Of a stretch of DNA of 64,000 nt, positions 1 through 64,000 are shown one piece after another. The DNA is from Clostridiaceae bacterium (GTDB lineage: Bacteria > Bacillota > Clostridia > Oscillospirales > Acutalibacteraceae): assembly GCA_016285645.1 (NCBI GenBank), contig JAEERC010000027.1:1-64000 (forward strand), given 5' to 3'. Position numbers and translations under genes: made by a program. How positions within the stretch are numbered: the stretch's first letter is position 1; each line of letters starts with the position of its first letter. The notes beneath the pieces are model-generated. The model did not search any database. It was not told the DNA's origin and was given only the letters and a program-made list of their open reading frames with translations.

Positions 1-1
1 C

Positions 2-1852
2 CAGCTTATTCAGGAAGGTCTCGGCGGCGTTCCCAACAAGATTACCTCCTCCCCCGCGAGCCACCTTTCAACCCTCTGCAACCAGATGGTAAACTTCCTC
101 GGCATTATGCAGAACGAGTGGGCGGGCGCTCAGGCGTTCTCTTCGTTCGACACATATCTCGCCCCCTTCGTAAAGGTTGACAACCTCAGCTACAAAGAAG
201 TCAAGCAGTGCATCCAGTCCTTCGTTTACGGCGTCAACACGCCTTCAAGATGGGGCACCCAGGCGCCGTTCTCAAACATCACGCTTGACTGGACCGTTCC
301 CGCCGACCTTGCCGAGCAGAACGCGATTATCGGCGGCAAGGAAGTCGATTTCAAATATAAAGACTGCAAAGCCGAAATGGATTTGATAAACAAGGCGTTT
401 ATCGAAATCATGATTGAGGGCGACGCGAACGGCAGAGGCTTCCAGTATCCCATCCCCACCTACTCAATCACAAGCGACTTTGACTGGTCCGAAACAGAGA
501 ACAACAAACTTCTCTTCGAAATGACCTCAAAATACGGCACACCCTATTTCTCAAACTACATCAACTCCGATATGGAGCCCAGCGACGTGCGCAGCATGTG
601 CTGCCGTCTTCGCCTTGACCTGAGGGAACTGCGCAAAAAGAGCGGCGGCTTCTTCGGCAGCGGCGAGAGCACCGGCTCCGTGGGCGTTGTCACAATCAAT
701 ATGCCGAGAATCGCCTATCTCGCGGACAGCCCCGAGGATTTCTACAAGCGCTTAAACAAGCTTATGGATATAGCGGCCCGCTCGCTCAAGGTAAAGCGCA
801 CAATCATCACGAAGCTTCTCGATGAGGGTCTTTATCCCTACACAAAGCGCTACCTCGGCACATTCGCAAACCACTTCTCCACAATCGGTCTTATCGGTAT
901 GAACGAAGTAGGTCTCAACGCCAAATGGCTGCGCTCCGACCTCACCCAGCCCGAAACACAGCAGTTCACAAAGGATGTTCTCAACCACATGCGCGAGCGT
1001 CTTTCGGACTATCAGGAGGAATACGGCGACCTCTACAACCTTGAGGCGACTCCCGCCGAGTCAACAACCTACCGCTTCGCTAAACACGATGTTGAGAGAT
1101 ATCCCGACATCATTACGGCGGCGGAACCCGGCGGAACACCCTACTACACCAACAGCTCGCACCTTCCCGTCGGCTTCACATCCGACATCTTCGACGCTCT
1201 CGACATTCAGGACGAGCTTCAGACTCTTTACACCTCGGGCACGGTGTTCCACGCCTTCCTCGGCGAAAAACTTCCCGACTGGAAAGCGGCGGCGAACCTT
1301 GTGCGCAAGATTGCCGAGAACTACACACTGCCCTACTACACGCTCTCACCCACCTATTCCGTGTGCAAGAACCACGGCTATCTCACGGGCGAGCAGAGCG
1401 TATGCCCGCATTGCGGCGAGGCGACCGAGGTTTACAGCCGCATAACCGGCTACTACCGCCCCGTTCAGAACTGGAACGACGGCAAGGCGCAGGAATACAA
1501 GGAGCGCAAGGTCTATGATATAGGCACTTCCGTGCTCAAGAAATCCCACGCCAGAGCCCACGAGGAGAGCGCGACGGCGGCGGCTTCCTCCGCGGTTGAC
1601 ACAACAGGTCAGAAAGACACAATCCTTTTCACAACAAAAACCTGCCCCAACTGCCAGATAGCCAAAACCCAGCTTGACAGAGCGGGCATTGAATACAGGG
1701 TTGTTTACGCCGACGAGGTTCCCGACCTGTGCGACAAGTTCAACATTATGCAGGCGCCCACACTCGTTATAGTTGACGGCGAAAGCTACGAATCCTACGC
1801 CAATGTTTCGAACATTATCAAATACATCGAGGCAAAGAAAGTAACGGCATAA
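2..1852 (+). CDS. nrdD: Anaerobic (class III) ribonucleoside-triphosphate reductase with C-terminal glutaredoxin-like domain, 5'-truncated
   Basis: Catalytic subunit that reduces ribonucleotides to deoxyribonucleotides without oxygen, using a glycyl radical made by the activase NrdG. The frame is open from base 2, before the first ATG at 86, so the N-terminus (including any ATP-cone) lies outside the window. Visible near the C-terminus are a zinc site of the type Cys-x2-His-Gly-Tyr-Leu followed by CPHC (about 1363-1420), then the glycyl-radical loop RITGYYRPVQNW (about 1435-1475). After a short Ala/Ser linker come about 80 residues (about 1615-1852) with ILFTTKTCPNCQIAK, a CPNC redox motif, and a cis-Pro region APTLVIVDGE, typical of glutaredoxin/NrdH-like folds. 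This tail presumably re-reduces the active-site cysteines in cis (inference). No nrdG follows; the next gene is unrelated. Confidence 0.95.
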   Translation, partial: QLIQEGLGGVPNKITSSPASHLSTLCNQMVNFLGIMQNEWAGAQAFSSFDTYLAPFVKVDNLSYKEVKQCIQSFVYGVNTPSRWGTQAPFSNITLDWTVPADLAEQNAIIGGKEVDFKYKDCKAEMDLINKAFIEIMIEGDANGRGFQYPIPTYSITSDFDWSETENNKLLFEMTSKYGTPYFSNYINSDMEPSDVRSMCCRLRLDLRELRKKSGGFFGSGESTGSVGVVTINMPRIAYLADSPEDFYKRLNKLMDIAARSLKVKRTIITKLLDEGLYPYTKRYLGTFANHFSTIGLIGMNEVGLNAKWLRSDLTQPETQQFTKDVLNHMRERLSDYQEEYGDLYNLEATPAESTTYRFAKHDVERYPDIITAAEPGGTPYYTNSSHLPVGFTSDIFDALDIQDELQTLYTSGTVFHAFLGEKLPDWKAAANLVRKIAENYTLPYYTLSPTYSVCKNHGYLTGEQSVCPHCGEATEVYSRITGYYRPVQNWNDGKAQEYKERKVYDIGTSVLKKSHARAHEESATAAASSAVDTTGQKDTILFTTKTCPNCQIAKTQLDRAGIEYRVVYADEVPDLCDKFNIMQAPTLVIVDGESYESYANVSNIIKYIEAKKVTA

Positions 1853-1857
1853 AACAC

Positions 1858-1887
1858 AATCGGCAGAGTCACGCGGCTCTGCCGATT
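1858..1887 (+). terminator. Hairpin after nrdD
   Basis: An 11-bp perfect stem (AATCGGCAGAG / CTCTGCCGATT) with an 8-nt loop lies 5 nt after the nrdD stop. The following bases are only moderately T-rich, so termination may be partial. Confidence 0.6.
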
Positions 1888-1929
1888 TCGGTAATAATAC
1901 ATAATAATATATTATTGAAGGATGATTGT

Positions 1930-2799
1930 ATGAAACTTGTAACCCAGACCGACAATTTAAACAAGAGATACGGCGATGAAAAAGCGGTGAGGATGCTATG
2001 TGACGCGGGCTTTGACGGCATTGACTACTCGATGTTCTGTATGGACAACGACGACGATGTTCTCAACACAAGCAGATATCTTAAACACGCGAACGATCTG
2101 CGCAGAATCGCCAATTCAAAGGGCGTTACCTTTGAGCAGACCCACGCCCCGTTTCCGCCCTTCAGGGTCGGCGACACCGCCTACAACAAAAAGACAATGC
2201 CCCGTGTTGAGCGCGCGCTCGAAATAACGGGCGTGCTCGGCGCCTCCGCCTGCGTTGTTCATCCCGTTGCCGCGGGCAAGGATCAGTATGATGTAAATAT
2301 GAGATATTTTGAGACGCTGCTTCCCGTTGCCGAAAAGGCGGGCGTGAAAATCGCGCTTGAGAATATGTGGGGCAGAGACAAGGAGACCAAAAAAATCATA
2401 CCCAATGTGTGCAGCACGGCGGAGGATTTCAACAGATATATCGACTCGTTTGACCCGAAATATGTAACCGCCTGCCTCGACCTCGGCCACTGCGGGCTTG
2501 TGGGCGAAAACGCCGCCGATATGGTGAGGGCTATGGGCGCACGGCGCGTTACCTGCCTCCACATTCACGACAACAACAATTTAAGCGACGACCACACCCT
2601 GCCCTACACGAGAAAAATGCAGTGGGATCCGATATTGAAAGCGCTCGGCGAGATTAACTACAGGGGCAATTTCACCTATGAGGCGGACAATTTCCTGCTT
2701 CCATTCCCGGACGGGCTTGTTGTGCCCTGCCTGCAGTTTATGGTTAAGGTAGGCAGGTTTATGATGAGCGAAATCGAAAGATACAGGGTTAAGAAGTGA
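1930..2799 (+). CDS. Sugar phosphate isomerase/epimerase family protein (AP-endonuclease-2-like TIM barrel)
   Basis: A 289-residue protein of the xylose-isomerase-like TIM-barrel superfamily, which includes sugar isomerases, tagatose epimerases and endonuclease IV. Family hallmarks seen: an N-terminal strand followed by AGFDGIDYS, a QTHAPFPPF strand end, CVVHPV, IALENMWGR (metal-binding Glu), ACLDLGHCG and CLHIHDNN (metal-binding Asp/His), and the terminal Glu in FTYEADN. The substrate cannot be told from sequence. I chose the ATG at 1930 because GAAGGA lies about 8 nt upstream; an in-frame TTG at 1915 would precede that site. It overlaps the next gene by 4 nt (GTGA), so the two are probably translationally coupled even though their functions look unrelated. 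Confidence 0.8.
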   Translation: MKLVTQTDNLNKRYGDEKAVRMLCDAGFDGIDYSMFCMDNDDDVLNTSRYLKHANDLRRIANSKGVTFEQTHAPFPPFRVGDTAYNKKTMPRVERALEITGVLGASACVVHPVAAGKDQYDVNMRYFETLLPVAEKAGVKIALENMWGRDKETKKIIPNVCSTAEDFNRYIDSFDPKYVTACLDLGHCGLVGENAADMVRAMGARRVTCLHIHDNNNLSDDHTLPYTRKMQWDPILKALGEINYRGNFTYEADNFLLPFPDGLVVPCLQFMVKVGRFMMSEIERYRVKK

Positions 2800-3620
2800 G
2801 ACCGCTGTTTATATGCCCCGTGTGCGGCGGGGCGCTCCGCAAAAACGAAAAATCGCTGTTTTGCGTAAAAGGCCACTGCTTCGACATCGCGAGGCAGGGC
2901 TATGTAAACCTCCTGCTGTCACAGCAGTCCTCGTTAAAGCACCACGGCGATGACAGACTGATGGTGAAATCGCGAGCGGATTTTCTTGAAAAAGGGTATT
3001 ACGGAAAACTCAAAGACAGAATTTGCGAAGTTGTTTCCTCGCTCGTGTCCTCCCCCGCGGTTCTGATTGACGCGGGATGCGGCGAGGGATATTACACACG
3101 CGCGGCGGCGGAAGCTCTCGAGAGCGTGGGATTACTGCAATCGGCGGGCGGAATTGACATTTCGAAGGACGCCGTATCATTCGCGGCAAAGCGCGGCGGA
3201 GCCGTTCAATATGCCGTGGCGGGCGTTTTCAATATGCCGCTCAGCAGCGGCTGCGCCGATATTGTGCTGAGCATTTTCGCGCCGTTCGCGGCGGATGAGT
3301 TTTTAAGGGTGCTGGCTCCCGGCGGATATCTTATTTGCGTGCATCCGCTCGAAAACCACCTTATGGAGTTGAAACAGGCGGTTTATGACAAGCCCTATAA
3401 AAACGACGACGTTTTTTCCGTGCCCGCGGGATTTGAGCAAACTGCAAGCGAAGAGATAAAGGGCTTTATCCGCCTTGCCTCGAATGAGGATATAATCAAC
3501 CTTTTCCGAATGACCCCTTATTATTATAAGACGGGCGAAAAGGACCAGAAAAAACTCGAATCGCTCACCCGGCTCGAAACGAGAGTCGAATTCGGGCTTG
3601 AGGTGCTGAGAAAAATATGA
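2796..3620 (+). CDS. rlmA: 23S rRNA (guanine-N1)-methyltransferase RlmA family
   Basis: SAM-dependent methyltransferase of the RlmA family, which methylates N1 of G745 or G748 in hairpin 35 of 23S rRNA. The N-terminal zinc ribbon reads CPVCGGAL...FCVKGHCFDIARQGYVNLL, the family signature, followed by GDDRLMVKSRADFLEKGYY. The Rossmann methyltransferase domain has the SAM loop LIDAGCGEGYYT (about residue 90) and GGIDISKDAV. Length (274 residues) is normal. It starts at a GTG that overlaps the stop of the upstream isomerase. Depending on subtype these enzymes can affect macrolide or lincosamide binding; which subtype this is cannot be decided here. Confidence 0.85.
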   Translation: MRPLFICPVCGGALRKNEKSLFCVKGHCFDIARQGYVNLLLSQQSSLKHHGDDRLMVKSRADFLEKGYYGKLKDRICEVVSSLVSSPAVLIDAGCGEGYYTRAAAEALESVGLLQSAGGIDISKDAVSFAAKRGGAVQYAVAGVFNMPLSSGCADIVLSIFAPFAADEFLRVLAPGGYLICVHPLENHLMELKQAVYDKPYKNDDVFSVPAGFEQTASEEIKGFIRLASNEDIINLFRMTPYYYKTGEKDQKKLESLTRLETRVEFGLEVLRKI

Positions 3621-3705
3621 ATACACTTCAAACCTTTTATAATTTCATCTGTCTTATAGGTGAAGGGGCTCAGAACCCCTTATATTGAATAACGGAGGGA
3701 TCGGT

Positions 3706-6102
3706 TTGGAAATCGACAAAACAAAACTCGCGCAGGAAGTCGTAAAATATCAGAACGGCGACGGAAAGGCGTTTGAAACAATTTACAACATGACAAACAG
3801 GGCGGCGTATTTCACCGCGCTGAAAATTGTCAAAAATGAGGATGACGCGCAGGATATAGTGCAGGACAGTTATGTAAAGGTGCTCGAAAAGCTGACAACG
3901 CTCAGGGAACCGGAAACCTTTATGAGCTGGTTCAATATGATTGTTGCCAACACGGCTAAAAACAGCCTCGCGAAAAGCAACCCCTCCCTCTTCGCCGATG
4001 AGGAGACGGAGACATTCGTTCTCGAGTCCATACCCGAGGAAAACAGGGAATATGTTCCCGAGAGCAGCATTGAAAAGGATGACCTTTGCAAAGAGGTTGT
4101 GGCTCTTGTTGACGGGCTGAGCGACGAAAAGCGCACGGCTGTTATGCTTTATTACTACGACGAGCTTACAACAAGGCAAATTGCCGAATCGCTCGGAATC
4201 AACGAAAACACGGTAAAAAGCCGCCTTTTTCAGGCAAGGAAAGACCTTGCCAGAGGCGTTGACGAGCTTGAGAAGAAAAACAAGAAGCTGCTCGGTGTGG
4301 CGCCCATTCCGCTGGTTATCTGGGCTCTCAAGCACACAGGCACGTCAGCAAGTGCGGCTTATGTTGCAAGCGGCGCGGCGGCAACCACTCTCACCGCGGT
4401 TACGGCAACAGCGGGCATCGGTTCCGCTGCAGGCACAGCCGCTGCGGGTTCGGCTGTTGCGGGTTCAGTCGCCGCGGGCACCGCGGGCGGCATAGGCGCA
4501 AAAATTGCGGGGCTTTCACTTATTCAGAAAATAATCGCGGCAGCGGCGGCAGTGGCAATTGTTGCCGGCGCGGCTGAGGGCACGGCAATAGCCGTAAAGA
4601 ACCGCTCAGGCGAGGCAGTAACTGTCAAAAAGCATACGGGTACGCCGATTACGGTGAACACAGTCGCTCGTCCTGATATTTCGTCTGAAAATAACAAAGC
4701 CCGCACCGGTGAATACGGTCCGTTGTCTTATGTGATAAAAAACAATGAGGTAACTATTACATATTGTGAAAATTATGCCAGCGGAAGACTTGATATTCCA
4801 AAATATATTGAAGGGCTGCCTGTCAGAACATTAAGAGAAGCGCTATTCCGTGATAACGATAAACTTACAGAAATAACAATTCCCGACAGCGTTACGGATA
4901 TTGGTTATGAAGCTTTTGCCGGATGCACCGGACTGAAGGAAATAACAATACCCGACAGCGTTACGGATACGGGAGACGGAATATTTGCCGGATGCACCGG
5001 GCTTGAATCCGTTAAAATCGGTAGTGGAATCGAAACTCTCAACGGAACTTTTTCCGGATGCACCGGACTGAAGGAAATAACAATACCCGACAGCGTTACG
5101 GATATAGGCGGTTGTGCTTTTCTGGGCTGCTCATCCCTTGAAAAAGTAACAATCGGAAGAGGCGTAAAAACTATCGGATATAGGGCATTTGGCGAGTGCA
5201 CCGCGCTCACCGGAATCGTTATTCCCGACGGCGTTACGGATATAAAATCAGATGCATTCAAAGACTGCACAACATTGACGGATATCTTCCTTCCCGACAG
5301 CGTCACAAGCATAGATATATCTGCATTTACACAAACTGCTTTTATTTATGATGATTCAAACAGAACAAATGGCATTCTTTACATAAATAACTGCCTTATT
5401 GAGGCAAAGGGAAGAGGCAGTTATGAAATAAGCCATAACACCTCCTGCATAGCCGACGGAGCGTTTATTGACAACAATTATGAAAGTATTACCGTCGCCA
5501 CCGGCAACCAGAGATACTATTCATCGGGCAACTGTGTTGTTGAAAGAAAAAGCGGAACAGTGGTCGCCGGGTGCAAAAACAGCGTTATTCCCAATGACGG
5601 CACAATTAAGAAAATCGGAATCTACGCATTTTGCGGCTGCAAACTTGAAGAGGCAACTGTTCCCGGCAGTGTTACAGATATAGAAGAGGAAGCTTTTTCC
5701 GATTGTCATTCTCTCAGAATAATAACTCTTCCGGACAGCGTCAGGAACATAGGCAGATATGCATTTTCAGACACCGCATATTATAATAATGAATCAAACT
5801 GGGAAAACGGGGTTTTGTATATCGGCAACCATCTCATAGAGGTAAGAAGTACGGTGGAAAACTGCGTAATAAAGCCGGGAACCCTTACCATAGCCGAAAA
5901 CGCTTTACAACAATTTTCACAACTTAAAACATTGGTTATTCCCGGCAGTGTTTCAAAGATAGGCAGATCTGCATTCTTTAGTTGCTATGAGCTTACCGAT
6001 GTTTATTACGCTGGCAGCGAAGCAGACAGGCAGAAAATAGAAATCGGAGATGGAAACGGTTATCTGGAAAACGCAACCTGGCACTACAATGCAAAGCAAT
6101 AA
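3706..6102 (+). CDS. ECF-type sigma-70 factor fused to a transmembrane segment and BspA-like leucine-rich repeats
   Basis: A 798-residue protein with an unusual domain order. Residues about 10-85 are sigma-70 region 2 (DDAQDIVQDSYVKVLEKL) and about 115-185 are region 4 with a helix-turn-helix (LTTRQIAESLGINENTVKSR). Then come about 75 Ala/Gly/Thr-rich residues, a hydrophobic helix (KIIAAAAAVAIVAG, about residues 275-300) and roughly 490 residues of LRR_5/BspA repeats built on ITIPDSVTDIG-x-AFxGCTGLK. The orientation is probably sigma domain inside, repeats outside. I chose the TTG at 3706: GGAGGG sits 6 nt upstream, whereas a TTG at 3685 has no ribosome site. No anti-sigma gene follows, so the C-terminal part may control the sigma domain (inference). 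Similar Ala-rich-tailed clostridial ECF factors exist to my knowledge, but the function of such fusions is not established. Confidence 0.88.
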   Translation: MEIDKTKLAQEVVKYQNGDGKAFETIYNMTNRAAYFTALKIVKNEDDAQDIVQDSYVKVLEKLTTLREPETFMSWFNMIVANTAKNSLAKSNPSLFADEETETFVLESIPEENREYVPESSIEKDDLCKEVVALVDGLSDEKRTAVMLYYYDELTTRQIAESLGINENTVKSRLFQARKDLARGVDELEKKNKKLLGVAPIPLVIWALKHTGTSASAAYVASGAAATTLTAVTATAGIGSAAGTAAAGSAVAGSVAAGTAGGIGAKIAGLSLIQKIIAAAAAVAIVAGAAEGTAIAVKNRSGEAVTVKKHTGTPITVNTVARPDISSENNKARTGEYGPLSYVIKNNEVTITYCENYASGRLDIPKYIEGLPVRTLREALFRDNDKLTEITIPDSVTDIGYEAFAGCTGLKEITIPDSVTDTGDGIFAGCTGLESVKIGSGIETLNGTFSGCTGLKEITIPDSVTDIGGCAFLGCSSLEKVTIGRGVKTIGYRAFGECTALTGIVIPDGVTDIKSDAFKDCTTLTDIFLPDSVTSIDISAFTQTAFIYDDSNRTNGILYINNCLIEAKGRGSYEISHNTSCIADGAFIDNNYESITVATGNQRYYSSGNCVVERKSGTVVAGCKNSVIPNDGTIKKIGIYAFCGCKLEEATVPGSVTDIEEEAFSDCHSLRIITLPDSVRNIGRYAFSDTAYYNNESNWENGVLYIGNHLIEVRSTVENCVIKPGTLTIAENALQQFSQLKTLVIPGSVSKIGRSAFFSCYELTDVYYAGSEADRQKIEIGDGNGYLENATWHYNAKQ

Positions 6103-6135
6103 TAAAACAGGGCGCGCAACTGCATAACGAAGTAA

Positions 6136-6210
6136 TGTCATTCCGAGGCAGTGCGTTCACTGCCTCGGAATCTCAAAAAAATTGCCACGCCCTGCGGGCT
6201 CGCAATAACA
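6136..6210. repeat. MITE-like element with terminal inverted repeats
   Basis: A 75-bp non-coding element. Its left end begins TGTCATTCCGAGG and its right end, read on the other strand, begins TGTTATTGCGAGC, giving an imperfect 13-nt terminal inverted repeat. Inside is a 13-bp hairpin (6141-6153 with 6158-6170, loop CGTT). Short elements beginning TGTCATT and ending AATGACA are common in bacterial intergenic DNA. No transposase is present. Confidence 0.6.
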
Positions 6211-6213
6211 GGC

Positions 6214-6481
6214 GGCGGGATGAGTCATCCCGCCCTACCTTTTATATGAATTATGTTGTAAATGTAGGGCACGGATTCTTCCGTGCCGTTTATATTAATT
6301 AGCAATGAGAAGTGAGGAGTGAGCAGTTAATGGGCACTTCGTGCCGATTTTACACCTCATCCGTCTTGCTCGTTTTTACTCGCAATCCACCTTCCCCTCG
6401 AGGGGAAGGCTTTGTAGGGAACGTCGTTCGGCGTTCCGGGCAAAACGGAGTTTTGCGCCGTAGGGGCGGATATTATCCGCC
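6214..6481. repeat. Cluster of variable-core palindromes with GTAGGG/CCTAC flanks
   Basis: Non-coding stretch holding successive palindromes: GGCGGGATGAGTCATCCCG.. (6214-6234, followed by CTACC), GGCACGGA-TTCT-TCCGTGCC (6268-6287, preceded by GTAG), a self-complementary CTTCCCCTCGAGGGGAAG (6391-6408), GGAACG...CGTTCC (6418-6437, preceded by GTAG), and GGCGGATA-T-TATCCGCC (6465-6481, preceded by GTAGG). The same cores recur at 38.5-38.9 kb and 57.7-57.8 kb with the same flanks, so this is a dispersed family. The rest of 6103-6750 shows no convincing gene. Confidence 0.7.
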
Positions 6482-6619
6482 CGCCTAAAGGACGTCCGTG
6501 AGGACAAATATTTGCGTAAACTCCTTCCGTCACATCGTAACTTCGTTCCTCTGTGCCACCTCCCCCAGAGGAGGAGGCCACGACGGACGGAGGATTTGAT
6601 ATAGCCAAACGGCGTGATT

Positions 6620-6689
6620 GGGGTGCGGGTCTCCGGTGGAGACCTCTGCCGTAAGGCAGAAGCACCGACCGAGCTGGGAGGCGAGACCG
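6620..6689. repeat. 70-bp structured repeat, copy 1 (three-way-junction fold)
   Basis: Outer stem GGTGC (6622-6626) pairs with GCACC (6662-6666) and encloses two adjacent hairpins: GGTCTCC-GGT-GGAGACC (6628-6644) and TCTGCC-GTAA-GGCAGA (6645-6660). A second copy at 38734-38803 differs at four positions, two of them in the two loops. It is followed by another GGATATTATCC palindrome. Confidence 0.75.
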
Positions 6690-6738
6690 GATATTATCCG
6701 CCCTATATTCTGTCAATTATAAATCCGAAATAAGAAAA

Positions 6739-6774
6739 CTGACATAAAAAAGCATCGGTTTAATCCGATGCTTT
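6739..6774 (-). terminator. Rho-independent terminator of the esterase-EIIC-ceramidase-MFS unit
   Basis: Read on the minus strand, AAAGCATCGG-ATTAAA-CCGATGCTTT is followed by a T run. The left arm encodes the last residues of the MFS protein and its TAA stop is in the loop. Confidence 0.85.
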
Positions 6775-7941
6775 CTTTGTTTTCATCAATATAAATGTTC
6801 CTGCAATCATAACCGCGGGGAAGATGATTGCGGTGAGGAGTCCGGCTTTGAGCCCGCTTTTTGCCGAGTCGGAGACGAAGCCGACAAGCGTGGGACCCGA
6901 CGCGCAGCCGAGGTCGCCGGCAAGGGCGTACATGGCGAACATATTTGTTCCGCCCTCGGGCAGTGCCGCGGAGCCCTCGCTGAAAACTCCCGGCCACATA
7001 ACGCCCACGGTGAAGCCGCACGCGGCGCAGCCGAAAAGGGCGATTAACGGCGAAGGCGACAGGCAGGCGACGAGATAGGTTAATATGCAGGCGCAGGCGC
7101 AGAGCATAATATATTTTGAAAGGTCAACCTTTCTGCCTATCTTTGAGTATAGCACCCTCGAAATGCCCATAAGCGCGGCGAAAAAGCAGGGCCCGAGCAG
7201 ATCGCCCTCGGTTTTTGAGACGTTCAACCCCTTTTCCGCGAAGGCGGATGCCCACTGGCTCATTGAAAGTTCCGACGCGCCCGCGCAGAACATAAGCACA
7301 AGAAAGATGAGAAATTTTCTGTTTCTGAAAAGCTCGCCCATCTTCATAGCCCTGTGCAGTTCAACCGTTCTTTCAACAGGCACCTGCGTAAAGAGCAGAC
7401 CGTTTAAAAGCGGAACAATCGCGAGAAGGCGTGTGAGAACGTGCCAGTTATCGAGCGTGAAAAGGTTGAAAAACAGCGTTGAAACAAGTATAACGCCGAG
7501 ACTTCCCCAGCAGTAGAACGAGTGGAGCAGACTCATTGAGGACGACTTGTTGTCGCCCGGAATCGCCTCGATTATGGGGCTTATAAGCACTTCAATAAGT
7601 CCCCCGCCGACCGCGTTAAAGAATATGGCAATAACAAGCCCCGCGTAGGGGTTCATCACGAAGGGCAGAACGCTCATCAGCAGAAAGCCCGCCACACAGA
7701 AGGCGTGGGCGGCAACCGCGCTTACACGGTAGCCGATTTTATCCACAAAGAGGGAACTGAGCAGATCGACGGCAAGCTGCATCATAAAATTCACTGTGAC
7801 GAGCAAGCCGATTTTCTGCAGGGATATGCCGAACTGGGCGTTGAACCTCACGAAAAGCAACGGCATAAAAACATTGACCATTGCCTGCGTTATATAACCC
7901 GCATAGCAAGCTATGCGGGTATATCTGTAACTGTTGAACAT
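6760..7941 (-). CDS. MFS transporter
   Basis: A 393-residue polytopic membrane protein with about 12 hydrophobic segments, consistent with the major facilitator superfamily. The N-terminal half has the motif-A-like loop DLLSSLFVDKIGYR between the second and third helices, and the C-terminal half has the equivalent RVLYSKIGRKVDLS. Its general look resembles the FucP/sugar or drug-type MFS branches, but the substrate is not readable. It is the last gene of a four-gene unit with a ceramidase-like enzyme (6 nt upstream), a PTS EIIC and an SGNH esterase, so it may import a product of those enzymes (inference). No strong ribosome site is seen, which fits coupling to the gene before it. Its stop codon lies inside the terminator hairpin. 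Confidence 0.8.
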   Translation of the reverse strand: MFNSYRYTRIACYAGYITQAMVNVFMPLLFVRFNAQFGISLQKIGLLVTVNFMMQLAVDLLSSLFVDKIGYRVSAVAAHAFCVAGFLLMSVLPFVMNPYAGLVIAIFFNAVGGGLIEVLISPIIEAIPGDNKSSSMSLLHSFYCWGSLGVILVSTLFFNLFTLDNWHVLTRLLAIVPLLNGLLFTQVPVERTVELHRAMKMGELFRNRKFLIFLVLMFCAGASELSMSQWASAFAEKGLNVSKTEGDLLGPCFFAALMGISRVLYSKIGRKVDLSKYIMLCACACILTYLVACLSPSPLIALFGCAACGFTVGVMWPGVFSEGSAALPEGGTNMFAMYALAGDLGCASGPTLVGFVSDSAKSGLKAGLLTAIIFPAVMIAGTFILMKTKKASD

Positions 7942-7947
7942 TTTGTT

Positions 7948-9561
7948 TTACGGTCTTACGCTTTCAACAAGCGAGAAGTAGTTTTCGGCAACAAATGAGC
8001 CCGCCTTGCTTCCGGTGGAGACTATCTCCTCGTTCTCGGTGAAAATCGAGTGCCAGTTGTTGTCGGTTAAGATGTAGCCGATCTGGTCGTTCATAATGCC
8101 GAAGACCACGAGTTCCCTGCCGCCGGATTTTGACTCAAACGAGTCGTAATCCCAGCCCGCGCCCGTCCAGTTGAGCGGGTCGTCGGCGGTCATCGCGCCG
8201 CCGTAGGCGATTTCGGGGGCGAGCTCGCCGGGTATAATCGCTATGGCGACATCCTTGCCGAATTCGCAGTAGCCGATTTCCGAGACGACCTTGAGTTTGA
8301 GACCGTCGCGCACAACCTCATTTGTGAGCAGACCGAATTTGGCGGCGAACTTGAAAATTGCGTTTGAGATTTCAACGAATATTTCTTTATGCGCCACATT
8401 GAGAATGGGATCAAGCTCGGTTTCATCCGTTATAGTTGTCAGTTTTTCGCCGAGCGCCCTTCCGTATGCGGCAAGGCGGCCGTAGCCCTCGTCACCGTCG
8501 CAGAGAGCGGTTATTTCATCGTCGGGAGTGACGGTGTCGCCCTGAGAGGTGAGCGCTAACTCGGCGCCTTCAATATAGAGAAGGTTCGCGTTTTGAGCGT
8601 TTACATACTCCTCCATATAATAGGGATAATCGCCCGTGACCACTGTTCCGCCCGCGCCGAGGCCGACGCAGTGTATGCCGCCCTCAACAATCCAGGTTTC
8701 CGTTCCGCCCTCGGAGGGAACAAAACGCAGACGGCAGAGATAGGGGTCGAACACCTGCGGATCGCGTTTGTCGCGTATATATTCCGTTACATCGACTTTA
8801 CCGTAGAGCAGCGAGCCCGTCTGCATATTTTCAACCGCCTGCTTCATTGTGTCAACGGTTTTTACATAGAGATTCTCCATAAACTCCCCGTTTATGCCGC
8901 TCGGGTTTTCCTTGCCGATGAGGTTGTTGAGCGGAGCCGCGAAAAGGGCGGAGAGAATGCTGCCGTTCATACCGAAGGTGTCAACGCAGCTGTGCTGATG
9001 AAGCACGGAAACATTTACGCTGTTTAACTGAATGTCGTTCTCCTCGGCGTATTTCGCGAAACGGGAGCGGATTTCGCGCACGGATTTATTTGTGAGACCG
9101 AAGGCGTCAATCGTTGAGAAAATCGTTATTCCCCTGCCGTCGCTTATTGCAACGGTTCTTACCTTCTGGTCGTCGAGAACCTTGGTGGCGACCTTGTCGG
9201 TAATTGAGAGACTGCCGCCTACAAAATGCCTGCCGTCGAGTTCGTGCCCGTCCTGAATGGAGGCGTTCGCGTAGCCGACAGACCACTGCGCGCCCTCGGC
9301 GGGCTCATCAATGAAATCTTCCTTATCCATACCGGGGTAGAAGTTTTCCGATTTATAATCCTTTATGCTCTGCCTTCTCGGGGAGATTACAAGCGCCCCG
9401 ATGGCGTTTACAAGGCCGCTTACCGCCTTGTCGAGCACGGTGTAAAGAGTCTGCTCAAATTTGTCCGTAACATCGGTGTTGGCTGTAACGGGAGTTACGA
9501 AAGCCGTTATAAATATTGAAACCGCGAGAACTGCCGCCAATATTTTTTTGAATTTTTTCAC
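7948..9561 (-). CDS. Secreted neutral/alkaline ceramidase-like hydrolase
   Basis: A 537-residue protein with a Sec signal peptide (MKKFKKILAAVLAVSIFITA...). The rest resembles the neutral/alkaline non-lysosomal ceramidase family, which cleaves the amide bond of ceramide with a zinc centre. Matching landmarks are VGYANASI near the start of the mature domain, VSVLHQHSCVDTFG (family: HTHSGPG zinc ligands), GIHCVGLG followed by VTGDYPYYMEEYV (family: NNLVSGDxxGY), ALTSQGDTVTPDD (family: GDVSPN) and AIIPGELAPE. The histidine-rich loop differs from the textbook form, so the substrate may be another N-acyl compound. It starts at GTG 9561. It lies 16 nt after the EIIC gene and 6 nt before the MFS gene. 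Confidence 0.7.
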   Translation of the reverse strand: MKKFKKILAAVLAVSIFITAFVTPVTANTDVTDKFEQTLYTVLDKAVSGLVNAIGALVISPRRQSIKDYKSENFYPGMDKEDFIDEPAEGAQWSVGYANASIQDGHELDGRHFVGGSLSITDKVATKVLDDQKVRTVAISDGRGITIFSTIDAFGLTNKSVREIRSRFAKYAEENDIQLNSVNVSVLHQHSCVDTFGMNGSILSALFAAPLNNLIGKENPSGINGEFMENLYVKTVDTMKQAVENMQTGSLLYGKVDVTEYIRDKRDPQVFDPYLCRLRFVPSEGGTETWIVEGGIHCVGLGAGGTVVTGDYPYYMEEYVNAQNANLLYIEGAELALTSQGDTVTPDDEITALCDGDEGYGRLAAYGRALGEKLTTITDETELDPILNVAHKEIFVEISNAIFKFAAKFGLLTNEVVRDGLKLKVVSEIGYCEFGKDVAIAIIPGELAPEIAYGGAMTADDPLNWTGAGWDYDSFESKSGGRELVVFGIMNDQIGYILTDNNWHSIFTENEEIVSTGSKAGSFVAENYFSLVESVRP

Positions 9562-9577
9562 TGTGATTACCCCGCTT

Positions 9578-10648
9578 TCAGTTGATATCCTTGAGCGAAA
9601 GATCGCCCGCTTTTATTATATTCGCCTTGCGCATAACCTCGGAAATGCCGAAGCTTATAAGCGCAGGAGCAACAAAGCACATAATGATTATTTCAATTAT
9701 TACGGTAACACCCGCAGTGCCCGCTTCGGTCATCGATTTGTAAATCATAAGCGGACCCACAAGACCGGATGTGCCCATACCCGCGCCCGAGGGCAGGCAG
9801 GTCATTTTGATAGCAGCCGTGGCTACGGGGCCGAGAACGGCGCTTGTGATTACCGGAGGCAGCCACAACACGGGTTTTTTCATAAGATTGGGAACCTGAA
9901 GCATTGATGTACCGAGGCCCTGAGCGAGAAGACCGCCTGTTCCGTTTTCACGGAAGCTTATTACCGCGAAGCCGACCATCTGCGCGCAGCAGCCGATGCA
10001 GGCGGCGCCTCCGGCTATACCGGAAAGCCCGAGCACAATGGCGAGAGCGGCGGAACTGATGGGAAGGGTGAGAACCATACCCATAATCACGGAAACGACT
10101 ATGCCCATAAGAATCGGCTGGCACTCCGTGCCCCACATAATGATACTGCCGAGCCAGGTCATGAATTTTGAAATCGGAGGTCCGAGAAGCAGACCCACCG
10201 CGCAGCCCGCGGCTATTGTAACGGCGGGAGTGAGAAGAATATCGAGTTTTGTTTTGCCGCTTATAAGTTTGCCGCACTCAATAGCGGCGAGCGCCGCTAT
10301 AAAAGCGCCGAGCGGCTCCCCGACCTTTGAGAACACAACCTGGTCGCCCGTTTCAATGCATTTGAGGATGTTAGAAGCGAACGAGCCGACCATACCTGCC
10401 GAGGCGGCGGCAACGGTAACCAGCGGAGATGCCTTGTATTTTGAGGCGACACCCACGGCTATGCCCGCGCCCATAAGCACCTTCGCGGCCGAGGCGACCG
10501 CCGTTATGCAGGCGCCCGCGGGGCCGTGTATGTAGGAGCCGATCTGCTCCAGAATGGTGCCGATGATAAGAGTGGCAAACAAGCCGAGAGCCATTCCGCT
10601 CAGACCGTCGATGAATATGTGGTTGAGAAGTTTTTTGATCTTTTCCAT
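9578..10648 (-). CDS. PTS EIIC-type membrane transporter (PTS_EIIC_2 family), standalone
   Basis: A 356-residue membrane protein with about nine to ten hydrophobic helices, matching the PTS_EIIC_2 (YqgA-like) group: MGAGIAVGVASKYKASPLVTVAAASAGMVG, GEPLGAFIAALAAIECGKLISGKTKLDILLTP, LPISSAALAIVLGLSG, and CIGCCAQMVGFAVISFRENG are its characteristic blocks (described here in pieces). Classical PTS permeases need IIA and IIB partners; none is encoded nearby, so whether this protein phosphorylates its substrate is unknown. It begins 2 nt after the stop of the SGNH esterase gene, with AAGGG as ribosome site, and is followed by the ceramidase-like gene. Confidence 0.8.
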   Translation of the reverse strand: MEKIKKLLNHIFIDGLSGMALGLFATLIIGTILEQIGSYIHGPAGACITAVASAAKVLMGAGIAVGVASKYKASPLVTVAAASAGMVGSFASNILKCIETGDQVVFSKVGEPLGAFIAALAAIECGKLISGKTKLDILLTPAVTIAAGCAVGLLLGPPISKFMTWLGSIIMWGTECQPILMGIVVSVIMGMVLTLPISSAALAIVLGLSGIAGGAACIGCCAQMVGFAVISFRENGTGGLLAQGLGTSMLQVPNLMKKPVLWLPPVITSAVLGPVATAAIKMTCLPSGAGMGTSGLVGPLMIYKSMTEAGTAGVTVIIEIIIMCFVAPALISFGISEVMRKANIIKAGDLSLKDIN

Positions 10649-10650
10649 TT

Positions 10651-11262
10651 TCAGCCCTTAATCTTTCCGAAAGCATCAAGATAATGCTCTGCAATAAACT
10701 TTGAACCGTTTTCGTTGGGGTGAACGCCGTCAGCCGACCAGTGATACATATCCTTGTCAACACACGCCGCCGCGAACAGGCCGTCCAGCGGAATGAACAC
10801 ATCGGCGAACTCCCTCGCTAGCGAGCGGGTGATGTCGATTTTGCCGTTTAAATCCTCCCTGAAAAACGTCTTGTCGGCAACGGGGAGAAGGAACTGCTCG
10901 AGAATGATGATTTTTGCGTTGGTGTTCTGCTTCAAATTGGCGAGAACCGTTCTGTAATTCTTTTCAAACTGAATGTCGCTGAGCCACGCTCTGTCAGCCG
11001 CTCTGTGCCACGTGTCGTTTACGCCTATAAGAATCGAGCACACATCGGGCTGAATGTCAATAAAATCCCTCTGAAGGCGGGAGACGAGGTTTGAAGTCTG
11101 GTCGCCGCTTATACCGAGATTAATGAATTCGAACTCCTCATCGGGATATTTTTCGCTTATGAGTTGTGACGCGTATAGAGGGTAGCCCTGCCCCATATTA
11201 TGGCAGTCCGCTCTGTCTCTGCCCGCGTCGGTGATACTGTCGCCCTGGAAAAGAATTTTCAT
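10651..11262 (-). CDS. SGNH/GDSL hydrolase (esterase/lipase family)
   Basis: A 203-residue cytosolic hydrolase with the four SGNH blocks: GDSIT near the N-terminus (catalytic Ser), NLGISGDQT (Gly), LIGVNDTWH (Asn) and DGVHPNENG (Asp/His dyad). Members deacylate esters, carbohydrate acetates or lipids; the actual substrate is not evident. I chose the ATG at 11262 (MKILFQGDSIT) because AAAGGGA lies about 11 nt upstream and homologues begin just before the GDS motif; an upstream in-frame start at 11307 would run through the ydbC terminator. It is the first gene of the four-gene unit reaching to 6760. Confidence 0.85.
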   Translation of the reverse strand: MKILFQGDSITDAGRDRADCHNMGQGYPLYASQLISEKYPDEEFEFINLGISGDQTSNLVSRLQRDFIDIQPDVCSILIGVNDTWHRAADRAWLSDIQFEKNYRTVLANLKQNTNAKIIILEQFLLPVADKTFFREDLNGKIDITRSLAREFADVFIPLDGLFAAACVDKDMYHWSADGVHPNENGSKFIAEHYLDAFGKIKG

Positions 11263-11292
11263 CGATTGACACTTCCCTTTAATGTTATAGAA

Positions 11293-11320
11293 AAGATGCC
11301 GCGGCAAGCCGCAGCATCTT
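11293..11320 (-). terminator. Terminator after ydbC
   Basis: On the minus strand AAGATGC-x-GCGG loops to CCGC-GCATCTT, followed by TTTTC. It lies between ydbC and the SGNH esterase gene and may allow read-through, because no clear promoter is seen for the esterase gene. Confidence 0.7.
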
Positions 11321-11340
11321 AAACCGCAATTGTAATTTGA

Positions 11341-11556
11341 TTAAAGCTTTTTAACTGCTTCGCAAAGAGCGGTCATTTCTTCTTTGCTGAGAGTAACGCC
11401 CTTGCCCATCTTTTCATGATCGGGAGCCCATTCACGGATATCGTACTTGGGTTCGCGGCCATTCCAGCTGATAAGGTTGAGCTCTTTGGTCCAGCCCTTG
11501 GGGTTCTCAGAAAGAACAGCAACGTTCTCAACAACTTCGTATGTAAATTCCGGCAT
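11341..11556 (-). CDS. ydbC: YdbC family PC4-like single-stranded-DNA-binding protein
   Basis: A 71-residue protein that matches the YdbC family closely: FTYEVVENVAVLSENPKGW, KELNLISWNGREPKYDIREW and PDHEKMGKGVTLSKEE are the conserved blocks. YdbC proteins form homodimers with the fold of the eukaryotic transcription coactivator PC4 and bind single-stranded DNA or RNA; their cellular role in bacteria is not settled. It has a strong ribosome site (AAAGGAGAC, 7-8 nt before the ATG), its own consensus promoter and its own terminator, so it can be expressed as a single gene. Confidence 0.9.
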   Translation of the reverse strand: MPEFTYEVVENVAVLSENPKGWTKELNLISWNGREPKYDIREWAPDHEKMGKGVTLSKEEMTALCEAVKKL

Positions 11557-11599
11557 TGTAACAGTCTCCTTTCATAAAAAATTACATTTAGTTAGATTG

Positions 11600-11628
11600 A
11601 TTATAATATATAAAAAAAAATTTGTAAA
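11600..11628 (-). promoter_or_regulatory. Promoter for ydbC
   Basis: On the minus strand TTTACA, 17 nt, TATAAT, in a very A/T-rich gap. The gap 11557-11771 contains long A and T runs and no gene. Confidence 0.6.
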
Positions 11629-11700
11629 TATATTTTTAAAAATATTTTTAAAAATTTTTATTTTTAATCCTTAAAAATATATTAATATATTTTTATATGA

Positions 11701-11729
11701 TTGAAAAAATATATCTTTTATGTTAAAAT
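11701..11729 (+). promoter_or_regulatory. Promoter for the acyl-CoA synthetase gene
   Basis: TTGAAA, 17 nt, TAAAAT, about 43 nt before the ATG at 11772. Confidence 0.65.
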
Positions 11730-11771
11730 ACTGCTTGTTGTGTAACCAAGAATAATTATGAGGGGTATATT

Positions 11772-13421
11772 ATGAAACAGACAAAATCACCCATCGATCC
11801 CAAGTTTGTGGAGGAAATCCGGAAAATCAAAACACTCAAGGAAATAATAGTTTTCGGCACAAAAAAGGGTCAGGACAAGCGCCAGTTCATCTATCTTGAC
11901 GCGGACAAGAACGTGTGCGAGTGCACCTTCGGCAGCACCTGGGAGGAGATTCTCTCCCTCGGAACATATATGTATTCGCAGGGACTCACCGGCGGTAAAA
12001 AGATAGCCATACTCAGCGAAAACTCATACCAGTGGATAGTTTCGTTCTATTCGATTCTGGTCGGCGCGAACATCGCCGTTCCCATGGATATAAAGCTTTC
12101 GGTTGAGGATATAGTCAGCCAGCTTGTAAGGGGCGAATGCGACGCCATTGTATATTCAAAGAAGTGCGAAAAATTCGCCGAGGCGGTTAAACTCGACCCG
12201 AAAAACACCGTGCGCGTGTTTATGTGCATTGAGGACTACCCCGAATACAAAGCACAGGGCAAGGCGATTTACGAAGGCGGCGACCGCGCCTTTGAGGACG
12301 CTCCCTTAAAACCCGACGACCTCGCCTGCATAGTTTACACCTCGGGCACCACGGGTCTGAGCAAGGGCGTTATGCTCACCCACAAAAACGTTACGGCCGA
12401 TGTTGTTGCCTCCTGCTCCATCCAGACGGGCCGCCAGGCAATCGGCTTCCTTCCCCTCAACCACACCTTCTGCTGGGTCGGCGCCCTCTTCTCGGGCTAT
12501 CTGCTTGCCGAATGGGGCTACATCTGCGACTCGCTCAAGGATATACAGAAGGATATCCAGACATATCACCCGCACAATTTTTCAGCCGTTCCCCTTGTTG
12601 TAACAACAATTTACGATAAAATATGGAGAACCGCGAAAAAGACGGGCCAGGAAAAGAAACTTCAGACCGGTCTCAAAATCAGCCGCTTCCTTATGAGCAT
12701 GGGCATCGACAAAAGGCGCGTCATCTTCAAGAAAATCATTGACAACCTCGGCGGCGAGCTTGAAATGATTATCTGCGGCGGCGCGAACCTTGACCCGAAA
12801 TATGAGCGCGGAATGTATGACTTCGGCATTCAGATTCTCAACGGCTACGGCATGACCGAATGCTCACCCGCCGTTACGGTAAACACCCCCTACTGCTTCA
12901 AGTTCGGCAGTTGCGGCAAGGCAATCCCCTGCTGCGAAATCAAGATAGTCGACCCCGACGAGTTCGGCGTAGGCGAGCTCTATGTAAAGGGCGACAATGT
13001 AATGGTCGGCTACTACAACGACCCCGAGGCAACAAAGGAAGTATTCGACGGCGAATGGCTCAAAACGGGCGACTACTGCCGCATTGACGAAGACGGCTTC
13101 CTGTTCTATGTAGGGCGCAAAAAGAACCTCATCGTTCTCACAAACGGCAAGAACGTATCCCCCGAGGAAATTGAGGACAAGCTCATCTGCATTGACTATG
13201 TAAAAGAGGTTCTTGTTTATCAGGAGGATGACCGCATTACAGCCGAGTTCTTCCTTGACGAGGAAGAATATCCCGACGCGAGGGAGAGACTCAAAACGGA
13301 TGTTCGCAAGATAAACGACACAATGCCCGTTTTCAAACGCGTTACCAAGACCAAAATCCGCGATGACGAATTCCCGAAGACAACCACTATGAAAATAGTG
13401 AGAAAAAATATGAATAAATAA
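11772..13421 (+). CDS. AMP-dependent synthetase/ligase (acyl-CoA synthetase family)
   Basis: A 549-residue adenylate-forming enzyme. It activates a carboxylic acid as acyl-AMP and normally transfers it to CoA. The P-loop motif YTSGTTGLSKGVMLTHKN lies at about residues 188-205, the A4/A5 region includes LNGYGMTECSP, and the hinge region reads WLKTGDYCRIDEDGFLFYVGRKKNLIV, followed by the GKNVSPEEIE block with the catalytic Lys region near the C-terminus (KTTTMKIVR). The overall look is that of a long-chain fatty-acid CoA ligase. Chain length specificity cannot be read. It has its own promoter and a GAGGGG ribosome site. The downstream dehydrogenase has its own promoter. Confidence 0.9.
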   Translation: MKQTKSPIDPKFVEEIRKIKTLKEIIVFGTKKGQDKRQFIYLDADKNVCECTFGSTWEEILSLGTYMYSQGLTGGKKIAILSENSYQWIVSFYSILVGANIAVPMDIKLSVEDIVSQLVRGECDAIVYSKKCEKFAEAVKLDPKNTVRVFMCIEDYPEYKAQGKAIYEGGDRAFEDAPLKPDDLACIVYTSGTTGLSKGVMLTHKNVTADVVASCSIQTGRQAIGFLPLNHTFCWVGALFSGYLLAEWGYICDSLKDIQKDIQTYHPHNFSAVPLVVTTIYDKIWRTAKKTGQEKKLQTGLKISRFLMSMGIDKRRVIFKKIIDNLGGELEMIICGGANLDPKYERGMYDFGIQILNGYGMTECSPAVTVNTPYCFKFGSCGKAIPCCEIKIVDPDEFGVGELYVKGDNVMVGYYNDPEATKEVFDGEWLKTGDYCRIDEDGFLFYVGRKKNLIVLTNGKNVSPEEIEDKLICIDYVKEVLVYQEDDRITAEFFLDEEEYPDARERLKTDVRKINDTMPVFKRVTKTKIRDDEFPKTTTMKIVRKNMNK

Positions 13422-13428
13422 CATTTTT

Positions 13429-13461
13429 GCCGGTCGATAATGCTTGATATTACCGACCGGC
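13429..13461 (+). terminator. Hairpin after the acyl-CoA synthetase gene, overlapping the next promoter
   Basis: GCCGGTCG (13429-13436) pairs with CGACCGGC (13454-13461), with inner TAAT/ATTA pairing. There is no T run, and the -35 box of the next promoter is in its loop, so it may act as a weak terminator or an operator-like structure. Confidence 0.4.
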
Positions 13462-13472
13462 TGTGTTATAAT
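13444..13472 (+). promoter_or_regulatory. Promoter for the Ldh-family dehydrogenase gene
   Basis: TTGATA, 17 nt, TATAAT, 42 nt before the ATG at 13515. It overlaps the hairpin at 13429-13461. Confidence 0.75.
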
Positions 13473-13514
13473 TTATAAGGTTATTTTAAAAATATTTTTC
13501 AGGAGGCATTCTTT

Positions 13515-14624
13515 ATGGCAAGAGTATATCTTGATTGGGAAACCGCCAACAATTTTGTTGTTGACGCGTTCGAAGGCGTGGGCGTTCCCCGCGAGGACGC
13601 CGAGATTTGCGCGAAGGTTCTGCTTGAATCCGACAAGCGCGGCATTGAATCGCACGGCTTCAACCGCTTCAAGCCCACCTACATCGACAGAATCAACATC
13701 GGCATCCAGAACCCCGTGACAAACTATGAAATCATCAAAGAGACCGAAACAACAGCTGTTGTTGACGGCCACGACGGCATGGGTCAGGTTATCGGCTACA
13801 AGTCGATGAAAATGGCTATTGAAAAGGCGAAGAAATACGGCATGGGCATGGTTGCTGTACGCAATTCCTGCCACTACGGCATTGCCGGTTTCTATACCAC
13901 AATGGCTACACAGGCGGGCTGCATAGGCATTACCGGCACAAACGCGCGCCCCTCCGTTGCCCCGACCTTCGGCGTTGAGGGTATGTTCGGCACAAACCCG
14001 CTTACAATCGGCATTCCCACCGACGAGCCCTTCGATTTCAACATCGACTGTGCTTCATCAATCACACAGAACGGCAAAATCGAATACTATGAAAGAATCG
14101 GCGAGGATGTTCATCCCGGCACGATTATCGACATAAACGGCAACGCTGTTGAAGGCGACGCAGGCGTTGCTCTCAAGGCAATCCGCAACGGCACGGCTGC
14201 TCTCGCCACCCTCGGCGGCATAGGCGAGGCTCTCGGCGGCTACAAGGGCTACGGCTACGCTGTTGTTGTTGAACTTCTTTCCGCCGCTCTTCAGGACGGC
14301 AACTACGGCAAGATGCTTGACGGCAAAAACGAGAAGGGCGAAAACGTTCCCTACCATCTCGGCCACTTCTTCATCGCCATTGACACAGACCACTTCCTCG
14401 GCGAAGAACTCTGCAGAAAGAAATCCGGCGAAATCCTCCGCAAAATCCGCGCTTCCAAGAAAGCGCCCGGCGCCGAGAGAATTTACACCGCGGGTGAAAA
14501 AGAGTACCTTGTATGGCTCGACAGGAAAGACAAGGGCGTGCCCATCACTGAGGCGGTTCAGGCGGAAGTCAGCGGCATACGCGACAAGCTCGGCCTTACA
14601 CAGTACAAGTTCCCCTGGGAATAA
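13515..14624 (+). CDS. Malate/L-lactate dehydrogenase family oxidoreductase (Ldh2/MdhC type)
   Basis: A 369-residue NAD(P)-dependent oxidoreductase of the second malate/lactate dehydrogenase family (also including ureidoglycolate and 2,3-diketogulonate reductases). Family blocks seen: ESDKRGIESHGFNRF near the N-terminus, VVDGHDGMGQVIGYKSM, MVAVRNSCHYGIAGFY (catalytic His), ITGTNARPSVAPTFG, and LGGYKGYGYAVVVELLSAAL. The reaction is reduction of a 2-oxo acid to a 2-hydroxy acid or the reverse; the preferred substrate is unknown. It has a consensus promoter, AGGAGG about 8 nt before the ATG and a strong terminator, so it is a single-gene unit. Confidence 0.88.
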   Translation: MARVYLDWETANNFVVDAFEGVGVPREDAEICAKVLLESDKRGIESHGFNRFKPTYIDRINIGIQNPVTNYEIIKETETTAVVDGHDGMGQVIGYKSMKMAIEKAKKYGMGMVAVRNSCHYGIAGFYTTMATQAGCIGITGTNARPSVAPTFGVEGMFGTNPLTIGIPTDEPFDFNIDCASSITQNGKIEYYERIGEDVHPGTIIDINGNAVEGDAGVALKAIRNGTAALATLGGIGEALGGYKGYGYAVVVELLSAALQDGNYGKMLDGKNEKGENVPYHLGHFFIAIDTDHFLGEELCRKKSGEILRKIRASKKAPGAERIYTAGEKEYLVWLDRKDKGVPITEAVQAEVSGIRDKLGLTQYKFPWE

Positions 14625-14636
14625 TAAAATAATTAA

Positions 14637-14672
14637 CCGCCCCTTTGCAGTGAAGCGGAGGGGCGGGTTTTT
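14637..14672 (+). terminator. Terminator after the Ldh-family gene
   Basis: CCGCCCCT (14637-14644) pairs with AGGGGCGG (14659-14666), followed by GTTTTTTG. Confidence 0.85.
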
Positions 14673-14800
14673 TGCGTAATGAGGAACGAATAATGAGTAA
14701 TGAATAATTGAGGGCGGACGCTGTCCGCACCTGATTATAATGCCGAATTTCAAATTGAGGGGCTGCCCCCCTTAATTGCTCATTTTCCTTGCTCATTGCT
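14673..14800. repeat. Degenerate intergenic repeat sequence
   Basis: This short gap holds 'TAATGAGGAACGAATAATGA'-type low-complexity sequence and one partial palindrome, GCGGAC-GCT-GTCCGC (14714-14728), followed by ACCTGAT, which resembles the dispersed palindrome family. No gene is seen. Confidence 0.4.
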
Positions 14801-14807
14801 CACTGAA

Positions 14808-14841
14808 AACAGCCCTCCGCTTTTTTCGGCGGAGGGCTGTT
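14808..14841 (-). terminator. Terminator after the sialidase-like gene
   Basis: A 13-bp perfect stem (AACAGCCCTCCGC / GCGGAGGGCTGTT) lies 2 nt after the stop on the minus strand. It has little T run on that side. Confidence 0.7.
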
Positions 14842-14843
14842 GA

Positions 14844-16100
14844 TTATATATTAATTACAAGTTCATCCGTGAGGCTTAAATCTATGCGTTTTGAGGCGAC
14901 ATAGGTTTTGAGTGAGCCGTCGGGGTTGAGTTTGCCGAACGCGCCGTAGGTGGAGGTTACAACGGTTTTGCCGTCAATCACGACATTTCCGCAGTAGCCG
15001 ACATCGGAATTTGCGCACACGCCGGGAGCGGTCTGACCGGGGAGATAAGTGTGGGCGATTTTTATTCTGTACTGCCCCTCCCTGCCGTTTTTGAGGTCGT
15101 CGTATGTGCCGACCCAGGCAATCCAGCCCTCGGAATACCAGCCCCTGCCCTCGCGCTCGCTGTATTTTTTCACCTTTCCGGGGTCGCGCTCAATCGAGCG
15201 GAAGGTAATGAACAGTCTGCCGTCACATAGGTATTCCGCCTTGTGGCGTTCGCCGTTCAGGGCGCCCGGGGCTAAGACGGGCTCGCTCCAGGTTCTGCCC
15301 TCGTCGGTTGAAAATGAGAGAAGCGAGTTGCAGGTTTTGCGGTTGCTGCGGGTGATAAGGCAAAGTTCGTCTCCTCTGCCGCCGTCCGAGCGGACGCACT
15401 CGACCTCGCACATTCCGCTTGCGGACTCAATATCCCTGTATTGTTGAAAATAAGGTTCGGGCTCGCTCCAGACGGGTCTGCCGTTTTCAAACGAGAGAAC
15501 GGTTTTATAATTGACAAAACCGGGGTCGGTGTGGAAAAGCGCCATCCATTTATCAATGAATTTTCCGTTTTTCTTTAAGCGGGTAAGGGACGCCATTGCG
15601 ACCACACAGCAGAGTTTTTCGCCGTTGAGATACGGAAAGCAGAGCTCAAACTCACTCCAGCTTTCGCCCTCGTTGTCGGAGAGTGAAAAATTGAAGCCGC
15701 CCGTTGTCGGCTCGTTCCCCCATCTCGGGTTGCCCGAGACGAGGAGGAGTTTATCGGGAGTGCCGTCTGAAAACTCAAGGCGGTAAACAGTGGGCGTTTC
15801 ACGTGAGTTTTTCCACGAACCGGGCTGACGGCTGTCCGCGTTCAGATATGTTTTGCCGCCGTCACGGCTTATTCTCGAGCGTATCGCTCCCTTGCCGTGA
15901 GCGGAGGGGTAAACCGTGAGAATATCGCCGTTTTTGAGCAGAACGGAATCGGGATGCCCGAGGTACGGAAGCGAATCGTCAACCGTAACAAGTTCATATA
16001 ACTCGCGGTATTTTTCATCCGCGCCCGCGGGCATAACGCTTAAATCGAGCTGAGGTATTGTGTACCCGCCCGCCGAAGTGTCTTTTTCAAAATCAATCAT
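14844..16100 (-). CDS. Sialidase-fold (BNR repeat) protein, probably cytoplasmic exo-glycosidase
   Basis: A 418-residue protein with the six-bladed sialidase-type propeller signature. Asp-box (BNR) motifs are visible as SRDGGKTY, SDNEGESWS and STDEGRTWS at regular spacing, and HPDSVLLKNGDIL near the start matches the first strand of this family. There is no signal peptide, so it should act inside the cell on imported oligosaccharides. Members include sialidases and other glycosidases, and sequence alone does not prove sialic acid as substrate. Its ATG overlaps the stop of the GH27 gene (ATGA, 16097-16100), which implies translational coupling and a joint role in breaking down a galactose-containing glycan. 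Confidence 0.75.
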   Translation of the reverse strand: MIDFEKDTSAGGYTIPQLDLSVMPAGADEKYRELYELVTVDDSLPYLGHPDSVLLKNGDILTVYPSAHGKGAIRSRISRDGGKTYLNADSRQPGSWKNSRETPTVYRLEFSDGTPDKLLLVSGNPRWGNEPTTGGFNFSLSDNEGESWSEFELCFPYLNGEKLCCVVAMASLTRLKKNGKFIDKWMALFHTDPGFVNYKTVLSFENGRPVWSEPEPYFQQYRDIESASGMCEVECVRSDGGRGDELCLITRSNRKTCNSLLSFSTDEGRTWSEPVLAPGALNGERHKAEYLCDGRLFITFRSIERDPGKVKKYSEREGRGWYSEGWIAWVGTYDDLKNGREGQYRIKIAHTYLPGQTAPGVCANSDVGYCGNVVIDGKTVVTSTYGAFGKLNPDGSLKTYVASKRIDLSLTDELVINI

Positions 16101-17806
16101 TTCGCTTTAATGCGGAAGACCTTTACGCCGTGAGCGGGAACGGAGGCGGTGAGTGATGAACGGTAAACCTCGGTGGTTTTGTCCCAGAGTTCGGTCGCCT
16201 CGTATTCATCCGTAATCGGAAGTTTAACGAAGGTGCGGCAGGCGATATCCTTGAGACTGTGCGACATTGAAACGGGTGATGAGCTTTTGTTGAAGAAGCA
16301 TACGGCGACCTCGTTGTTCTCAAGGGGCTTGAGAAGCACATCGCAGAGTCCGTTCGTTTTGATTCTGCGGCACTGCTCGCCGAGTCTGTCCTGATCAATC
16401 GCGATTACATCGCGGTTCGTGACTATTCTGTAGGCGGGGTTTTCCGTGTTGGGAGTGCCGTCCGGCCTCAGGAATGAGCGGATGTCGTTGCCGAGAATAA
16501 GGGGAGCCGCCATCATACACCAGAGCGTGAAATGGCTCTTGTTCTCCTCATAACTCAGACTGCCGTTGCCCACCTCGAGCATATCGGGGTCGTTCCAGGT
16601 GCCGGGACCCGCGTGCTTACAGAGATTTACGTTTATTTCATAAATGCCGAGCACAGAAGCCCAGAACGGTTTTATATCGGGAGTTGTGCGCCAGAGATTG
16701 CCCGCGTGGGATGCCCAGGCCCAGGGAAGGTTGAGACCCCATTCGCAGATTGAATAGACTATCGGCTTTTCGGGGCAGCCCGTTTCGGCGGCGACCTTCG
16801 CTGTCGCCTTTTTGAGTTCCCGGCCCATTTTAATATACTGCTTCGCGGCGCTGTCGAATCTGGAGCCCACGGGGTTGTAAATCTTTATTGTGTTTTTGCC
16901 TTTTTTAAGGTTTATTTTAATCTGGTGCCTGCCCTCGGACGAAGGCGCTCTCGTGGCGGGAACGGTGACGCTGTAAATATCCGTGCCGTTTACGAGAATG
17001 TCGGCGTATTTGTTGCTGTTGCTCTTTTTGCGAAGGCAGAGAGTGAGAATGTATTCGCCGTCCTCCTCCGCCTCAACATCGACAAATTCAGCCGCTCCGG
17101 CGTTGCCGGAAAGGCCGTCTATATATCTGCCGCTGGAAAGCTGGGAATCCTCAACGATTTTCGCGCCGCCCGAAAGGAAGGCAAGCTCTGAACCGTAAAC
17201 CTTTTCATTCTCAGAGCCGGGTCTGCTTATCGCTATAGCGTCAATACAGGGGGCGCGGGAGGGAATAGGAACATTGTGGCAGAAATCGTATTTGAAATAC
17301 TCTATTCCCCATCTCGCGAAGGTTTCGGCGTCCTTCGCCTCGTTGCCCAGACTCGCGGGCAGGTCCTCACAGGTGAGCGTGCCGTTTGAACTGTAAATGC
17401 CGAGTTTCAGACCGAGGGCGTTCACCTTTTCGACAAGGGCTTTTATGCCCGAGGGGAAGTTCGCGAAATCGCCCTGAAGCCTGCCCTCGTCATCGCGCAG
17501 GGAGGACTGCCAGCAGTCGTCGAGATTTACATATACATAGCCGCAGTCGGCAAGACCGCTGTCTTTCATCGCCTTGGCGGTGTCATAAATCAGGTTTTCG
17601 TTAATCTTGTTGCGGAAAAGGTTCCAGCTCGACCAGCCCATTGGAGGGGTGAGAGCGGCGGAGTTTGAAAACTTCTCGCCGAGGTCGATATTAAGTTTTA
17701 CGGCATTGCGCGCCCTTTTAGCCGCCGTTGAGGGGTCAATTCTTTTTGACCTGAGAAAATACGCCGCCGCGTCCGCGGCCGCTGACAACGGAATGATTTT
17801 TGCCAT
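16097..17806 (-). CDS. GH27 alpha-galactosidase with an inserted carbohydrate-binding-like domain
   Basis: A 569-residue glycoside hydrolase of family 27, which removes terminal alpha-galactose with retention. The barrel starts with LTPPMGWSSWN; the nucleophile is the Asp of YFKYDFC (about residue 174) and the acid/base is the Asp of WRTTPDI (about residue 377); WNDPDMLEVGN follows, as in the family. About 120 residues between the fourth strand and IVYSICEWG form an inserted beta-rich domain (VDVEAEEDGEYILTL... KINLKKGKNTIKIYN) that looks like a CBM6/35-type module. There is no signal peptide. The ATG at 17806 is preferred over the TTG at 17824 because AAAGGAAG lies about 7 nt before it. It is flanked by a solute-binding lipoprotein gene and a coupled sialidase-fold gene. 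Confidence 0.9.
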   Translation of the reverse strand: MAKIIPLSAAADAAAYFLRSKRIDPSTAAKRARNAVKLNIDLGEKFSNSAALTPPMGWSSWNLFRNKINENLIYDTAKAMKDSGLADCGYVYVNLDDCWQSSLRDDEGRLQGDFANFPSGIKALVEKVNALGLKLGIYSSNGTLTCEDLPASLGNEAKDAETFARWGIEYFKYDFCHNVPIPSRAPCIDAIAISRPGSENEKVYGSELAFLSGGAKIVEDSQLSSGRYIDGLSGNAGAAEFVDVEAEEDGEYILTLCLRKKSNSNKYADILVNGTDIYSVTVPATRAPSSEGRHQIKINLKKGKNTIKIYNPVGSRFDSAAKQYIKMGRELKKATAKVAAETGCPEKPIVYSICEWGLNLPWAWASHAGNLWRTTPDIKPFWASVLGIYEINVNLCKHAGPGTWNDPDMLEVGNGSLSYEENKSHFTLWCMMAAPLILGNDIRSFLRPDGTPNTENPAYRIVTNRDVIAIDQDRLGEQCRRIKTNGLCDVLLKPLENNEVAVCFFNKSSSPVSMSHSLKDIACRTFVKLPITDEYEATELWDKTTEVYRSSLTASVPAHGVKVFRIKAK

Positions 17807-17824
17807 ATCGGCACTTCCTTTCAA

Positions 17825-19582
17825 TTATTCTGAGGGTTGCAATGCCCTTATGATATATCTGCACCCCTGAGGGTCCGAATCGAGCGGAATTGAGTTTTCG
17901 TCAATCACGCTTTTATTGTAAACAACTATTGTTTTCTGCTGGTAGAGCGGCAGTTCCGCGGCAAGTTCCATTACATTGCCGAGCATGAGCGCCGTTTTGA
18001 GGCACCTTTCTGAATAGTCCGTAGCCACCCGCAGTTCCTCGAGTTCGAGGTCCAGCATTTCGTCCGACACGCCGGAGTAATTGTATTTACCGCCTGTGTG
18101 GTAGTAATCGTATTTATCGCTCGACTGCGAATCATAAACGGGGCCGCACCACATATCGGCTGAACGCTTTTCGAGTGATGATGAATACTCCTCTTCACTG
18201 ACGCATTTTACGGTCAGCTCTATGCCCGCGGATTTGAGCGACGCGACAAAACTGTTTATGACCTTTGAGAGAGCGTCCTTGCCGTCGGAGAGGCAGTAAA
18301 CCGTGTATCTGAGCGCCTTGCCCTGAGAATCGGTGAGCGATTTATCCGATTTTATACAGCCCGCCGCGGCGAAATATTCGCCCGCTTTGGCGGAGTCGAA
18401 CGGATAATAAGGTTCTGTAGTGCTTGCGGGATATTCGCCGAAGCGCACGCTCATCGGTCTGTAAACGGCGGTATAGTAACCGCCGAATTCGTCCTTCGCC
18501 TCACCGTTCCAGTTGGCGAGGCACATAATGCCCTTGCGGATGTTTATATCTATTTTCGCGCAGTTGAAAATAATCGAGTTATAAAAGGTGTCGTCGCAGA
18601 AATTGTATTTGTAACCCGCGTTTTCCGCCGTTGATACAATCGCGTTTTTCGCGGTGGTTTCGAGGATATCGACAGCCCCTCTTGAAACGGCGCTTTCGGG
18701 CGAAAGTTTTTTGACGGAAAGGTCAATGACATTTAAAGTGTCAAAGCCGTTTTTTCCGCCGCGGTAGTATTCATTTGAGCTGAGCACCGTAAGCCCGCTC
18801 TTTTTATCGGACGAATCGAGTTTGTACGCCCCCGATCCGACGGGCTTTTCGGCGTTGGATTTTACCGTTTCCGCCTTGCCCTTTACATAACCCGCGCCGT
18901 AAGCCGCCTTTGAGACAATCAGCGGATTTATCTGCGAAATGGCGCCGACATTCACGGAGTTGAAAACAACCGTGCAGGTGTGGTCGTTTATCTTTTTTAT
19001 GCCCGAAATCTCGCTGACGGATGTGCCGTTTGAGTAGTTCTTGTCAATGTATTCTTTGACCTTTTCCTCTCTCTCGGCGGGGTCGGTGTATTTTTCATCT
19101 ATTTCGGCTAACTTTTTCTCGTAGTTCTTGTCATCGTAATAGAATGCCTTCAAACCCTGGATGTCGTTTAAATACCAGTCGCTGTAGGTGCCGTCATAGG
19201 TGGCGTCGGCGAGCACGTAATACCAGAAAATGACATCGTCGATGGTAGCATAGGTGCCGTCGGAAAATCTTATATTGTCGTCTATGCTGACGGTGTATTT
19301 CACCTTGCCGCTCTCGAGAAATTCATAGGTGATGCTGCCGCAGTAATTTTCAAATTTATTGGAAACGCCCCGGCGCTGAACCCTTTCAAACAGCTGCGAC
19401 ATAATAACGGAATCGTCGTTTTCGCCGCAGTAAAAGGGATTGAAATTGCCCGCCGTTTCGGCTACGCCGATTTTGAGCGTGCTGTTCTGCCGTTTCGCGT
19501 TGCCGAAAGGCAGGGAGCACGACGGCAGCAAAAGGCAAACCGCTGTGAGTATTACCGCGACGCCCGCCTTTAATCGTTTCAT
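17825..19582 (-). CDS. ABC transporter substrate-binding lipoprotein, family 5 (peptide/oligosaccharide type)
   Basis: A 585-residue extracellular lipoprotein. The signal peptide ends in the lipobox LLPSC, followed by the family-5 solute-binding protein pattern: LKIGVAETAGNFNPFY, IRFSDGTYATIDDVIFWY, KPVGSGAYKL and the C-terminal lobe with SAGIELTVKCVSEEEYSSSL. Family 5 proteins usually bind oligopeptides but some bind oligosaccharides. The permease and ATPase genes that would complete the system are not in this window. I chose the ATG at 19582 (MKRLKAG) because AGAGGTAG lies just upstream. It is the first gene of the unit with GH27 and the sialidase-like enzyme and has its own promoter. Confidence 0.88.
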   Translation of the reverse strand: MKRLKAGVAVILTAVCLLLPSCSLPFGNAKRQNSTLKIGVAETAGNFNPFYCGENDDSVIMSQLFERVQRRGVSNKFENYCGSITYEFLESGKVKYTVSIDDNIRFSDGTYATIDDVIFWYYVLADATYDGTYSDWYLNDIQGLKAFYYDDKNYEKKLAEIDEKYTDPAEREEKVKEYIDKNYSNGTSVSEISGIKKINDHTCTVVFNSVNVGAISQINPLIVSKAAYGAGYVKGKAETVKSNAEKPVGSGAYKLDSSDKKSGLTVLSSNEYYRGGKNGFDTLNVIDLSVKKLSPESAVSRGAVDILETTAKNAIVSTAENAGYKYNFCDDTFYNSIIFNCAKIDINIRKGIMCLANWNGEAKDEFGGYYTAVYRPMSVRFGEYPASTTEPYYPFDSAKAGEYFAAAGCIKSDKSLTDSQGKALRYTVYCLSDGKDALSKVINSFVASLKSAGIELTVKCVSEEEYSSSLEKRSADMWCGPVYDSQSSDKYDYYHTGGKYNYSGVSDEMLDLELEELRVATDYSERCLKTALMLGNVMELAAELPLYQQKTIVVYNKSVIDENSIPLDSDPQGCRYIIRALQPSE

Positions 19583-19616
19583 AAGTTCTACCTCTGCAAA
19601 TAACATGTTAAATAAT

Positions 19617-19645
19617 ATTTTAGCATAAGTATTATTTTATTACAA
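19617..19645 (-). promoter_or_regulatory. Promoter for the substrate-binding protein/GH27/sialidase unit
   Basis: On the minus strand TTGTAA, 17 nt, TAAAAT, about 34 nt before the ATG at 19582. Confidence 0.65.
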
Positions 19646-19666
19646 TATTGTTACAGATTATTTTGC

Positions 19667-19703
19667 ACAAAAAAAATACGGATTGCGCAGGGCAATCCGT
19701 ATT
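19667..19703 (-). terminator. Terminator after the SDR epimerase gene
   Basis: On the minus strand a 12-bp stem (AATACGGATTGC / GCAATCCGTATT) is followed by a run of eight T. Confidence 0.9.
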
Positions 19704-19723
19704 CAAGTTGATTATCGGTTCAA

Positions 19724-21268
19724 TCAGATGTTTTCAAAGCCCTTGAAGCCCTTGAAAATCTTCTCGTCATAAACATTGTTTTCGTCCTTGTCGTGGAGAG
19801 GATACCAGACCTGAGCGAAGAAGGGATTGACCTTCGCCTCGTCGTCGTAAGCCCAGTGGAACTTTTTGCCCTCATTGTCAGAGGGAAGCTCCTGCGGGCA
19901 CCAGTGGCCGCCGCGAAGAACAAGGTTCGGGCTCATTTCGAACTCGTGGCCGTGAGCGCACTTCCACTTTACGGGAGTGTACATATCGACGATTTCGGTG
20001 GCAAGGCATTCGCCGCCTCTGAACTCAGCCGCCTTTTTGAGGTCATCGAGAGTGAGCGAATCGAAGGGCTTGCTCTCATCGTAGCCGTGGTCGAGAAGGA
20101 CTATATCCTGCGCCTTTTCCTTGCTTCTTTCGGGAATGACTATGTCAAATTTATCCCACGAATCGGGAATGGCTTTCCAGTCCTCAAGCGAGCCGAAATA
20201 GGCGGAAATTCTTTCGGGAATCTTATTTTCAATCCACCACATTGTGCCGTAAATTTCCTTGTGGCAAAGCGACTTCATAAGAGTCTTTTTGAGAATGGGA
20301 GCGATGGGCTTCGCGAGGAAAGCGAGTTTATAGAAGAACTCAACCTCGTTGATAAGGTTGCCGAAATACTGTTTGATCGGGATGTTTGCCCTGAAGTGGC
20401 AGTATTTCTCAAGCTCGTCGCCGTCATAGTACCATTGGCCGTGGAAGTTGCGGGTGATGAACCAGTTGGGGTCAAAGAGCTTTTTGGGGCTGCCTATGCC
20501 GAGTGAGCCGAGAAGGTAATCCTCAAACTCGTAGTTGGTGATTCTGTATTGCTCGCCTGAGCCGATGTTGTAGAATCTGCGCCAGAATTCCTCGGGAATG
20601 TCGTCACCGCAGACATTTACCATAAGTCTCGCGGAGTCCTCGACGGTTGCCCATTCAAGAACGCCGTTAATCGGAACATGGAACATGATCGGGTCAATGT
20701 TCTTGAGGATTTCGCCGTAGAGAATACCGGATTGTCTGAGGGATACCCAGTGCTTGAGACCGGACTCGGCGAAGGTGCGCTCGGCAATGACCTTGCTTAT
20801 GGCGTAGTGGTCGTAAATGCTGATTTTGACGGGGTCGCCGCATCTTGCCCAGTGGATGGGGGCGTTTCTGTCGCCCGTTTCGGCAACAGTGCCTATATAG
20901 ACAACCTTGATGGCGTCGGGATCGGGCTGCGCCTTGACGGCGTCAACAATATTCTTGGCAGCCGATGTGTTGGTCTGTATTGTCTTTGTGGGATAGTAGT
21001 CCGCCGCGGGAGATACCATGCCGCCGACATGGAGAACGTAATCCGCGCCCGTTACGCATTTGAGAACGTCATCATACTTAGTAAGGTCGCCCCAGACGAT
21101 TTTGACGCAGGGATCGTTCATATACGCCTTGAACTTTTTTCTGTTCTTTTCACTGTCGCGGAGAAGAACAACGAGGTTATATTTGTCTCTGTGCTTCAGG
21201 AATTCCTGAAAACTGTGGAAACCCATATTACCCGATGCGCCGGTAAGAAACACTGTCTTTTTTGCCAT
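19724..21268 (-). CDS. Extended SDR (NAD-dependent epimerase/dehydratase) with a zinc-ribbon-like C-terminal extension
   Basis: A 514-residue protein. The N-terminal 300 or so residues are an extended short-chain dehydrogenase: FLTGASGNMG binds NAD(P), DYVLHVGGMV and VVYIGTVAETG are the next strands, and YDHYAISK gives the Tyr-x3-Lys pair. The remaining 200 residues are not part of a normal epimerase. Near residues 418-460 is GGECLATEI...VKWKCAHGHEFEMS...GGHWCP, which resembles zinc-ribbon or treble-clef motifs of the form WxCxxGHxW...WCPxC, although the last Cys is replaced (WCPQEL). The tail then ends in an aromatic and acidic stretch. The substrate is unknown. It is a single-gene unit with its own promoter and terminator. 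Confidence 0.8.
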   Translation of the reverse strand: MAKKTVFLTGASGNMGFHSFQEFLKHRDKYNLVVLLRDSEKNRKKFKAYMNDPCVKIVWGDLTKYDDVLKCVTGADYVLHVGGMVSPAADYYPTKTIQTNTSAAKNIVDAVKAQPDPDAIKVVYIGTVAETGDRNAPIHWARCGDPVKISIYDHYAISKVIAERTFAESGLKHWVSLRQSGILYGEILKNIDPIMFHVPINGVLEWATVEDSARLMVNVCGDDIPEEFWRRFYNIGSGEQYRITNYEFEDYLLGSLGIGSPKKLFDPNWFITRNFHGQWYYDGDELEKYCHFRANIPIKQYFGNLINEVEFFYKLAFLAKPIAPILKKTLMKSLCHKEIYGTMWWIENKIPERISAYFGSLEDWKAIPDSWDKFDIVIPERSKEKAQDIVLLDHGYDESKPFDSLTLDDLKKAAEFRGGECLATEIVDMYTPVKWKCAHGHEFEMSPNLVLRGGHWCPQELPSDNEGKKFHWAYDDEAKVNPFFAQVWYPLHDKDENNVYDEKIFKGFKGFENI

Positions 21269-21333
21269 TGAGAATCCTCCAATAAAAAAGATTTATTAAA
21301 CCCCACTAAAATCAGCAGGTCCATAACAAATTA

Positions 21334-21362
21334 ATAATATCATATTAATTTATTAAAATCAA
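21334..21362 (-). promoter_or_regulatory. Promoter for the SDR epimerase gene
   Basis: On the minus strand TTGATT, 17 nt, TATTAT. The leader to the ATG at 21268 is about 60 nt; GGAGG precedes the start. Confidence 0.6.
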
Positions 21363-21408
21363 CAAATTTCTTATTTAAAAAATACAATAAATGTATCAAT
21401 TGCCGAAA

Positions 21409-22329
21409 TTATATACCCAGGAGCGTTTTTATCTCCTTTTCGGTCTCATACATCTGGTCAATCTCCATTCTGCGGCTCTCAATAAACTCCGAGTAATCGC
21501 GCGCTCGGCTGAATATTTCCATTTTCACTCCGCAGAGATTCATATGATACTTCGCGTTTACGGGGTAGCACTGGCACTCAACCGTTGAGGCAAAGCCGAG
21601 AAAGTTCTGAACTCTCTGCGCCTTTTCCGGCTCCTTTTCAAAGTTTTTGCAGAGCCAGGAATAGATTTCCGGATGAAAGTTAGCCATAACTCCCGAATAG
21701 CCCGAGCAGCCCATTTTAAGTGTTGTGAGAAGTTCGGCGCCGTTTGCGTTGAATATTTTAAGCCCGGTGCCCTGCGCCGCCTGAAGTTTTTCCTTAACCA
21801 TTGAAATTGAACAGCAGGTGTCCTTTATAAACTGCAGAGGGCTTATATCAAGGCATTTTTTTATAATATCCGCGGTCATAAGACGCTTGTAGGGATAGGG
21901 GCATTCATAGACGCCGAAGCCGATATCCGGCAGGGAAGAGACAACTGCACTGTAGTTTTTCATAAACACATCGGCGCCCTCATCCTCCCGGGCAAAGCGG
22001 TTGGCGATGAAAACATAGGCGTCAATGCCCTCGTTTATAAACGCCTTCGCCTCGTAAATCTGACGGTCAATGTCATCCGCAGTATGACCGGAGGCAACAA
22101 GATTCATCCCTGCGGGCAGATTCTTTTTTATAAAGCGCAGAAGCTCAAGGCGCTCCTCAAAACTCAGAAAGAAGATTTCGCTCGACTGGCAGATTGCGAA
22201 AACGCCGTCAACACCGTTTTTTGAATACCATTCAAGTATGCCGAGAACGGCATCGTAATCGATTTTGTTTTCCTTTGTGTAGGGCGTTATCATTGTGGGA
22301 TAAACGCCGTTTTTAACATTTTTAATCAT
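21409..22329 (-). CDS. DapA / N-acetylneuraminate lyase family aldolase
   Basis: A 306-residue class I aldolase of the dihydrodipicolinate synthase/N-acetylneuraminate lyase family. Blocks seen: GVYPTMITPYTKENKIDYDAV at the start (split here), the Tyr of GFGVYECPYPYK and the Schiff-base Lys in LQFIKDTCCSISM, and GCSGYSGVMANFHPEIY toward the end. The ICQSSEIFFLSFEER region takes the place of the GTTGE motif that binds the pyruvate carboxyl in DapA, and this substitution suggests it is not a true DapA. The substrate is unknown. Its ATG overlaps the folC stop by 4 nt, so it is translated together with folC. It could be called a NanA-like enzyme, but no other sialic-acid catabolic gene adjoins it. 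Confidence 0.8.
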   Translation of the reverse strand: MIKNVKNGVYPTMITPYTKENKIDYDAVLGILEWYSKNGVDGVFAICQSSEIFFLSFEERLELLRFIKKNLPAGMNLVASGHTADDIDRQIYEAKAFINEGIDAYVFIANRFAREDEGADVFMKNYSAVVSSLPDIGFGVYECPYPYKRLMTADIIKKCLDISPLQFIKDTCCSISMVKEKLQAAQGTGLKIFNANGAELLTTLKMGCSGYSGVMANFHPEIYSWLCKNFEKEPEKAQRVQNFLGFASTVECQCYPVNAKYHMNLCGVKMEIFSRARDYSEFIESRRMEIDQMYETEKEIKTLLGI

Positions 22330-23615
22330 TCGGTTTTCTCCCCGTCCGTGAGATACGGGCGAACCTCGCCCGCGAAATAAAATGAGCCGCAGATTATTAT
22401 AACACCGTCTTTTCCGGCGCTTTCAAGAGCGAGTTTCACCGCCTCAAAAGAGTCGGCGACCGAAACGCAGTTATTACAGTATCGCGAGGCGGCGAAGCGT
22501 AAATCATCCGCCGAAAGCGACCTTGCCACGGCGGTATGAGAGGCGATGATTGAGTCAAACAGAGGGGCTGTGATTGAAAGATAAGTGCCGTAATCCTTGT
22601 CCGCCATCATTGACATAACCGCGGTTATTTTTCTGCCGCCGAGGTTTTCCCTGACATATTTCGCAAGGGCAAGGGCGCAGCCCTCGTTGTGGCCGCCGTC
22701 AATTATCACAAGCGGATTTTTCCTCACTGTTTCAAGCCGCGCGGGCATTGCGCAGTCCGCCATTCCCGAGATAATATTATCATCCGAAATTACATAACCC
22801 TTTTCGCGCAGAACACCTATTGCCTCAACAGCCGTAACGGCGTTTTTAATCATATGGACTCCCGGCAGGGGCAGTGTGGTGTTGAGCCCCTTATATTCAA
22901 ATTGCGAAAAGTCGGCGTCTGAAGAAATGATACTCAGTTTTGTAAGGTCGGGAACAATAAGTCTGTTTTCAAGTTTTTCGCAGGTGCTCTCTATGACCGC
23001 CTTTGCCTCGTCAGACTGCTCGGGGTAGCATACACAGGTGCCTCCCGGTTTGAGCGTTCCGCATTTTTCGCCCGCTATCAGCGTTAAAGTGTCGCCGAGA
23101 ACGGCGGTGTGGTCCTTTGATATTGAGGTCAGCACATTCACCTCGGGGCAGTCGATTACATTTGTTGAGTCGAGTCTGCCGCCGAGTCCGACCTCGAGAA
23201 CGACAATATCGCAGTTTTTCTTTTTGAAATAAACAAACGCGGCGGCGGTTATAACCTCAAATTCCGTCGGCTGCATATCATTTTTATTGAGAATATCCAC
23301 AGCCGCCTTCACCTGTTCCACACAAGAGGCGAGTTCTTCCGGCTCAATCATACTGCCGTTAAATTTTATACGCTCCCTGAAATCGACAACATAGGGCGAG
23401 GTAAAAAGCCCCGTATTATACCCTGCTTTTATGAGGATTTCGGATATCATTGTGCTTGTTGAGCCCTTGCCGTTTGTGCCCGCCACATGTACGAATTTAA
23501 GATCTTTTTGCGGGTTTCCGAGAATGCGGCAGAGTTCCTCAATGCGCTCAAGCCCCGGCTTTATGCCGAAGCGCTCGAGGGAGTGGATATATTCAATCGC
23601 CTGAGTGCAGTTCAA
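22326..23615 (-). CDS. folC: Folylpolyglutamate synthase / dihydrofolate synthase
   Basis: A 429-residue ligase of the Mur-ligase superfamily that adds glutamate to folates (and to dihydropteroate in bifunctional enzymes). Seen: EYIHSLERFGIKPGL near the start, the P-loop HVAGTNGKGSTSTMI, TSPYVVDFRERI, VLEVGLGGRLDSTN, SKDHTAVLGDTL, the Asp-Gly-His-Asn block IIDGGHNEGCALAL, and a C-terminal domain. The start is probably the TTG at 23615, because homologues begin directly with M-N-x-x-x-A-x-E-Y-I and a GGCGG lies upstream; an earlier TTG at 23633 exists. It follows valS on the same strand after a terminator-like hairpin and overlaps the DapA-family gene. Confidence 0.93.
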   Translation of the reverse strand: MNCTQAIEYIHSLERFGIKPGLERIEELCRILGNPQKDLKFVHVAGTNGKGSTSTMISEILIKAGYNTGLFTSPYVVDFRERIKFNGSMIEPEELASCVEQVKAAVDILNKNDMQPTEFEVITAAAFVYFKKKNCDIVVLEVGLGGRLDSTNVIDCPEVNVLTSISKDHTAVLGDTLTLIAGEKCGTLKPGGTCVCYPEQSDEAKAVIESTCEKLENRLIVPDLTKLSIISSDADFSQFEYKGLNTTLPLPGVHMIKNAVTAVEAIGVLREKGYVISDDNIISGMADCAMPARLETVRKNPLVIIDGGHNEGCALALAKYVRENLGGRKITAVMSMMADKDYGTYLSITAPLFDSIIASHTAVARSLSADDLRFAASRYCNNCVSVADSFEAVKLALESAGKDGVIIICGSFYFAGEVRPYLTDGEKTE

Positions 23616-23635
23616 GATTTCACCGCCTTTCAATG

Positions 23636-23660
23636 AAAAAGGGGCGGGTCTCCCCGCCCC
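23636..23660 (-). terminator. Terminator between valS and folC
   Basis: On the minus strand GGGGCGGG-GAGA-CCCGCCCC is followed by TTTTTC. It ends immediately before the folC start region, so folC may depend on read-through. Confidence 0.8.
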
Positions 23661-23670
23661 CGGATAATCA

Positions 23671-26358
23671 TCAGCCGAGTTTTGATATGCTTTCTTTGAG
23701 CATGGCGATTTTTTCGCCGAGTTTCGCCGCCTGCTCGCGCTGGGCGTTTACAACCGCCTCGGGCGCCTTGGAAACAAAGTTTTCATTGCTCAGCTTATTG
23801 TTGACAAAGTCGAGATCCTTCTGTGCGCTTTCGAGTTCCTTGTTGAGGCGCGCCTTTTCCGCTTCGAAATCAATGAGGTCGCCCATCGGGATATAGATTT
23901 TCGCGTCCTCGGTGACTATGCAGACCGCGGTGTCATCGCTGAACTCATCCGCAAGGCAGACCTCGCTCGCGCTTGCAAGGCGCTGCATAAACACGCCCGC
24001 GAGCTCAAAGGTATCCTTATAAGCGCTGGTGATGATGACCTTCGCCTTTCTTGAGGGGGGAACATTCATTTCGGACCTGCGGTTTCTGATTGCGCGGATG
24101 GCTCTCATAATGCGGTCCATCTCCGCTTCCTCCGCCTCAAAGGCGAGCGCTTCGTCGTAAACCGGCCAGGCGGAAATCATAAGCGCCTCGTCGCTATGGG
24201 GAATGGTCTGGTAAATCTCCTCGGTAATGAAGGGCATAAAGGGATGAAGCAGTTTGAGAATACCCGTCATAATATATACGAGCACCTGCTTTACGCCCGC
24301 AGAGTTTTCGCTCTGCAGCCTGATTTTTGCAAGTTCAATATACCAGTCGCAGAAAATATCCCAGATAAAGTCGTAAAGTTTTGAAACGGCGATGCCGAGC
24401 TCAAATTTTTCAAGGTTGTCGGTAACCTCTTTTACGAGCGTGTTGTAAAGACTGATTACCCATTTGTCCTCAAGAGCGAGGTCGGCGGGAACGGCGCATT
24501 CGATATTCTCATCGCCGAGATTCATCATAATAAATCTCGAGGCGTTCCAGAGTTTGTTGGCGAAGTTTCTGGAAGCGGCGACCTTTTCGTCCGAATAGCG
24601 CATATCGTTTCCGGGGCTGTTGCCCGTGGCAAGCATAAAGCGCAGGGCGTCCGCTCCGAACTTGTCGATAACCTGAAGCGGGTCAACGCCGTTACCGAGG
24701 GATTTGGACATCTTTCTGCCCTGTGAATCCCTTACAAGGCCGTGAATAAGCACGGTGTCAAACGGCACTCTGCCGGTGTAGGCAAGACCCGAGAATATCA
24801 TACGGCTCACCCAGAAGCCGATAATGTCGTAACCCGTAACAAGTGTGTTTGTGGGATAATAGTGCTTCAGATCCTCGGTTTCATCCGGCCAGCCGAGAGT
24901 TGAGAACGGCCAGAGAGCGGAGGAGAACCAGGTGTCCAGCGTGTCGGAATCCTGAATGAGATTTTTACCGCCGCACTTCGGGCAGGTGTCAACATCGGTT
25001 TTGCTTACAATCATTTCGCCGCAGTCGTCGCAGTACCAGGCGGGAATGCGGTGACCCCACCAGAGCTGGCGGGAGATGCACCAGTCGCGCGTACCGCGCA
25101 TCCAGTTCATATAGTTCTTGGTGAAGCGCTCGGGAACGAAGGCGACCTCGCCCTTTTCAACCGCTTCAATCGCCGGGTCGGCGAGGGGCTGCATACGAAC
25201 GAACCACTGTTTTGAAACCATCGGCTCAATGTCCGTTTTGCAGCGGTAGCAGATGCCCACCTCGTGCTTTAACGGCTCAATATATTTGATATATCCGCCC
25301 GCTTCGAGGTCGGCTACAATCGCCTTTCTCGCTTCAATGGTGCTCATGCCCGCGTATTTGCCGCAGTCGAGCACCTCGGGCTCGTCGGCAGCCGCTTTGC
25401 CGCTCGCGACAAGTTCCTCGTAAGCCGCTTTTTCTTTGGCGCCCGTGAGGTAGCCGTCGTAGGTGAATGTGCGCACAACGGGAAGGTTGTGCCTCAAACC
25501 GACTTCATAGTCGTTGGGGTCGTGCGCGGGAGTGATTTTGACAACACCCGTGCCCTTTTCCATATCGGCGTGCTCGTCGCACACAATCGGAATTTCCTTG
25601 TTGAGGAGAGGAAGAATCGCGTGGCAGCCGTGAAGGTGCTTGTAGCGCTCGTCCTCGGGATTTATCGCGACGGCGGTGTCGCCGAGCATTGTTTCGGGTC
25701 TGGTGGTGGCAAGTTCGAGTTTTTCGCCCGTTTCCTTGACGGTGTAAAGGAGATGCCAGAAATAACTGTCCTTCTCCTCGTATTCAACCTCGGCGTCGGA
25801 AATGGATGTGTTGCAGTGCGGGCACCAGTTGACCATACGGTTGCCCCTGTAAATGAGATCCTGCTCATAAAGGCGCACAAACACCTCGCGCACGGCGCGC
25901 GAGCAGCCCTCATCAAGGGTGAATCTCGTTCTGTCCCAGTCGCAGGATGAGCCGAGTTTTTTGAGCTGTTTGATTATTGTTCCGCCGTACTGCTCCTTCC
26001 ACTGCCAGGAGCGCTCAAGGAATTTGTCTCTGCCGAGTTCCTCTTTCGAGGTGCCCTCCTCCCTGAGTTTTTCGACTATTTTCGCCTCGGTGGCTATTGA
26101 GGCGTGGTCGGTGCCGGGAAGCCATAAGGTATCAAAGCCCTGCATTCTTCTCCATCTGATGATGATATCCTGCAGAGTGTTGTCAAGGGCGTGGCCCATA
26201 TGAAGCTGACCCGTGATGTTCGGGGGCGGAATAACTATTGTGTAGGGCTTTTTATCGGGCTCGTTTTTCGCGTGGAAATAGTTGCCGTCAAGCCAGAATG
26301 AATATATTCTGTCCTCCACATCCTTGGGATCGTACTGTTTAGCGAGTTCTTTTGCCAT
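23671..26358 (-). CDS. valS: Valyl-tRNA synthetase
   Basis: A class I aminoacyl-tRNA synthetase of 895 residues, the normal length. The HIGH-type motif is PPNITGQLHMGHA at about residue 45, the editing (CP1) domain follows with TTRPETMLGDTAVA, the KMSKS motif is in SQGRKMSKSLGNG at about residue 545, and the C-terminal coiled coil (DFEAEKARLNKELESAQKDL) is typical of ValRS. A zinc-like CPHCN and CDDCG/CPKCG pairs are also visible. Unlike many clostridial valS genes it has no room for a T-box leader: the promoter lies about 40 nt upstream. Confidence 0.97.
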   Translation of the reverse strand: MAKELAKQYDPKDVEDRIYSFWLDGNYFHAKNEPDKKPYTIVIPPPNITGQLHMGHALDNTLQDIIIRWRRMQGFDTLWLPGTDHASIATEAKIVEKLREEGTSKEELGRDKFLERSWQWKEQYGGTIIKQLKKLGSSCDWDRTRFTLDEGCSRAVREVFVRLYEQDLIYRGNRMVNWCPHCNTSISDAEVEYEEKDSYFWHLLYTVKETGEKLELATTRPETMLGDTAVAINPEDERYKHLHGCHAILPLLNKEIPIVCDEHADMEKGTGVVKITPAHDPNDYEVGLRHNLPVVRTFTYDGYLTGAKEKAAYEELVASGKAAADEPEVLDCGKYAGMSTIEARKAIVADLEAGGYIKYIEPLKHEVGICYRCKTDIEPMVSKQWFVRMQPLADPAIEAVEKGEVAFVPERFTKNYMNWMRGTRDWCISRQLWWGHRIPAWYCDDCGEMIVSKTDVDTCPKCGGKNLIQDSDTLDTWFSSALWPFSTLGWPDETEDLKHYYPTNTLVTGYDIIGFWVSRMIFSGLAYTGRVPFDTVLIHGLVRDSQGRKMSKSLGNGVDPLQVIDKFGADALRFMLATGNSPGNDMRYSDEKVAASRNFANKLWNASRFIMMNLGDENIECAVPADLALEDKWVISLYNTLVKEVTDNLEKFELGIAVSKLYDFIWDIFCDWYIELAKIRLQSENSAGVKQVLVYIMTGILKLLHPFMPFITEEIYQTIPHSDEALMISAWPVYDEALAFEAEEAEMDRIMRAIRAIRNRRSEMNVPPSRKAKVIITSAYKDTFELAGVFMQRLASASEVCLADEFSDDTAVCIVTEDAKIYIPMGDLIDFEAEKARLNKELESAQKDLDFVNNKLSNENFVSKAPEAVVNAQREQAAKLGEKIAMLKESISKLG

Positions 26359-26397
26359 AAAATCAATCCTCTTGAATTAATAATAAAATACTTTTAG

Positions 26398-26425
26398 ATT
26401 ATAGCATAAATATAATAAGTGTCAA
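26398..26425 (-). promoter_or_regulatory. Consensus promoter for valS
   Basis: On the minus strand TTGACA, 16 nt, TATAAT, a perfect match to both boxes. The -35 box directly follows the terminator of the upstream gene. Confidence 0.85.
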
Positions 26426-26455
26426 TAAAAAAATGGGCTATCCTTGTGACAGCCC
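26426..26455 (-). terminator. Terminator after the GH95-like gene
   Basis: On the minus strand GGGCTGTC-ACAAG-GATAGCCC is followed by ATTTTTTTATTG. Confidence 0.85.
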
Positions 26456-26467
26456 GCCTTTTTGATT

Positions 26468-28702
26468 TTATATCAGTGTGTACTTTTCGCCCGCGACGGA
26501 TTCAAATTCATAAAACTCAACATCACTTCTGCCTCTCGGGCTTTTTACGGTGACCTGAACCTCATTGCCTGAGGAATCGAGTATTTTCATATTCTCCTCG
26601 ACCGCCACACGGGCTCTGCCGCCGCTTAAACTCACCATTTCGGCGCTGACGATTTTTTGCTCCTTAGCGCTGTAACGGGCGCTCACAAGGAAGGCACCGT
26701 ATGTACGCAGGTTTTCGAACGAGGCGTCAAGGTCCTTTCTCCAGTTCGGGAAAAGTTTGATAATGCCCTTGTTGCTGAGCACGAGCATATCATTGACCGC
26801 CCTGACGGCGCCGGCTTTTTCGAAGCCGTGAACCTCGTCGTCAACCGTGAGATTGTCCCTGAGCGAGCCGCCAAGAACCCTGGCGAAGGCGTCAATTACG
26901 CTTTCAATATCATAGCCCGCGTTTACGGCGCAGTCAAACAGCCGCGGGAAGTTGTTTATGCAGTCCCAGGCGGAGCGGATGTCGAAAAGCTCCACCGTGT
27001 TTTTAAGAAGGTTTATATCCTCCTCGGGTGAGAAATAACCGATTATATTGCCGGGCAGAACGCAGTCGAGGGCTATGGCGTTGCCGTCCTCGGGAACCGC
27101 CTCCTCCATAGGTCTGAACGCGCCGTCCTCATATTCCTCCTCGGCGAGGGCGAGCACCTTTTTGCCGAGTATGACCGTTGTGGGCTGAGGTGCGAGTTTT
27201 CTGAGGTAATTCTCCCATTTTTCGATTAAATCCTCATCAACGCCGTTTTCCTCCGCGGCGAATATCGCCTCGCGCAGGCAGAGTTTGTAAGCCGCGAGTT
27301 CAACCGCGGGATTCTTCGCCCACGAGCCCTCGTTGTAGCCGGCGTAGAGAGTGTATTGACCGTTTTCCTCAACAAGCCAGCTGTCCAGCAGGGCGAGAAC
27401 CAGTTTGAGATAGGGATAGAAAATCTGACGGCGGAAGCTTTCGTCCGACATTGAACGGCAGTATTCCGCAATCGGGAAAGCGCTGTAAGCGGCGTTCATC
27501 GTCTCGTTCCAGTAGTTCATATCGCTTGTGCCGTAGGGCGCGATTCCCACGGGATAAAGCACGGTGCCGGGTATGCCTTCACGCTCGCTGATTTTGCCCT
27601 CTGCAATGAGTTTGTCAATGAAATACGGCTCGAATTTGCGCCATTCGTTGATATCGCCCGCGTTTTTAACGCCTCTTTCAACATAGTCGTTTACCGCCAC
27701 GCAGGCGGATTTCAGCTGATAAGGTCTGTTCGATGAGGCGCAGCCGTAAAAGGCGGAAATAAAGTTATAGTTTAAGTGGTAGTCGGAGTTCCAGGGCGGG
27801 TTGTCGTCCGCGTGCCAGATTCCGTAAAGCCCCGGCGCGTCCGCGTTTTCATTGATTCCGCTGCCCAGAAGGTACTGCGCGCCGTAATAGTATTTCTGAA
27901 TGAGCGCGATTTTCTCATCCGAGGTGTCGAGGTCTATGCACGACTCGTTCCAGTACTCCTGCCAGTGAAGCGCGTGCTCATTTTCTATGGTGTCAATGTT
28001 TGAAAAGGTCTTGATTTTATCGAGCATGAAAAGGGCTCTGTTGTAAGGGTCCGCCTTGGCGGGTCTGCCGCAGCAGACAGCGGCGATAATGAACACCTCG
28101 CCGCCCTCATAGAGATTGAATTCCATACTCGCGGCGCCGTCGCAGCAGAACATATTTTCCGCTTTTGAGCCGAGAATATCAGCCGAAATAACTGCCGCCA
28201 GGGTGTGGCTGCCGTGGAATACGGTCTGTTTTGTAACCGATATTTTATCGCCGCTCAGAGCGGACGAGCAGGGTCTTCTCTCGCTTCTGAACGCCTCTAT
28301 TTTGAGTCTTATTCTTATGTCCGCGTCACTGCGGAGTTTCATTACAAAATAGTTGTTTTCGCTCGAGATGAACGACTCGGCGTGAAGCGCGCCCGTTTCG
28401 GTTATAACGCGGGCGGAGAGTATATCCTGACACTCGTAAAAGCCGTTTTTGCCGCCGTCAACTATTTCGGCGCTGAGCGTGCCTATGGCGAGAGCGGGGC
28501 CTTTATACTCCCAGAAATTGCTTTTTGAGAAAGAAAAGGCGGCTTTGCCGTAATCGGACACGGAGAACGCGCCGACATCACCGTTTCCGAGCAGAGCGGT
28601 AGCGGGAATACGGGGGCACTTCGCCCCTTCATAATCCGGCTTTAACCACTCGCTTTTATATTGTGATAATATTTCTTTTATTCTTTCGGGGTTTACTGCC
28701 AT
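26468..28702 (-). CDS. GH95-like glycoside hydrolase (alpha-L-fucosidase 2 family-related), cytoplasmic
   Basis: A 744-residue protein with the layout of the (alpha/alpha)6-barrel family GH95: an N-terminal beta domain (LGNGDVGAFSV), the linker HWQEYWNESCIDLD, then the barrel with GLYGIWHADDNPPWNSDYHLNYNF, very close to the family's NPPW-SDYH-N segment, and a C-terminal domain with LFPNWRKDLDASFENLRTYGAF. GH95 enzymes remove alpha-1,2-L-fucose or alpha-L-galactose. There is no signal peptide. The histidine-rich region carrying the catalytic acid in known GH95 enzymes is not obvious, so activity may differ. It lies 8 nt after the hemolysin III/PAQR gene and is probably co-transcribed with it. 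Confidence 0.65.
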   Translation of the reverse strand: MAVNPERIKEILSQYKSEWLKPDYEGAKCPRIPATALLGNGDVGAFSVSDYGKAAFSFSKSNFWEYKGPALAIGTLSAEIVDGGKNGFYECQDILSARVITETGALHAESFISSENNYFVMKLRSDADIRIRLKIEAFRSERRPCSSALSGDKISVTKQTVFHGSHTLAAVISADILGSKAENMFCCDGAASMEFNLYEGGEVFIIAAVCCGRPAKADPYNRALFMLDKIKTFSNIDTIENEHALHWQEYWNESCIDLDTSDEKIALIQKYYYGAQYLLGSGINENADAPGLYGIWHADDNPPWNSDYHLNYNFISAFYGCASSNRPYQLKSACVAVNDYVERGVKNAGDINEWRKFEPYFIDKLIAEGKISEREGIPGTVLYPVGIAPYGTSDMNYWNETMNAAYSAFPIAEYCRSMSDESFRRQIFYPYLKLVLALLDSWLVEENGQYTLYAGYNEGSWAKNPAVELAAYKLCLREAIFAAEENGVDEDLIEKWENYLRKLAPQPTTVILGKKVLALAEEEYEDGAFRPMEEAVPEDGNAIALDCVLPGNIIGYFSPEEDINLLKNTVELFDIRSAWDCINNFPRLFDCAVNAGYDIESVIDAFARVLGGSLRDNLTVDDEVHGFEKAGAVRAVNDMLVLSNKGIIKLFPNWRKDLDASFENLRTYGAFLVSARYSAKEQKIVSAEMVSLSGGRARVAVEENMKILDSSGNEVQVTVKSPRGRSDVEFYEFESVAGEKYTLI

Positions 28703-28710
28703 AGAGCACC

Positions 28711-29376
28711 TCAGGTAATACAGTATTTGAAAATGCCGATGAACATAAGAATCGCGCCCGCGTCAACGGCAACATGGAATACGCTGTGGAAATAGCGGCG
28801 TTTGTGCCCGAAAAGGTAGAGCACCGTGCCGCAGGTTATGGCGATTCCGCCCGCGAGTATCCACCATAAAAGCGCGGTCGGAAACACCGACCTGAGCATT
28901 TTTATAAGCACAACGAAGCACCAGCCGATTATCATATAGGTAGCCATTGTTACAGGCTTGTATTTATTGACATCAATCGCCGTGAATGCAGCGCCCACTC
29001 CCGCGAAAACGAGCAGGGCGGCGAGAACGATGAAGAAGTATTTTCTGTTATAGGGATAAAGCCCCGTGACAAGCATCGGCATATAACTGCCGACAATCAT
29101 TAAATAGATTATGCAGTGGTCTATGACCTGCCATATCTTTTTTGTGTATTCCTTTTTAAGCCCGTGATATGTGGCGGATGTTACAAACAGAGCCAGCATT
29201 GAAAGGCAGTAAACCGCTCCGCTTATCCGCGCGGGAGTGTCCTTGGCGAAAACAAGGCACAGAATAAGGGCGATAACCGCGAACACCGCGCCCAGAGCGT
29301 GGGTCAGGCAGTTGAGCGTCTCCTCTCTTTGTGTGTACCCGGGCAGAGACCTGTCGCACACTTTTGTACGTTTCAT
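28711..29376 (-). CDS. Hemolysin III / PAQR family membrane protein
   Basis: A 221-residue integral membrane protein with seven predicted helices. It carries the PAQR/hemolysin III hallmarks: Ser and His of LFVTSATYHGL in helix 2, the Asp-His pair of WQVIDHCIIYLMI in helix 3, and the C-terminal HSVFHV histidines, which together form a zinc site in this family. PAQR proteins are thought to act as lipid amidases/ceramidases or receptors in eukaryotes; bacterial function is poorly known. The N-terminus YTQREETLNCLTHALG is also typical. It is the first gene of a unit with the GH95-like enzyme. Confidence 0.9.
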   Translation of the reverse strand: MKRTKVCDRSLPGYTQREETLNCLTHALGAVFAVIALILCLVFAKDTPARISGAVYCLSMLALFVTSATYHGLKKEYTKKIWQVIDHCIIYLMIVGSYMPMLVTGLYPYNRKYFFIVLAALLVFAGVGAAFTAIDVNKYKPVTMATYMIIGWCFVVLIKMLRSVFPTALLWWILAGGIAITCGTVLYLFGHKRRYFHSVFHVAVDAGAILMFIGIFKYCIT

Positions 29377-29405
29377 AAAATCACCTCACGGCAACATATA
29401 TTTTG

Positions 29406-29434
29406 ATTATATAACAAAAAAAGCGATTTGTCAC
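29406..29434 (-). promoter_or_regulatory. Promoter for the PAQR/GH95 unit
   Basis: On the minus strand GTGACA, 17 nt, TATAAT, about 30 nt before the ATG at 29376. It is divergent from the promoter at 29462-29490. Confidence 0.6.
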
Positions 29435-29461
29435 TTTATTTATTTTCAATTGTGTTTATTA

Positions 29462-29490
29462 TTGAAAAAAAGGGCGGACTGTTGTATAAT
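29462..29490 (+). promoter_or_regulatory. Promoter for the membrane XRE regulator gene
   Basis: TTGAAA, 17 nt, TATAAT. The strong ribosome site AAGGAGG (29504-29510) then precedes the GTG at 29518. Confidence 0.75.
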
Positions 29491-29517
29491 TGACAAAAAA
29501 GCAAAGGAGGGCGCGCT

Positions 29518-30201
29518 GTGGATGAACTGCAGTTTCGCAAAACCGTAGCCGAAAACATAATCCGCTGCCGCAAGGACGCGGGTATGACTCAGGGCGCACT
29601 TGCGCAGAAGTTAAACTACACCGACAAATCCGTTTCAAAATGGGAGCGGGCTGAAGGTCTGCCGGACGCCTTCGTTCTCAGCGAAATGGCTAATATATTC
29701 GACATATCTGTTGACGAACTCATTCACGGAAAAGGGTCTACCCACGCCGAAAAAAGCGTTAAGAAGCTGAGCGTGAAAAAGAAGATAATTCCCTTCCTTT
29801 CGGCGGGAATCGTCTGGCTCGTGGCGGCGGTAATATTCGTCGCTCTCGAAATAATAATCAACAATTTCTTCCCCGAGGCAAAAGAGATAAAGTGGCTTCG
29901 TCCCTGGCTTATTTTCATTTACGCCATACCGTTCTCCTCTATAGTGTTCACTGTTTTTTCCTGCCTGTGGCGCGGAATGGCGGCAAGGTGCCTTTCCGTG
30001 AGCGGAATAATATGGGGAGTGTTCCTTTCAATCATACTCTCCGTGCCCGCGCAGAAGATTTATCTGACGGCGATCATAGCCGCCATAGTGCAGGTGCTCG
30101 CGATAATGTGGTTTTATATGCGCTACCGTTCAAGGTTGCAGAAGGCGCGGCTCAAGGAAGCGCAGAAGCAGAAATCCGAAGAAAGCAAAACGGAGGAATA
30201 A
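29518..30201 (+). CDS. Membrane-anchored XRE-family HTH regulator
   Basis: A 227-residue protein. Residues about 5-62 form a Cro/C1-type helix-turn-helix (CRKDAGMTQGALAQKL...SVSKWERAEGLPD), the kind that binds palindromic operators. After a basic linker come four hydrophobic segments (IVWLVAAVIFVALEIII; WLIFIYAIPFSSIVFTVF; VSGIIWGVFLSIIL; TAIIAAIVQVLAIMWFY) and a charged C-terminal tail. Such N-terminal HTH plus membrane domains are frequent in Clostridia and presumably relay a membrane signal. The GTG start is set by AAGGAGG 7 nt upstream. Only 3 nt separate it from the phosphoesterase gene, so the two form a unit. Its targets are unknown. Confidence 0.85.
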   Translation: MDELQFRKTVAENIIRCRKDAGMTQGALAQKLNYTDKSVSKWERAEGLPDAFVLSEMANIFDISVDELIHGKGSTHAEKSVKKLSVKKKIIPFLSAGIVWLVAAVIFVALEIIINNFFPEAKEIKWLRPWLIFIYAIPFSSIVFTVFSCLWRGMAARCLSVSGIIWGVFLSIILSVPAQKIYLTAIIAAIVQVLAIMWFYMRYRSRLQKARLKEAQKQKSEESKTEE

Positions 30202-30204
30202 CAA

Positions 30205-31200
30205 ATGTCAGTAGTAAGAGCGATTTTTTCAAATTTCGGCGCGTTCCTGATGTGCATAATCATCACACTCTGCCCGTACAAGGGAATAAAACTTCCCGTA
30301 ATCGACACGGCTGAGGACAACTGCCGGCTCAATATTGAACTTATTTCGGACACACATCTTGAGGAAAACGAACCCTTCCGCAAGCTGTTCCTCAAATCCG
30401 CGCTTAAGAATTTCAACAATTCGAAGGCGAGCATTGACGGCATTGTTGTATGCGGCGATATTACGAACTACGCCGATGAGCCCTCACTCGCGATGTTCTT
30501 CAATATGATAGACACGCTCACCGATATTCCCGTTATTCCCGTTGCCGGCAACCACGACATAGGCCACGCGGGCGACAGGGATGTCACCGATATAACAAGA
30601 GAGCAGGCGCGCGACAACTTCATAAGATACCGCAACGAGTATATGGGCAGGGACGACGCGGTCAACTATTTCAGCGTTGAGATAAACGGCTATAAATTCA
30701 TCGTCATAGGCGACGAGGTAATTGACGGCGGAAAATGGGACGGAATAACCATGACTCCCGAACAGCTCGAGTTCCTTGACACGGAATTGGCCGACGGCAC
30801 GAAGGACGGAAAACCCGTATTCGTCTGTTGCCACTGGCCTCTTGAAGGCACAAACGGCGAGGAGACCGTATGGCCCGAGAGCGGAATTGAAAAAGACCGC
30901 TACGACATAGCGCCGATACTTGAAAAATATAAAAATGTTTTCTGGATAAGCGGCCACATGCACACGGGCGTAAAGGCGGAGGCGATACAGGAGATGTACG
31001 GCCTGAGCAGTGCGGAGCAGATAAACGGCGTGACTTATTTGAACCTTCCGACCTTCGGCATAGTCAACTCCTTCGGTCTTCCCTGGTCCGGCACGGGCGC
31101 TCAGCTCGAGGTGTATGACGGAAAGGTTATTTTCAGACCGAGAAACATGCTTACGAACAACTGGTACGAAAACGCGGAATTTGAATTTGAAATAACATAA
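30205..31200 (+). CDS. Calcineurin-like metallophosphoesterase with N-terminal membrane segment
   Basis: A 331-residue enzyme of the binuclear-metal phosphoesterase superfamily. The metal-binding blocks are all present: ELISDTHLEEN, VVCGDITNYAD, VAGNHDIGH, VCCHWPLEG and WISGHMHTG. A hydrophobic stretch (AIFSNFGAFLMCIIITLC) at the N-terminus acts as a signal or membrane anchor, so the catalytic domain is likely outside or at the membrane face. Substrates of this superfamily range from nucleotides to phospholipids and proteins; none can be assigned. It is the second gene of the unit with the membrane XRE regulator and ends in its own terminator. Confidence 0.85.
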   Translation: MSVVRAIFSNFGAFLMCIIITLCPYKGIKLPVIDTAEDNCRLNIELISDTHLEENEPFRKLFLKSALKNFNNSKASIDGIVVCGDITNYADEPSLAMFFNMIDTLTDIPVIPVAGNHDIGHAGDRDVTDITREQARDNFIRYRNEYMGRDDAVNYFSVEINGYKFIVIGDEVIDGGKWDGITMTPEQLEFLDTELADGTKDGKPVFVCCHWPLEGTNGEETVWPESGIEKDRYDIAPILEKYKNVFWISGHMHTGVKAEAIQEMYGLSSAEQINGVTYLNLPTFGIVNSFGLPWSGTGAQLEVYDGKVIFRPRNMLTNNWYENAEFEFEIT

Positions 31201-31204
31201 AGAT

Positions 31205-31230
31205 AAGGGCTTCCTGCGGGGAGCCCTTTT
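31205..31230 (+). terminator. Terminator after the phosphoesterase gene
   Basis: AAGGGCTTCC loops to GGGGAGCCCTT, followed by TTATTTAT. Confidence 0.8.
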
Positions 31231-31257
31231 ATTTATAAATAATTAACATATACAATA

Positions 31258-31286
31258 TTGAAAAAATGTTCAAAATGTGCTATATT
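31258..31286 (+). promoter_or_regulatory. Promoter for the secreted propeller-like protein gene
   Basis: TTGAAA, 17 nt, TATATT, about 55 nt before the ATG at 31342. Confidence 0.6.
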
Positions 31287-31341
31287 ATGATTGAGTAAAT
31301 ATCACTCTTTTTTAAAATCATGCCGGGAAGGAGGTTGCGTT

Positions 31342-32868
31342 ATGGAACTGAATAAAAGAATAGGCGCGGTAATGCTGTTTTTCACAATGCTGTTCATTCA
31401 GTGCTTTCAGTTTGCCGCGGGCAAGCGGGACACCATTGACGTGACCTATCCCACACGCCCGACGGAGACAACGCTTTATTTTGACGGCAGATACAACACA
31501 ACAAGAGCATCAACAACGGTAATAACAACCACCGAGCCGCCCACTCAGGAGGGATATATCCCCGCCGGCTCGGACGAGGACCTGTGGTCGGTTTCATTCG
31601 GCGGCACGGGCGAGGATGTTGTGCGCTCAATTTACTACTGCGCAAACGGCGACTATGTTATTTGCGGCAACTCCACCTCGGACGATATGGCATTCACCGG
31701 TCTTTATGTTGAGGGCACGGCGAGACCTTACGCCTTTGTCGCCAAGTTTTCGTCATCCGGTTCTCTGCGTTGGATTAACAGCATTTACGGCAACAATATT
31801 TGCATAGCCAACGATGTGTGCGAGTTAGCCGACGGTTCAATAGCTGTCGCGGGATATACCCGCGCCACAAATCTCATAACGAGCGCCCCGCTTTCATCAA
31901 GCGTTATTGACGCGTTCATATTCAGATATTCCTCAACCGGCGATGTTTTAAACAAATATGTCGCCGACGGAAGCGGCTATGACTATTTTTACAGCATATC
32001 CCCCTGCCCCGACGGCGGATATGTGGCGGGCGGCAGTTCCACCTCAACAGACGGCGATTTCAATATGACATCGACGGGCGCTGTGCTTATAAAATTCAAT
32101 TCATCAAACACCATAGTTTCATCCGTCACGCTCAACGGCGGCTCGGGCGGAACTATTCACGATGTGAGCGTTGACACAAACGGCACGGTTTTCGCCGCCT
32201 GCGTCACCACTTCATCCGATGGGGATTTCGCTCAGTTCAGCGGCCTCGGCGCGGGAAAGACCGATTCTTTGGTACTCAAGTATTCATCCGACCTCTCCGT
32301 TCTCAGGTGGAGCGTTGTTATAGCGGGCGGAGGCAACGACCGCTTTGAATACATCTGCGCCGACAATGACGGCGGCTGCGTTGTTGCGGGCAATTTTGAA
32401 ACGAAAAACAACGCGGGCGTGACCGACGGCTTCTTCGCGGGTTATCCCAACTACGGCTACGCTGACGGCTACGCCGTAAGAATAAACTCCGTAGGCACCG
32501 TGACGGGCAGAAGGGGCTTCGGCGGAAGTCAGATTGATTACATAACGGGCGTCTGCCGCTGCTCGGGCAGTTATGTTTTCTGCGGCTATACAAAGTCCTC
32601 CGATTTCAATTTCAGCACCCTCGGCAATATAGGCGGATATGACTCCTTTGTTACAGTTGTAAGCACTTCGGATTTTTCGGGCTCGGCTGTGAGCGTGCAC
32701 CCGATAGCGGGCACGGATTCCGACACGGCGTTCGCGATCTGCGGCTCGGGTTATGTTTACACCGTGGCGGGCACAACATCATCAACGGATGAATTCTTCT
32801 GGACCACCGACCCGATGGTGACTCAGGAGAACACGGGATTCGCCGTAAAATACGAGCTTGAAAGCTGA
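31342..32868 (+). CDS. Secreted beta-propeller-like repeat protein
   Basis: A 508-residue protein with a signal peptide or N-terminal anchor (MELNKRIGAVMLFFTMLFIQ) and a Thr-rich linker (about residues 35-75), followed by five to six repeats of about 60-70 residues. Each repeat has the pattern W-S-x-x-x-G-G-x-G-x-D-x-x-x-x-I and then D-G-x-x-V-A-G-x-T-x-S-x-D (for example FGGTGEDVVRSIYY and ADGSIAVAGYTRAT), as in SBBP/delta-60-type propellers. It is probably a cell-surface protein; no enzymatic motif is seen and the function is unknown. I chose the ATG at 31342 because AAGGAGG lies about 8 nt upstream; a longer frame begins at 31291 without a ribosome site. Confidence 0.75.
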   Translation: MELNKRIGAVMLFFTMLFIQCFQFAAGKRDTIDVTYPTRPTETTLYFDGRYNTTRASTTVITTTEPPTQEGYIPAGSDEDLWSVSFGGTGEDVVRSIYYCANGDYVICGNSTSDDMAFTGLYVEGTARPYAFVAKFSSSGSLRWINSIYGNNICIANDVCELADGSIAVAGYTRATNLITSAPLSSSVIDAFIFRYSSTGDVLNKYVADGSGYDYFYSISPCPDGGYVAGGSSTSTDGDFNMTSTGAVLIKFNSSNTIVSSVTLNGGSGGTIHDVSVDTNGTVFAACVTTSSDGDFAQFSGLGAGKTDSLVLKYSSDLSVLRWSVVIAGGGNDRFEYICADNDGGCVVAGNFETKNNAGVTDGFFAGYPNYGYADGYAVRINSVGTVTGRRGFGGSQIDYITGVCRCSGSYVFCGYTKSSDFNFSTLGNIGGYDSFVTVVSTSDFSGSAVSVHPIAGTDSDTAFAICGSGYVYTVAGTTSSTDEFFWTTDPMVTQENTGFAVKYELES

Positions 32869-32958
32869 TTTGAAAAATAATTAAAATAACACTTGCAATT
32901 AATAAAACAATATGATAATATAATAGCCGTCCGCTGGACCGCGTATATTATCATATAT

Positions 32959-33034
<76 letters not shown>

Positions 33035-33040
33035 CGGCAA

Positions 33041-33069
33041 AACCCCGTCGTATTTACGGCGGGGTTTTT
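33041..33069 (+). terminator. Terminator after tRNA-Thr
   Basis: AACCCCGTCG (33041-33050) pairs with CGGCGGGGTT (33057-33066) with one G-T pair, followed by TTTG. Confidence 0.85.
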
Positions 33070-33087
33070 GTTTGTCTCAGGACATCA

Positions 33088-33114
33088 AAAGCGGACGGCA
33101 GAACCGTCCGCTTT
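33088..33114 (-). terminator. Terminator after the Gfo/Idh/MocA gene
   Basis: An 11-bp perfect stem AAAGCGGACGG / CCGTCCGCTTT lies 14 nt past the stop on the minus strand and ends in TTTT. Confidence 0.8.
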
Positions 33115-33128
33115 AAATATTCTTATTT

Positions 33129-34265
33129 TCAGATTTCGGGGATTTCAATCGCTATTTCTCTGCCGAGTTCAGCCGAGCGGGAAATGCCGTCGATAATCGC
33201 CTGGTTGTAGAGAATCTGTGAGCAGGGAACGGGCGCTTCGCCGCCGTTCTTGACCGCATCGACGAACGAGCGGATTTTGATGTCGAAGCAATCTGTGTCG
33301 TTGTGCTTTTCCTCAACAATCGTCTCAACCTGGTTGCCCGCGATTTCGTGGTAAATCACGAGAGGACCGCCGATGCTGCCGTTCCAGCACTCTGTTGAGG
33401 GAACGCGGACGGAGCCCTTCGTGCCCATAATAATCGTGTCACCGGGAGTGTCGAGGTTCATGGCCCAGGCAATTCTGAAGTCGAGAATGATGTCGCCCTC
33501 AAGGCGGATAAAGCCCGCCGCGAAGTCATCAACGCCGAAAACATCGTGATGCTCGTATGAGGGATCCTTGCCGAAATAAGCCGATTTGTAGCCCGAAACC
33601 GTCAGGGGCTTCGGGTAGCCGATTGAGTTGAGAACCATATCGAGCGAGTAGCAGCCGATATCGCCGAGAGCGCCGATGCCCGCGGTTTCCTTTTCAATGA
33701 AGGATGTGCCGTAGGGAGTCGGGATGCCTCTTCTTCTGCCGCCGCCTGTCTGGATATAGTAAATCTTGCCGAGTTCGCCGGATTGGCAGATCTTTTTGAG
33801 CATTTTCATATTCTCGTCAAATCTGGGCTGGAAACCGATTGAGAGAACCGCGTTGTTTCTCTTTTCAGCCCTGCAGATTTCAACCGCCTCGTCAAGAGTG
33901 ACGCACATCGGTTTTTCAAGCAGAACGCTCACGCCGTGGTCAAGGGCGTAAATCGTGCACTCGGCGTGGGTGGCGTTGTATGTGCAGACGCTTACCGCGT
34001 CAACACCCGCCTCGTCAATGAGTTCCTTGTGGCTGGGGTAGAATTTGATGTTCTCAAGGCCGTTTGCCTTGCAGAACGCCTCCGCCTTGCCGGGAATGAG
34101 ATCCGCGGCGGCTATAATTTCAACATCGGGGCACTTTTTGTAGGCGTTCACATGCGCCTCGGCAATCCAGCCGGTGCCGATGATGCCGACTTTTATCTTT
34201 TTGGAAAGATCGATTTCGGTTTTTTCCGCGATTTCTTCTTTGAATCTGTCAAGAATACCTGCCAT
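33129..34265 (-). CDS. Gfo/Idh/MocA family sugar dehydrogenase
   Basis: A 378-residue NAD(P)-dependent oxidoreductase. The Rossmann motif VGIIGTGWIAEAHVNAY is at about residues 26-42, VCTYNATHAE and the EKP motif (VLLEKPMCVTLDEA) follow, and the second domain has GALGDIGCYSLDMVLN with the Asp-x3-His-like catalytic segment. Substrates in this family include myo-inositol, glucose-fructose and amino sugars; the actual one is unknown. Its partner 22 nt upstream is a sugar phosphate isomerase/epimerase, a pairing common in inositol or keto-sugar catabolic clusters, so the two probably act on the same carbohydrate. Confidence 0.88.
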   Translation of the reverse strand: MAGILDRFKEEIAEKTEIDLSKKIKVGIIGTGWIAEAHVNAYKKCPDVEIIAAADLIPGKAEAFCKANGLENIKFYPSHKELIDEAGVDAVSVCTYNATHAECTIYALDHGVSVLLEKPMCVTLDEAVEICRAEKRNNAVLSIGFQPRFDENMKMLKKICQSGELGKIYYIQTGGGRRRGIPTPYGTSFIEKETAGIGALGDIGCYSLDMVLNSIGYPKPLTVSGYKSAYFGKDPSYEHHDVFGVDDFAAGFIRLEGDIILDFRIAWAMNLDTPGDTIIMGTKGSVRVPSTECWNGSIGGPLVIYHEIAGNQVETIVEEKHNDTDCFDIKIRSFVDAVKNGGEAPVPCSQILYNQAIIDGISRSAELGREIAIEIPEI

Positions 34266-34287
34266 AACTGCACCTCACATTTTTATT

Positions 34288-35112
34288 TTACCAGCCGAGC
34301 GTAGAGAGATACTCGCGGCTGAGTTTTACCGATTCAATGCGTGTTTCGCCGTCCGAGGGTTCATCCTGCTCAACAACAACCCACTCGGAGCCCGCTTCCT
34401 CGCAGGCGGCGAGAATCTCGCCGAAATCCTGCTCGCCGTAGCCGACCGGTCTGAAGCAGAACGAACTTTCCTGCTTTTCATCCCCGGCGTCGTCAATGCC
34501 TATAAGTTTATAGAGAGCGCCGCCCGTCTGCTGTCCCATACGGAAATCCTTGAGATGAACAACGGGAGAGCGGCCGGAATACTTTTTGATATATTCCGCG
34601 GGGTTTTCGCCGGCGACCTTGACCCAGCAGGTGTCAAGCTCGGTTTTGAGCAGGTCCTCATCAATTGTCGAATAGAGAATATCGAGGGCGTACTCACCGT
34701 CGATTTTTACATATTCAAAATCGTGGTTGTGGTAGAGAAGCTGAATGCCGAGTTCCTTCGCCGCTTCGGCTATTTTGCGTATGCCCTCAACCGTTGAAGC
34801 CCAGCCGTCCGTTCCGGGGCGGCATTCCTCGGTAAGGTAGGGAACGGCAACATATTTGCAGCCGATTTCGGCGTAATCCGCGAGCACCTTCTGCGGATTC
34901 TCAAGCATATCGTAGTAGGGCACGTGGGCGGAAACGGGGTTTATGCCGATTTCCTCACAGATGCGCTTTACCTCCTGCGGCTCCCTGTCAAAGAGCCCCG
35001 CGAACTCAACGCCGTCATAGCCCAGTTCCTTCATTTTGCGGATGGTACCTTCGAAATCCTCAGCCATTTCATCCCTTACAGAGTAAAGCTGAACGGCAAC
35101 GGGAAGTTTCAT
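34288..35112 (-). CDS. Sugar phosphate isomerase/epimerase (IolE/xylose-isomerase-like TIM barrel)
   Basis: A 274-residue TIM-barrel protein with VQLYSVRDEM, ELGYDGVEFAGL, PVSAHVPYYDML, LLYHNHDFEY (metal-binding His/Glu region), TELDTCWVKVAGENP, VVHLKDFRMG and WVVVEQDEP (final Glu) along the barrel. This is the pattern of the IolE/AP-endonuclease-2 group, which isomerises or epimerises sugars or inositol derivatives using Mn or Zn. It begins the unit with the Gfo/Idh/MocA dehydrogenase. TTAAGGAGTG before the ATG is a good ribosome site. Confidence 0.88.
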   Translation of the reverse strand: MKLPVAVQLYSVRDEMAEDFEGTIRKMKELGYDGVEFAGLFDREPQEVKRICEEIGINPVSAHVPYYDMLENPQKVLADYAEIGCKYVAVPYLTEECRPGTDGWASTVEGIRKIAEAAKELGIQLLYHNHDFEYVKIDGEYALDILYSTIDEDLLKTELDTCWVKVAGENPAEYIKKYSGRSPVVHLKDFRMGQQTGGALYKLIGIDDAGDEKQESSFCFRPVGYGEQDFGEILAACEEAGSEWVVVEQDEPSDGETRIESVKLSREYLSTLGW

Positions 35113-35146
35113 ATTGTTTTCACTCCTTAAATGATTTTACATAGAT

Positions 35147-35175
35147 ATAGTATCATAAAGGGATTAAATATACAA
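35147..35175 (-). promoter_or_regulatory. Promoter for the isomerase/dehydrogenase pair
   Basis: On the minus strand TTGTAT, 17 nt, TACTAT, about 35 nt before the ATG at 35112. Confidence 0.5.
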
Positions 35176-35192
35176 GATATAATTTGTTTAAA

Positions 35193-35624
35193 TCAAAGCA
35201 TTTCTTCGAGTATTTCGGCGGCGTCCCTGACGAGAATCGCGCACGGGCGTTTTTTATAGAATTCGGCATTTCTCTCATCGGGCACGGGAGTTGAGCGCAC
35301 CGCGCCCATCAAATCGCTGCAGTCGAGCGAGCCGTTCTTTGCCCTGAACTTATCCGCTGCCTGCTGAACAAGGGCATAAACCTTCGCCTTGTTGTCCTTG
35401 TCGCTTAAATCGGCGGAGCCGTATTTCATTGAAAGGACTATCGCCATACCGGTGACCGCGCCGCAGATATCGCGCATTCTGCCGACTCCCCCGCCGAGAC
35501 CTTCGGACATAATAAGGCCGGTCTCCCTCGGGATTCCGAAATCCTCGCAAAACGCTCCGACAACGGACTGCGAACAGTTGTAACCGTCAAAAAACAACTG
35601 AGCCGCTTCTTCTTTTTTACCCAT
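35193..35624 (-). CDS. C_GCAxxG_C_C family (redox-type) protein
   Basis: A 143-residue cytosolic protein of the C_GCAxxG_C_C family. FDGYNCSQSVVGAF near the N-terminus carries the first Cys; the central segment GLGGGVGRMRDICGAVTGMAIVLS carries the ICGAVTG form of the family motif; further cysteines sit in LDCSDLM and KRPCAIL. The conserved cysteines suggest a metal or redox role, but no function is established for the family. It is a single-gene unit on the minus strand. Confidence 0.85.
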   Translation of the reverse strand: MGKKEEAAQLFFDGYNCSQSVVGAFCEDFGIPRETGLIMSEGLGGGVGRMRDICGAVTGMAIVLSMKYGSADLSDKDNKAKVYALVQQAADKFRAKNGSLDCSDLMGAVRSTPVPDERNAEFYKKRPCAILVRDAAEILEEML

Positions 35625-35715
35625 AAAATCACACTTTCTTTATAAATTTTTAAGGTTTTTGTATATTATAACATAAAAAAATAATAAAAAAAGTATTCCA
35701 TTTACAAAATTTATG

Positions 35716-35724
35716 TGTTATAAT
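35716..35724 (+). promoter_or_regulatory. Extended -10 promoter for the secreted protein gene
   Basis: TGTTATAAT is an extended -10 element. The -35 region (ATTCCA, 35695-35700) is weak. Confidence 0.5.
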
Positions 35725-35780
35725 GTTGCACTGTAACGGATGGATAGAGACAAATCCGTAATTTGATTGGAGGAAATTTT

Positions 35781-36860
35781 ATGAAATTGGCAAAAAGATC
35801 ACTCGCTCTGATTCTTGCGTTTATCTGCGCTTTTTCGGCACTCGCGGTTGCCGCTTCGGCACTGGTTACCGTAGAGTTTGAAGAAATCGGCAAGGATTCC
35901 GTAACTATCAAAAAGGTCAACGGCACCAATGTTCAGTACGGCTGGAAGGCAAAGGGCGCCGACGGCGACTTTATATGGGGTGACAGCAATGTCATCACCG
36001 ACATCAACGGCAGCACCGAAGGCTACACTTTCAAAGTAAAGAACAGCATCGAAGAGTCCGCGGAGGTCGATGTTCTCGCCGCTCCCGCCGCTCCCGAAAA
36101 GCCCGAGTATGAATCCTGCACATCGGCTACAATCACTGTTAAAGCCGTTGATGGTTATGAATACAGATGCTACAACACAGAGCTCGGCTATGATTCCGGA
36201 TGGAAAAGCACCAATGTTCTCGAGGGCCTCAGAAAAGATACACTCTATTCGGTAACACAGAGAGTCAAAGCCGCCGACAATCAGTTCATCGGCGAAGAGA
36301 GCGAAGCTATTGAAGTAAGAACCGCTCACAGGGAAATGTTCATCACCAAGATTGACGACTGCACCGTTGATATCGACTATGAAGGCAGCGTCAACGCGGG
36401 AGAGACCGTTTCGTTCACAGCCAACGGCTCAGCCCCCATTGACAAGCCCTATGTTGACGGCGATGTTCGTTTCATCCCCTATCAGTGGTACGCGGTACAG
36501 GTTGTAAACAATGTTGAAGTTAATCTCTGCTCCCCCTCAACAAGCTTCAAAAAGGTTTCCGACAACGAAGTTGTAAAGACCACAACATTCGACACATCTG
36601 TTGTTAAGGTTGAAAAGAAAGAGACCGCGAAGGTTCTCATTTATGTCACCTTCAGAAAACAGGTTTACAATTCAAAGTACGGTCTGTGGATTACCCAGGC
36701 AGACAAGCCCGAATACCTCAGATATAATGATTTCCCGGTAGGCGGCGGCAAATCCGGCCTTGAAAAGTTCACCGGCTTCATCTCCACATTAATCAACTAC
36801 GCGAGCAAGGGCATCCAGGCTATTATGGCATTCATCTGGAAGTGGCTCACTCAGGAATAA
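35781..36860 (+). CDS. Secreted protein with Fn3-like region and hydrophobic C-terminal helix
   Basis: A 359-residue protein with a signal peptide (MKLAKRSLALILAFICAFSALAV). The mature part has two beta-rich segments resembling bacterial surface Fn3-like domains (GYEYRCYNTELGYDSGW...LRKDTLYSVTQRVKA) and ends in a hydrophobic amphipathic helix, FISTLINYASKGIQAIMAF followed by IWKWLTQE. I do not recognise a named family. I chose the ATG at 35781 because TGGAGG lies about 8 nt upstream; an in-frame ATT/ATG-like extension to 35763 has none. It has its own promoter and a strong terminator. Probably an envelope-associated protein of unknown role. Confidence 0.75.
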   Translation: MKLAKRSLALILAFICAFSALAVAASALVTVEFEEIGKDSVTIKKVNGTNVQYGWKAKGADGDFIWGDSNVITDINGSTEGYTFKVKNSIEESAEVDVLAAPAAPEKPEYESCTSATITVKAVDGYEYRCYNTELGYDSGWKSTNVLEGLRKDTLYSVTQRVKAADNQFIGEESEAIEVRTAHREMFITKIDDCTVDIDYEGSVNAGETVSFTANGSAPIDKPYVDGDVRFIPYQWYAVQVVNNVEVNLCSPSTSFKKVSDNEVVKTTTFDTSVVKVEKKETAKVLIYVTFRKQVYNSKYGLWITQADKPEYLRYNDFPVGGGKSGLEKFTGFISTLINYASKGIQAIMAFIWKWLTQE

Positions 36861-36875
36861 TTTAAGAATCAGACG

Positions 36876-36907
36876 GCGCTGTTTCTTCGGAAACAGCGCT
36901 TTTTTTG
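36876..36907 (+). terminator. Terminator with UUCG tetraloop
   Basis: GCGCTGTTTC-TTCG-GAAACAGCGC followed by a run of T. Confidence 0.95.
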
Positions 36908-36908
36908 C

Positions 36909-36936
36909 TTGTATATTTAATATATTATGTTATAAT
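36909..36936 (+). promoter_or_regulatory. Promoter for the chromate transporter pair
   Basis: TTGTAT, 16 nt, TATAAT, about 28 nt before the TTG start at 36965. Confidence 0.6.
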
Positions 36937-36964
36937 TATTTTATAATATATTCGGAGGCGGAAC

Positions 36965-37513
36965 TTGAAAATACTTCTTGAACTGTTTTTTGCATTCGCG
37001 CGTATAGGCGGGCTTACCTTCGGGGGCGGGCTCGCCATGCTGCCGATGCTCAAATATGAACTGTGCGAAAAACGCGACTGGGTGACTGAGGACGAAATAA
37101 TCGACTATTACGCCATCGGTCAGTGCACGCCCGGCATTATCGCGGTAAACACAGCCACCTTCGTCGGCTACAAAAAGAAGGGCGTTATCGGCGGGGTTGC
37201 GGCAACTCTCGGTATGGTTACGCCGTCGGTTATAATCATTCTGCTTGTGGCGAGCGTGCTTAATATTTTTATGGGCAACGCAATTCTTCTTCACGCCCTC
37301 GCCGGCATACGAATTGCCGCCTGCGCGCTGATTACAAGCACGGTTGTTTCGCTTGCGAAAAAGGGAATAACCGACATCCTCTGCGGAGTCATTTTTGTTG
37401 CCGTTCTGCTTATTTCGTTCTTCCTTGACATTCCGTCCATCGCGATTATAGCGGCGAGCGGACTTGTTGGCATTGTCGCCGGCATGATAAAGAGAAGGAG
37501 GAAAAAGGCATGA
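36965..37513 (+). CDS. Chromate transporter family protein, subunit 1 (short-chain CHR)
   Basis: A 182-residue membrane protein equal to one half of a ChrA transporter. It has the CHR-domain start FARIGGLTFGGGLAMLP, DEIIDYYAIGQCTPGIIAVNTATFVGYKKKG (described in part; the family core is TPGP/TPGI...GY) and a GVAATLGMVTPSVIII stretch. Two short CHR proteins usually act as a pair; the substrate may be chromate or another anion such as sulfate. The start is a TTG with CGGAGGCG a few bases upstream. Its stop overlaps the second gene by 4 nt (ATGA). Confidence 0.9.
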   Translation: MKILLELFFAFARIGGLTFGGGLAMLPMLKYELCEKRDWVTEDEIIDYYAIGQCTPGIIAVNTATFVGYKKKGVIGGVAATLGMVTPSVIIILLVASVLNIFMGNAILLHALAGIRIAACALITSTVVSLAKKGITDILCGVIFVAVLLISFFLDIPSIAIIAASGLVGIVAGMIKRRRKKA

Positions 37514-38067
37514 GCATCTACCTTCTTCTCGCGTGGGAGTTTTTCAAAACAGGTCTTTTCGCCATAGGCGGCGGCGCGGCTACAATACCCTTCCTCAGTG
37601 AAATGAGCGATAAATACGGCTGGTTTACTCAGGAAGAGCTTACCAATATGATTGCCATAAGCGAGGCGACCCCCGGACCTATGGGAATCAATATGGCAAC
37701 CTATGTCGGTTACACCACGGCGGGCATAGCGGGCGGAATAATTGCCACGCTCTCGCTCGTTTTTCCGAGCATAGTGATTATATGTCTTGTGGCGAAATTT
37801 TTAACTCAGTTCCGCGACAACAAGCTTGTGAACGACGCTTTTTACGGAATAAGGCCCGCGGTCGCAGCCCTGATAGCGACTGTTGTGGCCGGACTTATAC
37901 AGGACGCCTTCTTCAAGGCGGGCGCCGATATAAAAACGACGGTAATACCCTCGGTTATACTGTTCGCGGCTATACTCGGTCTGCTCCAGTTCAAGAAGCT
38001 CAAAAAAATACATCCCGTGTTCTGGTTCGCCGCGGCGGCGGTTGTGGGGATAGTATTGAAAATGTAA
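37510..38067 (+). CDS. Chromate transporter family protein, subunit 2 (short-chain CHR)
   Basis: A 185-residue partner of the preceding gene, with the same CHR architecture: FFKTGLFAIGGGAATIPFL, TNMIAISEATPGPMGINMATYVGY and GGIIATLSLVFPSIVII. The two proteins would be inserted with opposite topology to form a complete antiparallel carrier, as known for paired short CHR proteins. Coupled to the first gene by a 4-nt overlap and followed by a terminator. Confidence 0.9.
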   Translation: MSIYLLLAWEFFKTGLFAIGGGAATIPFLSEMSDKYGWFTQEELTNMIAISEATPGPMGINMATYVGYTTAGIAGGIIATLSLVFPSIVIICLVAKFLTQFRDNKLVNDAFYGIRPAVAALIATVVAGLIQDAFFKAGADIKTTVIPSVILFAAILGLLQFKKLKKIHPVFWFAAAAVVGIVLKM

Positions 38068-38083
38068 TTATATATAAAAACAG

Positions 38084-38116
38084 CCGGACGGATTACTCCG
38101 TCCGGTTTGCTTTTTT
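38084..38116 (+). terminator. Terminator after the chromate transporter pair
   Basis: CCGGACGG-ATTACT-CCGTCCGG followed by TTTGCTTTTTTC. Confidence 0.9.
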
Positions 38117-38127
38117 CAGTATGCTGT

Positions 38128-38442
38128 TTAAAACGAAAAGTGGTGAATGAAGAACAGCGGGTCTGTCCAGTCGATATTTTTCAGACCGTTGAAAATATCA
38201 TCAACGATGACCTCAAATATCGCTTTTATCATGGTAACCGTTGTTCCGAACGGGTCCTCCTTAAACTTCTCGCCTAAGGTTTTCAGCAAAGGACGAAGAA
38301 GCTCCGGAAGATTTATCATTCCGCCCGGGAAGACATCTCCGCCGAGAGGTCGGATGTCGACCGTGTCATCCGCCGAAGCGCAGACGGCGAATATGCCGAG
38401 CAGAAGCACGAGGCATAAAAGGATTGAGATTGCTTTTTTCAT
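38128..38442 (-). CDS. Small secreted protein of unknown function
   Basis: A 104-residue protein with a clear Sec signal peptide (MKKAISILLCLVLLLGIFAVCASA) and a good ribosome site (GGAGG, about 7 nt before the ATG). The mature peptide of about 80 residues begins DDTVDIRPLGGDVFPGG and continues with predicted amphipathic helices (ELLRPLLKTLGEKF, TVTMIKAIFEVIVDDIF) before ending in an aromatic tail, LFFIHHFSF. No family recognised. It sits between convergent genes and a repeat-rich region and has no visible terminator other than the shared hairpin at 38084. Confidence 0.65.
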   Translation of the reverse strand: MKKAISILLCLVLLLGIFAVCASADDTVDIRPLGGDVFPGGMINLPELLRPLLKTLGEKFKEDPFGTTVTMIKAIFEVIVDDIFNGLKNIDWTDPLFFIHHFSF

Positions 38443-38554
38443 TTTTTCCTCCGTTTGATTTATTGTTGAACGCCGTTTTTAACGGCGTTTAACGCGGATT
38501 AAATGGCGAATGCTTGTTGAACCTGAGGTGCGAATGGAATTTGCGAAGATTCGA

Positions 38555-38679
38555 CACGGAAGAATCCGTGCCCTATGTGCTTTGTGGGGATTGAGGTGGT
38601 TTGGCGGCGGGATTGGGGAATCCCGCCCTACGTGCTATATGGGTTTTGAGGTAAAATGGCGGGCGACAGGTTGTCGCCC
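38555..38679. repeat. Array of three variable-core palindromes with conserved spacers
   Basis: CACGGA-AGAA-TCCGTG (38555-38570), GGCGGGATT-GGGG-AATCCCGCC (38606-38627) and GGGCGACA-GGT-TGTCGCCC (38661-38679) follow one another. Each is followed by CCTAYG or CCCTAYG, and the spacers are related (GTGCTTTGTGGGGATTGAGG and GTGCTATATGGGTTTTGAGG). The same cores recur at 6.2-6.5 and 57.7-57.8 kb; a further CACGGA...TCCGTG copy is at 38891-38906. No gene is seen in 38443-39047. Confidence 0.75.
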
Positions 38680-38733
38680 CTACGACACAAACCTCCGTCC
38701 GTTGCGAGTGCTTAAAATGAAATCTCCGCCGTA

Positions 38734-38803
38734 GGGGTGCGGGTCTCCGGCGGAGACCTCTGCCGCAAGGCAGAAGCACCGACCGAGACGGGAGGCGAGA
38801 CCG
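38734..38803. repeat. 70-bp structured repeat, copy 2 (three-way-junction fold)
   Basis: The same fold as at 6620-6689: outer stem GGTGC (38736-38740) with GCACC (38776-38780), hairpin GGTCTCC-GGC-GGAGACC (38742-38758) and hairpin TCTGCC-GCAA-GGCAGA (38759-38774). It is preceded by CCGTAG. Confidence 0.75.
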
Positions 38804-38828
38804 ATTATCAATCGCCCGCAACAAGGAA

Positions 38829-38880
38829 GTCCGTGAGGACATATATTCGGCGAATTCCTTAAATTCGGAATTCGGAATTA
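38829..38880. repeat. 52-bp direct repeat, copy A
   Basis: Begins GTCCGTGAGGACATATATTC and continues to GGAATTA. A second copy lies at 38992-39043 in the same orientation, with only a few mismatches. A shortened relative (GTCCGTGAGGACAAATATTT) is at about 6490. Confidence 0.7.
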
Positions 38881-38991
38881 CCGAAGGCGACACGGAAGAA
38901 TCCGTGCCCTGCGGAACGAGAACGGCTTTGCTGTTTTCGCCACACCCGCCCCTTCGGGGCACCCTCTCCGTTCTCGGAGAGGGCTATTACC

Positions 38992-39043
38992 GTCCGTGAG
39001 GACATATATTCGGCGAATCCCTTAAATTCGGAATTTGGAATTA
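38992..39043. repeat. 52-bp direct repeat, copy B
   Basis: Second copy of the repeat at 38829-38880. It ends 4 nt before the stop codon of the DUF4037 gene. Confidence 0.7.
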
Positions 39044-39047
39044 TTTC

Positions 39048-39989
39048 TTACACTGCCGCGAGGATGTTCGCGTTTCGCAGGGCGGGGTCTTTTATTTTAT
39101 CGTTCACCGCGAAGGCGTGGGAGCCGATATCCTCTTTTTCCGAGTCCGAGAGTCCCTGCGCCTTGAGTTCGTCAATAACGGCTGCGCAAACGCTGTTTAT
39201 CAGTTCAAACTTTGTCTGCACAAAATCGCCGGCGTTGCCCGTGGTCAGCAGTATTTCGAGGGGCGAAGCGAGTTCGGAGAGCTTCTCAAGTAGTGAAAGG
39301 GCGCGGAAACTCCACTTGTAAAACGGCATATACCTGCGGTTTAACCTGAACACCGCCGAAAGCGCGGCGTTTACGAATTCATTTACCGCCAATTGCGCCG
39401 CGGCCGTTTCGCCGTGGTCTGTGCATCTGCCGTAATTGTACTGACCGGACTGCGCCATAACAGCGAGGGCTCCCGCGAGTTTTTTGAGGCGCACATCGGC
39501 GGGCATATTGAGAAGCGCCTGCCTTACCGCGGAAAACTCGCCGTAATCGTCGCGGAACACCTCGCCGTTTGTAGCCTCGGCAAGATATGTTTCGGGAACG
39601 GCGAGCCACTGCTCAACGCTCATAAGCCCGTTTCTGCTGCCGGTTTTGCTCTCGTAAAAAGAAGCCGTTCTTATAACGCCGTGCCTGTTTCCGCCGACGG
39701 GGCTTAACTTTAAACGCTCAACGCCCTCAAACTCCTTCGGGAGTTTCGCGTAGGCGCGCTCGAGTCTGAACTCGGTGCGGGTGTCAATCACATCCACACC
39801 GGGGATGAACATACAGAAGCCCGGCTCAAAATCGTGATCGCGCGAGAGTTCATCGTCAAAACCGAAGCATTCCGAGCCCGCCCCCACAAGACCGACGGCT
39901 ATAATCGCCTCGAGGTCGGGGAACTGCTCGTGAATCATCGGGGCGCCGAACCGCTCGTAATATTCTCTTGAAAGTTCAAGCCCTTTCAT
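39048..39989 (-). CDS. DUF4037 protein with nucleotidyltransferase-like N-terminus
   Basis: A 313-residue protein of the DUF4037 family. Near the N-terminus GLVGAGSECFGFDDELSRDHDFEPG has the Gly-Ser and Asp-x-Asp arrangement of the nucleotidyltransferase fold, suggesting possible transfer of a nucleotide to a protein or small molecule (inference). The helical C-terminal part contains LNRRYMPFYKWSFRAL, a family signature. I chose the ATG at 39989 (MKGLELSREYYERF) because homologues begin there and GGAAA precedes it; the open frame upstream to 40115 overlaps the TPR gene fully. It overlaps the end of the TPR gene by 14 nt and is the last gene of the radC-uvrB-uvrA operon. Confidence 0.82.
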   Translation of the reverse strand: MKGLELSREYYERFGAPMIHEQFPDLEAIIAVGLVGAGSECFGFDDELSRDHDFEPGFCMFIPGVDVIDTRTEFRLERAYAKLPKEFEGVERLKLSPVGGNRHGVIRTASFYESKTGSRNGLMSVEQWLAVPETYLAEATNGEVFRDDYGEFSAVRQALLNMPADVRLKKLAGALAVMAQSGQYNYGRCTDHGETAAAQLAVNEFVNAALSAVFRLNRRYMPFYKWSFRALSLLEKLSELASPLEILLTTGNAGDFVQTKFELINSVCAAVIDELKAQGLSDSEKEDIGSHAFAVNDKIKDPALRNANILAAV

Positions 39990-40794
39990 AGATTTCCTTT
40001 GCCCTTTCAGCGTATTTCTTTTCAAGCAAAAAGTAGCCGTAATAACCGAAAACAGGGGCGCATTTTTCACAGACGAAAGCGTAGTTGCCGTCACGCGCAA
40101 GCCCCGGAGTTTCAAGCAGGGCGTCCGCTTTGAGAACGCAGTTCTTTATGAACTCCTCGCTGTTTTCAAGCCCGTTTTCCGCTTCGGCGGATGAAGCCAT
40201 ATTGAGATAAGTTATTGCCCGCTCGGGCTCGCAGCCCTCGTTTTGTTCCATTACGGCGAGAGCCATTTCATTGAACTTACGCGCTTCGGAATATCTTCCG
40301 AGGTCGGTCAAGGCGAGCGCCGTGTTGTTGTAAAGACCGCCCAGACGGGAGTCCGAGGGCGCAAGCGATTTTTCGTAGATTTCACGCGCTTTTTCATAGA
40401 GGGGCATCGCCTTTTCCGCCATTGAAAACGCTTTGTAAGCCGTGGCGATATTGAGATATGACGTTGCCGCGGTGACGGAATCGCCGAGGTTTTCGCTTTC
40501 TATCGCTTCGGTAAGGTGTTCGCAGGCGGTGAGCGCCTCGTCCCTTCTGCCGAGTTTGCGGTAAAGCCCCACAAGCTCGGAATAAACGGTTATCTGCCCC
40601 CTGCCGTCGCCGTTTATTCTTGCCTCCTCGAGCCAGTAGTTCAAATGGCGTTCGGCGGAGGGATAATCCGCGCGGCTCAGGTATTCGTCAAGTTTTTCTA
40701 TAACTCTCGGGGAGTCGATGCGCTTTATTGTTTCCGGCTTGCAGAACACACAGGCGGGCTCCTCGTAATCCTCTTTTTTAAGATAATCCGACAT
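39976..40794 (-). CDS. Tetratricopeptide-repeat protein paired with DUF4037
   Basis: A 272-residue cytosolic protein. The N-terminus has a short Cys pair (EPACVFCKPE), followed by about five TPR-like helical hairpins (for example DYPSAERHLNYWLEEA, GRRDEALTACEHL, AYKAFSMAEKAMPLYEKAREIYE, DLGRYSEARKFNEMALAVME). TPR domains mediate protein-protein contacts. The gene begins 2 nt after uvrA and overlaps the DUF4037 gene, so all are translated in series. The TPR/DUF4037 pair seems to recur in related anaerobes (from memory, not checked), but its function is unknown. Confidence 0.82.
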   Translation of the reverse strand: MSDYLKKEDYEEPACVFCKPETIKRIDSPRVIEKLDEYLSRADYPSAERHLNYWLEEARINGDGRGQITVYSELVGLYRKLGRRDEALTACEHLTEAIESENLGDSVTAATSYLNIATAYKAFSMAEKAMPLYEKAREIYEKSLAPSDSRLGGLYNNTALALTDLGRYSEARKFNEMALAVMEQNEGCEPERAITYLNMASSAEAENGLENSEEFIKNCVLKADALLETPGLARDGNYAFVCEKCAPVFGYYGYFLLEKKYAERAKEIYERA

Positions 40795-40796
40795 AA

Positions 40797-43628
40797 TTAC
40801 ACCTTTTCAAGCAGTTTTTTGAGATATTTGCCCGTGTAGGATTTTTTGCAGGCGGCAACCTCCTCGGGAGTGCCGCAGGCGACGATTTTGCCGCCCCTGT
40901 CGCCCCCGTCGGGACCGAGGTCGATTATGTAATCGGCGCATTTTATAACGTCGAGATTGTGCTCGATTATTATTACGGTGTTGCCCGCGTCCACAAGCTT
41001 CTGCAAAACGCTTATAAGGCACCTTACATCGTCGGTGTGAAGCCCGGTTGTGGGTTCGTCGAGGATATAGACTGTTTTGCCCGTAGCGACTCTCGCGAGC
41101 TCGGTTGCGAGTTTCACCCTCTGCGCCTCGCCGCCCGAAAGGGTTGTGGCGGACTGACCGAGTTTTACATAGCCGAGACCTACATCGTACAGAGTCTGCA
41201 GTTTGTTGCGTATGCGCTGCTGATTCTCAAAGAAGTTGAGCGCCTCCTCAACCGTCATTTCGAGAACATCGTATATATTCTTGCCCTTGTAGCGGATTTC
41301 AAGTGTTTCTCTGTTGTATCTCATTCCCTTGCAGACCTCGCAGGGAACATAGATATCCGCTAAAAAGTGCATCTCAATTTTCACAACGCCGTCGCCCTGG
41401 CACGCCTCACACCTGCCGCCCTTGACATTGAACGAAAAGCGGTTCGCCTTGTAGCCCTTTTTCTTTGAGTCGGCGAGGGAGGCGTAGAGATCGCGTATAT
41501 CGTTGAAAACTCCCGTGTAGGTGGCGGGGTTCGAGCGGGTTGTTCTGCCTATGGGCGACTGGTCGATGCAGATGACCTTGTCGAGATTTTCAATGCCCTC
41601 AAAGCCCGCGTTTTTGCCGGGATATGTCTTTGCGTTGTTGAGGGATGCTGCGAGTTTTTTATAGACAATCTCGTTTACAAGCGAGGATTTTCCGCTGCCC
41701 GAAACACCCGTTACGCACACGAACTCACCCAGCGGGAACGAGACATCTATATTTTTGAGGTTGTTCTCCCCCGCCCCGAAAACAGTGAGCGTTTTACCGC
41801 TGCCGCTCCTTCTTCCGGCGGGCACGGCTATTGATTTTTTGCCGCTTAAATACTGACCGGTAATTGAGTTTTTGCATTTCTTTATGCCTTCGACGCTGCC
41901 CGAATAGACAAGTTCGCCGCCGTGAATGCCCGCTCCGGGGCCGATATCCACTATATAATCCGCCGCGAGCATGGTCTCCTCATCGTGCTCGACAACAATT
42001 ATCGTGTTGCCCATATCGCGCAGATTCTTGAGCGTTGATATGAGTTTTTCGTTGTCCTTCTGGTGAAGACCTATGCTCGGCTCGTCGAGGATATACATAA
42101 CCCCGACGAGGGAGGAGCCGATCTGCGTTGCCAGGCGTATTCTCTGGCTTTCGCCGCCCGAGAGAGTTGCGGACGAGCGCGAGAGAGTTAGATAGTCGAG
42201 ACCGACATTGCTGAGGAACTCGAGGCGCGAGCGGATTTCCCTTAAAATCAGGGTCGCTATATCCTTTTCGCGACGGGTCAGTTCGAGCGCGTCGAGGAAG
42301 GCGATTGCCTCCTTGACGGATTTGTCGGTGAATTCCTTTATGTTGAGACCGCCCACCGTGACGCTCAGCGATTCCTTTTTGAGTCTCGCTCCGTGGCAGT
42401 CCGGGCACGGCTGTTCGGTCATATACTGCTCGATTTCCGTTTTGATATAGTCGCTCGTTGTGGTTCTGTAGCGGCGCTCCATATTGTTGATAACGCCCTC
42501 AAAATCGGTGAGATATGTGCCCGAGCCGTATTCGTTGCGGCGCTCGAGTTTAATCTTTTTGCCGTTAGTGCCGTAAAAAATAACATCCTTCGCCTCGCGG
42601 GAAAGGTCTTTGAACGGAGTGTCGAGCGAGAATTTGTACTCCCTCGCGATTCCCTCGTAATACATCTGCGCTATGGTGCCGCCGTCCGCCGCCGACCAGC
42701 CGGAAAGTTTTATCGCGCCGTCCCTTACGGAGAGCGAGCCGTCGGGAACAACGAGATATTCATCGGGCTTCATGAATATTCCGAGACCCGAGCAGGTTTT
42801 GCACGCGCCGAAGGGGTTGTTGAACGAGAAGGATCTCGGCTCAAGCTCCTCAATGCTCACACCGTGCTCCGGGCAGGCGTAGTTGAGCGAATAAAGCTGC
42901 TCCTCACCGTCAATCACATCCACGAGAAGCACGCCGTCGCTTAAATTTGTGGCTGTTTCAACCGAATCGGAAAGGCGGGAGCGGATGCCGTCCTTTATTA
43001 TAAGGCGGTCAACCACAACCTCAATATTGTGCTTTTTGTTTTTGTCGAGTTTTATGGTTTCCGATAAATCGTAGATATTGCCGTCAATGCGCACTCTGGC
43101 GTAGCCCGACTTGCGCACGCTTTCAATCTCCCTTACGAACTCGCCCTTTTTGCCTCTCGCTATAGGCGCCATAAGCTGAATCTTTGTGCCTTCGGGAAGT
43201 TTCAGAATGGCGTCGGTCACATCGTCAACGGTCTGCCTCGCAATCTCCCTGCCGCAGACCGGGCAGTGCGGAATGCCTATGCGCGCGTAGAGAAGGCGCA
43301 GGTAATCGTAAATCTCCGTAACCGTGCCCACTGTTGAGCGGGGGTTGCGGGATGTGGTTTTCTGATCTATTGAAATGGCGGGCGAGAGCCCTTCGATATA
43401 ATCGACATTCGGCTTTTCCATCTGCCCCAGGAACTGTCTCGCGTAGGAGGAGAGCGATTCGACATATCTCCTCTGCCCCTCGGCGTAAATCGTGTCAAAG
43501 GCAAGGGAGGACTTACCGGAACCCGAAAGCCCGGTAAACACCGTAAGAGCATCTCTCGGGATGCTCACATCCACATTTTTGAGGTTGTGCACCTTCGCGC
43601 CTTTTACAAAAAGGTTTTTCTGCGCCAT
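40797..43628 (-). CDS. uvrA: Excinuclease ABC subunit A
   Basis: A 943-residue damage-recognition ATPase of nucleotide excision repair, of normal length. Two ABC modules are present: Walker [13 protein letters not shown] near the N-terminus and [12 protein letters not shown] in the second half, with signature [12 protein letters not shown] and [12 protein letters not shown]. Zinc modules appear as [14 protein letters not shown] and CEACQGDGV. UvrA dimers load UvrB at lesions. It starts 1 nt after the uvrB stop codon, on the same transcript as radC and uvrB. Confidence 0.98.
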
Positions 43629-43629
43629 T

Positions 43630-45591
43630 TTATTTACCCCGTCTGAGTTTTTCTATTCTGTCACGCAGGTACGCGGCGTGTTCGAACTCGAGAATCTTCG
43701 CCGCCTGCTTCATTTCGGCGGTAAGTCTTACTATGAGTTCTTCGCGCTCTTTCCTGCTCATCTTGGAAATCGCCTTTTCCCTGTCGTCCGCCTTCGAGGT
43801 TATCTCGATAATGTCGCGGACATCTTTAACTATTGTTTCGGGCACTATGCCGTGCTCCTCGTTGTATTTCATCTGCTTTTCGCGGCGGCGGTTTGTTTCG
43901 GTTATTGCCCTCTCCATTGAGGGAGTGACCGAATCGGCGTACATTATTACTTCGCCGCCCGCGTTTCTCGCCGCCCTGCCGACGGTCTGTATAAGCGAGG
44001 TTTCCGAGCGCAGGAATCCCTCCTTGTCGGCGTCGAGTATGACTACGAGCGATACCTCGGGAATGTCGAGACCTTCGCGCAGAAGGTTTATGCCCACGAG
44101 CACATCGAAATCGCCGAGACGAAGCCCGCGTATTATTTCCATACGCTCGATTGTGTCTATATCGTGGTGCATATAGCGCACCTTTATATCGAGGTTGTCG
44201 AGGTAATCGGTGAGATCCTCCGCCATCTTTTTGGTGAGTGTGGTGACGAGCACCCTTTCGCCCTTCGCGGTTCTGAGATTGATTTCGGAGACGAGGTCGT
44301 CAATCTGCCCCTCGGTCGGGCGCACGCTTATAAGCGGATCAAGAAGCCCGGTGGGTCTGATAACCTGCTCCACGGTCTGCGCGCTCTTCTCCCTTTCAAA
44401 ATCGCCGGGAGTGGCGCTTACAAATATCTTCTGCCCCACCCTTTCATAGAACTCGTCGAAGGTGAGCGGTCTGTTGTCGTAAGCCGAGGGCAGGCGGAAG
44501 CCGAAATCTATAAGACTCTTTTTGCGCGAGCGGTCGCCGCCGTACATACCGCGCACCTGCGGCAAGGTCACATGGGACTCATCCACAAAGAGCACAAAAT
44601 CATCCGGAAAATAGTTGAGCAATGTGAAAGGAGCCGATCCGGCGGGGCGCCCCGACATAACGCGGGAGTAGTTTTCAATGCCCTTGCAGAATCCCGTTTC
44701 GCGCAGCATTTCAATATCGTATTCGGTTCTCTGCTTTATGCGCTGGGCTTCAAGGAGTTTTCCGCGCTCCTCAAACCATTTTACTCTCTCGAGCATCTCC
44801 TCATATATTTCGGTAAGCGAGCGCTCCATTTTATCGGGCGATACAACATAGTGCGAGGCGGGGTAAATCGCCACATGGGAGAGCACGCCGTTCACCTTGC
44901 CCGTGAGCGCGTTTATTTCGCTTATGCGCTCGACCTCATCACCGAAGAACTCAACACGAATCGCGTTCTCGTTTGAATAGACGGGGAAGATTTCCACAAC
45001 ATCGCCGCGCACCCTGAACTTGTTTCTGATAAAGTTCAGGTCATTGCGTTCGTACTGTATTTCAACAAGCTTCGATATAAGCTCATCGCGCGATTTCTGC
45101 ATACCGGGCCGCAGTGAGATTACCATACTGCGGTAGTCGATGGGGTCGCCCAAAGTGTAGATGCACGACACGCTCGCCACAATGATTACATCCCTGCGCT
45201 CCGAGAGAGCGGATGTTGCCGAATGGCGGAGTTTGTCAATCTCGTCGTTTACCGCCGAATCCTTTTCGATATATGTGTCGGTGGTCGGTATATACGCCTC
45301 GGGCTGGTAGTAATCGTAGTAGGACACAAAGTATTCAACCGCGTTTTCGGGAAAGAATTCGCGGAACTCCGAACATAACTGAGCGGCGAGAGTCTTGTTG
45401 TGGGCGAGCACGAGAGTGGGCCTGTTGACGCGCTCAATGATGTTTGCCATGGTGAAGGTCTTGCCCGAACCGGTAACGCCGAGCAGAGTCTGTTCATTGA
45501 AGCCGCGGTTTAATCCGTCAACAAGCTTGTCGATCGCCTCGGGCTGATCGCCCGTGGGTCTGAATTTTGAATGTAAAACAAATTTATCCAT
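43630..45591 (-). CDS. uvrB: Excinuclease ABC subunit B
   Basis: A 653-residue helicase-like subunit of nucleotide excision repair. The Walker A motif is [15 protein letters not shown], the beta-hairpin region has [21 protein letters not shown], helicase motifs include [10 protein letters not shown], and the C-terminal UvrB/UvrC interaction domain ([24 protein letters not shown]) is present. UvrB verifies damage and recruits UvrC. It lies 2 nt after radC and 1 nt before uvrA. uvrC is not in the window. Confidence 0.98.
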
Positions 45592-45593
45592 AA

Positions 45594-46271
45594 TCAGAAC
45601 ATTGAGCCGAATTTTTCCGTGGAGCGCATTGAAAGAAGGGAATCCGCCCCGTAAATGAAATGATCGGCGAGAGTTATATTTTTACGCCCGAAAGCGTCAA
45701 GCAGCCGCTTTGTGGCGTTTACATCGTCCCTTGAGGGCGAGGCGACGCCGTCGGGATGGTTGTGGGCGATAATCACGGTTTTGGCGCCGCACCTCTCCGC
45801 AAAATCAAGGAGCGAAGGGATGTCGGGAGCCACGCTGTCAATGCCGCCCGCGGTCTCGCTCGTGTTGCGCAGTCTGCCCGTTCCGTCAAAGCAGAAAAGA
45901 ACAAACATTTCGGTTTTAACGCCGATAAAATAGCTTTTTATGAAATCGCAGACCGCCCTGTAATCGCCGATATACAGACTTTCCTTCGTCAGCGTGCCTG
46001 TCATATATCTTTTGCAGACCTGAGGGAGCATTGTGAGGAAGGCAGCCGCATTATCGCCTATGCCTTTGAGGGAGCGCAGTTCCTCGGGTGACGCCTCAAG
46101 CACGCCGGAGAGCGAGCCGAACCTGTCGAGCAAAAGTTGGGCAATGCCGTTGGTATCCTTTCTGGGAATGCAGTAAAAGAGCAGCATTTCAAGCACCGCT
46201 CTGTCGTCCATATCCTCAAGCCCGCCCGCGAAATAACGCTCGCGCACTCTCGACCTGTGGTGTTCAGCCAT
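45594..46271 (-). CDS. radC: RadC/JAB-domain DNA repair-associated protein
   Basis: A 225-residue protein of the RadC family. The N-terminal helix-hairpin-helix-like part contains [16 protein letters not shown]; the C-terminal MPN/JAB metalloprotease-like domain has the JAMM motif [18 protein letters not shown]. Despite its name the biochemical role of RadC is not settled. It is first in an operon with uvrB and uvrA, which supports a link to DNA repair here. I chose the ATG at 46271 because AGGAGG lies 9 nt upstream; another ATG at 46277 is only 3 nt from that site. Confidence 0.9.
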
Positions 46272-46303
46272 CCGCATATCCCTCCTAAAATGATTATCAA
46301 TAT

Positions 46304-46332
46304 ATTATATAATAAATATGGTATTTTGTAAA
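46304..46332 (-). promoter_or_regulatory. Promoter for the radC-uvrB-uvrA-TPR-DUF4037 operon
   Basis: On the minus strand TTTACA, 17 nt, TATAAT, about 33 nt before the radC start. No LexA/DinR box (CGAAC-n4-GTTCG type) is recognised nearby. Confidence 0.6.
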
Positions 46333-46393
46333 TTGTTTTATTGAAAGTCGGGCTCCGGCTGTTCGCCCGTAAGGCAGGCGGCGGGATTGGGTC

Positions 46394-46421
46394 TTGAAAT
46401 AATCCGTATGTGTGATAAAAT
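46394..46421 (+). promoter_or_regulatory. Promoter for the pseudouridine synthase gene
   Basis: TTGAAA, 16 nt, TAAAAT, about 37 nt before the ATG at 46458. Confidence 0.5.
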
Positions 46422-46457
46422 AAAAGGCGTTCAGATTCACGGCAAGGATGAAAGAAT

Positions 46458-47432
46458 ATGAAATCTTTTACAATAGGTAAAAACGACGCGGGTCAGCGGC
46501 TTGACAAGTTCATCACAAAAAGTGTGCCGTCACTTCCGCAGTCGCTTCTTTACAAATACATAAGAATAAAGCGCGTCAAGGTAAACTCGAAGCGGGCCCA
46601 GATTTCCACACGCCTCAAAGAGGGCGACATTGTGGATATGTATATAAGCGACGAGTTCTTCACCGAAAAGGAGTACCGCTACGATTTTCTTTCCGCCTCG
46701 GACAAGCTGAGCATCATATATGAGGATGAAAACATTATGCTGCTTGACAAAAAGGTGGGGCTTCTCTCGCACCCGGACGACACTGAGTATAACGACACGC
46801 TCATTACGAGGGTGAAGAAATATTTATATAACAAAGGCGAGTACAACCCGGCGGATGAAAACTCCTTCACGCCCTCGCTTGTAAACAGAATCGACCGCAA
46901 CACCGGGGGCATTGTTATTGCCGCCAAAAACGCTGAGAGTCTGAGAATACTCAACCAAAAGTTAAAGGACCGCGAACTCGAAAAATATTATCTCTGCGTG
47001 ATTCACGGCACGCTCAAAGAGAAAAGCGGAACCCTCGAGGGCTGGCTTATTAAGGACGAAAGCAAAAACAGAGTCACCGTGCTCACCTCGAAAAAAGATG
47101 ACGCGAAGCAGATTTTCACAAAATACAGAGTGCTCGGCGAAACACGGGATTTGAGTCTGGTTGAGGTTGAGCTTCTCACGGGCAGAACCCACCAGATAAG
47201 GGCGCATTTCGCGAGCATAGGGCATCCGCTTTTAGGCGACGGCAAATACGGCACAAACGCGCTCAACAAGGCATACGGCTACAAAAAGCAGTTTCTGTAT
47301 TCCTATAAACTTGTGTTCACATTCACGACCGACGCGGGGATTTTAAACTATCTTGACGGCAGAAGTTTCGCCGTTGACGATGTGTGGTTCAAAGAAGAAT
47401 TTGAGCAGGGTAAACTCAAACCCGCACAATAA
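46458..47432 (+). CDS. RluA family pseudouridine synthase
   Basis: A 324-residue enzyme converting specific uridines in rRNA (or tRNA) to pseudouridine. The N-terminal S4 RNA-binding domain reads GQRLDKFITKSVPSLPQSLLYKYIRIKRVKVN (described in part), and the catalytic domain has the family motif NRIDRNTGGIVIAAKN with the catalytic Asp, and LTGRTHQIRAHFASIGHPLLGD near the C-terminus. It is of the RluC/RluD type, but the exact target position cannot be decided. It stands alone between two promoters. Confidence 0.93.
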   Translation: MKSFTIGKNDAGQRLDKFITKSVPSLPQSLLYKYIRIKRVKVNSKRAQISTRLKEGDIVDMYISDEFFTEKEYRYDFLSASDKLSIIYEDENIMLLDKKVGLLSHPDDTEYNDTLITRVKKYLYNKGEYNPADENSFTPSLVNRIDRNTGGIVIAAKNAESLRILNQKLKDRELEKYYLCVIHGTLKEKSGTLEGWLIKDESKNRVTVLTSKKDDAKQIFTKYRVLGETRDLSLVEVELLTGRTHQIRAHFASIGHPLLGDGKYGTNALNKAYGYKKQFLYSYKLVFTFTTDAGILNYLDGRSFAVDDVWFKEEFEQGKLKPAQ

Positions 47433-47466
47433 GTTAAACTGTATTTATGTTTTAAAAATATTTTAC

Positions 47467-47495
47467 TTGTAAAATTTTTAAAAACAGTATATAAT
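47467..47495 (+). promoter_or_regulatory. Promoter for the PrsA-like foldase gene
   Basis: TTGTAA, 17 nt, TATAAT, about 64 nt before the ATG at 47559. Confidence 0.65.
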
Positions 47496-47558
47496 ATGTT
47501 TGTTATGCTGATTTATCCACTCAGCAATATCTTTTACAGTAAAGGATGAACAGGTCTT

Positions 47559-49316
47559 ATGGCTAAAAAAGAAGAAAAAAGCAAGGCGGAACTCTACAGG
47601 GAGGAACGCAAGGCGAGAATAGCGAAAGCCAACAAAAAGAACTCCAAAAAGGGTTCGAGCAGCGGCGGCAGCATCGTAAAGAGAATTGTGGCTGTTGTTC
47701 TTTGCGCGGCTGTCGTTCTCGGCGGTCTCTATTTCATTCTTGACGCGACGGGCGTAGTAAACAGAATGATTCCCGCCCTGAAGGTCGGCAACAAGAGCAT
47801 AAGCTCCGCGACTTATTACTATTACTATCTTATGTCCTACAACCAGGCGCAGCAGGTTCAGGAGCAGTACGGTCAGTATATGAGCTACTATGACACAAGC
47901 AAGGCTCCCGACGAGCAGGACTACATGAGCCCCGATGAAGACGGCAACACCATCACATGGGCTGAGCAGTTCATGAAGCAGGCGTCACAGCTCGCGCAGT
48001 CCAACATCGCTTTCTACAACGAGGCGGTCAAGGCGGGCATCACCCTCACCGATGAGGAAAAAGAGGAAATCGAGCACACCATCAACGATTACAAAGAGAA
48101 CGCGGCGAGCAGCGGCTATTCGCTTGACGCCTATCTCAGAAGATATTTCGGTTTCGGTCTCAAGGAATTCAAAAAGCAGGTTGAGCAGGAGCTCTACGCC
48201 AACAAGTATAAAACCCAGAAACAGGATGAATTCAAGGACGGCATTACCGAAGAACAGCTCAAGAAAGAACTTGAGGACAACCCCACCACCTACGGCCTCG
48301 CGACAGTTCGCTACTACAATATCACCCTCAACGAAGTAACCCAGAAAGAGGGCGAGAGCGATGAGGATTTCGCCGCGAGAAAAGATAAGGAAAACGAGCC
48401 CCTCGTAAAGGCGGCTGAAGGCATTATCGACGGCGTAAAGAGCGAGGACTCCTTCATTGACGCCGTAAACAAATACGCCGATGAAAAAGCAGCCGAAGAA
48501 AAAGCCAAGAAAGCGGAAGAGGCAAAAGACGACGCGAAAGCCGAAGAGGCAGAAAAAGCAGAAGAGACAAAGGAAGAGAAAAAGGACGACGAGAAGAAGG
48601 AAGAAAAGAGAGACGACACCACCCTTCTCAACCACTCAACCTATTCTTCAATCTCCTCCGCAATCGGCAAGGACGGCGCGGACTGGGCTTTTGATTCAGC
48701 GCGCAAAAAGGGCGAGACCAAGGTTATCACCGGCGACGACAAAATCACCGTTGTTTATATTGTAAAACCCAGATCGCTTGACGCGCACAGCGTAACGGTT
48801 CACTACTGCCTCATCCCCTACAACGATTCAATGCAGGCCGCCGCGGACGACGATGAGCGCACCGAAGCGAAGGACAAAGCCGAAAAGCTCTATGACGAGT
48901 GGAAGAAATCCGGCGACACATCCGAGGATTCCTTCTCTGAACTCTGCAAGGAGAATTCCGCCGACACCAGCACAAGCGAAAAGGGCGGACTTATCGATGT
49001 AAGACTCAACACTATGGTTTCCGCGTTTGAGGAATGGTGCTTCGACAAGTCACGCAAGGCGGGCGACACCGGCGTTATCGAAGCGACAGAATACGGCTAC
49101 TTCCTTATCTACTTCGTAAGCGACAACAAAGACGACCTCGACTGGAAAGACAGCGCCACAAGCACAGTCGCGGAAACTCTTTACACCGATTTCTCGAAGG
49201 ATGTTCTTGCCGACACGGGCAGCTACAAGGTTGTTGACCACACCTGGGCGGAGAACAGAATCTCCAAGAAATTCTGCAAGATGATAAAGAGAAACGCGGC
49301 TCTCAGCAGCAAATAA
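47559..49316 (+). CDS. PrsA/SurA-like membrane-anchored peptidyl-prolyl isomerase
   Basis: A 585-residue extracytoplasmic folding factor. A basic cytoplasmic stretch rich in Lys (residues 1-45) precedes a single membrane helix (IVAVVLCAAVVLGGLYFILD); the outer part has a SurA-type N-terminal helical domain with ALKVGNKSISSATYY, followed by two parvulin-like regions, the second with GGLIDVRLNTMVSAFEEWCFD and KAGDTGVIEATEYGYFLIYF. Between them lies a strongly charged Glu/Lys/Ala stretch of about 45 residues (about 48478-48620), probably a flexible or coiled insertion. Members assist folding of secreted proteins, which fits the many secreted proteins encoded here. It has its own promoter and terminator. 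Confidence 0.85.
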   Translation: MAKKEEKSKAELYREERKARIAKANKKNSKKGSSSGGSIVKRIVAVVLCAAVVLGGLYFILDATGVVNRMIPALKVGNKSISSATYYYYYLMSYNQAQQVQEQYGQYMSYYDTSKAPDEQDYMSPDEDGNTITWAEQFMKQASQLAQSNIAFYNEAVKAGITLTDEEKEEIEHTINDYKENAASSGYSLDAYLRRYFGFGLKEFKKQVEQELYANKYKTQKQDEFKDGITEEQLKKELEDNPTTYGLATVRYYNITLNEVTQKEGESDEDFAARKDKENEPLVKAAEGIIDGVKSEDSFIDAVNKYADEKAAEEKAKKAEEAKDDAKAEEAEKAEETKEEKKDDEKKEEKRDDTTLLNHSTYSSISSAIGKDGADWAFDSARKKGETKVITGDDKITVVYIVKPRSLDAHSVTVHYCLIPYNDSMQAAADDDERTEAKDKAEKLYDEWKKSGDTSEDSFSELCKENSADTSTSEKGGLIDVRLNTMVSAFEEWCFDKSRKAGDTGVIEATEYGYFLIYFVSDNKDDLDWKDSATSTVAETLYTDFSKDVLADTGSYKVVDHTWAENRISKKFCKMIKRNAALSSK

Positions 49317-49342
49317 TTACAGCGTAAAAACAAGTCACAAAG

Positions 49343-49371
49343 CGGTATGAATTGCTCATACCGTTTTTTTT
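49343..49371 (+). terminator. Terminator after the foldase gene
   Basis: CGGTATGA-ATTGC-TCATACCG followed by eight T. Confidence 0.92.
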
Positions 49372-49372
49372 A

Positions 49373-49401
49373 TTGATATTGCGGAAAAAGTGTGATATAA
49401 T
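49373..49401 (+). promoter_or_regulatory. Promoter for the secreted protein gene at 49454
   Basis: TTGATA, 17 nt, TATAAT. The -35 box directly follows the upstream terminator's T run. Confidence 0.7.
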
Positions 49402-49453
49402 GTTTACGCTTGAGTGAAGCAAAATTCAATTTCAATATGAAAGGATGAATAAA

Positions 49454-50161
49454 ATGAAAACGGCAAAAAGAGTACTCGCCGTATTTATGGCGGTAATTAT
49501 GGCAACGCTTCTTTCAGTGGCGGTATTCGCCGAGAGCGGCACATCGAACACGGAAAAACTTATGTCTCAGATTTCAGCGGCAGGCAAGTTCAAGGCGTCC
49601 GTCACCTGCTTCTCCTACAACAGCGGAACGGTGAGGAACAACATCAACTTCGACTTTTATGACGACCTGAACTCCAACAAAATCCTCTGCGATTTCACCG
49701 ACAAGAACATCAAGGTTCTCTACGCTGATTCATCGATGAAGGTCATTTTCGCCTCTATCATTTACCTTGACCTCAACAAGGATGTTAGTTTGCTGCTCGC
49801 CGCGGGCGCGGTTGACCTTTTCCAGAAGGTTTTCAAATCCTTTGTTGACGACCCGATGATGTCCGCCTTCACGCTGACAACCTCAACGGTTGAAAAGAAC
49901 GGCAAAGCCTGCACGAAGGAATATTTCAAGGGCAAAACAATCGGCACATCCGGCACCTTCTACTATGACCAGAACGGCAGCCTCTGCGAGCTTGAGCTGT
50001 GCGACAACCAGGGCGAATACATAAGCTTCACAATCGCCTCAATCACAACCTCTTTTGACAGCTCCGTATTCTCACTGCCCGCGTTCGCTATCAACCTCTC
50101 CGTTATCTGGAAGCTCATTATGGTTCTTCTTCCGCTCTTCGGAGTAACGCTCGCTATTTAA
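49454..50161 (+). CDS. Secreted protein of unknown function with hydrophobic C-terminus
   Basis: A 235-residue protein with a signal peptide (MKTAKRVLAVFMAVIMATLL...VFAES). The mature domain starts with an LMSQISAAGKFKAS-like segment and consists of alternating beta strands (ILCDFTDKNIKVLYADSSM, KACTKEYFKGKTIGTSGTFYY) reminiscent of lipoprotein-type beta sheets, though there is no lipobox. It ends in a long hydrophobic segment (INLSVIWKLIMVLLPLFG VTLAI) that could anchor it in the membrane. No family recognised. The ATG at 49454 is chosen because AAAGGA is 8 nt upstream; the ATG at 49445 overlaps that site. Confidence 0.75.
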   Translation: MKTAKRVLAVFMAVIMATLLSVAVFAESGTSNTEKLMSQISAAGKFKASVTCFSYNSGTVRNNINFDFYDDLNSNKILCDFTDKNIKVLYADSSMKVIFASIIYLDLNKDVSLLLAAGAVDLFQKVFKSFVDDPMMSAFTLTTSTVEKNGKACTKEYFKGKTIGTSGTFYYDQNGSLCELELCDNQGEYISFTIASITTSFDSSVFSLPAFAINLSVIWKLIMVLLPLFGVTLAI

Positions 50162-50183
50162 CAATCCGGTTTTATATGACGAA

Positions 50184-50217
50184 TCCCCCGATGCGTTGAG
50201 CATCGGGGGATATTTTT
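50184..50217 (+). terminator. Terminator after the secreted protein gene
   Basis: TCCCCCGATGC-GTTGA-GCATCGGGGGA followed by TATTTTTTC. The palindrome may also serve the convergent lectin-like gene. Confidence 0.9.
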
Positions 50218-50224
50218 TCATAGA

Positions 50225-51583
50225 TTATTCTTCTTTTTCTTCCTCGGGTTTTTCTTCCGCTTTCGCTTCATCGCCCGAGCCGTCATCGTATTCAACGGAG
50301 TATGAGGGTTTATCGTCCTTCGCGGAGTCTTCATCCTCCTCTTCCATGGCGGAGAGTATCTTTTCCCTGCGCACCACGAAGAAGGCGATTACAGCCGCCG
50401 CAGCCACAACAGCCGCGAGCACAAGAACAATCAGGGCAACCTTTCTGTTGGATTCCTCGTTCTTTGTTATTTCATCCGCCCCGTTGTTGTTTTTGCCGGG
50501 GTTGTCGGAACCGAGGAAGGAAACCTCGTTGAAGGTAAAGCCGCTCTCGTTGGCGTAAATCTGCGCTTCGCTGTCGCGCTCGCCGTAGATTGTGAAGTTC
50601 TCGTCAACATTGCAGAACGCCGACGGGTCAATGTATATGACGCTGCCGGGAATTGTGGCGCTCGAAAGCTTGGTGTTCTGGAACGCGCGGTGGCTTATAT
50701 ATTTTACGGGCATGCCGTCGATTGAGGACGGAATGGTGATGTCGGAATCCGAACCGATGTAATAGGCGATTATAACCTCGGAGGCGTCGGCAATCTGATA
50801 ATAGAAATCGTCATAAACAAAGATTGTGTCGCCTATGTCGAGCTGTGAGAGAATGTTTGTTGTTTCCGGCTCATTCGGGTCGCCCGGCTGAGTGACCGAG
50901 GGAGGAAGGGTGAAATTCGAGGCGGCGGTTTCTCTTATATAGACATAAGTAATCTGCTGCCTTGTGGTGCTCTGGGTTGAATCCGTTTCAGAGCCCGTCT
51001 CACTGCCTGTTCCCGTTTCGGTTACGGATGTGGCGGAAACGCCCGTCTGCGGGTCATCGCCCGTAACTCCCGTTGTGGAGGAAACGGGGCCCGTTTCGTT
51101 GGCGCTCTTTACCTTTGAGGCGGCGCCCTCGTATTCAACTATAAGCATGCAGTCTCTCGAGCGTTCGCACTGGTGCCACGCGCCCGAGGAGGTGTCGATA
51201 TAGGCGTATTTTTCAATTGAGTCGGTCGGGGTTGTGCCGCCCTCCCAGTTGGCGTAGGCGACATTGCCGCCGTTTTCCCAGGTCCAGCCCGAACTCTGAC
51301 GCACCGCGCCCAGCCAGTATATTCCGCCCGGAGCGATGCCCATAATGAAATTCTGCTCCGCCTGGCTGTTGATGTTGAGAATATGGCCGCCGTCGCCCTT
51401 GCGGTTAGCGGCGCTCTTGGCGGAGGTGTATGTGTAATTGGTGTTTACAACCTCATAGGCGTTGCCGCCGAAGGTGTAATATGTTACCTTATCCGAAAAA
51501 GCGGAGCCGATAACATTCACTGCCGGCACGGCTATGGCGAGCACAAGCAGAAATACAAAAAGTGTTTTTATCTGTTTTGACAA
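50225..51583 (-). CDS. Membrane protein with C-type-lectin-like domain, LRR_5 segment and acidic cytoplasmic tail
   Basis: A 452-residue surface protein. After an N-terminal signal (KTLFVFLLVLAIAVPAVNVI) comes a C-type-lectin-like domain (YEVVNTNYTYTSAKSAA, HILNINSQAEQNFI, YWLGAVRQSSGWTWENG, CMLIVEYEG), but the calcium-binding EPN/WND motifs are not evident, so sugar binding is not assured. Then a Thr/Ser/Gly-rich linker, a BspA-like LRR_5 segment (DITIPSSIDGMPVKYISHRAF), a membrane helix (VALIVLVLAAVVAAAAVIAFFVV) and about 55 mostly acidic cytoplasmic residues. The start is probably the TTG at 51583 because AAAGGAG lies about 8 nt before it; the longer frame to 51622 contains that site. It follows the nucleoside ABC genes by 25 nt, so it may be co-transcribed. 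Confidence 0.78.
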   Translation of the reverse strand: MSKQIKTLFVFLLVLAIAVPAVNVIGSAFSDKVTYYTFGGNAYEVVNTNYTYTSAKSAANRKGDGGHILNINSQAEQNFIMGIAPGGIYWLGAVRQSSGWTWENGGNVAYANWEGGTTPTDSIEKYAYIDTSSGAWHQCERSRDCMLIVEYEGAASKVKSANETGPVSSTTGVTGDDPQTGVSATSVTETGTGSETGSETDSTQSTTRQQITYVYIRETAASNFTLPPSVTQPGDPNEPETTNILSQLDIGDTIFVYDDFYYQIADASEVIIAYYIGSDSDITIPSSIDGMPVKYISHRAFQNTKLSSATIPGSVIYIDPSAFCNVDENFTIYGERDSEAQIYANESGFTFNEVSFLGSDNPGKNNNGADEITKNEESNRKVALIVLVLAAVVAAAAVIAFFVVRREKILSAMEEEDEDSAKDDKPSYSVEYDDGSGDEAKAEEKPEEEKEE

Positions 51584-51608
51584 AACTGACACTCCTTTCA
51601 TATATGAA

Positions 51609-52589
51609 TCATCTGTCTTCACGGAAATAACTTAAGCCCAGCGAGGCGGGCGGCTGGTTTTCGCGTTTGCGGCGCATACTTACGAATATGAGAACAAGAA
51701 TCGTAACCGCGTAGGGAGTCATCTTGATTAATTCCATACCGCTGAAGGTCGTGTTTGGAATATAGTTGTGAATTATCAGCAGGCCGCCGAAGACTATTGA
51801 GCCGATTATGCTGAGATTCGGGCGCCATACCGCGAAAATAACAAGGGCAATCGCGAGCCAGCCTCTGTCGCCGAAGCCGTCGTTGGACCAGACGCCGTTC
51901 GCGTAATCCATTACATAGTAAAGTCCGCCGAGACCGGCTATAACCGAGCCGATGACCGTGGCGCCGTATTTATAAGCGGTTACGTTTATGCCCGCCGCGT
52001 CGGCTGTTGCGGGATTTTCACCTATAGACCTGAGGTGAAGACCGGAGCGCGTGCGCTTGAAATACCACGAGGCGATGAACGCTATAATAATCGCGACATA
52101 GGCGAGCGCGCTGTATGAAAAGAAGATATCGCCTATCACTCCGAGCTTGGAGGCGAAGGGAAGCGTGGTTTTGAACACCTTGCTTGTGGCGGAAAGAGCG
52201 ATTGAGGGGATTTCGGTGTTGCCTGAGAGCTTGATGAGCGAACCGCCGAAGAAGTTGCCGAAGCCCACGCCGAATGTTGTGAGGGCAAGACCCGTTACAT
52301 TCTGGTTTGCCCTGAGCGTTACGGTGAGGAACGAATAGATAAGTCCGCAGACCGCCGAGCCGAGTATTGAAGAGAGAAGCGGAATAATGACCGCGAGAGC
52401 GGGATTGAAAGCGGCGGTGTTCGTTTCATAGAGGAAAGAACCGATAACTCCGCAGATGCCGCCCACATACATAACGCCCGCGGTACCGAGGTTCAGATGA
52501 CCGCTTTTTTCGGTGATTATTTCACCGGTGGAACCGAACAGAAGAGGTATGCCGAGCATTACAGCCCTTTGAATGAAAGCGATAATCAT
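51609..52589 (-). CDS. BMP-type nucleoside ABC transporter, permease 2
   Basis: A 326-residue membrane protein of the branched-chain/simple-sugar permease family (YufQ/NupQ-like): IPLLFGSTGEIITEKSGHLNLGTAGVMYVGG at the start (described in part), TLRANQNVTGLALTTFGVG and the cytoplasmic EAA-like loop RTRSGLHLRSIGENPATADAAGIN. It forms the channel together with the other permease. It overlaps the first permease by 4 nt. The lectin-like gene follows. Confidence 0.9.
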   Translation of the reverse strand: MIIAFIQRAVMLGIPLLFGSTGEIITEKSGHLNLGTAGVMYVGGICGVIGSFLYETNTAAFNPALAVIIPLLSSILGSAVCGLIYSFLTVTLRANQNVTGLALTTFGVGFGNFFGGSLIKLSGNTEIPSIALSATSKVFKTTLPFASKLGVIGDIFFSYSALAYVAIIIAFIASWYFKRTRSGLHLRSIGENPATADAAGINVTAYKYGATVIGSVIAGLGGLYYVMDYANGVWSNDGFGDRGWLAIALVIFAVWRPNLSIIGSIVFGGLLIIHNYIPNTTFSGMELIKMTPYAVTILVLIFVSMRRKRENQPPASLGLSYFREDR

Positions 52590-53698
52590 TTGGCAGCCTC
52601 CTTTGTCTTTTCACGGAATTTAATCGAATAGTTGATGAAGAACTCGCTTCCGATTATGAAGAATATTATTATTCCGGAAATGATTTCCGAGAAGGAGTTA
52701 TTGAGATGAAGGAAGGACGAAACCTGAGTCGCGCCCTGGTCAAAGAATACAAGCAGCAGCGCCGTGAGTATCATATAGGCGGGGTTGAATTTGCCCATCC
52801 ACGAAACGATAATAGCCGTGAATCCCCTGCCCGCCGCGGTGTCTCTCGAAACGGTGTGGTCTGTGCCCGCCACAAGGAGAAGTCCCGCTATGCCGCAGAT
52901 TGCTCCGGAGAGCAGAAGCGTGCGGATAATTACTTTTTTGACATTTATGCCGATGTATTTTGCCGTGTTTTCGCTCTCACCCACAACGGTCAGCTCATAA
53001 CCGTGCTTACTGTATCTGAGATAGACAAACATCAGCACCGTCAGCGTAAGAACAATAAGGATGTTGAAAATATATTTGTTGCCCCACAGTTCGGGCAACC
53101 AGCCGATTTCGGTTGACATATTGATTGTGTTTATTTTTCCCGAGCCCTTGGGATTTGACCAGATGTATGAAAAATATGAAACAAGCTGTATCGCTATGTA
53201 GTTCATCATAAGCGTGAACAGCGTTTCGTTAGTGTTCCAGAACGCCTTGAAAACAGCGGGTATAACCGCCCATACCGCGCCCGCGATAACGCTTGTTGCG
53301 ACCATAAGCACAAAAAGCAGCCAGGTTGGCATTTTTTCGGCGAAAAGGAGCATACACGCCGCCGTCGCGAGACCGCCCATAAGCACCTGACCCTCGGCGC
53401 CGATATTCCAGAATTTCATTTTGAAGGCGGGAGTCACGGCGAGAGCCACGCAAAGAAGCATCGCTGTTTCCTGAGCGAATTTCCACATTTTTCTCTCGCT
53501 CTTGAAAACGCCCTCGAACATTGTTTTGTAAACCTCGAGGGGATTGAGCCCCGTGAGGATTTTCGTGATTATTCCGCAGAACACGAGGGCGGCGAGAACG
53601 GCGATTATTCTTATAAGCCACGCCTTCCAGAAGGGAAGAGCGACCTTTGAGCGCTTGACAATATGGAAAAGCGGCTCGCGGACTTTATTGTCAGCCAT
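52586..53698 (-). CDS. BMP-type nucleoside ABC transporter, permease 1
   Basis: A 370-residue integral membrane protein of the YufP/NupP-like type. Blocks seen: GLNPLEVYKTMFEGVF, VALAVTPAFKMKFWNIGAEGQVLMGG, and the cytoplasmic loop YSKHGYELTVVGESENTAKYIGINVKKV. It is the second channel subunit. I chose the ATG at 53698, 9 nt after GGAGG; the GTG at 53707 lies directly on that ribosome site. It overlaps the ATPase stop by 8 nt, which indicates coupling. Confidence 0.9.
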   Translation of the reverse strand: MADNKVREPLFHIVKRSKVALPFWKAWLIRIIAVLAALVFCGIITKILTGLNPLEVYKTMFEGVFKSERKMWKFAQETAMLLCVALAVTPAFKMKFWNIGAEGQVLMGGLATAACMLLFAEKMPTWLLFVLMVATSVIAGAVWAVIPAVFKAFWNTNETLFTLMMNYIAIQLVSYFSYIWSNPKGSGKINTINMSTEIGWLPELWGNKYIFNILIVLTLTVLMFVYLRYSKHGYELTVVGESENTAKYIGINVKKVIIRTLLLSGAICGIAGLLLVAGTDHTVSRDTAAGRGFTAIIVSWMGKFNPAYMILTALLLVFFDQGATQVSSFLHLNNSFSEIISGIIIFFIIGSEFFINYSIKFREKTKEAAK

Positions 53699-55229
53699 CT
53701 GTCTCACCCTCCTTTGTGTTCTTTGTCATAAGTATTCCTATTTCCTCTTTTGTGACGGTTCTCGCGTCGGTTATTCCCGATATTCTGCCTGAGCTTATAA
53801 CCATAATCCTGTCGCACAGTTCGAGCAGAACATCGAGATCCTCGCCAACGAAAATCACCGCGACGCCCTTCTCCTTCTGTTCATTGAGAAGGTTATATAT
53901 AAGGTAGGAGGAGTTAATATCAAGCCCGCGTACGGGATAAGCCGCCATAAGAACGGTGGGCGATGAGGCGATTTCCCTGCCGACAAGCACCTTCTGCACA
54001 TTGCCGCCCGAAAGCCTGCGCACCTGGGTTGACGCCGAGGGCGTCACAACCTCAAGATCCTTTATAATGCGCAAAGCGAGTTCCCTCGGTTTTTTGCGCT
54101 CGAGGAACAGGGTTTTGCCCCTGCGGTAGCTTCTGAGCATCATATTGTCAACAATATCCATGTTGCCGACAAGTCCCATACCGAGTCTGTCCTCCGGAAC
54201 AAATGAGAGGCGCACGCCGAGGTCTCTTATCTGCATAGGGGTTTTGTCCCTGAGATTGTCCGCCTGACCGGTTTTGGGGTTGTTGTATATTATTCTGCCG
54301 CTGTTAACCTTCTGGAGGCCCGCTATGGCTTCAAGCAGCTCCTTCTGACCGCTGCCCGCTATGCCCGCTATGCCGAGGATTTCACCGCTTTTCGCGGTGA
54401 ACGAAATATTGCTCAGCACCTTTATACCCTCTCTGTTCATACACTCGAGGTCTTCAACAACAAGGCGGTCCTCGCAGTTTACCGGGTCGCTTCTGTCAAT
54501 GTCGAGACTGACCTTTTTGCCGACCATCATTTCGGTAAGCTGCGCCTCGTTTGTTTCCGCGGTGTTTACCGTGCCGATGTATTCGCCCTTGCGCAGAACG
54601 GCGACCTTGTCGGAGAGGGAGAGCACCTCGTGAAGCTTATGGGTGATTATTATAATCGATTTGCCGTCCTTTTTCATCTCGCGCAGAACATTGAAAAGTT
54701 TTTCCGTCTCCTGCGGGGTGAGCACGGCGGTCGGCTCGTCGAGGATGAGAATATCCGCGCCCTTATAGAGCACCTTGACTATTTCAACGGTCTGCTTTTC
54801 GGAGACGGACATCTGATATATTTTCTTTTCGGGGTCAAGTTCAAAGCCGTATTTGTCGCATATCGCCTTTATCTGACCGACGGATTTTTTAAGGTTATAG
54901 CCCTTCTCATCCTCGGTACCGAGCACTATGTTTTCGGCAACGGAAAAAACATCAACAAGTTTGAAATGCTGATGAATCATACCGATTTTATAATCGTAGG
55001 CGTCCTTGGGCGAGCGGATAACAACCTCTTTGCCGTCAATGAAAATCTGACCGTGATCGGGGAAATAAATGCCCGAAATCATATTCATGAGCGTTGTTTT
55101 GCCGCTGCCGTTCTCGCCGAGAATCGAAAGAATTTCGCCTCTGTTTACGGTAAGGCAGACATCCTTGTTCGCCACAATGTCGCCGAAGGTTTTTGTTATG
55201 TTTCTGAGTTCTATAGCCGGGACAGCCAT
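53691..55229 (-). CDS. BMP-type nucleoside ABC transporter, ATP-binding protein (two NBDs)
   Basis: A 512-residue duplicated ATPase as in YufO/NupO and sugar-type importers. The first nucleotide-binding domain has Walker A LGENGSGKTTLMN, the signature-like QMSVSEKQTVEIVK and Walker B ILILDEPTAVLTP; the second has GIAGSGQKELLEAI and LSGGNVQKVLVGREI, with AAYPVRGLDINS, where the expected Asp/Glu pattern is degenerate as usual in these proteins. It energises import by the two permeases. ATG at 55229 with GAGGTG upstream is preferred to TTG 55232. Confidence 0.92.
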   Translation of the reverse strand: MAVPAIELRNITKTFGDIVANKDVCLTVNRGEILSILGENGSGKTTLMNMISGIYFPDHGQIFIDGKEVVIRSPKDAYDYKIGMIHQHFKLVDVFSVAENIVLGTEDEKGYNLKKSVGQIKAICDKYGFELDPEKKIYQMSVSEKQTVEIVKVLYKGADILILDEPTAVLTPQETEKLFNVLREMKKDGKSIIIITHKLHEVLSLSDKVAVLRKGEYIGTVNTAETNEAQLTEMMVGKKVSLDIDRSDPVNCEDRLVVEDLECMNREGIKVLSNISFTAKSGEILGIAGIAGSGQKELLEAIAGLQKVNSGRIIYNNPKTGQADNLRDKTPMQIRDLGVRLSFVPEDRLGMGLVGNMDIVDNMMLRSYRRGKTLFLERKKPRELALRIIKDLEVVTPSASTQVRRLSGGNVQKVLVGREIASSPTVLMAAYPVRGLDINSSYLIYNLLNEQKEKGVAVIFVGEDLDVLLELCDRIMVISSGRISGITDARTVTKEEIGILMTKNTKEGETDG

Positions 55230-55318
55230 CAAGTTTTCACCTCAACCATTTTCAGCTTTTAAAACGGCGTAAACCGTTAATACGCTCTTTTAAGAGCTGA
55301 CTTATAAAACAGGAAAAT

Positions 55319-55341
55319 CGGGCGGGGATAAACCCCGCCCG
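55319..55341 (-). terminator. Intercistronic hairpin between the BMP lipoprotein and ATPase genes
   Basis: CGGGCGGGG-ATAAA-CCCCGCCCG (9-bp G/C stem) followed on the minus strand by ATTTTCC. It likely reduces transcription or protects the upstream mRNA so that the binding protein is made in excess. Confidence 0.6.
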
Positions 55342-55350
55342 GGGAATAAA

Positions 55351-56595
55351 TCAGAACTGCTCGTTGAGGAGCGTAATGCCGTCGATTCTCGCGTCGAAAT
55401 AGGGAGCCGAACGGAATTCGCTCTCGTGGAAGTAGCCGTCGGAAATTGCTTCAGTGTCTTTGGTGTAATCCTTGTCGGTGTCAACATCCGCCATATAGGA
55501 GGTGAACGCCTTGCCGCCGACTGTGATTGCGCTTGCGTCAAACACTCTGATTGTGCCTGCCTCGATGCCCGCCTTTACTTCCTCAAGTTTGGCGGCTGTG
55601 CCCGCGGCGGCAACATCCTCATTGAGTTCGGTAAGCTGGACGGAGCCGGTTGCTATTGTGCCTGTCCAGTCCGCGTCAATCTTTTTGCCCTCGATTACGC
55701 AGTTGATCATATATTCCATGTAGGGCTGCCAGTTGATTTTGGAAGAGATGATATAGGTGTTGGGAGCGACGCTCTTGGTTGAGCCGTTGTAGGAAACATC
55801 CGGAACACCCGCGTTTTCACAGGCGGTAGGAGCGCCCATTGAGTCGGCGTGCTGGCTGATAAGAACGCAGCCGTTGTTGATAAGTTTTGTTGCCGCTTCC
55901 TTCTCCTGAGTTTCATCATACCAGGAACCGGTGAACTGAACATCCATTGTAACGCTCGGGCATACGGATTTTGCGCCGAGATAGAAAGAGGTGTAGCCGG
56001 AAATAACTTCGGCGTAGGTGTAAGCGCCTACATAGCCCATCTTTGCCTTGTCGGCAGTGATTTTGCCTGAGTCAATCATTTCATTGAGTTTGAGACCCGC
56101 GGCAACGCCGGCGAGGTAACGGCCCTCATAGATTGAAGCGAAGGCGTTGTGGAAATTCGGGAGACCCTCTGTGTGCGCCTTTGTGCCGGTGGCGTGGCAG
56201 AACTGAACATCGGGGAATTCCTTTGCCGCTTTGATGAGGTAGTCCTCGTGGTTGAACGAGTCGGCGAAGATGATGTTGCAGCCCTCGTCAACAAGGTCGC
56301 AGGCGGCTTCATAGCATTCGTTGCTCTCGGGGATGTTGGTCATTGTGATATGGTCAACGCCGAGCGACTTGCAGGCAGCCTCAGCCGCCTCTATGAAGTT
56401 CTTGTCATAGGTGGAGTTTTCATCGTGAAGGAAAATAAAGCCGACTTTGATGTCTTCCTTGGCTACGGGTTCAAGGGAAACTTCCTCATCGATTTTTCCT
56501 TGGGTTTCGGGCTCAGTGCCGGTGTCCTTCGCGCCGCAGGCGGCGAGAGAGAAAACAAGCGCGAGCGCCATGATGATTGCCAGAATTTTTTTCAT
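55351..56595 (-). CDS. BMP family nucleoside-binding lipoprotein
   Basis: A 414-residue extracellular lipoprotein. The signal peptide ends in a lipobox LAACGAK. The BMP (PnrA/TmpC) family features include VGFIFLHDENSTYDKNFIEA, CNIIFADSFNHEDYLIKAAKEFPDVQF (in part), EGRYLAGVAAGL, MGYVGAYTYAEVISGYTSF and the C-terminal VLISQHADSMGAPTACENAG. These proteins bind purine nucleosides or, in some, other small molecules. Position directly after xpt supports a purine substrate. It has AGGAGG before the ATG. Confidence 0.93.
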   Translation of the reverse strand: MKKILAIIMALALVFSLAACGAKDTGTEPETQGKIDEEVSLEPVAKEDIKVGFIFLHDENSTYDKNFIEAAEAACKSLGVDHITMTNIPESNECYEAACDLVDEGCNIIFADSFNHEDYLIKAAKEFPDVQFCHATGTKAHTEGLPNFHNAFASIYEGRYLAGVAAGLKLNEMIDSGKITADKAKMGYVGAYTYAEVISGYTSFYLGAKSVCPSVTMDVQFTGSWYDETQEKEAATKLINNGCVLISQHADSMGAPTACENAGVPDVSYNGSTKSVAPNTYIISSKINWQPYMEYMINCVIEGKKIDADWTGTIATGSVQLTELNEDVAAAGTAAKLEEVKAGIEAGTIRVFDASAITVGGKAFTSYMADVDTDKDYTKDTEAISDGYFHESEFRSAPYFDARIDGITLLNEQF

Positions 56596-56636
56596 TGTCT
56601 TTTCCTCCTGTTATATTTTAAATTTAAAATTAGGAC

Positions 56637-57206
56637 TTATTCAAAGGTCACCCGACCGTCGTCAAGTGATTTTACCATTGCGAGCGATTCAACACGCACG
56701 CCCTTTTCGCGCAGTTCCTTACCGCCCGGCTGGAAGGTTTTTTCAATCGCTATTCCCGCGCCGACAACCTGAGCGCCCGCCTGGTTGACTATATCGATAA
56801 GACCTTCAAGCGCCTTGCCGTTCGCGAGAAAATCGTCAATAATCAGCACGCGGTCGCCCGGTCTTATATAGCTTTGCGAAACGACAATGTCGTAAACCCT
56901 TCCGTGGGTGTACGATGTGACCTTGGAGGTGTAAACCCCGCCCGCCAGGTTCTTAGTCTGATTCTTTTTGGCGAAGACAAAGGGAACGCCGAATTTTAAA
57001 GCGGTTACGGTAGCGATGGCTATACCCGACGCCTCGATTGTGAGAATCTTGTTTACTCCGCAGTCGCCGTAAAGGCGGTAAAACTCCTCGCCCATTTTAT
57101 CGAGCAGGAACGGGTCAATCTGATGGTTGAGAAAACTGTCAACCTTAAGAACGTTTCCGGGCAGGACTCTTCCGTCGGTGAGAATCCGCTCTTCAAGAAG
57201 TTTCAT
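56637..57206 (-). CDS. xpt: Xanthine phosphoribosyltransferase
   Basis: A 189-residue purine salvage enzyme that makes XMP from xanthine and PRPP. The Xpt signature is present: LLEERILTDGRVLPGNVLKVDSFLNHQID (in part) at the N-terminus, ILTIEASGIAIA and the PRPP loop VLIIDDFLANGKALEGL. Start at ATG 57206, consistent with family length; an open frame upstream to 57239 is beyond the ribosome site. It begins the purine unit with the BMP nucleoside transporter. Unlike many Firmicutes xpt genes, only about 30 nt separate the likely transcription start from the ATG, so there is no purine riboswitch. Confidence 0.95.
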   Translation of the reverse strand: MKLLEERILTDGRVLPGNVLKVDSFLNHQIDPFLLDKMGEEFYRLYGDCGVNKILTIEASGIAIATVTALKFGVPFVFAKKNQTKNLAGGVYTSKVTSYTHGRVYDIVVSQSYIRPGDRVLIIDDFLANGKALEGLIDIVNQAGAQVVGAGIAIEKTFQPGGKELREKGVRVESLAMVKSLDDGRVTFE

Positions 57207-57243
57207 AATACCACATCCACAAAATATTGTAGTCAACAAATAT

Positions 57244-57272
57244 AATATACACTAAATCAATATATATTTCAA
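57244..57272 (-). promoter_or_regulatory. Promoter for xpt
   Basis: On the minus strand TTGAAA, 17 nt, TATATT. A TTGACT closer to the gene has no well-placed -10. Confidence 0.55.
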
Positions 57273-57364
57273 TAATTATATTTAATAAATAGCAACTATT
57301 TTTAAAAAATTTTTATCTATTTTTTATACATATTCTGAATTTTTCCCCGGGCGCGGACAAACAC

Positions 57365-57393
57365 TTGATTTTTTCGCCGCCTTAATATATAAT
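57365..57393 (+). promoter_or_regulatory. Promoter for tRNA-Leu
   Basis: TTGATT, 17 nt, TATAAT, with the tRNA 5' end 12 nt downstream. Confidence 0.8.
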
Positions 57394-57404
57394 ATGAGCA
57401 CTGC

Positions 57405-57492
57405 GCCGGTGTGATGGAATTGGCAGACGTGACGGACTCAAAATCCGTTGGGCTAATAACCCGTGCGGGTTCGACCCCCGCCACCGGCACCA
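57405..57492 (+). tRNA. tRNA-Leu (anticodon CAA)
   Basis: An 88-nt class II tRNA with a long variable arm: acceptor GCCGGTG pairs with CACCGGC (57482-57488); anticodon loop CTCAAAA gives CAA; T arm GGGTTCGACCCCC; encoded CCA at 57490-57492. Confidence 0.97.
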
Positions 57493-57494
57493 TG

Positions 57495-57533
57495 AAGAAG
57501 CAACTGAACCTTCGGGTTCGGTTGCTTCTTTTA
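57495..57533 (+). terminator. Terminator after tRNA-Leu
   Basis: AAGAAGCAAC-T-GAACC-TTCG-GGTTC-G-GTTGCTTCTT followed by TTTAT. Confidence 0.9.
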
Positions 57534-57538
57534 TAATT

Positions 57539-57650
57539 GCGGGGGTCGAAGCCCGGGCAACAAATACGAGCGCGTCCTGCGGACGATGAAGCGAGTATTT
57601 GTCGGCGCAGCGGTCGGAAAGCGAGCGCGGCAGCGGCGAGTCTCCGGGCA
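57539..57650. other. Structured non-coding stretch with inverted partial copy of the tRNA T arm
   Basis: GCGGGGGTCGAA (57539-57550) is the exact reverse complement of the tRNA-Leu T-arm segment TTCGACCCCCGC. Next comes a CAAATAC...GTATTTG hairpin (about 57560-57601) with an inner GTCC-TGCG-GGAC-like stem, then GC-rich sequence. The minus-strand open frame crossing this and the tRNA is not credible. Confidence 0.45.
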
Positions 57651-57674
57651 CCGCAAGAGGGTTGTTTTAAAACC

Positions 57675-57829
57675 GGGCGACAGATTGTCGCCCCTACGGT
57701 GGGAAACTGATTTGATAAAAAATATGCGATATGTTTTTGCCCAACGGTGAGATTTTTTCGCGGAACGCCGAACGGCGTTCCCTACGGCGGAAACCGGATT
57801 TGCGTTTATGCTGGCGACAGATTGTCGCC
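57675..57829. repeat. Array of variable-core palindromes followed by CTACGG
   Basis: GGGCGACA-GAT-TGTCGCCC (57675-57693), GGAACGCCG-AA-CGGCGTTCC (57762-57781) and GGCGACA-GAT-TGTCGCC (57813-57829), each followed by C(C)TACGG and a related tail (GGAAACCGGATTTGCGT; GATAACCTGATTTGCGT). A degenerate fourth unit follows. Otherwise 57534-57990 shows no gene. Confidence 0.75.
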
Positions 57830-57991
57830 CCTACGGCGATAACCTGATTTGCGTAAAATCGGGCGGCAGATAATTGTGCATAAGGCATCAGTCCCTTTTT
57901 GCTCAGCTTGAAATCTGGGTTTATTCCTCAAAGTCATTCATATTTCTTCCGATTTATATAAATTTTCAACTTTTTTGCAAAAAACATATTT

Positions 57992-58026
57992 AACCTATTG
58001 ACATAGTAGGTTTTATGTGTTATCAT
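57992..58026 (+). promoter_or_regulatory. Promoter with overlapping dyad operator for the leader peptide/metY unit
   Basis: TTGACA (57998-58003), 17 nt, TATCAT (58021-58026). The -35 box is inside the palindrome CTAT-TGAC-ATAG (57995-58006), itself within AACCTA...TAGGTT (57992-58012). A repressor binding there would block RNA polymerase; an Rrf2-type (CymR-like) sulfur regulator is a guess. Confidence 0.7.
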
Positions 58027-58056
58027 ACGCTCAACACAGAAAGGCAAGGTTAATTT

Positions 58057-58125
58057 ATGAAACTTTTATTTGAGTGTCTTTTAAGGCAGAATTTCCGTTT
58101 CGGGCGAATGCGCTGTTGCTTCTGA
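58057..58125 (+). CDS. Putative 22-residue Cys-Cys leader peptide upstream of metY
   Basis: A short ORF too small for normal gene calls. It has a ribosome site (AAGGCAAGG, 58041-58049) 7 nt before its ATG and lies about 25 nt after the likely transcription start. The peptide begins MKLLFECLLRQ and ends RFGRMRCCF, with two adjacent cysteines just before the last residue. Its position before a sulfur amino acid gene suggests a ribosome-stalling attenuator that reads Cys-tRNA supply, as known for Cys-rich leader ORFs in other bacteria. No clear terminator hairpin separates it from metY (59-nt gap), so the mechanism would be something else, such as coupling or mRNA stability. Confidence 0.55.
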   Translation: MKLLFECLLRQNFRFGRMRCCF

Positions 58126-58184
58126 ATCGATTTTTAAAATTATTCTCAACAACAATACATTCAATATGAAAGGAAATTAAAATT

Positions 58185-59468
58185 ATGTCAAACTATAAAT
58201 TCGAAACATTACAGCTTCACGTAGGTCAGGAACAGCCCGACCCCGCAACGGATTCCCGCGCGGTACCGATTTATCAGACCACTTCCTATGTTTTCAAAAA
58301 CTCCGCTCACGCAGCAGCCCGTTTCGGGCTTGCGGACGCCGGCAATATTTACGGCAGACTCACAAATTCCACGCAGGATGTTTTTGAAAAGCGAGTTGCC
58401 GCTCTTGAGGGCGGTGTCGCGGCTCTTGCCACCGCTTCTGGCGCGGCGGCAATAACATACACAATTCAGGCACTCGCGCAGGCGGGCGACCACATTGTTT
58501 CGCAGAAGACCATCTACGGTGGCTCCTACAATCTTCTTTCGCACACCCTCCCCCTCTACGGAATTGAGACCACCTTTGTTGACGCGCACAATCTTGACGA
58601 GATTCGCGGCGCGATAAAAGAAAACACAAAGGCGATTTATCTTGAAACGCTCGGCAACCCCAACAGCGACATTCCCGACATTGAGGAGATTGCGAAAATC
58701 GCGCACGAGCACGGACTGCCGCTTGTAATTGACAACACCTTCGGCACGCCCTACCTTATAAGACCGATTGAATACGGCGCGGATATTGTTGTTCACTCAG
58801 CCACAAAGTTCCTCGGCGGTCACGGCACTACTCTCGGCGGCGTGATAATCGACTCCGGCAAATTCGACTGGAAGGCGAGCGGAAAATACGCCCCCATAGC
58901 GGAAGCGAACCCCAGTTACCACGGCATTTCGTTTGCCGACGCGGTGGGACCCGCGGCGTTCGTCACCTACATCCGCGCGATTTTACTGCGCGATACCGGC
59001 GCGGCGATTTCGCCCTTCAACGCGTTCCTGCTGCTTCAGGGCGTTGAAACCCTTTCGCTGAGACTTGACAGACACATTGAGAACACAAAAAAGGTTGTTG
59101 AATTCCTTAACAATCATCCGCTTGTGGAAAGAGTAAACCACCCCTCTCTGCCCGGTCATCCCGACCACGCGCTCTATGAAAAATACTTCCCGCACGGAGG
59201 CGCGAGCATATTCACATTTGAGATAAAGGGCGGTCAGGAAGAGGCACACAAATTCATTGACAACCTTGAGATTTTCTCGCTTCTCGCGAATGTTGCGGAT
59301 GTGAAGAGTCTGGTAATTCACCCTGCCACCACAACCCATTCGCAGCTGTCGGATGAGGAACTCGCGGCAAGCAACATCTACCGCAACACAATCCGCCTTT
59401 CAATCGGCACGGAGCATATTGACGACATCATAGCCGACCTGCAGAAGGGCTTTGACGCAATCAAATAA
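58185..59468 (+). CDS. metY: O-acetylhomoserine sulfhydrylase (aminocarboxypropyltransferase)
   Basis: A 427-residue PLP enzyme of the Cys/Met metabolism family that joins sulfide (or methanethiol) to O-acetylhomoserine, forming homocysteine. Family blocks: FETLQLHVGQEQPDPATDSRAVPIYQTTSYVF at the start (in part), GNIYGRLTNSTQDVFEKR, ASGAAAITY, PLVIDNTFGTPYLIRPIEYGADIV and the PLP Lys in VHSATKFLGGHGTTLGG, then the C-terminal VIHPATTTHSQLSDEE. This longer form (about 430 residues) separates it from cystathionine gamma-synthase. AAAGGAAAT precedes the ATG. It is controlled by the upstream dyad promoter and perhaps the leader peptide. Confidence 0.95.
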   Translation: MSNYKFETLQLHVGQEQPDPATDSRAVPIYQTTSYVFKNSAHAAARFGLADAGNIYGRLTNSTQDVFEKRVAALEGGVAALATASGAAAITYTIQALAQAGDHIVSQKTIYGGSYNLLSHTLPLYGIETTFVDAHNLDEIRGAIKENTKAIYLETLGNPNSDIPDIEEIAKIAHEHGLPLVIDNTFGTPYLIRPIEYGADIVVHSATKFLGGHGTTLGGVIIDSGKFDWKASGKYAPIAEANPSYHGISFADAVGPAAFVTYIRAILLRDTGAAISPFNAFLLLQGVETLSLRLDRHIENTKKVVEFLNNHPLVERVNHPSLPGHPDHALYEKYFPHGGASIFTFEIKGGQEEAHKFIDNLEIFSLLANVADVKSLVIHPATTTHSQLSDEELAASNIYRNTIRLSIGTEHIDDIIADLQKGFDAIK

Positions 59469-59482
59469 AACATAAGATTTGG

Positions 59483-59508
59483 GCGGGTGAGAAATCACCC
59501 GCTTTTTT
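59483..59508 (+). terminator. Terminator after metY
   Basis: GCGGGTGA-GAAA-TCACCCGC followed by TTTTTT. Confidence 0.95.
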
Positions 59509-59512
59509 AGAC

Positions 59513-59541
59513 TTGATTTATTTCCCGTTTGGAATTATAAT
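59513..59541 (+). promoter_or_regulatory. Promoter for the ECF S-component gene
   Basis: TTGATT, 17 nt, TATAAT. The -10 box ends only 9 nt before the ATG at 59551. Confidence 0.75.
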
Positions 59542-59550
59542 ATAGAAACT

Positions 59551-60048
59551 ATGAATGAAAACATCAAAAGGCTCTGCCTGTCATCAATGTTTGCCGCGCT
59601 CACCTTCGCGGTAACAAGATTTATTCAGATTCCGATTCCGCTCGGATATCTGAATTTCGGCAACTGCATAATACTTCTGGGATGCTGCTTTCTGCCCTGC
59701 AGATACGCGGCTGCCGCAGGCGCGCTCGGTTCGGCTCTCGCCGACCTGACTTCGTTCCCGATATACACAGTACCCACGCTGATTATAAAAGCGGTTATGC
59801 CGCTTGCGTTTTTCGCTCTGCTTAAAGTACCCGTCAAAAACAATTATTTGAAGCACATAATCGCGGCGGCTGTTTCAACCCTTGTTCCGCTGGCCGGATA
59901 TACGGCGGCGGGGGCGGTTTTTTACGGCGGATTCGCCGCGGGGCTCGCTCAGGTTCCCGGGCTTGTCGCCGAGTATTTCGCGAACCTTGCGCTGTTCGCG
60001 CTTATGCTTATTCAGGTTATAAGGCGGAAAATCAGAATTGAACAATAG
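59551..60048 (+). CDS. ECF transporter S component (vitamin uptake)
   Basis: A 165-residue membrane protein with about five to six helices, matching substrate-specific S components of energy-coupling-factor importers: SSMFAALTFAVTRFIQIPIP near the start (S-component helix 1), YLNFGNCIILLGCCFLP and ALADLTSFPIYTVPTLIIKAV. Such proteins bind a vitamin or its precursor and associate with shared EcfA/EcfT modules encoded elsewhere. The vitamin is not readable. No ribosome site precedes the ATG; with the promoter this close, the mRNA may be leaderless. Confidence 0.85.
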   Translation: MNENIKRLCLSSMFAALTFAVTRFIQIPIPLGYLNFGNCIILLGCCFLPCRYAAAAGALGSALADLTSFPIYTVPTLIIKAVMPLAFFALLKVPVKNNYLKHIIAAAVSTLVPLAGYTAAGAVFYGGFAAGLAQVPGLVAEYFANLALFALMLIQVIRRKIRIEQ

Positions 60049-60054
60049 GAACAA

Positions 60055-60085
60055 TGAAAAAGGGTCTGCAATTAAGCAGACCCTT
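60055..60085 (-). terminator. Terminator between convergent genes
   Basis: AAGGGTCTGC / GCAGACCCTT (60060-60069 with 60076-60085); the T run is on the minus strand, serving the LRR/papain-like gene. Confidence 0.85.
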
Positions 60086-60099
60086 TAATTATGCTTTTT

Positions 60100-63000
60100 T
60101 TACTGATCGATTACGGGAAGAAGACCGAAGAGATTTCTGATGAAGGCAATCAGACGGTAAATGAAGCCGGTTCTGATTGTGACCTTTTCGGTGTCGCTCG
60201 CGTAGATTATATCGCCGCTGTCGTTAATGAATTTGACCTGTACGGTGTAGCTGTCGGTCGCCTCTTCAACAGTGTATTTTTCGCCCGTGCCGAGATCCTC
60301 ACCGTTTATGAACCAGTGAATTGTAAGGTCGTCGGCGTCCTCGGCGTTGGCTGTTGTGGCGGTGAAGTTGATTGTGCTTCTGTATGCCTCGGTGCGCTCG
60401 GCAACAAAGTTGCTGACGCCTACACGGATATCCGGATTGTAAATCTTGAATTCCGCTTCGTCGCCGTCCTGAGCTGTTTCGGGAAGAATCTCAATTGTGC
60501 CGTATGTTTCCTCGTCAACCTCTTCAAAATAATACTCAACACCCATATATCTGAATGAAGCGTCATCCTCAAGAGGCTTGACTTCGGCTTCCTCGAGTTC
60601 CTCGGCTATTGTGTAAACAACAAATTCACTCAGACCGTCCGCGCCCTTGAGATAGCAGATATCCTCGGCGTCTTTTACGACAACCTCGTTTTTGTCGGCA
60701 TAGATATAGTGCCTGAGGTTGTTCATGGAATCGGCGTACTCGAAATAGGTGCGGACATCCATAAGGTCAAAGCCCTTAATATCAACATTCTCAACACCTA
60801 TGGAATCGGACTTTTCGTGAATGAAGCCGTCGGAGCCCATATAATAGTAAACCTCAACGCCGGGATAGTTGTTATCGTAGGCGTAGATTCTGTCCTGCCC
60901 GTTGACCTTGTTGTAATGGATGAAGTTTACGGCGTGGCCGCCGCCCGCGCGGTACCACATGCCTATATTCAGCGCGCCCGTGTAATCGTATTCGTGGCCG
61001 CTGACATAACTTACGCAGGCGTTCCAGTCGGAAATAGTGGCGACATTTCCCGTAAGGTCAAGACTGCCGCCCGCTACTATCGCCTCAATTTCGGCGCCTC
61101 TCGAGCCTCTGGGACCTACATTGCCCTGAACATCAAGATAATGGCAGATTGGCTTAGTAACCGCTTCACTTTTTCCGAAAGAAGAAAGAGGTGAATCCGA
61201 ACTGCCGCCGATTGATGTTTTGTCGAGTATGCCGAGATAGTATGCCGAACTTGTTACTGCCATACCGAAGCAGTGACCGCTCTTAAATTTGAATCCGTGC
61301 AGATCTTGGTAATTAATGAAACTGTAGGATTCCTCGCCTACATTGTAGATGTTATCCCACTGTGCGTAAAGGCTGAGGTTTGTCGCGGGCATTGAGCCGG
61401 GAACCTCGGGAGACCAGCCGGTGAATACGCTGCCGAATTTTTCGGGTTCCGTGAGCGGCTGCTTGACGGCGGTTCCGTAAACTACATTGTATTCCTGATA
61501 GACCTCGCCGTTTGCGTAATAAGTGACTTTATAGACATTCGGGGTGTAAATCGCGTTGACTATAACGCCGTCAACGGTCAGCTCATACTCTTCCCATCTG
61601 CCCGAGTGACCCGTTTTGCCGGGAACGGCGGGCTCTTCGATTTCCTCGGTGAGGCGGGTGTATTCGACTGTGCCGACCACATTGCCGTCGGCCATAAAGA
61701 TTGCCTTGTAGGGCTCTTTGTTGAAAAGAATGTTCGCCTCGGTGAGACATTCGTTATTCTCTTTGATATCTATGTTTTCCCAGTCCTCGACATTTCCGCC
61801 GTAAACAACGGAATTGAGCGAGGTGCAGGAACTGAACGCGGATTTGCCGACCGTCTCAAGACTTTCGGGCAGGTCAACCTGCTCAAGGGACGAGCACTGT
61901 GAGAAGGCGTCGTCGCCGATTACGGTAACGCCCTCGGGAACAGACGCGGTTACAAAGCCGGTGCAGCCGAAGAAGGCGCTGCCGCCGATTGAGGTGATGC
62001 CTTCGGGAATGATTATCTCCTCAGTCGGGCAGTTATAAAACGCCGCGAAGCCGATGGATGTTACACAGCCGTCGTCGGGAATAACGCTGTTTTTGCAGCC
62101 GGCAACAAGAGTTTTGCTCTGTGTTTCGATAAGGCAGTCGCCCTCCGAATGATAGACGGTATTGTCTTCGGACACGGCGATTGTTTCAAGTCCTGAACAG
62201 GCGGCGAAAGCGTAACTGCCGATTTTTGTGACGCTCGCGGGAATATCGAGATAGGTAAGCCCTATGCAGTTTGAGAAAGCGCCGTTGCCGATAGTTGTAA
62301 TGCCGTCGGGTATGGCGATGCCCGCAAGACCCGCGCACAGATAAAAGGCGTAATCGCCTATGGAGGTTACGCTGCCGTCGGTCGGGATAACGCTTTTTCT
62401 GCAGCCCGCGACAAGCTTTTTGCTCTCTGTTTCTATAATGCAGTTTCCGTCCGAATGATAGACGGTGTTGTCTTCGGAGACGGTTATGCTTGTAAGGCCG
62501 TCGCAGCCGCCGAACGCCGCGCTGCCGATGCTTGTAATGCAGTCGGGAATAACAACGCTTTTAATGTCGCTCAAACCGAGGAAGGCGTTCGCTCCTATGG
62601 CGGTCACGCTGCCGTCGGTCGGGATAACGCTGCCCGTACAGCCCGCGACGATTTTCGCGCCCGCAGTTTCGATAATGCAGTTTCCGTCCGAATAATATGC
62701 GGTGTTGTCCTCGGAAACGGTCATACTCTCAATGCCCGTGCAGTAAGCAAAAGCGGAATCGCCTATACTTTTCACGCCCGCGGGAATCAGGACCGCTTCA
62801 AGCCCCGTGCAGCGGCAGAAGGCGGAATCGCCTATTTCGGTGACGCTGTCGGGTATTGTGACGCTCACAATATCGGCGCAGTTGTAAAACGCCTCTTTGC
62901 CTATGGCGGTAACGGGGTATTTGTCGAGTGTGTCGGGTATTACGAGGTTTGCGGGAACCGCGCCGTCATAACCCGTTACGGTGGCTTTGCCGTGGCTCAA

Positions 63001-63150
63001 TGTGTAGGTGAAGGCCTCGTTTTCATCCGCGGAAGCCCTGACACTTACAGCGTTCAGCACCCGCGCAAGCGAACTGCCGCCCGCCGCGACGGTGCCCGCG
63101 ACAAGCACGGCGCACAAAATAAGCGATACGATTTTTTTGCTGAGTTTCAT
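60100..63150 (-). CDS. Secreted BspA-type LRR protein with papain-like cysteine peptidase-like domain
   Basis: A 1016-residue secreted protein. Signal peptide (MKLSKKIVSLILCAVLVAGTVAAG), then about 10 LRR_5 repeats (VTIPDSVTEIGDSAFCRCTG-type) interleaved with SEDNTVYHSDGNCIIET units (residues about 60-470), then a Listeria/Bacteroides-type beta-grasp repeat (YYANGEVYQEYNVVYGTAV ... FTGWSPEVPG, about 545-610). Next (about 615-790) is FKSGHCFGMAVTSSAYYLG, GGHAVNFIHYNKV and IYAYDNNYPG, with Cys, His and Asp in papain-fold order, suggesting a cysteine peptidase or transferase. After beta-rich segments it ends in a hydrophobic helix, IYRLIAFIRNLFGLLPVIDQ. GGGGAGA lies 8 nt before the ATG at 63150. 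It follows the WYL regulator by 32 nt. Confidence 0.85.
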   Translation of the reverse strand: MKLSKKIVSLILCAVLVAGTVAAGGSSLARVLNAVSVRASADENEAFTYTLSHGKATVTGYDGAVPANLVIPDTLDKYPVTAIGKEAFYNCADIVSVTIPDSVTEIGDSAFCRCTGLEAVLIPAGVKSIGDSAFAYCTGIESMTVSEDNTAYYSDGNCIIETAGAKIVAGCTGSVIPTDGSVTAIGANAFLGLSDIKSVVIPDCITSIGSAAFGGCDGLTSITVSEDNTVYHSDGNCIIETESKKLVAGCRKSVIPTDGSVTSIGDYAFYLCAGLAGIAIPDGITTIGNGAFSNCIGLTYLDIPASVTKIGSYAFAACSGLETIAVSEDNTVYHSEGDCLIETQSKTLVAGCKNSVIPDDGCVTSIGFAAFYNCPTEEIIIPEGITSIGGSAFFGCTGFVTASVPEGVTVIGDDAFSQCSSLEQVDLPESLETVGKSAFSSCTSLNSVVYGGNVEDWENIDIKENNECLTEANILFNKEPYKAIFMADGNVVGTVEYTRLTEEIEEPAVPGKTGHSGRWEEYELTVDGVIVNAIYTPNVYKVTYYANGEVYQEYNVVYGTAVKQPLTEPEKFGSVFTGWSPEVPGSMPATNLSLYAQWDNIYNVGEESYSFINYQDLHGFKFKSGHCFGMAVTSSAYYLGILDKTSIGGSSDSPLSSFGKSEAVTKPICHYLDVQGNVGPRGSRGAEIEAIVAGGSLDLTGNVATISDWNACVSYVSGHEYDYTGALNIGMWYRAGGGHAVNFIHYNKVNGQDRIYAYDNNYPGVEVYYYMGSDGFIHEKSDSIGVENVDIKGFDLMDVRTYFEYADSMNNLRHYIYADKNEVVVKDAEDICYLKGADGLSEFVVYTIAEELEEAEVKPLEDDASFRYMGVEYYFEEVDEETYGTIEILPETAQDGDEAEFKIYNPDIRVGVSNFVAERTEAYRSTINFTATTANAEDADDLTIHWFINGEDLGTGEKYTVEEATDSYTVQVKFINDSGDIIYASDTEKVTIRTGFIYRLIAFIRNLFGLLPVIDQ

Positions 63151-63182
63151 CTGTTTTGTCTCCCCAATCAAAATTTTTTAAT

Positions 63183-64000
63183 TTATTTGTATTGAGCAAG
63201 AATGCTCTCTATATGGGCTTTGTAGGCGTCGGCAACGCCGGAGGGCGCGGTGATTTTCATCTTGCTGCCGAAATTCGACACCCAGCCGAAGAACAAATCA
63301 CTCACGGCTACCTTGACCATAACGGTAAAGTACCCGTCCTCGGAAGGCGCCATAATGATATCCCTGCCGAAACGGTCGATTATAACGCCGGCGAGTGTGT
63401 TGTCACAGCGCAGTGTGACGGTTTCCTCCTCGCCGTGATACATTGAGAAAAGCCCGCGGGAATAGTAGCCGCTCTTTTCTTTTTCCTTATATATTTTTTC
63501 TCCCAGGCGTTTCACGCCTTCGAGAACCGTGACGCTCTGCATTTTATCAACGCGGAAATGCTTTATTATATCCGCTTCGGCGTCATAGGCGGCGAGATAG
63601 TAGTTCTCGTCGTCGCGGATAAGCGCCCAGGGGCTTACGCGGTAGAGCATACCGTTTTTGCGCTCAACCTTTTTTCGCTGCGGAGTCCATTCGTAGTATT
63701 TGAAAGTGATATCGCAGTTATTGTTAATCGCGGAGAAGATTCCGTCAACGGTGTAAAAGATGTTTTCATTTTCACTCTTTATACGGTTTAAAACCTTGAC
63801 ATCGCGGGTGAGTTCCTGCGCCTCAAAACCGCTCGCGAGGGCGGTTATTTTTTCAATAAGCCCCCTCGTCTTTTTCGCGGTTATGAATTTTGAAGACTGC
63901 ACCGCGTCAACGAGCAGTTTGAGCTCCGCCAGGTCAAACTCGCGCGAGAGAAGCTTGTATCTGCAACCGTTTTCACGGGTCATCTCAATATCCAGCCCGT
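63183..64000 (-). CDS. WYL-domain transcriptional regulator, N-terminus beyond the window edge
   Basis: The frame is open to the window edge, so only the C-terminal 272 or so residues are seen. It contains the linker after the missing winged helix (SREFDLAELKLLVDAVQSSKFIT, in part), the WYL domain (LYRVSPWALIRDDENYYLAAYDAEADIIKHFRVDKM, in part; the W-x-L motif is YRVSPWALI) and the C-terminal WCX domain with EEETVTLRCDNTLAGVIIDRFG. WYL regulators sense ligands such as single-stranded nucleic acids or cyclic nucleotides and often control stress or defence genes. The next gene downstream is the LRR/papain-like protein, 32 nt away, which it may be co-transcribed with. Confidence 0.9.
   Translation of the reverse strand, partial: GLDIEMTRENGCRYKLLSREFDLAELKLLVDAVQSSKFITAKKTRGLIEKITALASGFEAQELTRDVKVLNRIKSENENIFYTVDGIFSAINNNCDITFKYYEWTPQRKKVERKNGMLYRVSPWALIRDDENYYLAAYDAEADIIKHFRVDKMQSVTVLEGVKRLGEKIYKEKEKSGYYSRGLFSMYHGEEETVTLRCDNTLAGVIIDRFGRDIIMAPSEDGYFTVMVKVAVSDLFFGWVSNFGSKMKITAPSGVADAYKAHIESILAQYK

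Follow-up and report, generated by a model that had tools for sequence, protein, structure and literature searches.

The window analysed here comprises 64,000 nucleotides of genomic DNA from a Clostridiaceae bacterium. On its forward strand it carries metY (58185-59468), which codes for an O-acetylhomoserine sulfhydrylase and is the gene presumably controlled by the elements described below; the product matched TIGR01326 at 632 bits (cut-off 495). Upstream, a -35 box (TTGACA, 57998-58003) and a -10 box (TATCAT, 58021-58026) are spaced by 17 nucleotides. The -35 box is overlapped by an operator-like dyad, AACCTA-N9-TAGGTT (57992-58012), imperfect in its middle. A ribosome site, AAGG (58046-58049), and an ATG at 58057 then open a leader ORF of 22 codons on the same strand (MKLLFECLLRQNFRFGRMRCCF, 58057-58125). 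Promoter and ORF were thus found as had been proposed in the original prediction. Within the ORF the codons for N-F-R-F (AATTTCCGTTTC, 58090-58101) constitute a putative anti-SD, their complement being the ribosome site of metY, GAAAGGAAATT (58168-58178). They are followed by the dicodon CGA-AUG (Arg-Met, 58105-58110) and by CGC-UGU-UGC, i.e. Arg and two consecutive Cys codons (58111-58119). The ORF ends 59 nucleotides before metY, and no intrinsic terminator was detected in between (58126-58184). Rfam matches in the window were restricted to two tRNAs; the predicted absence of a SAM riboswitch held, and no other Rfam cis-element was present. At 57676-57860 and elsewhere in the genome (L001, 2150-2650) we noted a repeat that is dispersed between genes and has ggcgacagattgtcgcccctacgg as one of its cores; it has the appearance of a repetitive palindromic element of its genome. 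Peptide matches resembling RCCF at two other sites of the genome (L001, L002) were discarded as chance hits, one being located near a terminator, the other antisense within a gene.

The upstream regions of metY orthologs in the genus were of four types. One had leaders in which LLRxNFRFGRM is followed by a variable tail (L005, L007, L019, L020, L022). A second, type A, had terminator-bearing M[CW][CW]RML.. leaders which mostly end in RC (L006, L008, L009, L011, L012, L015-L018). Other short leaders (KTRMRCF in L013, FRMCCK in L021) formed the third type, and in the fourth no leader was present upstream of metY (L010, L014). In L010, L221, L226, L228 and L230 metY lies directly 3' of a coding gene without a leader; by eye, this gene resembles the C-terminus of NifU/IscU. 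A family-wide pattern search yielded 49 matches, its reversed control 4. When 84,980 species genomes were scanned, at least 119 loci were identified, nearly all in Clostridia. Both search patterns fix NFRFG and partly CGA by construction; the results on CGA-AUG, codon bias and cysK reported below are independent of them. Among the matches listed from the large scan most preceded metY, others MetQ, MetN and sulfonate- or cystine-type permeases. Judged by its conservation the leader ORF is genuine and translated in frame, and by sequence it is a member of a large Clostridia family which is found upstream of metY, metQ, metN and other sulfur-type transport genes. Neither an NCBIfam family for the leader peptides nor an Rfam match to a T-box or SAM riboswitch over the relatives' leaders was obtained. 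MetQ, MetN and sulfonate- or cystine-type transporter genes with a similar leader peptide were seen at L083, L085, L146, L152, L166 and L073.

Which codons are conserved was evident from an unbiased set of metY orthologs, taken from 170 family genomes plus the genus. Of 93 non-redundant upstream regions, 73 had CGAATG at a distance of 40-230 nucleotides from the start. Among the 8-mers of these regions CGAATGTG was the most frequent (49 loci); the -35 consensus was found at 25 loci. When the Arg codon was left free in an order-wide search, 32/32 matches used CGA and the reversed-pattern control had no match. Similarly, in short SD-led ORFs upstream of metY with a free Arg codon, Arg before Met was CGA in 54/55 cases and Arg before Cys in 20/31. 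In the tails of FRFGRM leaders the Arg codon was CGA in 34/39 instances before Cys versus 4/64 before other residues (Fisher p 1.6e-17). CGA-AUG was usually followed by UGY (Cys) or UGA. Behind CGAATG, 31% of the in-frame codons were Cys codons; the two alternative frames had 2.5% and 0.7%. Judged by how far away the first +1 and +2 stops lie, CGA-AUG showed no sign of use for frameshifting. The original prediction had proposed attenuation by Cys-tRNA shortage at the Cys pair, to be checked by an alignment of relatives. A translated leader with control by sulfur amino acid codons was upheld by this check: relatives varied synonymously in their leader codons (FRFGRM leaders, one clade), Cys enrichment was frame-specific and the family is conserved in Clostridia. 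The Cys pair itself was not conserved: 35 of 121 FRFGRM leaders end directly after Met, as do the congeneric L020 and L022 leaders. Because of these leaders, a shortage of Cys-tRNA alone cannot be the common signal. By sequence, the conserved core is Arg-Met encoded as CGA-AUG, invariant in the leader family, and Cys codons are a frequent, variable second sensor element. The leader upstream of metY in L324 is rich in Met and Cys codons (RMSSFESMMREMCTMCFAMF...) and resembles a classical multi-codon attenuator.

If the codons serve as sensors, the leader of a cysteine synthase gene is predicted to drop Met. In the own genome, the cysK leader (L356, C6 around 41899-42091) reads MLNHKTVFRCRC, encoded as CGA-UGU-CGA-UGU-UGA; it contains only Cys sensors, each Cys codon being preceded by CGA. 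Across the family, Arg-Cys pairs in cysK leaders used CGA in 11 of 12 cases and CGA-Met was not enriched. Such a leader is present before only a minority of cysK genes, and no Rfam elements such as T-boxes were found upstream of leaderless cysK genes in 20 loci. The control codons thus match the pathway product, both Met and Cys in the case of metY and Cys in that of cysK.

Is Cys-tRNA nevertheless the only signal, with the Cys codons before the stop as sensor and CGA and Met being incidental? The frame-specific occurrence of Cys, the purely Cys-sensing cysK leader and a mycobacterial precedent, as cited in PMC9094748, are in line with such attenuation. Yet CGA-AUG is retained in those FRFGRM leaders and in L020 and L022 where Cys is missing after Met, and the use of CGA before Cys by far exceeds codon usage. 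In 41 ORFs of the window CGA accounts for 8/728 Arg codons (1.1%) and is the rarest one. UGU, the favoured Cys codon after CGA, accounts for 37/346 Cys codons in window genes (TGT 37, TGC 309). We consider it unlikely that Cys is the sole signal.

Within one clade, FxxLLRxNFRFGRM is nearly fixed in spite of synonymous variation, and the next codon is mostly UGN. Counting both Met, the distance between the start Met and the end of the FRFGRM motif is exactly 18 codons in 106 of 121 leaders. Sensing of codons alone does not explain this strong conservation of FRFG. TnaC and SpeFL are arrest peptides which respond to a small molecule. By analogy, FRFGRM might stall the ribosome from within the exit tunnel in response to Met, SAM or Cys. 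However, FRFGRM is absent from other clades which share CGA-AUG, and other genera place unrelated peptides such as KSRTE, SVLLSLN, FLHE, VTSR or KEYG before CGA-AUG(-UGY) upstream of metY. An arrest peptide has no need for one fixed Arg codon, yet all free-codon matches carried CGA, and the fixity of NFRFG is partly built into the search patterns. Peptide arrest as the mode of sensing therefore is rather doubtful.

How might a stalled leader ribosome act on metY? In ErmC-type translational attenuators it frees a sequestered ribosome site. The minimum free energy fold predicted for the window has the N-F-R-F codons base-paired to the ribosome site of metY. In 89 relatives, pairing between leader and ribosome site amounted to -9.55 kcal/mol for own partners versus -8.33 kcal/mol for swapped partners (sd 0.17; 0/1000), the swapped controls leaving shared ancestry in. 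A modelled ribosome positioned at CGA-AUG lowered the opening cost of the metY SD most (mean 2.44 kcal/mol, 128 loci). In the model of the window itself one ribosome at CGA-AUG did not free the site (5.4-5.8 versus 5.8 kcal/mol) because an upstream U-rich segment took over pairing; with a wider ribosome footprint the cost was 4.55 kcal/mol. As a whole, the window leader folded no better than shuffled sequences (z -0.15). A convincing intrinsic terminator was present in only about 5 of 89 FRFGRM loci. Sequestration of the metY ribosome site is thus a likelier output than a terminator, with the support being an average across relatives. In the type A leaders, which belong to sister species, placing a ribosome at CGA-AUG shifted the modelled fold towards the terminator, i.e. 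the sign was opposite. In the modelled cysK leader the SD was open in all states; therefore, another output step is needed there. For these two reasons the output evidently differs between leaders. In the sister-species MCWRML...RC leaders we also noted a GC-rich long-range helix, CTCCCGGGC:GCCCGGGAG, which competes with the terminator and has no Rfam match.

The draft genome contains tRNA-Arg genes with the anticodons ACG, CCG, TCT and CCT as detected by ARAGORN; a TCG anticodon, i.e. tRNA-Arg(UCG), was not found by this program. Therefore, CGA should be decoded only by tRNA-Arg(ICG), via inosine wobble. In the his leader of Salmonella CGA slows ribosomes (PMC4046918); in B. subtilis four consecutive CGA codons did not impede translation (PMC10454642). 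Extending a report on an unmodified A34 in the P site, as cited in PMC10454642, we infer that decoding of the next codon may be slowed by an I-A pair occupying the P site.

The same tRNA offers another possibility: CGA itself might be the sulfur sensor, beyond charged Met-tRNA and Cys-tRNA, via s2C32 thiolation of tRNA-Arg(ICG), a modification dependent on sulfur from cysteine. In E. coli, tRNA-Arg1(ICG) carrying s2C32 cannot bind CGA (PMC5372741), C32 is present in the host tRNA-Arg(ACG), and the own genome as well as 156 of 170 family genomes contain a TtcA-like gene, matches which do not reach the curated cut-off set for the E. coli model. Thiolation explains neither the tie of CGA to Met and Cys codons nor its rarity before other residues, and the sign would be wrong for an output by exposure of the ribosome site upon stalling. 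Because a TtcA-like gene is missing in three draft genomes with CGA leaders (G087, G171 and G204, leaders L314, L297 and L216), we rank thiolation low and regard it as improbable. In the own genome the TtcA-like tRNA thiolase gene (L430, C2:39906-40610) precedes a metY paralog by about 1.3 kb; such genes are nearly universal in the family, whereas at an identical E-value only 2 of 14 control genomes had one.

From the palindrome at the -35 box a second layer of repression had been postulated. The dyad proved to be conserved: ACCTA-N-TAGGT with up to one mismatch was present in 30 of 96 metY upstream regions versus 3.4 in shuffled sequences (about 9-fold) and in 15 of 68 cysK upstream regions versus 2.4, with a spacer of mostly 9 nucleotides. 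Within the own genome the count of the relaxed motif was not above control; the window dyad is its sole perfect match. A weaker operator-like dyad lies upstream of the own-genome cysK leader. The genome encodes two strong Rrf2 proteins, and an Rrf2 gene adjoins cysK. Going by sequence conservation, function and gene neighbourhood, the dyad probably is an operator for a regulator of the Rrf2/CymR type and adds a second control layer. That a repressor at the dyad acts alone and the leader ORF has no regulatory role is highly improbable, for all the conservation of the dyad before metY and cysK and an operator without leader in L014, since CGAATGTG is commoner than the -35 consensus upstream of metY and the enrichment of Cys is frame-specific.

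Sequence comparisons thus bear out the leader family and its frame, the CGA-Met and CGA-Cys bias, the match between sensors and product, the conservation of the operator and, on average, the anti-SD effect. With moderate confidence we favour a mechanism in which the 22-codon ORF signals to metY how well the cell is supplied with methionine and cysteine, CGA sensitises the ribosome to stalling, the anti-SD is the output and a repressor acts separately. The ribosome translating the leader would encounter CGA-AUG and then the Cys codons. With CGA in the P site, read by an inosine-adenosine wobble pair, entry of Met-tRNA or Cys-tRNA would be slowed such that already a modest shortage of Met or Cys stalls the ribosome. 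When both amino acids are plentiful, the ribosome would terminate a few codons further on and leave. The leader segment AAUUUCCGUUUC could then close the metY ribosome site GAAAGGAAAUU by base pairing with it. A stalled ribosome would cover AAUUUCCGUUUC and metY would be freed. Stalling, the direction of control, the P-site role of CGA and the output in the window leader are what we infer here, and the same applies to the identity of the regulator; the repressor, probably of the Rrf2/CymR type, would act at the -35 dyad as a layer of its own.

The closest counterparts come from mycobacteria: polycysteine short ORFs which respond to cysteine (Canestrari et al., 2020, as cited in PMC9094748). 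As far as described there, they also are short ORFs with Cys codons near the stop, located before sulfur genes and without an obvious intrinsic terminator. They are leaderless with runs of Cys codons, whereas the leaders reported here are SD-led, carry an invariant CGA-AUG with Cys in second place, use CGA before Cys and belong to a different phylum. A Cys run as the sole sensor does not apply here as 35/121 tails are empty after Met. As in the trpL and hisL attenuators the control codons are those for the end product of the downstream gene. Unlike those, the window lacks a terminator/antiterminator, the control codons are single and preceded by CGA instead of occurring in runs, and two amino acids would be sensed. 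In the Salmonella his leader CGA slows the ribosome and relieves attenuation, a likeness to the leader described here; there, CGA was introduced by artificial substitutions, here it is naturally fixed beside the control codon (PMC4046918). ErmC-type attenuators have been named as atypical (PMC2965389). As in that type, the model has a stalled leader-ORF ribosome that would free a sequestered ribosome site, but the signal would be the supply of Met and Cys, not an antibiotic, and the sequestering segment is located inside the N-F-R-F codons. Cys leader peptides have been predicted in Actinobacteria (PMC1262725), and for Firmicutes leader peptides of hisS have been noted (PMC2965389). FRFGRM was not found in open PMC full text, nor was a report of the leader family or the CGA rule in the open literature, subscription papers being mostly outside this search. 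Apparently, the leader family in gut Clostridia is undescribed, and its novelty is provisional. It adds a widespread family of sulfur amino acid leaders to a phylum with few reported leader peptides. Further, it presents a codon-pair rule that is natural and under strong selection: the sensed codon is immediately preceded by the rarest Arg codon. Should CGA indeed sensitise the next codon, the effect of P-site wobble on A-site decoding would be testable on a natural element.
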